Shown one piece after another: positions 1-34,637 of a stretch of DNA of 34,637 nt. This stretch comes from Acidimicrobiaceae bacterium (GTDB lineage: Bacteria > Actinomycetota > Acidimicrobiia > Acidimicrobiales > Palsa-688). The position numbers and the translations under genes were made by a program. How positions within the stretch are numbered: position 1 is the first letter of the stretch; each line of letters opens with the position of its first letter. The stretch covers positions 1 to 34,637 of the forward strand of contig JAUTXM010000331.1 in assembly GCA_030838025.1 (NCBI GenBank), in the 5' to 3' direction. The notes beneath the pieces are model-generated. The model made no database searches and was not told where the DNA came from. It worked only from the letters and a program-made list of their open reading frames with translations.

Positions 1-201
1 CAGCACGGCGGCGACCACCGCCACGCTCACCAGGACCGACAGCACCTGCCGCCGGCGGATGACGATCTGCACGCTCGGCGCGCCGAGTCCAGCGCTCCCA
101 GCGCTCCCGGCGCTCCCGGCGGTCGTAGTGGTCGCGCCGAGTCCGGCGCTCCCGGCGGTCGCAGTCCCCTCAGCGGTCGCAGCGGTCCCAGCGGTCAACA
201 T
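1..201 (-). CDS. N-terminus of unknown membrane-anchored or secreted protein (partial)
   Basis: The reading frame opens with ATG at 201 and runs off the left edge, giving 67 residues. A strong ribosome binding site (GGAGG within 206-214 read on the minus strand, about 5 nt before the ATG) supports the start. The first 40 residues are Ala/Gly/Thr/Ser-rich with repeated GSAG units. A basic patch (RRR, about residues 48-50) and a hydrophobic stretch (VLSVLVSVAVVAAVL, about 52-66) follow, typical of a signal anchor or first transmembrane segment. The gene is transcribed divergently from the grd-like operon, so the two may share a control region. The function cannot be told from the visible part; a transporter or an anchored extracytoplasmic protein are both possible. 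Confidence 0.6.
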   Translation of the reverse strand, partial: MLTAGTAATAEGTATAGSAGLGATTTTAGSAGSAGSAGLGAPSVQIVIRRRQVLSVLVSVAVVAAVL

Positions 202-262
202 ACCGGCCTCCTCCCTCCCCGCCGCCACCACCCTTCGCGGCCTCGGGGATCCCAGGTGGACC

Positions 263-281
263 GAGACCGTAACACTGTCTC
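263..281. promoter_or_regulatory. inverted repeat in divergent promoter region (candidate operator)
   Basis: GAGAC (263-267) and GTCTC (277-281) form perfect 5-nt arms around a 9-nt spacer. The repeat lies between the divergent ATG at 201 and the grdE-like start at 336. It could be a regulator binding site for the selenoprotein operon, but the arms are short and chance occurrence in GC-rich DNA is possible. Confidence 0.22.
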
Positions 282-335
282 AGGGCCGTGACCAGCCGCG
301 ATGCGCCGCGGAGCAATCGTGCCGGGAGTGCAAGT

Positions 336-1592
336 ATGGAGGTGATGGCGCTGACCCGGTTGATCCACCACGTCCAACGCGTCGCACTGGGCGCGCGAAC
401 GACCTTCGCGGACGGCGAGCTCGTGGTTTCGACCGACGAGGCCGAGGGCATCATGGCCCACCCGGCGCTCGCCTCGGTGCGGCTCACCTGGGTCTCACCC
501 GGCGAATCGGCGCGGATCGTCAAGGTCCTCGACGCCGTCGAACCCCGTACCAAGGGCCCGGGTGGCGCCGGGATCTTTCCCGGCTTCGTCGGGCCTGCCC
601 GGACCCAAGGCGAAGGTGAGACCCACGTACTGCGCGGGGCGGCGGTGGTGGCGGCCGGTTTCCTGCCGAGGGCCCAGGAGGCACTGGTCGACCTGAGCGG
701 CCCCGCCGCCGCGCTGTCGCCGCTGGGCGCGACCCACAACTTGGTCGTCGAGTTCACCCCGGCGCCCGATGCCGGCTGGGAACACGTCGACGCCGCCCTC
801 CGCGCGGGTTCGCTGCGGCTGGCGGCTCGGCTGGCGGAAGCGGCGCTCGACGCCGAACCCGACGAGATCGAGGAACTCCCGTCGCCGTCGCCCATCCGTG
901 GCGACCGGCCTCGCATCGGCGCCGTCACCAACCTGCAGACCCAGGGCTTGTTCAAGGACGTCTTTGTCTACGGACGCAGTTTCGGCTCGTCGCTGCCCAC
1001 CCTGCTCGACCCCGGCGAGCTCGACGACGGCGCCGTGGTGAGTGGCCAGTTCGGCCATCCGGCCCTGAAGAACCCGACGTACATGCACCAGAACCACCCG
1101 GTCGTCAACGAGCTGCGCCGCCGCCACGGCCATGACCTCGACTTCGCGGGCCTGGTGATCTGCCCGGAACCGGTCAACCAGGCCGCCAAAGAACTGGTCT
1201 CGGCCTTCGCCGCCAAGGTGTGCGCCGCCGCGGGGTTCGACGCCGCCCTGGTCACCAAGGAGGGGGGCGGCAACGCCGACGCCGACATGGCCCTCAAGAT
1301 GGACGCGCTGGCCGACCTCGGGATCGAGGCGGTCGGGCTCTATGCCGAGATGGCCGGGATCGACGGCACCGGCCCATCCATCGTCGTGGCACCGGAGAAG
1401 GCAACCGCCATGGTCAGCACTGGCAACTACGACCACCGGCTGCAACTCCCCACGATGGACAGAGCACTCGGGGGCGACGAGTTCGCGCTGGTGCACGCTC
1501 CGGCCACATCGGCATTCGAGGTCCCCACGGCGGTGGTGTACTGCGCCCTCAGCCCGCTGGGCTGGGGACGGGTGACCGCCCGGGCCGGTTGA
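336..1592 (+). CDS. grdE: glycine/sarcosine/betaine reductase component B alpha/beta-like protein (GrdE family), without the pyruvoyl Cys
   Basis: This is a GrdE/GrdG/GrdI-family protein of 418 residues, close to the usual length of about 430. It shows family landmarks: GGIFPG-like GGAGIFPG (about 77-83), THVL (about 97-100), LQTQGLFKD (about 200-208), KNPTY (about 245-249) and GGGNADAD before a long helix. In clostridia the proprotein cleaves itself at an Asn-Cys bond to make two subunits and a pyruvoyl group that binds the substrate amine. Here the equivalent spot, in SGQFGHPALKNPTY, is Gln238-Phe239, so that Cys is missing and no pyruvoyl is expected. I chose ATG 336 because GGGAG lies 7 nt upstream; ATG 345 and GTG 288 are alternatives. 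It is the first gene of the operon, 13 nt before grdB. The family call is firm; substrate and chemistry are open. Confidence 0.88.
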   Translation: MEVMALTRLIHHVQRVALGARTTFADGELVVSTDEAEGIMAHPALASVRLTWVSPGESARIVKVLDAVEPRTKGPGGAGIFPGFVGPARTQGEGETHVLRGAAVVAAGFLPRAQEALVDLSGPAAALSPLGATHNLVVEFTPAPDAGWEHVDAALRAGSLRLAARLAEAALDAEPDEIEELPSPSPIRGDRPRIGAVTNLQTQGLFKDVFVYGRSFGSSLPTLLDPGELDDGAVVSGQFGHPALKNPTYMHQNHPVVNELRRRHGHDLDFAGLVICPEPVNQAAKELVSAFAAKVCAAAGFDAALVTKEGGGNADADMALKMDALADLGIEAVGLYAEMAGIDGTGPSIVVAPEKATAMVSTGNYDHRLQLPTMDRALGGDEFALVHAPATSAFEVPTAVVYCALSPLGWGRVTARAG

Positions 1593-1605
1593 GTACCGTC
1601 TGACT

Positions 1606-2952
1606 GTGGCGAACATCGTCCATTACATCAACCAGTTCTTCGCCGGCGTCGGGGGCGAGGACTCGGCCGGCTCCGGACCCACCCTCGTCATGGGACCGGT
1701 CGGCCCGGGACGCCGGCTGGCGGAACTGCTCGGTCCCGAGCACGAGATCGTGGCGACGGTGTGGTGCGGCGACGATGTCGCGTCGGGCATCGTCCCCGCA
1801 ATCATCGACCTGATCCGGTCCGTGGACGTGGACGGCGGTGTGGGCAGTGACGTGGACGGCGGTGTGGGCGGCGGTGTGGATCTGGTCGCGGCCGGGCCCG
1901 CCTTCACCAGCGGCCGCTACGGCCTGGCGTGTGCCCGGGTGGCCGCCGCGGCTCACGACGCGGGCTGGCTGGCCGTGGCCTCCATGCACGAGGACAACCC
2001 GGGACTGGACGAGGCGGGCGCCACCCCGGTCGTCGCCAGCGGCGAGGTGGCCCGCCGCATGGCGCCATCGCTCGACCGCCTCGCCGGCGCCGTAACAAAG
2101 CTTCTCCGCCACGAACCCCTGACCGCGGCCGACGGCCGCATCGGCAAGCTGGCCCGACTGACGGTCATGGCCGACGCCCGCGCGGCCGAACGGGCTGTCG
2201 ACCTGGCGCTGGTTCGTCTCGCCGGCGACCACACGGCCACCGAGATCCCGCTGCCCCGGTTCGACCAGGTGACGCCCGCGGCACCGGTGGAGGACCTGAC
2301 GACCGCGATGGTCGCCCTGGTGACCGAGGGCGGATTGGTCCCCGACGACAATCCCGGCGCCCTCGAGTCGGCCCGGGCCACCCGGTGGTTGCGTTACCCG
2401 ATCGGAAACCTCGACGCCCTGATGGCGGGGGAGTGGCGGTCGATCCACGGTGGGTTCTCCACCGCGTATGCCAACGACGATCCCCACCGCATCCTGCCGC
2501 TCGACGTCGGGCGCCAGCTAGTGGCCGACGGCGCCGTCGGTTCCCTGTTCGCCGAGTACTTCGTGACGACCGGCAACGGCACCTCGGTGGCCAACGCCCG
2601 CCGTTTCGGCATCGAATGGGCCGCCGACCTCCGCCACTCCGGGGCCCGGGCCGCCATCCTCACGGCCACGTGAGGAACGGGCACGCGTTGCGGGGCAACG
2701 CTGGCGAAGGAACTGGAGCGGGCGGGTATCCCGACCGTGCTGCTGTGCAACCTGATCTCGATCGCCGAGCGGGTCGGGGCACCACGCATCGTGCCCACGC
2801 GTGGTATTCCGTACCCGACGGGCGACCCGTCCCTCACTCCCGAGGCCGAGAAGGCGTGGCGTCGCCGCCTGCTCGATCGGGCCCTGGAGGCGCTGGCGAC
2901 GACCGTCCATCAACCCACCGTGTTCGAAGTGCCCGAGGAGGCCCGTGCCTGA
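1606..2952 (+). CDS. grdB: glycine/sarcosine/betaine reductase component B selenoprotein (GrdB family), TGA = Sec at 2671-2673
   Basis: Translated through one in-frame TGA the gene encodes 448 residues, the normal GrdB length of about 435-440. The start (GTG 1606) gives MANIVHYINQFFAGVGGED, matching the clostridial KIVHYINQFFAGVGGED start. Sec is residue 356 in TATUGTGTRCGAT, inside the best conserved block of the family. The downstream sequence stays family-like (AKELERAGIP, RIVPTRGIPYPTGDPSL). In clostridia the motif is UxxCxxC; here the middle Cys is Gly359, leaving UxxGxxC. The selenol of GrdB attacks the substrate on protein B and passes a carboxymethyl group to GrdA. An acidic repeat insertion (VDGGVGSDVDGGVGGGVD) sits near residues 77-94. 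The 3' end overlaps grdC by 8 nt. Selenocysteine decoding requires selA, selB, selC and selD elsewhere in the genome. Confidence 0.92.
2671..2673 (+). other. recoded UGA (selenocysteine codon) in grdB
   Basis: This TGA lies in frame inside the GrdB reading frame at the family's selenocysteine position (T-U-G-T-x-T-R-C-G-A-T). Coding similarity continues without a break to the TGA stop at 2950-2952. A hairpin of SECIS type follows 11 nt downstream. Reading it as a stop would remove the catalytic block and leave a C-terminal orphan of about 92 residues with no start. Confidence 0.9.
2685..2701 (+). promoter_or_regulatory. bacterial SECIS hairpin of grdB
   Basis: GCGTTGC (2685-2691), loop GGG (2692-2694) and GCAACGC (2695-2701) form a perfect 7-bp stem. 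It starts 11 nt after the TGA, the spacing of the E. coli fdhF upper stem-loop that binds SelB. The loop has Gs at its first positions, as expected for bacterial SECIS elements. The hairpin lies entirely within the coding sequence. Confidence 0.78.
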
Positions 2953-4360
2953 TGTCGTGATTTCGGCCGCTGCCCAGGTGCTGGCCCATGTTCCGTTGCT
3001 GGCTCGCCACGGATCCAAGCCCCGTCGTGAGCTGCCCAAGGACCCGAACGTGGCGGCGGCGTTCGCAGCCGCGCTGCGCCCCTTTTCCCAGGCCCTGGCC
3101 TATCCGGCCAACCAGGCCTACATCAACGCCCTTCACCCACGCGACCTTCCGGCCCGGCCGTGGAGCGACCTTGCCGGGGCGACGCGCTGGAGCCGCGCAG
3201 GCGAGATCATGCCCGAGGAGGAGTTCCTGGGGTTGCTGGCGGCAATGGACGACTTCGACCTGCTGACCCTGTCGAGCGACGCCGCGGCCCAGGCGGCGGC
3301 GGCGCTGGCCCGCCACCCGCTGGCCAAGCGCCTCGACCTCGAGCGCGTCGAGCGGGCCCAAGGTGATGTGCACGCCGTGGCCTCCGAAGCGGGCGCCCTC
3401 GACGTGATTGCCGACCGCGCCGCCTTCCGGTGCGGCCAGGTTGGTGACGAGGCGCTGTCGGCGCACGTGCTGATCGACAACCTGGCGGCCAAGGCGACCG
3501 CGACGCTGGCCCTGTTGCATCTCCTGGAGAGCAGCGGGATCGACCCGGCGTCGGTGGACTACGTGCTGGGTTGCGGTGAGGAGGCCATCGGGGACCGTTA
3601 CCAGCGTGGCGGGGGCAACATGGCCAAGGCGGTGGCCGAGGCGGCAGGCCTCAGCGAGGCGTCGGGGGCGGACATCAAGAACTTCTGTGCCGCGCCCGTG
3701 CCCGCCCTCGTCATCGCCGCCAGCCTGGTCTCCTCCGGAGTGTTCCGGCGGGTGGCGGTGGTCGGCGGTGGGTGCATGGCGAAGCTGGGGATGAAGTTCC
3801 AGGGTCACCTCAAGGCGGGAATGCCGATCCTGGAGGACGTGCTCGGCGGCGCCGCCGCCCTGGTGCAGGCCGACGACGGCGTCTCGCCCCGAATTCGCCT
3901 CGACGGGGTAGGTCGCCACAAGGTGTCGGCGGGCGGTTCCAACCCCCAGGTCATGGAGGCGCTGGCGGGTGTGCCGCGCACCCGCCTCGGCCTGGCCATG
4001 ACCGACGTCGACGACTACGCCACCGAGTTGCACAACCCCGAGGTCACCGAGCCCCAGGGCTCGGGCAACGTTCCCGAGCGCAACTACCGGACCATCGCCG
4101 CCCTGGCGGCCCGCAAGGGCGACATCGCCAAGGACCAGATCCCGGCGTTCGTGGCCGAGCGCGGGATGCCCGGTTTCAGCCCCACGCAGGGCCACCTGGC
4201 GTCGTCGCTGTGTTACCTCCCCCACGCCGTGGACCGCCTAACGACGGGCGGGGCGAATAGAGTGATGCTCATCGCCAAGGGAAGCTTGTTCCTTGGGCGG
4301 GTGTGCCAGTTGTCCGATGGAATGAGCGTCCTGCTCGAAAGGAACGGCCGCCTTCAGTGA
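2945..4360 (+). CDS. grdC: glycine/sarcosine/betaine reductase component C, beta subunit (GrdC)
   Basis: This 471-residue protein belongs to the GrdC family (usually about 510), a thiolase/KAS-III-like enzyme. In clostridia it takes the Se-carboxymethyl group from GrdA as a thioester and, with GrdD, releases acetyl phosphate. Family features include YPANQAYI near residue 55, a GEIMPEEEF block near 90, GCGEEAIGDRYQRGGGN, NFCAAPVPALV with a candidate catalytic Cys, and the end block GFSPTQGHLASSLCYLPHA. I chose GTG 2945, which overlaps the grdB end, with GAGGAGG at 2935-2941; GTG 2957 is possible. The open frame extends upstream to 2801, but that part does not resemble GrdC. No grdD (the phosphotransacetylase-like partner) follows, although it normally does. 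The product may therefore be an acyl-CoA or free acid instead of acetyl phosphate; this is inference. Confidence 0.9.
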   Translation: MPDVVISAAAQVLAHVPLLARHGSKPRRELPKDPNVAAAFAAALRPFSQALAYPANQAYINALHPRDLPARPWSDLAGATRWSRAGEIMPEEEFLGLLAAMDDFDLLTLSSDAAAQAAAALARHPLAKRLDLERVERAQGDVHAVASEAGALDVIADRAAFRCGQVGDEALSAHVLIDNLAAKATATLALLHLLESSGIDPASVDYVLGCGEEAIGDRYQRGGGNMAKAVAEAAGLSEASGADIKNFCAAPVPALVIAASLVSSGVFRRVAVVGGGCMAKLGMKFQGHLKAGMPILEDVLGGAAALVQADDGVSPRIRLDGVGRHKVSAGGSNPQVMEALAGVPRTRLGLAMTDVDDYATELHNPEVTEPQGSGNVPERNYRTIAALAARKGDIAKDQIPAFVAERGMPGFSPTQGHLASSLCYLPHAVDRLTTGGANRVMLIAKGSLFLGRVCQLSDGMSVLLERNGRLQ

Positions 4361-4370
4361 GAAGAGCGTC

Positions 4371-4721
4371 ATGAGCGACACAGAAGGCGCCACCGCCGTC
4401 GTCGAGGCGACCCGGGACAACTTCAAGGATCTGGTGGCCGAGGGCACGGTGCTGGTCGACGTCTGGGGCCCCGACTGCCGCCCCTGCCTGGCGCTGAACC
4501 CCCATGTCACGACCCTGGCCGAGAAGTACGCTGGCCGGGTCAAGGTCGTCAAGCTCGAGGCGCCCAAGGCCCGGCGGTTGTGCATGGAACTCAGCATCAT
4601 GGGCATGCCCGCCTTCCTCTTGTTCCGTGACGGCAAAGAGGTGGCCCGCCTGGCCGACCCGGCGCTCACGCCATTGCGACTCAACCAATGGGTCGACGAA
4701 CAAGCGAAGGGGGTGAGTTGA
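4371..4721 (+). CDS. trxA: thioredoxin of the glycine-reductase type
   Basis: This thioredoxin has 116 residues. The active site reads WGPDCRPC, so Cys36 and Cys39 form a CxxC motif with Arg-Pro between them, and the canonical WCGPC arrangement is absent. The shifted tryptophan and the following ALNPHV resemble the dedicated thioredoxin found in clostridial grd operons. The cis-Pro loop appears as MGMPAFLLF. Its likely job is to reduce the selenide-sulfide bridge formed on GrdA (Cys-x-x-Sec) in each turnover. It starts 10 nt after grdC and its stop overlaps the TTG start chosen for grdA. No thioredoxin reductase gene is in the window. Confidence 0.88.
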   Translation: MSDTEGATAVVEATRDNFKDLVAEGTVLVDVWGPDCRPCLALNPHVTTLAEKYAGRVKVVKLEAPKARRLCMELSIMGMPAFLLFRDGKEVARLADPALTPLRLNQWVDEQAKGVS

Positions 4722-5179
4722 GACCCGTGCTCAAGGACCGGTTGGTGATCGCCCTTGGTGAGCGCGACGGCATCTCGGGGCTGGCCATTGCGGCCTGCGC
4801 CACCGCTGCGGGGGCCCAGGTGGCCTTCGTAGCCACCGAGTGCTTCGTCTGAACTGCGTCTGGAGCCATGGACCTGCAGAGCCAGGAGGCAATCTTCCGG
4901 CTCGCCCAAGCCAACGACCCCAAGTCGCTGCTCGTACTGCTCGGCGCTCCTGACCCGGAGGCGGCCGAGATCTCAGCCGAGACGGTGATCCTGGGGGACC
5001 CGGCCTACGCAGGCGCCCTGGCTGGGGCCCAGTTGGGCCTCGACGTGTACCACGTGCTGGACGACGACGTGAAGGCCGACGTGCCCGACGACGTCTGGGA
5101 GGAGCAGATCGGCCTCATGGCCGATGTGCTCGACGCCGACGCCCTGTCGGCGGCGGTGCGCTCGATGCACCAGACCTGA
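4718..5179 (+). CDS. grdA: glycine/sarcosine/betaine reductase component A selenoprotein (GrdA), TGA = Sec at 4850-4852
   Basis: Translated through one TGA the gene gives about 153 residues, the usual GrdA size. The order of motifs is GERDGISG, then ECFVUTASGAMDL with the Cys-x-x-Sec redox pair, then ILGDPAYAGALAGAQLGL and VYHVLDDDVKADV, all characteristic. GrdA is the small carrier that shuttles the Se-carboxymethyl intermediate from protein B to protein C and is recycled by thioredoxin. TTG 4718 overlaps the trxA stop; GTG 4727 (spacing 9 nt from GGTGAG) is an equally good start. Sec is residue 45 or 42. Stopping at the TGA would split one conserved domain. The sequence keeps all visible hallmark residues, unlike its GrdE and GrdB partners. 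Confidence 0.93.
4850..4852 (+). other. recoded UGA (selenocysteine codon) in grdA
   Basis: This in-frame TGA sits in ECFV-U-TASGAMD, the invariant Cys-x-x-Sec motif of glycine reductase protein A. The same frame runs upstream to a start coupled to trxA and downstream to the stop at 5177-5179. Confidence 0.92.
4859..4880 (+). promoter_or_regulatory. candidate SECIS hairpin of grdA
   Basis: TCTG (4859-4862) pairs with CAGA (4877-4880). After a G-G mismatch, AG (4864-4865) pairs with CT (4874-4875), closing an 8-nt loop CCATGGAC. The loop centre is about 17 nt after the TGA, similar to grdB. The helix is weaker than the grdB one; a competing CCTG/CAGG hairpin (4873-4886) exists. A SECIS must be near here, but the exact fold is inference. 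Confidence 0.4.
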
Positions 5180-5183
5180 GCTC

Positions 5184-5570
5184 ATGCGGTGGCTGGTCGA
5201 CGGCATGAACGTCATCGGTTCGCGCCCCGACGGGTGGTGGCGCGACCGGGCGGGGGCGGCTCGGCGGTTGACGGCCCGGCTGCAGGAACTGGCGGCCGAC
5301 AGTGGCGATGAGATCGCGGTGGCATTCGAAGGGGGAAAAGTCCCCGATCTCCCGCCGGGGCGCCATGGGGGGGTCGAGGTCCTCTACGCCCGGAGGAATG
5401 GCCCGAACGCGGCGGACGACCGCATCGTCGAGGAAGTGGGGGCCGACGCCGACCCCGGGACGCTCACCGTCGTCACGTCGGACCGCGACCTGGTGCGGCG
5501 GGTCCAGGAACTGGGGGCGTCGGTCGTCGGCCCAGGTGAGCTCCTGCGCCGGATGCGACCGGCAAAATAA
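5184..5570 (+). CDS. NYN/PIN-like (YacP-type) RNA-binding or nuclease protein
   Basis: This 128-residue protein starts WLVDGMNVIGSRPDGWWRD. The VDGMN block is the first acidic site of NYN/PIN-fold nucleases. Further acidic positions appear in NAADDRIVEEV (about 76-86) and VVTSDRDLVRRV (about 97-108), the last being the typical TSDxDL motif. Proteins of this YacP-like type are thought to act in RNA cleavage or maturation. It begins 4 nt after grdA and may be co-transcribed with the selenoprotein operon; whether that link has meaning is unknown. ATG 5184 is the only sensible start. Confidence 0.8.
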   Translation: MRWLVDGMNVIGSRPDGWWRDRAGAARRLTARLQELAADSGDEIAVAFEGGKVPDLPPGRHGGVEVLYARRNGPNAADDRIVEEVGADADPGTLTVVTSDRDLVRRVQELGASVVGPGELLRRMRPAK

Positions 5571-5607
5571 AACCGGAAAATCCCGCCTGCCCTCCTACAG
5601 ATCTGGG

Positions 5608-5642
5608 GAGACTGCGCCGAAGCCTCACCGTCGGGGTGTCTC
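5608..5642 (+). promoter_or_regulatory. possible stem-loop between the grd cluster and the subtilase gene
   Basis: GAGAC (5608-5612) can pair with GTCTC (5638-5642), and CACC (5626-5629) with GGTG (5635-5638) inside it. There is no T-run, so it is a poor intrinsic terminator. It could be a structured leader of the subtilase mRNA. I recognise no riboswitch family. Confidence 0.2.
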
Positions 5643-5723
5643 TAGATAGGTGGTGCAATTTTGGGCGCTCAGGGGTCGACGGGCAACGCTCGCCATTCGC
5701 GGCCGCTTTCGGGCCTTGGTCGA

Positions 5724-7382
5724 ATGTTCGGGCGTCGTCGCTCGGCGGTCACCGCCGCCGCCATGGCCTTGGCCATGGTCATTGTTCCCCTGTCGCCCGC
5801 GCCGGCGTCGGCGTCGGCGAGCCTCCTGGGGTTGCCCACGAGCCGGGTCATCGTCACGGGACCGGGCATCGCCGGTGCCAGCACCCTCGTGACCGGCCTC
5901 GGTGGCCAGGTCGTCAACGCCCTCCCGGTTGTCGGCGGAATCGTCGCTGACGTCCCCTCGGTCCTCCTCGGTGCGCTGGGGGCCATTCCTGGCGTGGTCG
6001 TCACTCCAGACGTGCCGGTCTCGGTCGCTGAGGGTGGCACGGGCAGCCCCGGCCGGCCGCCGGCCGCCGTGTACCCCGCCGCGACCGGTGCCAGCCAGCT
6101 CGCCGCCAGTGGCAACACCGGCCAAGGGGTCCGAGTGGCGGTGCTCGACACGGGCGTCGCCAACCTCCCCGACTTCGCGGGACGCCTGGTCGGTGGCGTC
6201 GACCTGAGCGGCGAGAACAATCCCTTCCGGGACAGCTACGGCCACGGGACCTTCGTCGCCGGGCTCATCGCGGGCAACGGTGCGTCCTCCGGGGGCCAGT
6301 ACTCCGGTGAGGCGCCGGGAGCCGACCTGGTGTCGGTGAAGGTGGCGGGGTCGTCGGGAAAGACGGATTTGGCGACCCTCCTCCTGGGCGTCGGCTGGGT
6401 CGTCGACCATCAGGCCAGTGATCACATCGGGGTGCTGAACATGTCCCTCGGCGCCGCCCCGTTCGCGTCGACGGTGCTGAACCCCCTCGACATGGCGGTC
6501 GAAGCGGCTTGGCGCAGCGGCGTTGCGGTGGTCGCGTCGGCCGGGAACGCCGGGCCGTTCAACGGCACCATCCTCACTCCGGGCGATGACCCGCTCGTCA
6601 TCACGGTGGGCGCGCTGGACGACCACGGCACCGCCAGCGTGGCCGACGACACGATGGCGGACTTCAGCAGCGTTGGTCCCACCACTCCCGACGGCTGGTT
6701 CAAGCCCGACCTGGTGGCTTCGGGACGCTCCGTCGTCAGCCTCCGGGTTGCCGGCTCCACCCTCGATCGGGCGTACCCCTCGGCCCGCATCGGCAGCGCC
6801 AACTTCGTCGGTTCCGGTACCTCGTTCAGCGCCGCCATCACCAGCGGCGCGGCGGCACTGGCGCTCCAGGACGGGACGATCGCCCATCAGCCCGATGCCC
6901 TCAAGGCCAAGCTGCTAGGAGGGGCGACCAACGGGCCGGTGGGCAACCCGTTCGTCGATGGCCATGGCTCGCTCAACGCCTATTGGGCCGCGCTGGCGCA
7001 AAACGTCAGCCTGCAGCAGACCGCCCCGCTGCTTCCGGCACTGCCCCTGATTCCCGTCTCGCTCGCGACCACGTGGAGCGGCTCGGCGTGGAATGGCAGC
7101 GCCTGGAACGGGTCGGCGTGGAACGGGTCGGCGTGGAACGGCAGCGCCTGGAACGGGTCGGCGTGGAACGGGTCGGCCTGGAATGGGTCGGCCTGGAACG
7201 GGTCGGCCTGGAATGGGTCGGCCTGGAATGGCAGCGCCTGGAATGGCAGCGCCTGGAACGGCTCGGCGTGGAACGGGTCGGCGTGGAACGGTTCCGCCTG
7301 GAATGGCTCGGCGTGGAACGGGTCCGCTTGGAACGGGTCGGCATGGAACGGTTCCGCCTGGAATGGCTCGGCGTGGAACTGA
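5724..7382 (+). CDS. secreted subtilisin-like serine protease (S8) with C-terminal WNGSA repeats
   Basis: The protein of 552 residues begins with a signal peptide (MFGRRRSAV, hydrophobic core, cleavage near ASASA, about residue 30). A propeptide-like region follows. The S8 domain shows the catalytic Asp142 (AVLDTGV), His174 (GHGTFVAG), the oxyanion Asn in ASAGNAGP and Ser367 in GTSFSAA. The consensus GTSMAAP is altered to GTSFSAAIT, but the triad is complete. After a short linker the C-terminus is WSGSA, 19 copies of WNGSA, and WN. This tail is repetitive, Trp-rich and probably extracellular, perhaps for wall or surface binding. ATG 5724 gives a clean signal peptide; TTG 5661, with AGGTGG 7 nt upstream, is an alternative that adds 21 residues. 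It ends 39 nt before the hybrid kinase gene. Confidence 0.92.
   Translation: MFGRRRSAVTAAAMALAMVIVPLSPAPASASASLLGLPTSRVIVTGPGIAGASTLVTGLGGQVVNALPVVGGIVADVPSVLLGALGAIPGVVVTPDVPVSVAEGGTGSPGRPPAAVYPAATGASQLAASGNTGQGVRVAVLDTGVANLPDFAGRLVGGVDLSGENNPFRDSYGHGTFVAGLIAGNGASSGGQYSGEAPGADLVSVKVAGSSGKTDLATLLLGVGWVVDHQASDHIGVLNMSLGAAPFASTVLNPLDMAVEAAWRSGVAVVASAGNAGPFNGTILTPGDDPLVITVGALDDHGTASVADDTMADFSSVGPTTPDGWFKPDLVASGRSVVSLRVAGSTLDRAYPSARIGSANFVGSGTSFSAAITSGAAALALQDGTIAHQPDALKAKLLGGATNGPVGNPFVDGHGSLNAYWAALAQNVSLQQTAPLLPALPLIPVSLATTWSGSAWNGSAWNGSAWNGSAWNGSAWNGSAWNGSAWNGSAWNGSAWNGSAWNGSAWNGSAWNGSAWNGSAWNGSAWNGSAWNGSAWNGSAWNGSAWNGSAWN
7074..7379 (+). repeat. 15-bp coding tandem repeat (WNGSA x about 20)
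   Basis: Twenty 15-bp units of the form TGG-AAY-GGN-(TCN/AGC)-GCN plus a terminal TGG-AAC encode the WNGSA tail of the subtilase. The first unit is WSGSA. Third positions vary (AAT/AAC; GGC/GGG/GGT; TCG/TCC/AGC; GCG/GCC/GCT), while the peptide stays constant. This suggests selection on the peptide after expansion by slippage or recombination. Confidence 0.95.
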
Positions 7383-7421
7383 CCCCCGCGTCGAGTGCCG
7401 GCTGTCCTCGTTAGGAGTGGT

Positions 7422-9989
<2,568 letters not shown>

Positions 9990-10781
9990 CTACGCGACGA
10001 CGTCCACGGGGGTGCCGACCGGCACCACCTTGATGGCATTGATGGTCTCGGGGCTGACCCGGACGCAGCCGTGCGACGATGCCACGCCCCTGGTGGATCC
10101 GGGGTCGGAGGGATACCCGTGGATAGCCACCGTGCCATCCCCGCCATCGAACTCGGTGAACACGTTCGAATGCGTCCCGAGGATCAGGACCGTCGGGCCG
10201 TAGATGTACTGCTGGCGCTTGGGCGTCGCCACGATGGCATCGACGAACGAGGCACCGGTCGGCGTCGGCCACTGCGGCCGGCCCACCCCGACGGGCGCCG
10301 AATACACCGGGAGCGCCCCTTGATACAGGGTCAGGTTGCGTTGGCAGACCGAGATGACGATGTGGTACGGGGTGGTGCTGAACGTCAGACTTTGGGCGGG
10401 CACCCAACCAGACGAACCGTTGGGACGGCTGTCGAGCCGGAGCTGGATCCAGCCGTTCTGTTGGCCGAGCACCGGCCGGGTCGATGGACCGCCCCACGGC
10501 TCCTTCAGGTGTCCCACGGCCGGCCCACCGGGTATGGCCGAGTACGCCAGGGCGGCCGCGGTGGGCGTCGCCAGCTGGGTCAGCGAATCGCCGGTCGTGG
10601 TCGTCGCCTCGGGACACCCGGGAATCGTGGTGCTCGTGGTGCTGGTGGTGCTGGTGGTCGGCGGTACCGTCGTCAGCAGGGCCGAGTCTTGGGAAACCTC
10701 GACGGAATGGGCGCAGCCCGCGGCCAGGACGATCGCCAGCGCGATGCCTGCCCCCCTGATTGCCGCCCCCCTCACAGCCAC
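9990..10781 (-). CDS. L,D-transpeptidase (YkuD) lipoprotein
   Basis: This 263-residue protein has a lipoprotein signal (hydrophobic stretch, lipobox LAAGC, lipidated Cys23) and a Thr/Ser-rich spacer (about 36-60). An SH3-like region (about 75-130; GWIQLRLDS, GWVPAQSL) precedes a YkuD catalytic domain from about 138 to the end. His221 (AIHGYP) and Cys239 in SSHGCVRV are the catalytic pair. Such enzymes make 3-3 crosslinks in peptidoglycan on the outer face of the membrane. GTG 10781 has AGGTG 7 nt upstream; GTG 10775 is possible. It is the last gene of the minus-strand cluster, 4 nt after the fragmentary ATP-binding gene. Confidence 0.92.
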   Translation of the reverse strand: MAVRGAAIRGAGIALAIVLAAGCAHSVEVSQDSALLTTVPPTTSTTSTTSTTIPGCPEATTTTGDSLTQLATPTAAALAYSAIPGGPAVGHLKEPWGGPSTRPVLGQQNGWIQLRLDSRPNGSSGWVPAQSLTFSTTPYHIVISVCQRNLTLYQGALPVYSAPVGVGRPQWPTPTGASFVDAIVATPKRQQYIYGPTVLILGTHSNVFTEFDGGDGTVAIHGYPSDPGSTRGVASSHGCVRVSPETINAIKVVPVGTPVDVVA

Positions 10782-10785
10782 GAAA

Positions 10786-11331
10786 TTACACCTGTTTGCG
10801 GTCGCCGGATTCGCGGAATGGCGTCGGAGCGTCGCCGAGCAGGACCTGGGCCCGCATTTCTGTCACAAACCATCGCCGGAGATCGGCCACGACCGGCATC
10901 GGGGGTTCGGTCAACAGCACGCCGATACGGCAATAGTCGTCGAGTTCTTCCATCATGGCCAAGAAGGCGACCGCCGCCTCGACCGACGCCTCGCTCGGTT
11001 GGGGCCAGCGTCCCTCGAGCTCGACGTGGGTCGTCCCGCCGGCTCGGGCCTCGGCGACCACCTCCCGGTAGCCCTCACGGGCGGCTGCGAAACGCCCGGA
11101 GAGCCGAATGGCCAACTCGAGGAGCCGAGCCGGCATGTCGGCCGGGGCCGGCTCCAAGGCGGCGATCAGCTCGCATTCGCGAACCACGGCGTCGTTCCAC
11201 TCCTGTAGCGCCAGATAGGCGTCGATCGGCACGCCGAGGAAGTGCACGACCGCCGGGTCAGTGCCGGTCGGGGGGGTGCCGGTCGCCTCGCTCGCCGGCT
11301 CGGCCCCGTCAAATCTCGATGTCTCCATCAC
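10786..11331 (-). CDS. C-terminal fragment of an RsbW-like ATP-binding regulator, as a free-standing ORF
   Basis: This is the intact 181-residue part of a broken gene (see the pseudogene entry). It starts at ATG 11331 with no visible ribosome binding site. It begins inside what looks like the end of an HATPase_c domain and then carries an alpha-helical domain (LQEWNDAVVRECELIAALE; MMEELDDYCR; LRRWFVTEMRAQV) that I recall following the kinase-like domain in some actinobacterial anti-sigma ATP-binding proteins. If expressed alone it lacks ATP-binding motifs. Confidence 0.4.
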   Translation of the reverse strand: MMETSRFDGAEPASEATGTPPTGTDPAVVHFLGVPIDAYLALQEWNDAVVRECELIAALEPAPADMPARLLELAIRLSGRFAAAREGYREVVAEARAGGTTHVELEGRWPQPSEASVEAAVAFLAMMEELDDYCRIGVLLTEPPMPVVADLRRWFVTEMRAQVLLGDAPTPFRESGDRKQV

Positions 11332-11534
11332 GCTGGCGGGCGAATCGCGGATCGAGATGTGGACGGCGCGCCCATCAGAGGAGAGCCCGAGGAGCTACGG
11401 CGGGGCGGCGTGGAGGAGGGCATTGGATGCCAACTCGGTCGCCCCGATCGCAGCCCGGTAGGCCCACGCGCCCGATGGTCAAGCCGGCTGGCCGCGTCGT
11501 CGGGCACCGCCCACTGCTCCTCATGTGCGGTCAC
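10786..11534 (-). pseudogene. disrupted anti-sigma/RsbW-like ATP-binding protein
   Basis: GTG 11534 begins MTAHEEQWAVPDDAASRL, a normal beginning for an RsbW-like ATP-binding protein. The frame is then lost. The N-box, ATELASNALLHA, appears in another frame (about 11439-11404), which is closed upstream by TGA (11481-11479) and ends at an in-frame TAG (11397-11395). After the TAG the same frame continues as LLGLSSDGRAVHISIRDS, the expected next strand, and runs into the 181-residue C-terminal ORF. The spacing between the first helix and the N-box also looks shortened. So one frameshift or small deletion plus one nonsense codon separate three recognisable pieces. Assembly error is an alternative to decay. 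The gene lies between nuoD and the transpeptidase gene. Confidence 0.6.
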
Positions 11535-11576
11535 GGCGCTCGATGATATGCAGGCCTCTTGCCAGGAACCCAGGGT

Positions 11577-12926
11577 TCAGCGATCGACGTCGCCCATGAC
11601 CGGGTCGATGCTGGCGATAACCGGCACCGCATCGGCGATCAACCCGCCGCGCAGCATGGGCGGCAGGGCCTGCAGATTGGTGAAGCTGGGCGCCCGGATG
11701 TGCAACCGGTACGGCTTGTTGGCACCCTCGGACACCAGGTAGCACCCGAGCTCGCCCCGGGGCGACTCGATGGGCACATACGTCTCGCCCGGCGGCACCC
11801 GGAAGCCCTCGGTGAACAGCTTGAAATGGTGGATCAGCGCTTCCATGGACTCGTCGATTCGCGACCGCGGGGGCGGCGTGACCTTGCGGTCCTGGACGCG
11901 GTAGTCGCCCGCGGGCAGCAGATCGAGGATCTGGCGGGCGATGTGGACCGACTCGCGGATCTCGTTCAGCCGGATGAGGAACCGGTCCCAACAGTCGCCG
12001 GCGCTGCCGACGATCACGTCGAAGTCGACCGAGTCGTAGGCCAGGTAGGGCAGGTCCCGCCGCAGGTCGGAGGGCACGCCGGTCGAGCGGAGGATGGGGC
12101 CGCTGGCACCGAGGGCGATGGCCTGCTCGGCCGTGATGGCCCCTACCCCCGACAGTCGCTGGTGAAAGAGCGGCTGCTGGGCGACGAAGGTGTTGTACTG
12201 GTCGAGCCGCTTGTCCATGGTGTCGCAGATGGCCTGCACGTCGTCTCGCCAGCCATCGGGAAGATCGGCGGCCACGCCCCCGGGCCGGATGTAGTTGTGG
12301 TTCATGCGCAGCCCCGTGACCTTCTCGAAGAACGAGAGGATCAGCTCCCGTTCCCGGAAGCCCACGATCATGACCGTCGTGGCACCGAGTTCGGCCCCCA
12401 TGGTGGCGATGGAGACCAGGTGCGACGTGACCCGGTTGAGCTCGCACATGAGCATCCGGATCCACGTGGCTCGAGGCGGGATCTCGACATCGAGCAGTCG
12501 CTCGACGGCCAGCGAGTAGGCCAGTTCGTTGTAGAACGGCGAGAGATAGTCCATCCGGGTGACGTTGGTCGAGCCCTGGATGTACATCAGCTCCTCGGCG
12601 GTCTTCTCCATGCCCGTGTGCAGGTACCCGATCACGGGCTTGCTGCGCAGGATGTTCTCGCCTTGGAGTTCCAGCATCAACCGCAGGACGCCGTGCGTCG
12701 AGGGGTGCTGGGGCCCCATGTTGATGATCATGGTCTCGTCTTCGCGCACCTCGAAGTCGACGTCTTCCATGTCGAGCACGTGGCCCTCGGCCAGGCGCAG
12801 GACGGCGCCCGACTCCTCCTGGAGAACCTGGGGCGGGGTGGCCGCGCGGGGCGCCATTTCCTGGGCCCCTTCCCAGGTCAGCCGGCCGATCTGACTCGAA
12901 GTCGGGACATCGGTCACGTCGCTCAT
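11577..12926 (-). CDS. nuoD: NADH-quinone oxidoreductase subunit D
   Basis: This 449-residue protein is the 49-kDa (NuoD) subunit of complex I, which forms the quinone site on the peripheral arm with NuoB. Family motifs are present: INMGPQHPSTHGVLRL (about 68-83), GYLHTGMEKTAEE, NVTRMDYLSPFYNELAY, CELNRVTSHL, NHNYIRPGG and the C-terminal block ELGCYLVSEG to IASIDPVMGDVDR. The ATG at 12926 overlaps the sensor kinase stop as ATGA, so the gene is translationally coupled to the two-component system. No other nuo gene is in the window, which is unusual because nuoD normally sits in a nuoA-N operon. It may be a relocated sole copy or a second copy. The protein looks intact. Confidence 0.96.
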   Translation of the reverse strand: MSDVTDVPTSSQIGRLTWEGAQEMAPRAATPPQVLQEESGAVLRLAEGHVLDMEDVDFEVREDETMIINMGPQHPSTHGVLRLMLELQGENILRSKPVIGYLHTGMEKTAEELMYIQGSTNVTRMDYLSPFYNELAYSLAVERLLDVEIPPRATWIRMLMCELNRVTSHLVSIATMGAELGATTVMIVGFRERELILSFFEKVTGLRMNHNYIRPGGVAADLPDGWRDDVQAICDTMDKRLDQYNTFVAQQPLFHQRLSGVGAITAEQAIALGASGPILRSTGVPSDLRRDLPYLAYDSVDFDVIVGSAGDCWDRFLIRLNEIRESVHIARQILDLLPAGDYRVQDRKVTPPPRSRIDESMEALIHHFKLFTEGFRVPPGETYVPIESPRGELGCYLVSEGANKPYRLHIRAPSFTNLQALPPMLRGGLIADAVPVIASIDPVMGDVDR

Positions 12927-14386
12927 TGATCGGATGCTACTGCCGCGTCGCCGCTGGTGGCGGGTGCCGCCGCAGCCGCGGCGCCGACGTCGGCCGGTGC
13001 CGCCGCTTCGGGGACCGTCGGCAGCCAGACCGTGAATGTGGCGCCTCCGCCGGGGGTGGCGGTGGCAGCCACCGTGCCGCCATGGGCGGCGACGATGGCG
13101 GCGACGATCGCCAGGCCCAACCCCGCCCCGCCGTTCTGCCGCGATCGCGACGGGTCGGCCCGGTAGAAGCGTTCGAAGACCTGGCCGCCGCTGTCGGTCG
13201 GCAGTCCCGGACCGTTGTCCGACACCTCGATGACCCCCGACCCGGTACGGGCGCCCACCCGCACCAGGGCGGCCGTGCCAGGCGGGGTGTGGGCCCGCAC
13301 GTTGGCCAGCAGGTTGTCGACGACCTGGCGCAGCCGGGCGGCGTCGCCGGTGACCTCCACGGTGTGGTTGGCCTCCAGTCGAACGGGCCACCGCGGTCCC
13401 ACGGCGGCGGCGGCACCGACCGCTTCGGCCACCAACCCGACCAGTTCGACCGGCTGTTGCTCGAGCGGGCGACCCTCGTCCAACCGGGCCAGGAGCAACA
13501 GGTCCTCCACCAGCTCGCCCATGCGCACCGTCTCGCTGCGGATACCCGACAGCACCCGGGCCAGATCCTCGGGACGGTTGGCGGCGCCGCGCTCGAACAG
13601 CTCGGCGTAGGCGCCGATGGCCGCGACTGGGGTGCGCAGCTCGTGGGAGGCATCGGCGACGAAGCGGCGGAGCCGTTCTTCAGACTGCCGGAGCTGGTGC
13701 TCGGTGGTGTCACGAGCCGAGAAGGCGTCCTGGATGCGGGTCAGCATGACGTTCAAGGTGCTCGCCAGTCGACCCACCTCGGTTGCCTCGGTGTCGCCGG
13801 GGACCCGGCGGGACAAATCGCCATCTGCGATGGCCGCGGCAGTCTGTTCCATGTCCTCCAACGGGCGCAGGCTCAAGCGGATCAGCCACCAGCCGAGGGT
13901 GACGACTCCGAACAGGGCGAGAACGGTGACCGCGAAGTCGACGCGCGCCTGGTGGTGGAGGGTGATGGCCACCTGGTCGAGCGGCAGGGCCGTGATCAGC
14001 TGGCTTCCGTCTGGGTATTGCGAGGCGAGCACCCGGTAGCTGCGATGGGGAGACTGCACCGAGGGTGCGTTGAACCACACCTCGGCGCGGTGACTGCTCC
14101 CCGACGTCGTGAAGTCCGAGATATGGGCGGGCAGGTTGGGCTCGTCCGGCCCTTCGGGGATCACCTTGACGGGGCGGTCGGCGGCGTTGCGGATCTCGAC
14201 GAAACCACCGACCAGGCCGACCGAGACCGAAGTCGTCTCCGCCGTCGTGCGGAACGATTCCAACCGGGCGTCGACCTGGCTGTACAGGTTGGACCGCAGC
14301 TGCGAGTAGGTGGCGAAGTCGGCGACGACCAGGGCGATTGCCACCATCGCCGCGGCTGCGAGCAGCAGCCGGCCGCGCAGCGACAT
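12923..14386 (-). CDS. sensor histidine kinase (OmpR-partner type)
   Basis: This 487-residue kinase has a first transmembrane helix (about 5-27), an extracytoplasmic sensor domain (about 30-148) and a second helix (about 150-172). A HAMP domain (about 172-225) and HisKA with His248 in DASHELRTPVAA follow. HATPase_c shows NLLANVRAH, DNGPGL and GAGLGLAIV. The tail after about residue 460 is Ala-rich. The ATG at 14386 follows directly after the TAG of the response regulator gene, and its own stop overlaps nuoD. The architecture resembles MprB/TrcS-type actinobacterial kinases. The signal is unknown. Confidence 0.95.
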   Translation of the reverse strand: MSLRGRLLLAAAAMVAIALVVADFATYSQLRSNLYSQVDARLESFRTTAETTSVSVGLVGGFVEIRNAADRPVKVIPEGPDEPNLPAHISDFTTSGSSHRAEVWFNAPSVQSPHRSYRVLASQYPDGSQLITALPLDQVAITLHHQARVDFAVTVLALFGVVTLGWWLIRLSLRPLEDMEQTAAAIADGDLSRRVPGDTEATEVGRLASTLNVMLTRIQDAFSARDTTEHQLRQSEERLRRFVADASHELRTPVAAIGAYAELFERGAANRPEDLARVLSGIRSETVRMGELVEDLLLLARLDEGRPLEQQPVELVGLVAEAVGAAAAVGPRWPVRLEANHTVEVTGDAARLRQVVDNLLANVRAHTPPGTAALVRVGARTGSGVIEVSDNGPGLPTDSGGQVFERFYRADPSRSRQNGGAGLGLAIVAAIVAAHGGTVAATATPGGGATFTVWLPTVPEAAAPADVGAAAAAAPATSGDAAVASDQ

Positions 14387-15076
14387 CTAGGGCCCCGGTT
14401 CGCGCAGGGCGTAGCCGACGAGGCGGATGGTGTGGATGAGCGGTGGTCCGAGCTGATCGAGCTTCTTGCGGAGATAACTCACATAGGTCTCGACCACATT
14501 GGAATCACCGCCGAAGTCGTAGTGCCAGACGTGGTCGAGGATCTGGGTCTTCGACAGCACCCGCTTCGGGTTCTGCAGGAAGAACCGCAGCAGGCTGAAT
14601 TCGGTGGCGGTGAGGTTGATCGGGACTCCGGCGCGCCAGACCTGATGGGTGTCCTCGTCCATCACCACGTCGGCGAAGCGCAAGGACCGGTCGTCGGTGT
14701 CACCCTGGGTCCGGCGAAGGATGGCGCGGGTTCGGGCCACCACCTCGGCCAGCGAGAACGGTTTGGTCACGTAGTCGTCGCCGCCGATGGCGAGCCCGGC
14801 CAGCTTGGCGTCGATGCTGTCGCGGGCGGTGAGAAACAGGATCGGCACCTTGATGCCGTCGGCCCGCAGCCGTCTCGTCACCTCCAAGCCGTCCAGATCG
14901 GGCAGCATGACGTCGAGCACGATCAGGTCCGGCGGTGCCTCCTGGGCGGCGCTGAGTGCCGATCGGCCGGTGCCCGCCACCCGGACCTCGAATCCCTCGT
15001 AGCGCAGGGCCGTGGCCACCGCGTCGACGATCGACGGTTCGTCGTCGACCACCAGGATCTGTTGGCTGCGGCTCAC
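14387..15076 (-). CDS. OmpR/PhoB-family response regulator
   Basis: The protein has 229 residues. The receiver domain has acidic pair Asp11-Asp12, phosphoacceptor Asp55 (VLDVMLPD), a conserved Thr in FLTAR and Lys in VTKPF. The winged-helix DNA-binding domain (about 130-227) has LTATEFSLL, HVWHYDFGGDSNVVETYVSYLRKK and IHTIRLVGYAL. GTG 15076 is preceded by AGAGGTGA. It is the first gene of the minus-strand run with its kinase and nuoD. A perfect 16-bp palindrome 24 bp upstream may be its own operator. Confidence 0.95.
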   Translation of the reverse strand: MSRSQQILVVDDEPSIVDAVATALRYEGFEVRVAGTGRSALSAAQEAPPDLIVLDVMLPDLDGLEVTRRLRADGIKVPILFLTARDSIDAKLAGLAIGGDDYVTKPFSLAEVVARTRAILRRTQGDTDDRSLRFADVVMDEDTHQVWRAGVPINLTATEFSLLRFFLQNPKRVLSKTQILDHVWHYDFGGDSNVVETYVSYLRKKLDQLGPPLIHTIRLVGYALREPGP

Positions 15077-15099
15077 CGGTTCACCTCTCGAGGCGCGCG

Positions 15100-15115
15100 A
15101 CGGGTACGTACCCGT
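15100..15115. promoter_or_regulatory. 16-bp perfect palindrome upstream of the response regulator (candidate operator)
   Basis: ACGGGTAC and GTACCCGT form a perfect 16-bp palindrome with no spacer. It is centred about 31 bp upstream of the GTG at 15076 and lies between that gene and the divergent TfoX-domain gene (start 15228). The position suits autoregulation or control by an unlinked dimeric regulator. OmpR-type regulators usually prefer direct repeats, so the binder is uncertain. Confidence 0.4.
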
Positions 15116-15227
15116 TTACCATCGCACGTCGGGCATTGCCGTTGCTGGGAATGCACTGTGCTTTGGCTGTGAGGTGGGCTCGCTCCGAGACCGGCTACCC
15201 CTTTTCCCAGAATTGCGAGGTGACAAG

Positions 15228-15599
15228 GTGCCATTCGAGAAGTCGCCTCCCGAACTGGTCGCCCGTTTCGACGAACTGGCCGAACTGGCGCCCGAGGCCA
15301 CTCGCAAGCAGATGTTCGGATATCCGAGCCTGGTGCTGGGCGGCCACATGTTCATGGGCCTGTTCGCCGATCATCTGGTCCTTCGCCTGGCTGACGAGGA
15401 TCGCGCTGCGCTGTTCGAGCTGGGCGGCCAGGTGTTCGAGCCCATGGCCGGACGCCCCATGAACGGCTATGTGGTCGTGCCCGATGCCCTGGTGGCCGAC
15501 ACCGACGCCGTGTCCGTGTGGGTGGAGCGGTCGTTGGGCCACGCCCGGAGCATGCCACCCAAGCAACCGAAGAAGCCCAAGGCGCCGAAAGGCCGCTAA
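15228..15599 (+). CDS. TfoX N-terminal domain protein
   Basis: This protein of 123 residues is mostly one TfoX_N domain. Landmarks are ELVARFDELAEL, RKQMFGYPSLVLGG, MFMGLFADHLVLRLADED, FEPMAGRPMNGYVVVP and the final SVWVERSLGHARSMPPK, followed by a Lys/Pro-rich tail. Stand-alone TfoX_N proteins are common in actinobacteria; their role is not established, and the competence role of TfoX in gamma-proteobacteria should not be carried over. GTG 15228 has GAGGTG 5 nt upstream; the longer open frame from 15012 overlaps the response regulator and is not supported. Confidence 0.88.
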   Translation: MPFEKSPPELVARFDELAELAPEATRKQMFGYPSLVLGGHMFMGLFADHLVLRLADEDRAALFELGGQVFEPMAGRPMNGYVVVPDALVADTDAVSVWVERSLGHARSMPPKQPKKPKAPKGR

Positions 15600-15606
15600 C
15601 GGTGCG

Positions 15607-15627
15607 GCCCGCGGTCGGCCGGCGGGC
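15607..15627. terminator. candidate bidirectional hairpin between convergent genes
   Basis: GCCCGC (15607-15612) pairs with GCGGGC (15622-15627) around a 9-nt loop. It lies between the stops of the TfoX-domain gene and the ABC permease. No T-run follows, so intrinsic termination is uncertain. Confidence 0.28.
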
Positions 15628-15660
15628 GGGCTGTGGGCTGGGCGACCCGGCGGTCCGGCT

Positions 15661-16485
15661 CTAGGCAGTGCGGCGGTAGCGGCCGACGGCCAGGGCGGCG
15701 AAGACGACGGTGATGCCGGTCATCCAGGCCAACGCCACCAGGACGGGTCGGGTCGTGGCCCCGCCGCCGGCCAGGGCCCGCACCGCCGAGTTGACGGCGC
15801 TGACCGGTTGGTGGTCGGCGTAGGCCCGCAAAAGACGGGGCATCCGGTTGGTCGGCACGAAGGCATTGGATGCGAATACCAGCAACGCCATGAACGGGAA
15901 CGCCCCGGCCTGGGCCGCTTCGGCGTTGCCGGCCGACAACCCGATCAGAGCCATGATCCACGACATGGCGAAGCCGAAGCCGAGCATGAGCAGAACTGCG
16001 CCGATGAAGGGGATGACGCCGGCGTGGATGCGGAAGCCGACGAGGAAGCCCATGGCCACCATGAGGATGATGACGAAGAGGTTGCGGACGACGTCGGCCA
16101 GGGTCCGGCCGGCCAGCACCGCCGAGCGGGCCATAGGGAGGGATCGGAAGCGCTCGATGATCCCGGTCTGCAGGTCGGTTGCCAAGCCGACGCCGGTGTT
16201 GACCGAGCCGAAGGTCACGGTCTGCACGAAGACACCCGGCATCAAGTAGTCGACGTAGGACATGCCGGGCGGAGCCTGGATGGCGCCGCCGAAGACGTAG
16301 CGGAAGAGGAGCACGAAGATGATCGGCTGGATGGTCGAGAAGACCAGCGTGGTCGGCGTGCGAACCAAGGCGATGAGGTTGCGGTGGGCGATGGCCAGCG
16401 CATCGGCGACGATGGCGCTCGCCGGCGGTCGGTCCTGGAGGCCAAGGTCCTCGGCCGCGGGGCTCGGGGGGGAGAGCGTGGTCAC
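15661..16485 (-). CDS. ABC-2 type exporter permease (DrrB-like)
   Basis: This 274-residue membrane protein has about six hydrophobic segments and the ABC-2 permease pattern: an N-terminal amphipathic region (IAHRNLIALVRTPTTLVFS), FVLLFRYVFGGAI, then the large conserved block GIIERFRSLPMARSAVLAGR. The end is TTRPVLVALAWM with a final helix. GTG 16485 overlaps the ATPase stop as GTGA, so the pair is translationally coupled. With the upstream ATPase it probably exports a hydrophobic compound or lipid. The substrate is unknown. Confidence 0.9.
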   Translation of the reverse strand: MTTLSPPSPAAEDLGLQDRPPASAIVADALAIAHRNLIALVRTPTTLVFSTIQPIIFVLLFRYVFGGAIQAPPGMSYVDYLMPGVFVQTVTFGSVNTGVGLATDLQTGIIERFRSLPMARSAVLAGRTLADVVRNLFVIILMVAMGFLVGFRIHAGVIPFIGAVLLMLGFGFAMSWIMALIGLSAGNAEAAQAGAFPFMALLVFASNAFVPTNRMPRLLRAYADHQPVSAVNSAVRALAGGGATTRPVLVALAWMTGITVVFAALAVGRYRRTA

Positions 16486-17531
16486 GCGGCACCTCGTTCC
16501 CGGCGCGCCGACCGCTTGCCCGAGGCCGCCTTCGCACCGGGGGGAGGGACCGGCTCGCCGGTTTCCGCCTTGTGCCCGGTGAGCTGTAAGAACACGTCGT
16601 CCAAGGTCGGCTCCCGCACGATGATCGATTCGGGGAAGAGTCCGGTGCTGTCGAGTTGGCGGACCACCTCCAGGACCGCCGGCCCTGCGTCGGCGACGGT
16701 CACCGAGATGGTGCGACGGTCGTCGAGCACCTCGACCGCCCCGATCGGGGCCAGCTGTGTGCTGGCGGTCTGCGCCGCCGCGGCGTCGGGGAAGCGGACC
16801 TCGACGACTGTGGTGCCCAGGCGGCTCTTCAGTTGCGACGCCGACCCCGACGCCACGATTCGGCCGCCGTCGATGACGATGATGTTGTCCGACAAGCGGT
16901 CGGCCTCTTCGAGGTACTGGGTGGTCAGCAGAAGCGTCGTTCCGTCTGCGACCAGCTCGCCGATGAGGGCCCACAGATCGCTGCGCCCGGGCGGGTCGAG
17001 ACCCGTCGTGGGTTCGTCGAGGAACAGCACCCGGGGCCGGTGGACGAGCGCCGCCGACAGGTCGAGCCGTCGGCGCATGCCGCCGGAGTAGGTACGCACC
17101 GGGCGGTCGGCGGCGGCGGAGAGTCCGAAGCGTTCGAGGAGTTCGTCGGCTCGTTGGTGGATGGTGGGGCCGGGTTGGTGGGTCAGGTGGCCGATCATGC
17201 GGAGGTTCTCGCGGCCCGTGAGGGCCTCGTCGACCGCCGCGTATTGCCCCGCCAGGCCGATCACCGAGCGAACGGCGTGCGGGCGGCGCACGACGTCGAG
17301 GCCGAGGACGCTCGCCCGGCCCTCGTCGGGTCGCAGGATGGTCGTCAGCATGCGCACGATGGTCGTCTTGCCGGCGCCGTTGGGGCCGAGCAGGCCGAGG
17401 ACCGTCCCGGTCGGCACGGTGAAGTCGACGCCCGCCACCGCGACCACGTCGCCGAAGCGCTTGACCAGGCCCTCGACGACGATGGCGGGGCCTGCGTTCA
17501 TCGGTGCCACGCTCATGGGTGCCACGCTCAT
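16482..17531 (-). CDS. ABC exporter ATP-binding protein (DrrA-like)
   Basis: This protein of about 349 residues has the full set of ABC motifs: Walker A GPNGAGKTT, Q-loop near GQYAAVDE, signature YSGGMRRRLDL, Walker B VLFLDEPTTGLDP and an H-loop replaced by Gln in LLTTQYLEEADRL, as in DrrA-type transporters. The C-terminal extension (EVRFPDAAAA to TLDDVFLQLTGH) is the DUF4162-like tail of the daunorubicin-resistance family. I chose ATG 17531; ATG 17516 and the longer TTG 17567 are alternatives, since the first residues repeat MSVAP twice. It is divergent from a MarR-family gene, which probably represses it. Confidence 0.92.
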   Translation of the reverse strand: MSVAPMSVAPMNAGPAIVVEGLVKRFGDVVAVAGVDFTVPTGTVLGLLGPNGAGKTTIVRMLTTILRPDEGRASVLGLDVVRRPHAVRSVIGLAGQYAAVDEALTGRENLRMIGHLTHQPGPTIHQRADELLERFGLSAAADRPVRTYSGGMRRRLDLSAALVHRPRVLFLDEPTTGLDPPGRSDLWALIGELVADGTTLLLTTQYLEEADRLSDNIIVIDGGRIVASGSASQLKSRLGTTVVEVRFPDAAAAQTASTQLAPIGAVEVLDDRRTISVTVADAGPAVLEVVRQLDSTGLFPESIIVREPTLDDVFLQLTGHKAETGEPVPPPGAKAASGKRSARRERGAA

Positions 17532-17553
17532 CGGCCCAGCCTGCCTTCGGAGA

Positions 17554-17572
17554 TTCACTGAAGTCAAGTGAA
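17554..17572. promoter_or_regulatory. inverted repeat between the ABC exporter and marR (candidate MarR operator)
   Basis: TTCACT (17554-17559) and AGTGAA (17567-17572) are perfect arms around a 7-nt spacer, with an additional inner TGA/TCA symmetry. The 19-bp element lies 23 bp upstream of the exporter ATG and 57 bp upstream of the divergent MarR-family start. Its size and AT content fit a MarR dimer site. Confidence 0.5.
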
Positions 17573-17629
17573 ATTTTGATGTTGGTCAATGATTGCGCCG
17601 GGTGAAGCTTACGGCGTATCGTTTCCTGC

Positions 17630-18094
17630 GTGGGTCGAGCGGGGCGTGAGGCGTGGAAGATCATCCAGGACCTGATGATGGAAGGGGAGGCTCACGACCG
17701 CGTGCATGGGATCTGTGCGAGTTTCGGCCTGACACCCGGACTGGCCAAGGCATTGGTCCATCTGTCGCCCGGGCCGGGGATCGCCATGCACGAGCTCGCC
17801 GAACAATGGGGATGCGACGCGTCGTATGTCACGGCATTGGTCGACGGCTTGGAGCAGCGGGGGCTTGCCGAACGGCGACCCAGTCCGCTCGACCGCAGGG
17901 TGAAGGCGGTGGCGTTGACCGAGGCTGGCGCCGGGGCCAAGTCCGAGGTGCTCGACCGTCTGCGGGAGCCGCCGAAGGCGTTCGAGGTGCTGAGTCCGGC
18001 TGAGCAACGCCAGCTACGGGACTTGCTGGCCAAGTTGGCGTCCGCCGACGCCCGATTGAGCGAGGCCCGGGCCCGCAGCAGGCACATCGGCTAG
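17630..18094 (+). CDS. MarR-family transcriptional regulator (exporter-linked)
   Basis: This 154-residue winged-helix protein shows the MarR core: GLTPGLAKALVHL, MHELAEQWGCDASYVTALVDGLEQRGLAERRPSPLDRR split over helices 3 and 4 and the wing, then VALTEAG. The DRR motif of the wing is present. GTG 17630 has no Shine-Dalgarno sequence, so the mRNA may be leaderless. It is divergent from the DrrAB-like exporter, with an inverted repeat in between, a typical arrangement for a ligand-released repressor of an efflux pump. Confidence 0.9.
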   Translation: MGRAGREAWKIIQDLMMEGEAHDRVHGICASFGLTPGLAKALVHLSPGPGIAMHELAEQWGCDASYVTALVDGLEQRGLAERRPSPLDRRVKAVALTEAGAGAKSEVLDRLREPPKAFEVLSPAEQRQLRDLLAKLASADARLSEARARSRHIG

Positions 18095-18112
18095 CCGGCT
18101 AGCCGGCGTTTT
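18094..18112 (+). terminator. intrinsic terminator of the first marR
   Basis: GCCGG (18094-18098), loop CTAG and CCGGC (18103-18107) form a 5-bp GC stem followed by GTTTT and further T-rich sequence. The stem begins at the last base of the TAG stop. It is a plausible Rho-independent terminator. Confidence 0.55.
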
Positions 18113-18127
18113 GTGTCTCTCGCAAGA

Positions 18128-18144
18128 ACCGGCCGGACGCCGGT
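18128..18144 (-). terminator. candidate terminator of the mutase operon
   Basis: ACCGGC (18128-18133) and GCCGGT (18139-18144) make a 6-bp stem with a 5-nt loop, directly after the minus-strand stop at 18144-18146. On the minus strand a short T-containing stretch (TTCTTG) follows. It pairs back to back with the terminator of the convergent marR. Confidence 0.42.
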
Positions 18145-18671
18145 CAGGCGATATCGGCGTGGTCCGCGATCGCCCGGGTCACGGCGAGGATGATCTCGTC
18201 GGTCGAGGCGCCCGGGGTCAGTACCGCGGCCACGCCGAGGTCCTTCAGCGCTGCGCCATCGGCAACCGGGATGATTCCCCCGATTACCACGGGGATGTCG
18301 AGTCCTTGGCTTCGCAGGGTGTCGAGGATCCTCGGCACCAGCGTCATGTGGGCGCCCGAGTGGAGGGACAGGCCGATCAGCTCGACATCCTCGTCCCGCG
18401 CCGCCGCCACGACCATCTCCGGGGTCTGCTGCAAACCGGTGTAGATCACCTCGAAGCCGGCGTCGCGCAAGATCCGACCGACCACCTTGACACCGCGGTC
18501 ATGGCCGTCGAGCCCGACCTTGGCGACGAGCACCCGGTGCCGCGCACCCGGGCCGAGGCCGCCTTGGGCGTCGAGGTTGAAGCGGGGATCAAGGTCGGTG
18601 CGGGGATCGAGGTCGGTGCGGGGATCGGGGTTGGCGCGGGGATCGGTGGTCATGCGGGGACCGGGGGTCAC
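18144..18671 (-). CDS. coenzyme B12-binding small subunit of an acyl-CoA mutase
   Basis: This protein of 175 residues (169 from ATG 18653) is a B12-binding subunit, longer than the family's roughly 135 because of an N-terminal low-complexity run of DPRTDLDPR units. The cobalamin domain shows [13 protein letters not shown] with the DxHxxG lower-axial His, [10 protein letters not shown] and VVIGGIIP, all diagnostic. It binds adenosylcobalamin and pairs with the large subunit encoded just upstream. GTG 18671 overlaps the large-subunit stop as GTGA, which favours it over ATG 18653. With the partner's pocket residues this is most likely an IcmB-type subunit, though methylmalonyl-CoA mutase small subunits look the same. 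Confidence 0.9.
18577..18653 (-). repeat. 18-bp degenerate tandem repeat at the start of the B12-binding gene
   Basis: The plus-strand unit GGGGATCGAGGTCGGTGC occurs about twice almost exactly and further times in decayed form, encoding DPRTDL-like hexapeptides on the minus strand. It is confined to the N-terminal extension, outside the cobalamin domain. Confidence 0.6.
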
Positions 18672-20395
18672 AGGGCCGCTCGTTCGACGTAACGGCCGAA
18701 CACGTCGGCCATGGCGCCCATGACCTCGCCGATCGTGGCGTAGGCCCGGACGGCGTCGATGATGGCGGGCATCACGTTGGCGGTTGGATCCGCCGCCGCC
18801 GCCCTCACCCGGGCGAGGCCCTCCTCGACCGGCACGGTCGCACGGTGGCGACGCAACTCGGCCAGCCGCTTGCATTGCGCCTGCTCCACCTCGGGCCCGA
18901 TCGAGAGTAGCGGCACCGCATCGCCGCCGGGCTCGCGGTTGGTGAACCGGTTGACTCCGACCTGCACCCGCCGGCCCGCCGCCAGGTCGCGCTGGAAGGC
19001 GTACGCCGCCTCGGCGATTTCGGACTGGAACCAGTTGGACTCGATGCCCGCAAGCACACCTTCCAGGATCGAGCCCCGCCCCCAGTCATCGAGTTTGGCG
19101 AAGATGGCCTCGGCCTGGCGCTCCATCTCGTCGGTCAGCCACTCGAGGTAGTGCGACCCGCCGAGGGGATCGGCGACGGTGGGCGCTCCGGTTTCGAAGG
19201 CGACGACCTGCTGGGTGCGAAGGGCCAGCCGGGCCGCTTTTTCTGTCGGCAGGGCCAGCGCCTCGTCGAAGGCGTCGGTGTGCAGGCTCTGGGTCCCGCC
19301 GAGCGCCGCCGCCAGGGCCTGGATGGCGACCCGGGCGATGTTGAGTTCCGGTTGCTGCGCCGTCAGGGACACGCCGGCGGTCTGCGTGTGGAACCGCAGC
19401 TGGAGCGATCGCGGATGCGTCGCGCCGTAGCGCCCGCGCATCCATCGGGCCCAGATTCGGCGGGCCGCCCGGTACTTCGCGATCTCCTCGAAGAAGTCGA
19501 TGTGGGCATTGAAGAAAAAGCTCAACCGGGGCGCGAAGTCGTCCACCGCGAGCCCCGCTGCCATCACCGCCTCGACGTATGCGAACCCGTTGGCCAGCGT
19601 GAACGCCAACTCCTGGGCGGCGGTCGAACCGGCCTCCCGGATGTGGTAGCCGGATACCGATACGGGGTACCACCGGGGCATCTCGGCGGCGCAGAATCGG
19701 ATCACGTCGGAGACCAGGCGCACCGAGGGTCGGGGCGGGAACACGAACTCCTTCTGGGCCTGATACTCCTTCAAGATGTCGTTCTGGAGGGTCCCACCGA
19801 GCGCCCCGCGAGCGATCCCGCGATTCTCGGCCGCCGCCACGTAGAGGGCCAGCGCCACCGGAGCGGGGGAGTTGATGGTCATGGAGGTGGTGACCTGGGC
19901 CAGGTCGATCCCTGCGAAGAGATCCTCGAAATCGGCGAGCGAGTCGACGGCCACGCCGGCCTTTCCGACCTCGCCGGCGCTGCGCGGATCGTCGGAGTCG
20001 CGGCCCATCAGCGTCGGTAGGTCGAACGCCGTGCTGAGCCCGTCACCGCCGGCCCGGAGGATCTCGCGGAAGCGGGCGTTGGTGTCCTCGGCCGTGCCGA
20101 ACCCGGCGAACATCCGCATCGTCCACAGCTTCGATCGGTACATCGAGGCGTAAGGGCCTCGGGTATAGGGGAACAACCCCGGGAACTCCCCGTCGTCGGG
20201 GCCGTACACCGGCTCGAGCGGGATACCCGAGATGGTGGACGCGTCGAGTTCCCGCAGACGTGATTCCGCATACAGCTCGCGCCAATGGTCGCCGTTGAGG
20301 CGTCCGACGCGCTCGCCCTCTGCGCCATCTGCGCTGTCAGGGTCGTCGGCGCCGCTGGCGTCGCCGGCTTCGGGGTTGGTAGTGCCGGTGCTCAC
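18668..20395 (-). CDS. B12-dependent acyl-CoA mutase large subunit, isobutyryl-CoA mutase-like
   Basis: This 575-residue protein belongs to the methylmalonyl-CoA mutase superfamily, catalytic TIM-barrel part only. Motifs include [13 protein letters not shown] (about 75-87), [47 protein letters not shown] (Tyr250-His251), [26 protein letters not shown] and [13 protein letters not shown]. Substrate selection in the family rests on two positions: Tyr89/Arg207 in methylmalonyl-CoA mutase versus Phe/Gln in isobutyryl-CoA mutase. Here they are Phe96 (MFAGFG) and Gln214 (YQAQKEF), which argues for isobutyryl-/butyryl-CoA interconversion, or another uncharged branched acyl-CoA. GTG 20395 lacks a clear ribosome binding site, and the first 30 residues are acidic and non-conserved. 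It is divergent from a MarR gene and coupled to the small subunit. Confidence 0.93.
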
Positions 20396-20418
20396 AACGC
20401 CACATGATACTTGGACTT

Positions 20419-20444
20419 CCGACTATCTGTCGACCAATAGTCGG
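20419..20444. promoter_or_regulatory. perfect inverted repeat between the mutase and marR (candidate operator)
   Basis: CCGACTAT (20419-20426) and ATAGTCGG (20437-20444) are perfect 8-nt arms with a 10-nt spacer that itself holds GTCGAC. The element fills most of the 66-bp divergent promoter region between the mutase GTG (20395) and the MarR ATG (20462). A TATCCT box (20446-20451) abuts it. Binding of the adjacent MarR protein would block both genes. Confidence 0.6.
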
Positions 20445-20445
20445 C

Positions 20446-20451
20446 TATCCT
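20446..20451 (+). promoter_or_regulatory. candidate -10 box for a leaderless marR transcript
   Basis: TATCCT ends 10 nt before the ATG at 20462, so transcription would begin at or next to the start codon. No Shine-Dalgarno sequence precedes the ATG, consistent with leaderless translation common in actinobacteria. I see no good -35 at the right distance. Confidence 0.35.
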
Positions 20452-20461
20452 TTCATTTGTC

Positions 20462-20965
20462 ATGGTCGGCCGCCTGCTGCCTCTGGACCCGATCGAGGAA
20501 GCGCGCCGCCAGTGGGACCAGCGATGGCCGGGCGGGGCGACGATGGCCGCGGCCACATCGATCATGCGGGCCCAGCAGATCGTGCAGGCGTCGGTCGACG
20601 AGGCCCTGAAGCCCTATGGGCTGACCTTCGCCCGCTACGAGGCGTTGGTGCTGCTGGCATTCAGCCAGCGCGGTTCGCTCCCGATGGGGAAGATGGGTGA
20701 ACGGTTGATGATCCACCCGACCAGTGTCACCAACATTGTCGACCGTCTCGAGGGTCAGGGGTTCGTACGCCGCCGGCCCCATGAGCGCGATCGTCGCACC
20801 ACGCTGGTGGAGATCACCGACGCCGGTCGGGAGGTCATGGATGAGGCGACCGGAGCGGTGGTCGCTTGCCGGTTCGGCCTCGATTTCCTGTCCGAGGCGC
20901 AGTTGGACCAGCTGACCTCCCTGATCCGCGCCGTTCGCGTCGGGAGCGGCGAGGTACCGGCGTAG
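20462..20965 (+). CDS. MarR-family transcriptional regulator (mutase-linked)
   Basis: This 167-residue MarR protein has ALKPYGLTFARYEALVLL, the recognition region MGKMGERLMIHPTSVTNIVDRLEGQGFV, wing RRRPHERDRRTTLVEIT and C-terminal dimer helices. The DRR motif of the wing is clear. ATG 20462 is likely leaderless. It is transcribed divergently from the B12-dependent mutase operon with a perfect inverted repeat between them. A role as an acyl-CoA- or acid-responsive repressor of the mutase is inferred from this arrangement only. Confidence 0.93.
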   Translation: MVGRLLPLDPIEEARRQWDQRWPGGATMAAATSIMRAQQIVQASVDEALKPYGLTFARYEALVLLAFSQRGSLPMGKMGERLMIHPTSVTNIVDRLEGQGFVRRRPHERDRRTTLVEITDAGREVMDEATGAVVACRFGLDFLSEAQLDQLTSLIRAVRVGSGEVPA

Positions 20966-20989
20966 GAGGCTGCTTGCCCAGTGCGACCG

Positions 20990-21003
20990 GCCGGCTTGCC
21001 GGC
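20990..21003. terminator. GC hairpin after marR
   Basis: GCCGG (20990-20994), loop CTTG and CCGGC (20999-21003) form a tight hairpin 25 nt past the marR stop. No T-run follows. It may stop or protect the marR transcript. Confidence 0.3.
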
Positions 21004-21024
21004 AATCGCGGAAGCTACGTGTTG

Positions 21025-21046
21025 TGGGAGCACAAGTTGGCTCCCA
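21025..21046. terminator. hairpin between convergent marR and pirin genes
   Basis: TGGGAGC (21025-21031) and GCTCCCA (21040-21046) make a 7-bp stem with an 8-nt loop, midway between the convergent stops. Symmetric placement suggests a bidirectional terminator; T-runs are weak on both sides. Confidence 0.38.
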
Positions 21047-21084
21047 GACGCCCGCCTCTCGCCGCCGCCGCCGCCCGCTCGTCT

Positions 21085-22050
21085 CTAGTCGCCGATGTGG
21101 TCAGCGGGGATGGTGCCCATGCGGCCGGCCCGGAAGTCCTCGAACGCACGGGCCAACTCGCCCTGGGTGTTCATGACGAACGGCCCGTACCAGGCCACGG
21201 TCTCGCCAATCGGCCGGCCACCGAGGAGCAGCACCTCGAACGCCGGCGAACGGCTCTCCTGGGTCGGGGCGCCCGTGAGGACCACCGCGTCGCCCCGGTC
21301 GAACACCGCCAGCTGGCCGGGGCCGATGGGCCGGTGCTCGGGACCGGCGTTGCCATAGCCACTCAGCACATAGGCGAGGGCGTTGAAGTCGGGCCGCCAG
21401 GGCAGCCGCAGCTCTGCTCCCGGCTGGATCGTGGCGTGCACCATGGTGATCGGCGTGTGAGTGACGCCGGGCCCCTCGAAGTCGCCGAGCGTCCCTGCGA
21501 TGACTCGTACAAGTGCGCCCCCGTCAGCCGATGCCAGCAGCGTGACGCGCTCGGCGCCGATGTCCTGATACCGGGCGTCGACCATCTTGTCGACCGCCGG
21601 CAGGTTCACCCACAGCTGGATCCCGTGGAACAGGCCGCCGCTCACCACGAGTGATTCCGGTGGGCGTTCGATATGCAGGATGCCCTTTCCTGCGGTCATC
21701 CACTGCGTGGCACCGTTGGTGATCAGCCCGCCCCCGCCGGTCGAATCCTGGTGCTGGAAGGTGCCGTCGATCATGTACGTCACCGTTTCGAACCCTCGGT
21801 GCGGATGCCACGACGTGCCCTTGGGCTCGCCCGGCCCGTACTCGACTTCGCCCATCTGGTCCATGTGGATGAACGGGTCGAGCAATCGCTGGTCGACGCC
21901 GGCGAACGCCCGGTGCACGGGGAAGCCTTCGCCTTCAAAGCCTCGAGGGGCGGTGGTCACGCTGCGCACGGCGCGGTCGACGGCGCCTTCACCGGTCGGT
22001 CCGGCGATCCTCGGGAGACTCAGGGTGTCCTCGACGGTAACTGCGGGCAT
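21085..22050 (-). CDS. pirin family protein
   Basis: This 321-residue bicupin is of normal length for pirins. The N-terminal cupin carries the metal-binding set His82 and His84 (WHPHRGFETVTY), His126 and Glu128 (GKGILHIERP). Further typical blocks are DQRLLDPFIHMD and FHGIQLWVNLP. Bacterial pirins are iron-dependent; some show quercetin dioxygenase activity and others act through protein partners, so the exact role is not known. ATG 22050 has GGAGGAG close upstream. It is divergent from the TauE/SafE permease gene, whose promoter region holds an inverted repeat. Confidence 0.94.
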   Translation of the reverse strand: MPAVTVEDTLSLPRIAGPTGEGAVDRAVRSVTTAPRGFEGEGFPVHRAFAGVDQRLLDPFIHMDQMGEVEYGPGEPKGTSWHPHRGFETVTYMIDGTFQHQDSTGGGGLITNGATQWMTAGKGILHIERPPESLVVSGGLFHGIQLWVNLPAVDKMVDARYQDIGAERVTLLASADGGALVRVIAGTLGDFEGPGVTHTPITMVHATIQPGAELRLPWRPDFNALAYVLSGYGNAGPEHRPIGPGQLAVFDRGDAVVLTGAPTQESRSPAFEVLLLGGRPIGETVAWYGPFVMNTQGELARAFEDFRAGRMGTIPADHIGD

Positions 22051-22086
22051 GGCGCTCCTCCTTGGTCACCACTGAACAACAAGTTG

Positions 22087-22119
22087 AGAGTTCAAATATT
22101 CCGTACGCTAACGAACTCT
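22087..22119. promoter_or_regulatory. inverted repeat in the pirin/TauE divergent region
   Basis: AGAGTTC (22087-22093) and GAACTCT (22113-22119) form perfect 7-nt arms with a 19-nt spacer holding CGTACG. The area is more AT-rich than its surroundings and should contain promoters for both directions. A dimeric regulator site is possible. Confidence 0.35.
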
Positions 22120-22167
22120 GGTTCGATGTCTCGCCCCGGCCGGCCGTCGGCTATTTCAATAGACAGT

Positions 22168-22923
22168 ATGGACTGGGTCGCGATCGCAGCCATCGGTGCC
22201 GCGGTGGGGTTTCTGGCGGGAATGTTCGGCAAGGGCGGCTCGGCCATCGCCACGCCCTTGTTGCACGCCGTCGGCGTCCCCGCCATCGTGTCGGTCGCGG
22301 CGCCGCTCCCGGCGACCATCCCGTCCACGCTCGTAGCCTTCTCGGCCTACTGGCGCCGTGATCTCGTCGACCGACAGGTCCTGCGTTGGAGCGTCGGGAT
22401 CGGTGTGCCGGCCACAGTCGTCGGTGCGCTGGCGACGCTCTGGATCGGGGGCGGGCCGCTGGTCACGGCGACCGATGTGGTGGTTGCCGTGCTTGGGTTG
22501 CGGATCTTGCTAGGGCCCGACGCGGCCGATGACGCCATCGGCGACGCAGAACGCGACAGCCTGGGTTTCCGCATCCGGTTGGGGCTGGTGTCGGCCGTGG
22601 TCGGCCTGGCCGCCGGGTTGCTGGCCAACAGCGGCGGATTCCTGCTGGCCCCGCTATACATCGCAGTGTTGCGGATGCCGCTCAAGCCGGCTTTCGCGTG
22701 CTCTTTGGCCGTCGCGGCCGCCCTGGCGGTCCCGGGCACGATCGTCCACGCCGCCCTCGGGCACATCGATTGGGCGGTCGTGGCGGTGTTCGGACTCACC
22801 AGTGTCCCCTTCTCCTACTGGGGCGCTCGGGTCGCGGTGCGCTCCGACGCCCGATGGCTGGGGCGGGCCTACGGCGTGGCGCTCGTAGTTCTCGGCGTGG
22901 GGTTCCTCGTCTTCGGCCGCTAG
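22168..22923 (+). CDS. TauE/SafE-family membrane permease
   Basis: This 251-residue protein has about eight transmembrane segments and the internal repeat of the family: GFLAGMFGKGGSAIATPLL near the N-terminus and GLAAGLLANSGGFLLAPLYI in the middle. Members export or import small anions such as sulfite, sulfoacetate or similar organosulfur compounds; the substrate cannot be read from the sequence. ATG 22168 starts directly at the first helix and has no ribosome binding site; ATG 22126 would add 14 residues and is less likely. Confidence 0.88.
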   Translation: MDWVAIAAIGAAVGFLAGMFGKGGSAIATPLLHAVGVPAIVSVAAPLPATIPSTLVAFSAYWRRDLVDRQVLRWSVGIGVPATVVGALATLWIGGGPLVTATDVVVAVLGLRILLGPDAADDAIGDAERDSLGFRIRLGLVSAVVGLAAGLLANSGGFLLAPLYIAVLRMPLKPAFACSLAVAAALAVPGTIVHAALGHIDWAVVAVFGLTSVPFSYWGARVAVRSDARWLGRAYGVALVVLGVGFLVFGR

Positions 22924-23143
22924 GGTTCACCCGCAGCGTCGGTGAGTCCGACCTCGGGCGGCGGACCTTGATCGGGTTTCGCCCAGGTGGGACAAGGCTC
23001 GTCGTCACCTCGCCGCCGACACGCATACCTGTCCAACTGACCGCAAGAACGACGTCGCCGACGATGCGAGCGTGGAACTCGCAGATCCATTCGGGCACGC
23101 GTGCTTGCGTCGGCCGATCCCGTCGGGGAGGCTGAGCCCGTGC

Positions 23144-24280
23144 ATGGGGCGCCGCGTGGCGATTGAGATCCGACCGGTGACGGGGCGCCGGGGTCGATCG
23201 CAGTTCGTGGACGTCGCGTTCCGGCTGTTCGGGGACGATCCCGCGTGGGTGCCCCCGTTGCGGATGTCGGTGCTCGACCGTATTTCGCCCAAGAATCCGG
23301 CCAACGAGCATCAGGTCACCAGGCTGTGGATTGCCTACCGCGAGGGCGAGCCGGTGGGGCGCATCGGGGCCTGCGTCGACAGCTTCTTCAACGAGTACCA
23401 GGGCGTCCAGTGGGGATGGGTCGGTTTCTTCGAGGCGGCCGACGACGCCGAGGCGGTGGCGGCGTTGTTCGACGTGGCCTGGCGTTGGCTCAAGCTGCAA
23501 GGCGCGACCACGGCGGTCGGCCCGGCGTCGTTCACGACCAACGACGACATCGGCTTGCTGGTCGAAGGATTCGACGACCCGCCCTACTTCCTCTGCGTCC
23601 ACAACCCGCCGTACTACGAGCAGCACTGGGTCGCCAACGGCTGGGAACAGGCGATGGACCTCTGGGCCTGGAAACTGGTCCGCGGCGACATCGGGCTGGA
23701 CGAGCGCCAGCGCAAGACGCTGGCGAGACTCCGGGAGCGGGCCAAGATCACCATCCGGCCCATGCGTATGAAGGACTTCGACGCCGAGGTCGGCCGCCTG
23801 TTCGAGGTGTACAACGCCGCCTGGAGCAAGAACTGGGGTTTCGCCCCCATGCCCGAAGCCGAGATCAAGCACCTGGCCAAGTCCATGAAGCAACTGATCG
23901 ACCCCGACCTGACCCTGGTGGTCGAGAAGCCCGATGGCGAGCCGGTGGGGGTGGCCATCATCCTCCCCGACGTCAACCAGGTCATGCCCAAGCTGCGCTC
24001 CGGCCGGCTGCTGCCCTTCGGCTGGTACCACCTGCTCCGGGGCGTGCCCAAGGTGACGAGGGTCCGTTACTTCGCACTCGGCATCAAGCCCCAGCACCAG
24101 AACCTGGCCCTGGGCCCGATCATCTATCAGGAGGGCCTGGACCGGCTCATGGCCCGCAGCCACATCGTCGAGGCCGAGGCGTCGTGGATCCTGGCGTCCA
24201 ACGACCGCATGAACAAGGCGATCGAAACCCTCGGGGGCACCCGCTCGCGGGTCTGGCGGCTCTACCAGCGCGCCCTCTAG
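23144..24280 (+). CDS. GNAT-superfamily acyltransferase, two-domain type
   Basis: This 378-residue protein belongs to a widespread, poorly characterised family of about 375-390 residues with two GNAT-like halves. Landmarks are FRLFGDDPAWVPPLR (about 22-36), NPANEHQVTRLWIA, GRIGACVDSFFNEYQG, VGFFEAADD, VGPASFTTNDDIGLLVEGFDDPP, HNPPYYEQHWVANG and, in the second half, VEAEASWILASNDRMNKAIETLGG, which resembles the acetyl-CoA-binding end of GNAT folds. The substrate is unknown. ATG 23144 lies 12 nt after GGGGAGG; GTG 23156 is an alternative. Its TAG stop shares CTAG with the stop of the convergent CPBP gene. Confidence 0.8.
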   Translation: MGRRVAIEIRPVTGRRGRSQFVDVAFRLFGDDPAWVPPLRMSVLDRISPKNPANEHQVTRLWIAYREGEPVGRIGACVDSFFNEYQGVQWGWVGFFEAADDAEAVAALFDVAWRWLKLQGATTAVGPASFTTNDDIGLLVEGFDDPPYFLCVHNPPYYEQHWVANGWEQAMDLWAWKLVRGDIGLDERQRKTLARLRERAKITIRPMRMKDFDAEVGRLFEVYNAAWSKNWGFAPMPEAEIKHLAKSMKQLIDPDLTLVVEKPDGEPVGVAIILPDVNQVMPKLRSGRLLPFGWYHLLRGVPKVTRVRYFALGIKPQHQNLALGPIIYQEGLDRLMARSHIVEAEASWILASNDRMNKAIETLGGTRSRVWRLYQRAL

Positions 24281-25032
24281 CCCAACCGCTGCGGATCGGC
24301 CGCGGGCGGGGAACCGGCCGAGGCGGTGGGCGGTTGGCGAAGGTCCGGTAGGGCCAGGATCCGCAGGTCGAGCAGGGCATGGATCACCATGGCCGGAAGC
24401 AGGCTTCCGGTGGACAGCACCAGCCAGGCCAAGTACGCGCCGACCAGCCCGGTCAGGACGACCCCCCGAGGACCCTGGTACAGGTGGACCAGCCCGAAGG
24501 CGGTCGAGGTGATCACGATCAGCCACAGGCGCGTGGCGCCGGGCCACAGCCACTGGACGTAGGCGACGGCGAAACCTCGCAGGAGCAGCTCCTCGCAGAT
24601 CCCCGCGGTCACGGCCAGCACGGCGAACACCTGCCGCTCGCGCCGGTCCCTCGGCAGCAGCGCTTCGAACCCCCGGGCCTGGCGCCGCAGGCCCTCACGG
24701 ATGCCTCGTCCGCCGAAGCGGAACACGAGGGCGCTGACGCCCAGGAACGCCGCCACCTCGGCGACCAGCGCGGCGCTGGCTCCTGGGTGAGGTCCAGCGT
24801 GCAACCTGATGGAGGACGCCCCGCGTCGCGCCAGCAGTCCGATCAGCGCCACGACCCCGACCGTGGCCCACTCGCCGATGATGCCCCGCCGAAAGTGGCG
24901 CATCCGAGCACCGGGATTAGCGGCCACGGTGGCGAGGAGCCGCCGGTAGCGACGCCGACCCGCCCACGGCTGCACGACGATCAACGCAGCCGCCAAGGCG
25001 GTGGCGAGGACGGCTGCGATGGCTCCGGTCAT
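24277..25032 (-). CDS. CPBP-family intramembrane metalloprotease
   Basis: This 251-residue membrane protein has about six hydrophobic segments and the CPBP (Rce1/Abi-like) motifs: Glu147-Glu148 and Arg152 in GICEELLLRGF, His183 in FGLVHLYQG and His218 in MVIHALLDL. These residues form the glutamate-activated proteolytic site within the membrane. Bacterial substrates are mostly unknown; roles in bacteriocin immunity or peptide processing are known for some relatives. ATG 25032 has no strong ribosome binding site. No bacteriocin-like gene is adjacent. Confidence 0.88.
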   Translation of the reverse strand: MTGAIAAVLATALAAALIVVQPWAGRRRYRRLLATVAANPGARMRHFRRGIIGEWATVGVVALIGLLARRGASSIRLHAGPHPGASAALVAEVAAFLGVSALVFRFGGRGIREGLRRQARGFEALLPRDRRERQVFAVLAVTAGICEELLLRGFAVAYVQWLWPGATRLWLIVITSTAFGLVHLYQGPRGVVLTGLVGAYLAWLVLSTGSLLPAMVIHALLDLRILALPDLRQPPTASAGSPPAADPQRLG

Positions 25033-25076
25033 CGGACGCAGGGTACGGGGCCCGAGGGCGGGCTTACAGTGTTGCC

Positions 25077-25565
25077 ATGTCCACCGGAGCGCCGTCGGTC
25101 GCGCTGCATCCCGATGTCGCGGTGCTCGAGTTTCTGCTCGGAACGTGGGTTGGCGAGGGGCAGGGCCACTACCCCACGATCAACGCCTTCGGCTACGGCG
25201 AGGAGGTCCGGTTCTGGCATGTCGGCAAGCCGTTCCTCGCCTACAGCCAGCGGACGTGGGCGCTCGAAGACGGGAAACCCCTGCACGGCGAGGCCGGCTA
25301 TTGGCGCCCCAAGCCCGACGGCGTGGTGGAGCTCGTCATCGCCATGCCGACGGGGCATGTGGAGGTCGAGGAGGGCACCCTCGAGGGCACGACGCTGTCG
25401 CTCGCCAGCCGGCTGGTCGGGGCCACCTCCACGGCCAAGGCGGTGACCGCGATCACCCGGCGGGTGCAGGTCGACGATGACGTGCTGCACTATGTGATGT
25501 CGATGGCCGCTGTGGGCGCGCCGCTCCAGGAGCACCTGACCGCCGAGCTTCGCAGGGTTGCCTAG
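25077..25565 (+). CDS. nitrobindin-type heme-binding beta-barrel protein (peroxynitrite isomerase family)
   Basis: This 162-residue protein matches the nitrobindin/THAP4 C-terminal fold: LLGTWVGEGQGHYPTI (about 20-35), YGEEVRFWHVGKPFLAY, GEAGYWRPKPDG and the end block with a likely proximal heme His in EHLTAELRRV. Nitrobindins hold ferric heme and can isomerise peroxynitrite or bind NO. ATG 25077 lacks a Shine-Dalgarno sequence; TACAGT at 25065-25070 is a fitting -10 box for a leaderless mRNA. The divergent neighbour is the CPBP protease. Confidence 0.9.
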   Translation: MSTGAPSVALHPDVAVLEFLLGTWVGEGQGHYPTINAFGYGEEVRFWHVGKPFLAYSQRTWALEDGKPLHGEAGYWRPKPDGVVELVIAMPTGHVEVEEGTLEGTTLSLASRLVGATSTAKAVTAITRRVQVDDDVLHYVMSMAAVGAPLQEHLTAELRRVA

Positions 25566-25622
25566 GCCGAGCGCGTCCAGCGCCGGCCCCCGACCCACGC
25601 GGGCCACTCGTCAGCCCACGAC

Positions 25623-26525
25623 CTAAGCCGCCTTCTCCAGTAGCTGGCGCAGGGCCGGCTCGAGTTCGGAGAATGCGAACTTATAACCGCTGTCCAAGAG
25701 CTTCCTCGGCATGACCCGCTGCCCCGCGAGGAGCACCTCGGTGACGAGTTCGTGGCCGAGCACCGCCGAGAGCCCGAACTTCGGGGCCGCCACCAAGGTG
25801 GGCCGGCCGAGCACCGAACCCAGGGTCTTGGTGAACTGGGCGTTGGTCACCGGATTCGGCGCCGTGAGGTTCAGCGCCCCGGACAGCGATTCGTTTTGGA
25901 GGGCATGGATGATCCCGCCCACCTCGTCGTGGATCGAGATCCAACTCTGGTACTGCTCGCCGGTACCGAGGCGTCCTCCCATGCCGACCCGAAACAGGGG
26001 CAGCTGCTTTTTCAACGCCCCTCCGTCGGCGCTCAGCACGATCCCGGTACGGATGTGCACCACCCGGATACCGGCGGCCTCGGCCGGCGCCGTGGCTTCC
26101 TCCCAGCGCTGGCACACCTCGCTCAGGAACCCCGCGCCCGCGGGACTGCGCTCGTCGACGACGTCGTCACCGCGGTCGCCGTAGTACCCGATCGCCGAGC
26201 CGCTGATCAGCACCGACGGTCGCGGCTGGGCCTCGGCCAGTCGCCGTGACAACAGGTCCGTCGACGCCACCCGGCTTTCGAGGATGCGCCGTTTCTGGTC
26301 GGCGGTCCACCGCTTCTCGGCGATCGGCTGGCCGCCGAGGTGGACCGCGGCGTCGACACCTGCCAGGGCCGTCGCGTCGAGCTGGCCCGCCTGCGGGTCC
26401 CACGCGATGTCGCCCGGTCCCGCCGACGACCGCACCACGGCGACGACCTCGTGGCCCTGACGCGCCAGTTCGGCCACGAGGGCCGCGCCGATCAGGCCGT
26501 GACTTCCGGTGACGGCGATTCGCAT
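25623..26525 (-). CDS. TIGR01777-family NAD(P)-binding epimerase-like protein
   Basis: This 300-residue short-chain dehydrogenase/reductase relative begins MRIAVTGSHGLIGAALVAEL, with the GxxGxxG nucleotide motif. The family blocks VHLGGQPIAEKRWT, LISGSAIGYYGDRGDDVVDE and LNLTAPNPVTNAQF follow. The C-terminal DUF1731 part (VMPRKLLDSGYKFAFSELEPAL) is typical. Members are often called nucleoside-diphosphate sugar epimerase or YfcH/SulA-like, but no reaction is well established. ATG 26525 is a firm start. Confidence 0.92.
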   Translation of the reverse strand: MRIAVTGSHGLIGAALVAELARQGHEVVAVVRSSAGPGDIAWDPQAGQLDATALAGVDAAVHLGGQPIAEKRWTADQKRRILESRVASTDLLSRRLAEAQPRPSVLISGSAIGYYGDRGDDVVDERSPAGAGFLSEVCQRWEEATAPAEAAGIRVVHIRTGIVLSADGGALKKQLPLFRVGMGGRLGTGEQYQSWISIHDEVGGIIHALQNESLSGALNLTAPNPVTNAQFTKTLGSVLGRPTLVAAPKFGLSAVLGHELVTEVLLAGQRVMPRKLLDSGYKFAFSELEPALRQLLEKAA

Positions 26526-26574
26526 GCGGTCAGTCTTACGTGGACCAGCGGCCTACGGGCTGCAACAGGAGGGA

Positions 26575-26793
26575 TCAGGGCTTCTCGGCGGCCTCGCCGT
26601 AGGGCTGGCCGGCCTCGTCGTAGCAGTCGGCGTGGTAATGCTCGACCCGTATCCAGTTGCCCTCTTGGTAGACGTTGGCGATGACCTGGCGCAGCTGCAT
26701 GCGGGCGGCGAACTTGATCGGCGCGCCACAATGGGCGCAGTTGGCGGTGTTCCCCGGCTCTACCTGTCGAAGCACCGCTCGGCTGATCATCAT
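26575..26793 (-). CDS. small zinc-ribbon-like protein of unknown function
   Basis: This protein of about 72 residues has Cys-x-x-Cys in NCAHCGAPIKF and His-x-x-x-Cys in EHYHADCYDEAG, a likely four-ligand zinc site, with QLRQVIANVYQEGNW between. I chose ATG 26793 or the adjoining ATG 26790; ATG 26814 would add 7 residues. It resembles small actinobacterial hypothetical proteins of about 70-100 residues with the same Cys/His spacing. Nucleic-acid or protein binding is possible; no function is known to me. Confidence 0.75.
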   Translation of the reverse strand: MMISRAVLRQVEPGNTANCAHCGAPIKFAARMQLRQVIANVYQEGNWIRVEHYHADCYDEAGQPYGEAAEKP

Positions 26794-26855
26794 GGCTCTG
26801 GACGTTCCCTGCATGGGCAGTGCGTCGGCGTGGAACGCGCCGGCCTGAAGCAAAA

Positions 26856-27293
26856 CTAGTGCGAGCCGTCCTTCACCGGACGCAGCGGGGCCAGGATTCG
26901 ACCCAATCGCACCGCTTCCCCGACCAGCTGGCGGACAGCCGCCTCGTCGGCGCCGGCGGCGATCATTGCCTGCACCTGACCCTCCACCAACTCCGCCAAC
27001 GCATCGACGTCGACCTCCCCACCAGCGGTCTCTGTCGACCCGCCCGGCCCCGCCCCGCCCGGCCCCGCCCCGCCTGGCACCACGCCCGGCCCCACCTGGC
27101 CACCAGCCAGCCGTCGCTCGGCGTCGGCCGCCACCGCCTTGGCCACCATGGAACACAGCACGGCCACGGCGGTGACGAGGCCGAAGGTCACCGCGGCGCC
27201 GTTGTGGTTGAGGATGGACGTCACGATCATGCCTGCGATCCCGGCCACGCAGACCACCAGCGCCGCCGTCCTGACCACCCCGACGCTGATCAC
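26856..27293 (-). CDS. small two-TM membrane protein of unknown function
   Basis: This 145-residue protein has two hydrophobic segments (TAALVVCVAGIAGMIVTSIL, about 9-28; VTFGLVTAVAVLCSMVAKAVA, about 34-54). A Gly/Pro-rich linker built from PGGAG units and a C-terminal acidic helical region (VDVDALAELVEGQVQAMIAAG) follow. GTG 27293 lies 4 nt after the ettA stop, so it is co-transcribed with ettA; the longer frame reaching 27386 overlaps ettA and is rejected. Nothing indicates a catalytic role. Confidence 0.72.
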   Translation of the reverse strand: MISVGVVRTAALVVCVAGIAGMIVTSILNHNGAAVTFGLVTAVAVLCSMVAKAVAADAERRLAGGQVGPGVVPGGAGPGGAGPGGSTETAGGEVDVDALAELVEGQVQAMIAAGADEAAVRQLVGEAVRLGRILAPLRPVKDGSH

Positions 27294-27297
27294 CGGC

Positions 27298-28977
<1,680 letters not shown>

Positions 28978-29035
28978 GTGGGGCACGGTACAAGGCCGGT
29001 GTGACTGCGAGGTCGCCCGGTACTCTGGAGGGGCG

Positions 29036-32000
29036 ATGTCGAGCGAATCCAACGCCGACGACCGGCGGTGGCTAGGCCCCAACGCCTGGTTGGTCGACGA
29101 GATGTACGAGCAATACCGGCAGGACCCGTCTTCGGTGAGCGAGAGTTGGCAGGAGTTCTTCGCCGACTACCACCACCGCGGCCTAGTGGCGACGAGGCCC
29201 GAACCGTCGGGCGCGCCCGACGGGGGGGTCGCCCCGGCCCCGGTCGCCGAGCCCGCGGCGGTATCGGTCCCCACCCCTGCGGCGCGCACCGGCATCGACG
29301 GTGACGGCGCGGGCGCAGCCGGGGTCGCTGTTGGCGCCCCTGCTGCTGGCGCCGCTGCTGCTGGCGCCGCTGCTGCTGGCGCGGGTGCTGGTGCGGGTGG
29401 CGGCGCCGGTGCCGGCGAGGAGGTCGTGGTGCTGCGCGGGGCTGCGGCTCGCATCGCGGCCAACATGGAGGCCAGCCTCCGCGTGCCCACCGCAACGAGC
29501 GTGCGGGTCGTCCCCGCGGGCCTCCTCGAGGTCAACCGCCGGATCCTGAACAACCAGCTGGCCCGGGTGGGCGCGGGCAAGGTGAGCGTCACCCACTTGA
29601 TCGGCTTCGCCGTGGTCAAGGCATTGCAGGCAGTACCCGCCCTGAACTCGTCGTTCGTCGCCGGGGAACCTCCGGGCGTGGTCCACCACGCGCATGTCGG
29701 CCTGGGCTTGGCGGTGGACCACAAGAAGGCCGACGGAAGCCGGACCCTCCTCGTGCCGGTGATCAAGGGGGCCGACACCTTCGAGTTCCGGGCCTTCTGG
29801 GCGGCCTACGAGGAGCTCATTCGCAAGATTCGCACCGGCAAGATCAGCCCCGACGACTTCGCCGGGGCGACGGTGACACTCACCAACCCGGGCACCGTCG
29901 GCACCGTCGGCAGCGTGCCGCGCTTGATGCCCGGCCAGGGCGCCATCGTGGCCGTCGGGAGCCTCGACTATCCGGCCGAGTGGCAGGCCGCGGACCCCCG
30001 GACGCTGGCCGCCATGGGGTTGTCGAAGGTCATGACGCTCACCTCGACCTACGACCACCGGATCATCCAGGGTGCCGAGTCGGGCACGTTCCTCGCCCGG
30101 GTACATGAGCTGCTGATCGGCGAGCACGGCTTCTACGACGAGGTCTTCCGCTCGATGGGCATCCCCTATGAGCCGGTCCGCTGGCTTCGCGACATCAACG
30201 ACCCCGCGGGAAGCGACGCCGCCCACACCTCGCAGATACAAAAGCAGGTGCACGTCCAGACGCTGATCAACATGTACCGGGTGCGGGGGCACCTGATCGC
30301 CCACCTCGACCCCCTCGACTGGCGAGAGCCCCACACCCACCCCGAGCTCAACACCACGACCTACGGGCTGACTCTGTGGGACCTGGAGCGGGAGTTCCTG
30401 ACCGACGGACTGGCGGGCAAGGCCAGCATGAAGCTGGGTGACATCCTGGGCGTGCTGCGCGACGCCTACTGCCGCACCGTCGGCGTCGAGTACATGCACA
30501 TCCAGGAACCGGACCAGAAGAAGTGGATCCAGGAGCACGTCGAGGGCGTTTCGATCCATCTGCGCCCCGAGGAGCACCGCCACATCCTCACCCGGCTCAA
30601 CGCGGCCGAGGCGCTGGAGCGCTTCTTGGACACCAAGTACATCGGTCAGAAACGCTTCGGCCTCGAAGGGGCCGAGTCCGCCATCGCCCTGCTCGACGCG
30701 GTGCTCGACCAGGCGGGTGAGGCGGGGATGCAGAGCGCGGTGCTCGGGATGGCCCATCGGGGGCGCCTGAACGTGCTCATCAACATCGTGGGCAAGAGCT
30801 ACGGCGAGCTGTTCCAGGAGTTCGAGGGCAACCTCGACCCCGATACCACCCAGGGCTCGGGCGATGTCAAGTACCACAAGGGCTATCACGGCAAGTTCAC
30901 CGGCTTGTCGGGCATCGAACTCGACGTCCACCTCTCGTCGAACCCGTCGCATCTCGAGGCGGTCGATCCGGTCGTGGAGGGCATGACCCGCGCCTACCAG
31001 GACCTGAGTGAGACCGACAGCGGGCGACCCGTCCTGGCCGTGCTGGTGCACGGTGACGCCGCGTTTGCCGGGCAGGGGGTCGTGGCCGAGACGCTCAACA
31101 TGTCCGCCCTGCACGGCTACACCACCGGGGGCACGGTGCACCTGGTCATCAACAATCAGCTGGGCTTCACCACCAACCCCGAGTCGGCCCGCTCCTCGGT
31201 GTATGCCACCGACGTGGCCAAGATGGTCCAGGCGCCCATCTTCCACGTCAATGGCGACGACCCAGAAGCGTGCGTGCGCGTGGGCCGACTGGCGTTTCAG
31301 TTCCGCCAGGCCTTCCACAAGGACGTCGTCATCGACATGGTGTGCTACCGGCGGTTCGGGCACAACGAGCAGGACGACCCGAGCCTCACCCAGCCCCGGA
31401 TGTACGACCTGATCAAGATTCACCGCAGCGTGCGCAAGATTTACACCGAAACCCTGGTGCGCCGCGGTGACATCACCATGGACGAGGCGGAGGCCGCGCT
31501 GAAGGACTTCAGCACCCGCCTCCAGGCGGCGTTGGACGAGACGAGGGCCACCGCCCCGCCCCGACCGACCAGGCTTCAGGCGCGACTCCCGCCGGCACCC
31601 GTCCTGCCTCCGATCCCGACGGGTGTCCCGATCGAGACGCTGGACCGCATCGCGTCGGTGTTGCACAACCCGCCCGAGGCGTTCACGGTGCATCCCAAGT
31701 TGATCCGGGTGTTCGACAACCGGGCCAAGTTGTGGGCCGGGGGAGAGGCGGACTGGGCGCTCGGTGAGGCCTTGGCGTACGGGACGCTGTTGCTGGAAGG
31801 ACACGACGTCCGGCTGGCCGGCCAGGACACCCGGCGAGGCACCTTCGGCCACCGCAACGCGGCGTTGATCGACGTCCGCACGGGATCGGAGTGGATCCCG
31901 CTGCAGCACCTGCAGCCGTCATATGACGTCGAGGCTCAAGTCGAAGTCGCAGCCGCAGCCGGGGCCGATGTCAACGGGTTCGGCGGGCCCGAAGGGTCGA

Positions 32001-32878
32001 GACCCTCGCCGGGCCGGTTCTTCGTGTACGACTCGCTGCTTTCGGAATACGCCGCCCTGGGCTTCGAGTACGGGTATTCGGTCGTGCAGCAGGATGCCCT
32101 GGTGGCCTGGGAAGCCCAGTTCGGCGACTTCGTCAACGGCGGCCAGGTGATCATCGATCAGTTCCTGGTGGCCTCACGGGCCAAATGGGGCCAGACCTGT
32201 GGCCTCACGCTGTTGCTCCCCCATGGCTACGAAGGGCAGGGGGCGGAGCACAGCTCGGCGCGCGTCGAGCGGTTCCTGCAACTCTGCGCGGGAGACAACA
32301 TCCAAGTCACCAATCCGACGACGTCGGCCCAGCTGTTCCACCTGCTGCGCCGCCAGGTGCACCGCAGCGCCAAACGGCCGTTGATCCTGCTCACCCCGAA
32401 GAAATATCTCCGGGCCCGCGAGGCGTACAGCAAGGCGGAGGAGTTTTCGAGCGGGCACTTCCGGGAGGTGATCGACGACGGCGTCGCCGATCCGACGTCG
32501 GTGCGGCGCGTCATCCTCGCCTCGGGCAAGATGGCGTTGGACCTCGCGTCCTACCGCCTGCGCACCGGAGCCGGGGCGGCCGCCCAGAGCGACGCCGCCG
32601 TCGTCCGGGTCGAGCAACTCTACCCATGGCCCGACGGCCAGATCGCCGCCGTCCTGGCTCGCTACCCGAACGCGACACAGGTGATCTGGGCCCAGGAGGA
32701 GCCGGAGAACATGGGCGGGTGGTGGTTCGCCCGCGCCAAGCTGCAGAAGCTGCTCGGCGAGGACGGCCGGTTGTCATCGGTGGCCCGACTGCCGTCGGGT
32801 TCACCGGCCACGGGAAGCGCCGCCCTGTCGACGCTGGAAGCCGACGACCTCATGCGTCGAGCGTTCGGAGACCGGTAG
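29036..32878 (+). CDS. kgd: multifunctional 2-oxoglutarate dehydrogenase E1 / decarboxylase with fused E2 domain
   Basis: The protein has 1280 residues, the actinobacterial KGD/OdhA architecture. Residues 1-45 are the E1 N-terminal segment (NAWLVDEMYEQYRQDPSSV). Residues 51-129 are an Ala/Gly/Pro-rich linker that replaces a lipoyl domain. Residues about 130-365 are an E2 succinyltransferase catalytic domain with His341 in TYDHRIIQGAESG. From about 400 the thiamine-diphosphate E1 follows, with GMAHRGRLNVL, HGDAAFAGQGVVAETLN (about 672-688) and FGHNEQDDPSLTQP. The complex converts 2-oxoglutarate to succinyl-CoA (or succinic semialdehyde) in the TCA cycle, using lipoyl groups on the shared E2. 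ATG 29036 has GGAGGGG upstream. It is divergent from ettA. Confidence 0.97.
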   Translation: MSSESNADDRRWLGPNAWLVDEMYEQYRQDPSSVSESWQEFFADYHHRGLVATRPEPSGAPDGGVAPAPVAEPAAVSVPTPAARTGIDGDGAGAAGVAVGAPAAGAAAAGAAAAGAGAGAGGGAGAGEEVVVLRGAAARIAANMEASLRVPTATSVRVVPAGLLEVNRRILNNQLARVGAGKVSVTHLIGFAVVKALQAVPALNSSFVAGEPPGVVHHAHVGLGLAVDHKKADGSRTLLVPVIKGADTFEFRAFWAAYEELIRKIRTGKISPDDFAGATVTLTNPGTVGTVGSVPRLMPGQGAIVAVGSLDYPAEWQAADPRTLAAMGLSKVMTLTSTYDHRIIQGAESGTFLARVHELLIGEHGFYDEVFRSMGIPYEPVRWLRDINDPAGSDAAHTSQIQKQVHVQTLINMYRVRGHLIAHLDPLDWREPHTHPELNTTTYGLTLWDLEREFLTDGLAGKASMKLGDILGVLRDAYCRTVGVEYMHIQEPDQKKWIQEHVEGVSIHLRPEEHRHILTRLNAAEALERFLDTKYIGQKRFGLEGAESAIALLDAVLDQAGEAGMQSAVLGMAHRGRLNVLINIVGKSYGELFQEFEGNLDPDTTQGSGDVKYHKGYHGKFTGLSGIELDVHLSSNPSHLEAVDPVVEGMTRAYQDLSETDSGRPVLAVLVHGDAAFAGQGVVAETLNMSALHGYTTGGTVHLVINNQLGFTTNPESARSSVYATDVAKMVQAPIFHVNGDDPEACVRVGRLAFQFRQAFHKDVVIDMVCYRRFGHNEQDDPSLTQPRMYDLIKIHRSVRKIYTETLVRRGDITMDEAEAALKDFSTRLQAALDETRATAPPRPTRLQARLPPAPVLPPIPTGVPIETLDRIASVLHNPPEAFTVHPKLIRVFDNRAKLWAGGEADWALGEALAYGTLLLEGHDVRLAGQDTRRGTFGHRNAALIDVRTGSEWIPLQHLQPSYDVEAQVEVAAAAGADVNGFGGPEGSRPSPGRFFVYDSLLSEYAALGFEYGYSVVQQDALVAWEAQFGDFVNGGQVIIDQFLVASRAKWGQTCGLTLLLPHGYEGQGAEHSSARVERFLQLCAGDNIQVTNPTTSAQLFHLLRRQVHRSAKRPLILLTPKKYLRAREAYSKAEEFSSGHFREVIDDGVADPTSVRRVILASGKMALDLASYRLRTGAGAAAQSDAAVVRVEQLYPWPDGQIAAVLARYPNATQVIWAQEEPENMGGWWFARAKLQKLLGEDGRLSSVARLPSGSPATGSAALSTLEADDLMRRAFGDR
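29324..29412 (+). repeat. GC-rich coding repeat in the kgd linker
   Basis: A 15-bp unit close to GCCGCTGCTGCTGGC recurs several times and decays into GGTGCG units, encoding the Ala/Gly linker between the N-terminal segment and the E2 domain of KGD. Such linkers vary widely in length between species. Confidence 0.65.
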
Positions 32879-32928
32879 GGCCCCTGCTTCGTGGCCGCCT
32901 GACCGGGCCCATCTTGTGACGCTTTCTG

Positions 32929-32951
32929 TGAGGAATGGCGACATTCCCTCA
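32929..32951 (+). terminator. hairpin with GCGA tetraloop after kgd
   Basis: TGAGGAATG (32929-32937), a GCGA loop of the GNRA type, and CATTCCCTCA (32942-32951) form a 9-bp stem with one bulged C. A short T-containing stretch (ATTGGTT) follows. It lies 50 nt after the kgd stop and 36 nt before the next ATG, so it could end the kgd transcript or serve as a processing site. Confidence 0.5.
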
Positions 32952-32986
32952 ATTGGTTCAGCCACGATGCTTGACTCTTAATCGAA

Positions 32987-34637
32987 ATGGCAGCCCGCCA
33001 CGTCGTCGTCGACGGTTCCAACCTGGCCACCGAGGGCCGTTCCATGCCCAGCCTGGCCCAGCTTGACCAGGCGGTGCGGGAGTTCCTGCTCGAGAACCCC
33101 GAGGACGTCGTCACCGTCGTCGTTGACGCGTCGTTCGGCCATCGGATCGACAGCAGCGAGTTCAAGATGTTCGAGGAGGCGGAGGCGGCGGGCGAGTTGG
33201 TGTCGCCACCCGCCGGGGCGATCGGCCGGGGCGACGCCTTCCTCCTGCGCATTGCCGACAAGACGGGCGCCACCGTCTTGTCAAATGACTCGTTCCAGGA
33301 GTTCCACGGGGACTACGACTGGTTGTTCGAACGAGGACGCCTGATCGGCGGCAAGCCGGTGCCCGGGGTCGGGTGGATCTTCACCCCCCGCACGCCGGTG
33401 CGAGGCCCGCGGTCGCGCGAAGCGGTGAAGGAAGCCAAGCGCAAGACCAAGGGCGAGCCGGAGTCCGCCATGCCCGGCCTTGATCTGGCCGCAGAACGCT
33501 CGCGGACCAAAGGGAAGGGGAAAAAGAACGTCGAGCGCGCCATCGCGGTGGCGCTCGAAGAGGTCGTGGCGCCCAAGGACAAGCCGCGTCGGCGCCGCAA
33601 GGGCGGGTCACCGCCCGCAGATCCGGTGAATGACCCGTTGTCGTTCATCACCTTCATCGCCGCCCATCCGCTGGGTGCCGAGGTGACCGCAACGGTGGAT
33701 TCGTTTGCGTCTCACGGGGCCTTCGTCGACTGCGAGGGCGCGCGGTGCTACGTGCCGTTGTCGGCGATGGGGGAGCCCCCGCCGAAAAGCGCCCGGGAGA
33801 TCTTCTCCAAAGGCGAGCAAGTCCGCTTGATCGTGCAGGCGCTGGACCCACAGCGGCGGGGCGTCGAGCTGGCGTTGCCCGGCTTCGCCAAGATTGCCGG
33901 CGCCCCGACCGAGGAGACGGTGGCCGCCGAGATCGAGGCGGCCGAGGGCGAGGTCGACGCAGCTTCGGAGGGGGCGGCCGCGGGTGGTGCGGCGGCAGTG
34001 GCGCCGGTGCGGCGAAGCCGGAAGAAGGCGGCCCCGGCCCTGGCGACAGCCGACCGGGGCGAGGCCGGCGAGGCGCCCGCGCCGGTGCCGGCGAAGAAGG
34101 CAGCCGGCCCGGACAAGCCCCCGGCCGCGGCGGACACGGGCGAGGCCGACGAGGCGCCCGCGCCAGCGCCGGCGCCGGTGCCGGCGAAGAAGGCAGCGGG
34201 CCGCCGCCGTGGGTCCACCGCGGCCGCCTCAGCGCCGGCCGTGGCGGATGGGGATCTGGCGGCGGCTGCCGGTTCGCCGGGGTCGGATGCGCCGGCGATG
34301 AAGGCCGCGCCGCGCCGGCGGGGCCGCCCGGCTGTCGACGCGACCTCAGCCGCGGCTGCCGTTACGGATGCGGGTACCGGTACCGGCGCCACCAAGGAGG
34401 CGGCGGCAAAGCGACCTCCCCGGAAGCGCTCCCGGCCCGCGCCGGCGGAGGTGCAGGCCGAAGCGCCGGCTGAAGCGCCTGCCGCGGTGCCGGCGGCCAC
34501 CAAGCCGGCGCCCCGCCGGCGCGGCCGCCCAGCGCCAGAAGCTTCGCCGCCGAATGCCGAGTCCCATCAGGCCCCGCCGGAGGCGCCGGCAACCGAGGCA
34601 TCCCCGGTGACGGCCCCGCCAACGCCGACGAAGGCCG
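32987..34637 (+). CDS. PIN/NYN-type ribonuclease-like domain + S1 domain + basic AT-hook-like tail (partial)
   Basis: The frame opens with ATG 32987 and runs past the right edge (550 residues seen). Residues 1-125 resemble a Zc3h12a/NYN-like PIN domain: VVVDGSNLATEGR, VVDASFGHR, IGRGDAFLLRIADKTGATVLSNDSFQEF with the acidic positions expected in the active site. Residues about 230-300 form an S1-like RNA-binding fold (AEVTATVDSFASHGAFVDCEG, YVPLSAMG, EQVRLIVQALDPQRRGVEL). The remainder is a low-complexity Ala/Pro/Lys tail with AKKAA units and repeated PRRRGRP motifs like AT-hooks. An RNA-cleaving or RNA-maturing role is inferred. No ribosome binding site is clear. It is the second PIN-fold gene in the window. 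Confidence 0.82.
   Translation, partial: MAARHVVVDGSNLATEGRSMPSLAQLDQAVREFLLENPEDVVTVVVDASFGHRIDSSEFKMFEEAEAAGELVSPPAGAIGRGDAFLLRIADKTGATVLSNDSFQEFHGDYDWLFERGRLIGGKPVPGVGWIFTPRTPVRGPRSREAVKEAKRKTKGEPESAMPGLDLAAERSRTKGKGKKNVERAIAVALEEVVAPKDKPRRRRKGGSPPADPVNDPLSFITFIAAHPLGAEVTATVDSFASHGAFVDCEGARCYVPLSAMGEPPPKSAREIFSKGEQVRLIVQALDPQRRGVELALPGFAKIAGAPTEETVAAEIEAAEGEVDAASEGAAAGGAAAVAPVRRSRKKAAPALATADRGEAGEAPAPVPAKKAAGPDKPPAAADTGEADEAPAPAPAPVPAKKAAGRRRGSTAAASAPAVADGDLAAAAGSPGSDAPAMKAAPRRRGRPAVDATSAAAAVTDAGTGTGATKEAAAKRPPRKRSRPAPAEVQAEAPAEAPAAVPAATKPAPRRRGRPAPEASPPNAESHQAPPEAPATEASPVTAPPTPTKA

What the first reader, a model, noticed from the sequence alone, without database searches (positions are those of the whole stretch)
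336..1592. GrdE-like protein lacks the self-cleaving, pyruvoyl-forming cysteine
In clostridial GrdE/GrdG/GrdI a proprotein cleaves at Asn-Cys (Cys242 in C. sticklandii) in a stretch just before KNPTY. Here the aligned stretch is SGQFGHPALKNPTY: Gln238-Phe239 in place of Asn-Cys, at nearly the same residue number. Without it there is no pyruvoyl group to bind an amino acid as a Schiff base. The complex probably acts on a different substrate or by a different mechanism. The clostridial sequence is recalled from memory.
Basis: partly seen in the sequence, partly recalled or inferred. Interest (0 to 1): 0.85.

Follow-up and report, generated by a model that had tools for sequence, protein, structure and literature searches.

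The report
Pyruvoyl-less, GrdD-less glycine-reductase-like selenoprotein operon
Uncultured oxygen-respiring soil and groundwater actinobacteria carry a selenium-dependent enzyme set related to the clostridial glycine reductase, but it lacks both the self-cleaving cysteine and the subunit that makes acetyl phosphate, so it probably reduces a different substrate and hands on its product in a different way.

Summary
Window residues Gln238-Phe239 stand exactly where the processing Asn-Cys242 of clostridial GrdE stands, and no Cys lies near the site in any of 58 distinct clade sequences. It is a fixed trait under purifying selection, not an error. The feature alone is not new: published FarE and betaine GrdI lack this Cys, and GrdI shows SGSF here.

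What looks new is the package. The operon is grdE-grdB(Sec)-grdC-trx-grdA(Sec), found in uncultured Acidimicrobiia, Thermoleophilia and Pseudonocardiales. (i) GrdE has SGQ[FYL]GHP for SGNC. (ii) GrdB has UGTG for UGTC, and Ser/Ala for an Asp kept in nearly every other GrdB examined. (iii) GrdD is absent from 34/34 genomes, Pta from 31/34, acetate kinase from 25/34. (iv) All 34 encode a haem-copper oxidase.

Best reading: a Sec-dependent reductase of an alpha-substituted acetate-type substrate that needs no Schiff base, with KAS III/thiolase-fold GrdC passing the acyl group to an acceptor other than GrdD, perhaps CoA. Substrate and product are inferred, not shown. New variant of a known kind.

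The parts
336..1592 (+). GrdE-like (component B alpha-type) protein, 418 aa, unprocessed type
   Evidence: PF09338 335.5 bits; alignment A1; only copy in the genome
1041..1073 (+). Site aligned with the proprotein cleavage site: S236-G-Q238-F239-G-H241-P-A-L-K-N246 in place of SGN-C; Q238 at 1047-1049, F239 at 1050-1052
   Evidence: Cys242 of A. noterae GrdE aligned here
1257..1259 (+). Lys308 of GrdE (TKEGGGN), Glu in all GrdE/GrdG/GrdI compared; invariant Lys in the clade
1606..2952 (+). GrdB-like selenoprotein, 448 aa with Sec356
   Evidence: TIGR01918 394.8 bits read through UGA; PF07355 326.7 bits
2458..2460 (+). Ser285 of GrdB (HGGFS); Asp in every GrdB/GrdF/GrdH and other lineage compared outside the clade and its sister
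2671..2673 (+). Sec codon UGA of GrdB; the motif is UGTGTRC, so Gly359 replaces the first Cys of UGTCTRC
2685..2701 (+). Stem-loop 14-30 nt downstream of the start of the GrdB UGA, probable bacterial SECIS
   Evidence: alifold -7.5 kcal/mol against -1.7 +/- 1.5 for column shuffles, 0 of 100 as low; T-A to A-T compensatory change in 2 of 55 sequences; window alone z -1.63
2957..4360 (+). GrdC-like, KAS III/thiolase fold, Cys244 at 3686-3688; carries the GrdC signature of GrdD-less systems (EEAIGDRYQRGG, DIKNFCAAP, GMKF)
   Evidence: NF040746 545 bits, cutoff 450; model pLDDT 90.8 with 935 PDB matches at E <= 0.001, best listed KAS III enzymes; signature
4371..4721 (+). Thioredoxin with CRPC active site
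   Evidence: PF00085 67 bits, above its cutoff; NF047697 is the best NCBIfam hit, 86.7 bits, below its cutoff
4727..5179 (+). GrdA-like selenoprotein A; Sec UGA at 4850-4852 (CFVU)
   Evidence: NF040748 182 bits, cutoff 130; CFVU conserved

Best explanation
A divergent, coherent branch of the glycine/betaine/sarcosine reductase superfamily (grdE-B-C-trx-A) that works without a pyruvoyl group and without GrdD. Shown by sequence: GrdE lacks the cleavage Cys; GrdB and GrdA keep UGA/Sec; GrdB has lost the first Cys of UxxCxxC and an otherwise near-universal Asp; no GrdD was found in the genomes searched; the hosts have tRNA-Sec, SelB and haem-copper oxidase. Inferred mechanism: unprocessed GrdE holds GrdB and helps form the pocket. 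The Sec of GrdB attacks the alpha carbon of an X-CH2-COO(-)-type substrate whose leaving group X needs no Schiff-base activation (a non-primary-amine group such as halide, sulfonium or quaternary ammonium). The carboxymethyl group passes to the Sec of GrdA, is reduced by the operon's thioredoxin, and leaves as an acyl thioester on Cys244 of KAS III/thiolase-fold GrdC, which releases it to an acceptor other than GrdD and phosphate, most simply CoA. The exact substrate and the acceptor are not determined.
For: Loss of Asn-Cys in 58/58 clade rows and a fixed replacement motif. GrdB with in-frame UGA wherever the region is covered, UGTG in 53/53 readable rows, Ser/Ala for Asp in 54/54. GrdD: no match above cutoff in 34/34 genomes, only PlsX-level background, while the same family gives 552 bits on E. 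gilvus GrdD and GrdD is found beside GrdC in A. noterae, Photobacterium and Enterococcus loci. GrdC of all GrdD-less systems shares its own signature, unlike GrdC that works with GrdD. Pta over cutoff in 3/34 and acetate kinase in 9/34, so in most of these genomes acetyl phosphate would have no ordinary route to ATP. GrdC model matches KAS III/thiolase structures. tRNA-Sec and SelB present, probable SECIS with covariation. dN/dS about 0.1.
Against: No substrate evidence: the genes next to the operon are not conserved and no transporter or racemase travels with it. The betaine system (GrdI/GrdH) is also pyruvoyl-less yet keeps GrdD and UGTC, so the losses need not be mechanistically linked. The Asp-to-Ser argument rests on alignment; no structure of GrdB was modelled and no ligand is known. 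CoA as acceptor is a guess from fold homology; canonical GrdC has family hits to the same fold without using CoA as far as known. The own genome is 79% complete, and it and 8 other genomes of the set do have acetate kinase.
Confidence: 0.55

Rival explanations
1. It is a betaine-type reductase: a quaternary ammonium substrate (glycine betaine or a relative) is reduced to trimethylamine and acetyl-enzyme, exactly as GrdI/GrdH do without a pyruvoyl group.
For: GrdI, like this protein, lacks Asn-Cys (SGSF), and betaine needs no Schiff base. Published precedent.
Against: GrdE here is not specifically close to GrdI: 32-34% identical to GrdI and 33-35% to GrdE/GrdG, and the tree puts GrdI with GrdE/GrdG, apart from this clade. 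GrdB lacks the Asp kept by GrdH. No BCCT transporter beside the operon.
Confidence: 0.15
2. It is still an amino-acid (glycine/sarcosine) reductase; the pyruvoyl of GrdE is only a protective or regenerating group and can be lost, the substrate carbonyl being elsewhere, for instance in GrdB.
For: Literature view that GrdB holds the substrate carbonyl and that the GrdE pyruvoyl keeps GrdB active (PMC9908766). GrdB STUG context kept in form as TATUG.
Against: GrdB fails both published specificity motifs: glycine (AHGGxD...TxGNxTxV) and sarcosine (IHGGYDR...) from PMC9751293; the window reads IHGGFST. Glu308 to Lys in GrdE and Asp285 to Ser in GrdB remove negative charges.
Confidence: 0.15
3. A pyruvoyl or other carbonyl is made at another residue (for example Ser236 or Cys296) by unconventional processing, so the protein is a proprotein after all.
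For: Other pyruvoyl enzymes form the group from Ser (general knowledge); Ser236 is in the site; Cys296 is Cys in 54/58.
Against: Ser236 is Gly in 2 of 58 and is also present in canonical SGNC, so it is not a replacement; Cys296 is Ala in 4 of 58 and about 57 residues away.
Confidence: 0.05
4. A reductive dehalogenase-like function close to fluoroacetate reductase FarEB (haloacetate to acetate plus halide).
For: FarE lacks the processing Cys and FarB lacks the CxxC residues; here GrdE lacks the Cys and GrdB lacks the first of its two Cys. A halide needs no Schiff base.
Against: Only 130 bits to the FarE model (cutoff 675), well below the 240 bits to the GrdG model. No MFS antiporter or radical SAM gene among the neighbours scanned, unlike farACEB. 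FarEB is described as feeding the host's common A and C proteins, whereas this operon has its own A and C and the genomes have no D.
Confidence: 0.1

Closest known systems
Clostridial glycine/sarcosine reductase (GrdE/GrdG, GrdB/GrdF, GrdA, GrdC, GrdD)
   Same: Same protein families E, B, C, A and thioredoxin in one operon; Sec in A (CFVU) and B; GrdC with a KAS III-like Cys.
   Different: GrdE has Asn-Cys242 and pyruvoyl; GrdB UGTC and HGGxD/HGGYD; GrdD present and acetyl phosphate formed; hosts described as anaerobes.
Betaine reductase GrdI/GrdH
   Same: GrdI lacks the processing Cys (SGSF).
   Different: GrdH keeps UGTC and the Asp (HAGFD); GrdD in the same E. gilvus operon; next to a BCCT transporter; separate in the tree.
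Fluoroacetate reductase FarE/FarB (Cloacibacillus; PMC10838667)
   Same: FarE lacks the processing cysteines and FarB lacks the CxxC residues after Sec.
   Different: Distant by profile score; uses A and C proteins encoded elsewhere; operon has an antiporter and a radical SAM protein.
D-proline reductase PrdA/PrdB
   Same: PrdA's Thr-Cys processing site lies on the same alignment column; PrdB of clostridia is Sec.
   Different: PrdA is processed; no acetyl-phosphate branch; only 41.6 bits between the window protein and the PrdA model.

Membership tests
PF09338 Gly_reductase (GrdE/GrdG/GrdI superfamily) | Profile match over the whole length above cutoff | tested here: met
   335.5 bits, cutoff 22.2, residues 5-415
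Pyruvoyl proprotein GrdE/GrdG (glycine or sarcosine type) | Asn-Cys processing site giving a Cys-derived pyruvoyl | tested here: not met
   Gln238-Phe239; 0 of 58 clade rows have a Cys near the site
Glycine reductase complex (acetyl-phosphate-forming) | GrdD (component C alpha) present | tested here: not met
   0 of 34 genomes over the cutoff of NF040747
Glycine reductase complex (acetyl-phosphate-forming) | Selenoproteins GrdA and GrdB with Sec machinery | tested here: met
   NF040748 and TIGR01918 above cutoff through UGA; tRNA-Sec 65 bits, SelB 252 bits, probable SECIS in GrdB
Glycine-specific GrdB | Motif AHGGxD[QTAP]...RV[IL]PxD...TxGNxTxV (PMC9751293) | tested here: not met
   Window reads IHGGFSTA...RILPLD...TTGNGTSV; among others the A and D positions fail
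Sarcosine-specific GrdF/GrdG | NCBIfam exception models NF040793/NF040794 above cutoff; IHGGYDR motif | tested here: not met
   239.7 against cutoff 780 and 385 against 800; IHGGFST
Betaine reductase GrdI/GrdH | NF040795 GrdH above cutoff | tested here: not met
   356 bits against cutoff 775
Fluoroacetate reductase FarE | NF053623 above cutoff | tested here: not met
   130.5 bits against cutoff 675
Fluoroacetate reductase FarE | Dehalogenation of fluoroacetate | not testable with these tools
   needs an enzyme assay

The most novel reading that the evidence does not exclude
Respiring Actinomycetota hold a second architecture of the selenium-dependent reductase, in which loss of the pyruvoyl, of the first GrdB cysteine and of GrdD belong together: an unprocessed GrdE with a Sec-GrdB reduces a non-amine alpha-substituted acid, and GrdC alone transfers the acyl group to CoA, giving acyl-CoA instead of acetyl phosphate under oxic or micro-oxic conditions.
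Probability: 0.25. Interest if true: 0.75.

Novelty: new variant of a known kind. Interest (0 to 1): 0.55.

Why it matters
Glycine-reductase-type enzymes are treated as anaerobic, acetyl-phosphate-forming selenoenzymes, and automatic annotation would call this operon glycine/sarcosine/betaine reductase. A widespread GrdD-less, pyruvoyl-less version in oxygen-respiring, uncultured actinobacteria means that annotation is probably wrong for these genomes. It also makes an open question testable, namely what the GrdE pyruvoyl is for, because nature has removed it together with a defined set of other residues. GrdE has no homologue in the PDB by sequence or, at E <= 0.001, by fold.

Tried and rejected
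Another Cys at the processing site: rejected. Frame error or decaying gene: rejected (dN/dS about 0.1, same motif in independent assemblies). Substrate from neighbouring genes: no neighbour is conserved; a SelD-like gene upstream in L122 fits Sec use only. Fold of GrdE as a clue: good model (pLDDT 89) but no PDB match at E <= 0.001. Solved relatives by sequence of GrdE or GrdB: none. SECIS for GrdA: no conserved fold found (z 0.07, alifold 0). Rfam scan of the window: nothing. First wide alignment was too diverse to seed a scan.

Full report
The window is one whole contig (G000:C313) of a 3.5-Mb, 79%-complete metagenome-assembled genome. Its own genus and order relatives, and the titles of named relatives found by sequence, place it in or near Acidimicrobiia. 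The finding lies in an operon that begins 336 bases from the contig's edge, so genes upstream of it are not visible here.

The observation. The protein encoded at 336-1592 belongs to the GrdE family (PF09338, 335.5 bits). To test the recalled clostridial sequence I used real ones: the annotated GrdG of Peptoclostridium acidaminophilum DSM 3953, the GrdE of Acetoanaerobium noterae from a grdE-A-B-C-D operon, a Photobacterium GrdE, and the GrdI next to grdH of Enterococcus gilvus. The alignment is gapless through the site: SGNCVSACDKNPTY (A. noterae, Cys242) against SGQFGHPALKNPTY (window). The chemistry at that Cys is experimentally established: in C. difficile the pyruvoyl-labelled GrdE peptide begins at residue 242 (PMC9908766). 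PrdA's Thr-Cys lies on the same column.

How general it is. Among actinobacterial genomes, 16 of 397 (phylum sample) and 19 of 298 (order sample) have a GrdE-family gene. None of the sequences that cover the site has Asn-Cys there. A named search gave 53 loci, all of them metagenome-assembled genomes: Acidimicrobiia, Thermoleophilia, Pseudonocardiales and other Actinomycetota, one Dormiibacterota, one Methylomirabilota and one Desulfobacterales. In the tree built without the site columns, 58 rows including the window form one clade (SH-aLRT 100) with [SG][GA]Q[FYL]GHP. The Methylomirabilota sequence L144 is its sister with SGNYGHP. GrdE, GrdG and GrdI form another group. Three more small lineages (L064/L075, L065/L066, L077/L078) also lack the Asn-Cys (quick method, several long branches, so deep order is unsure). 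In the clade Gln238, Gly240, His241 and Pro242 are invariant, and there is no Cys within the 20 residues around the site.

The rest of the operon differs too. The order is E-B-C-(Trx)-A in nearly every clade locus that is long enough; a few lack Trx, show no A, or have Trx displaced. GrdB reads through an in-frame UGA in all 53 readable rows, followed by codons for Gly-Thr-Gly instead of Gly-Thr-Cys: the first Cys of UxxCxxC is gone. A stem-loop 14-30 nucleotides after the start of the UGA is conserved and shows a compensatory change. It is a plausible SECIS, although for the window alone the fold is only 1.6 standard deviations better than shuffles. An Asp that follows HGG/HAG in every GrdB, GrdF, GrdH and the other lineages compared is Ser or Ala in all 54 clade rows that cover it. 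In GrdE, Glu308 of the canonical proteins is an invariant Lys. The window GrdB fails the published glycine and sarcosine motifs (PMC9751293).

GrdD is missing. The model for component C alpha (NF040747) scores 552 bits on E. gilvus GrdD, but across 34 genomes that hold the operon, or a related one, nothing passes its cutoff. The weak hits are at the level also seen in E. coli and B. subtilis, fitting PlsX, which is related to GrdD. Of those genomes 24 are at least 90% complete with at most 5% contamination. Pta passes its cutoff in 3 of 34 and acetate kinase in 9 of 34; the window's own genome has acetate kinase but no Pta match. GrdC of all GrdD-less systems, including the three other lineages, shares residues that differ from GrdC found with GrdD (EEAxGDRYQRGG, D[IV]KxFC, GMKF or close variants against EEACGDxNQRGG, RGFC, GMN). 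This looks like an old split in GrdC that follows the presence of GrdD. The GrdC model (pLDDT 90.8) matches KAS III and thiolase-type enzymes. All 34 genomes encode a haem-copper oxidase, and the window carries a complex I subunit and a 2-oxoglutarate dehydrogenase. tRNA-Sec is above the gathering score in 29 of 34, including the window's genome, and SelB is above cutoff in 21 of 22 tested.

Interpretation. Shown: the loss of the processing site, conservation of its replacement, the GrdB changes, the absence of a detectable GrdD, Sec machinery, purifying selection (dN/dS about 0.1). Inferred: no pyruvoyl; a substrate that does not need a Schiff base; an acceptor for the acyl group other than GrdD. 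The charge changes argue against a simple amino-acid substrate but do not prove it. The literature is divided on whether the GrdE pyruvoyl binds substrate at all, so the missing Cys by itself is weak evidence about substrate. I put 0.55 on the general reading (non-Schiff-base substrate, GrdD-independent product), 0.15 each on betaine-type and on amino-acid reduction without pyruvoyl, 0.1 on a FarEB-like dehalogenase.

Novelty. Pyruvoyl-less GrdE homologues are known; I found no description of a complete GrdD-less E-B-C-Trx-A system in respiring actinobacteria in the papers I could search, though that library is open-access only. I rate it a new variant of a known kind.

Noticed in passing
L149 (Desulfobacterales bin60, CP070694.1): GrdE match of only 278 aa with SGNYVIPSNRN at the site (Asn kept, Cys lost); GrdA hit in the locus but no GrdB within the 14.8 kb read.
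   Followed up: partly
L144 (Candidatus Methylomirabilota, JACQEV010000069.1): Sister of the clade with SGNYGHPSLKN: Asn kept, Cys already lost, Ser at the GrdB Asp position, no GrdD in the locus. Looks like an intermediate state.
   Followed up: partly
L065, L066, L064, L075, L077, L078 (other Actinomycetota genomes): Three further GrdE lineages without Asn-Cys, all GrdD-less; their GrdB, where readable, has UGTG or UGTS but keeps the Asp; probably other substrates.
   Followed up: partly
L063 and L145 (G660:C39 / JAUJNB010000001.1): grdE, grdB and grdC split over several frames; either sequencing errors or a decaying copy.
   Followed up: no
L122:5478-6506: A selenophosphate-synthetase-like (AIRS) gene lies just upstream of the operon in Solirubrobacteraceae; in G160 tRNA-Sec and SelB matches lie on the same contig (C37).
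   Followed up: no
window 28796-32878: Fused 2-oxoglutarate dehydrogenase E1 plus acyltransferase protein; methylmalonyl-CoA mutase subunit at 18668-20395; complex I 49-kDa subunit at 11577-12926 next to a two-component system.
   Followed up: no
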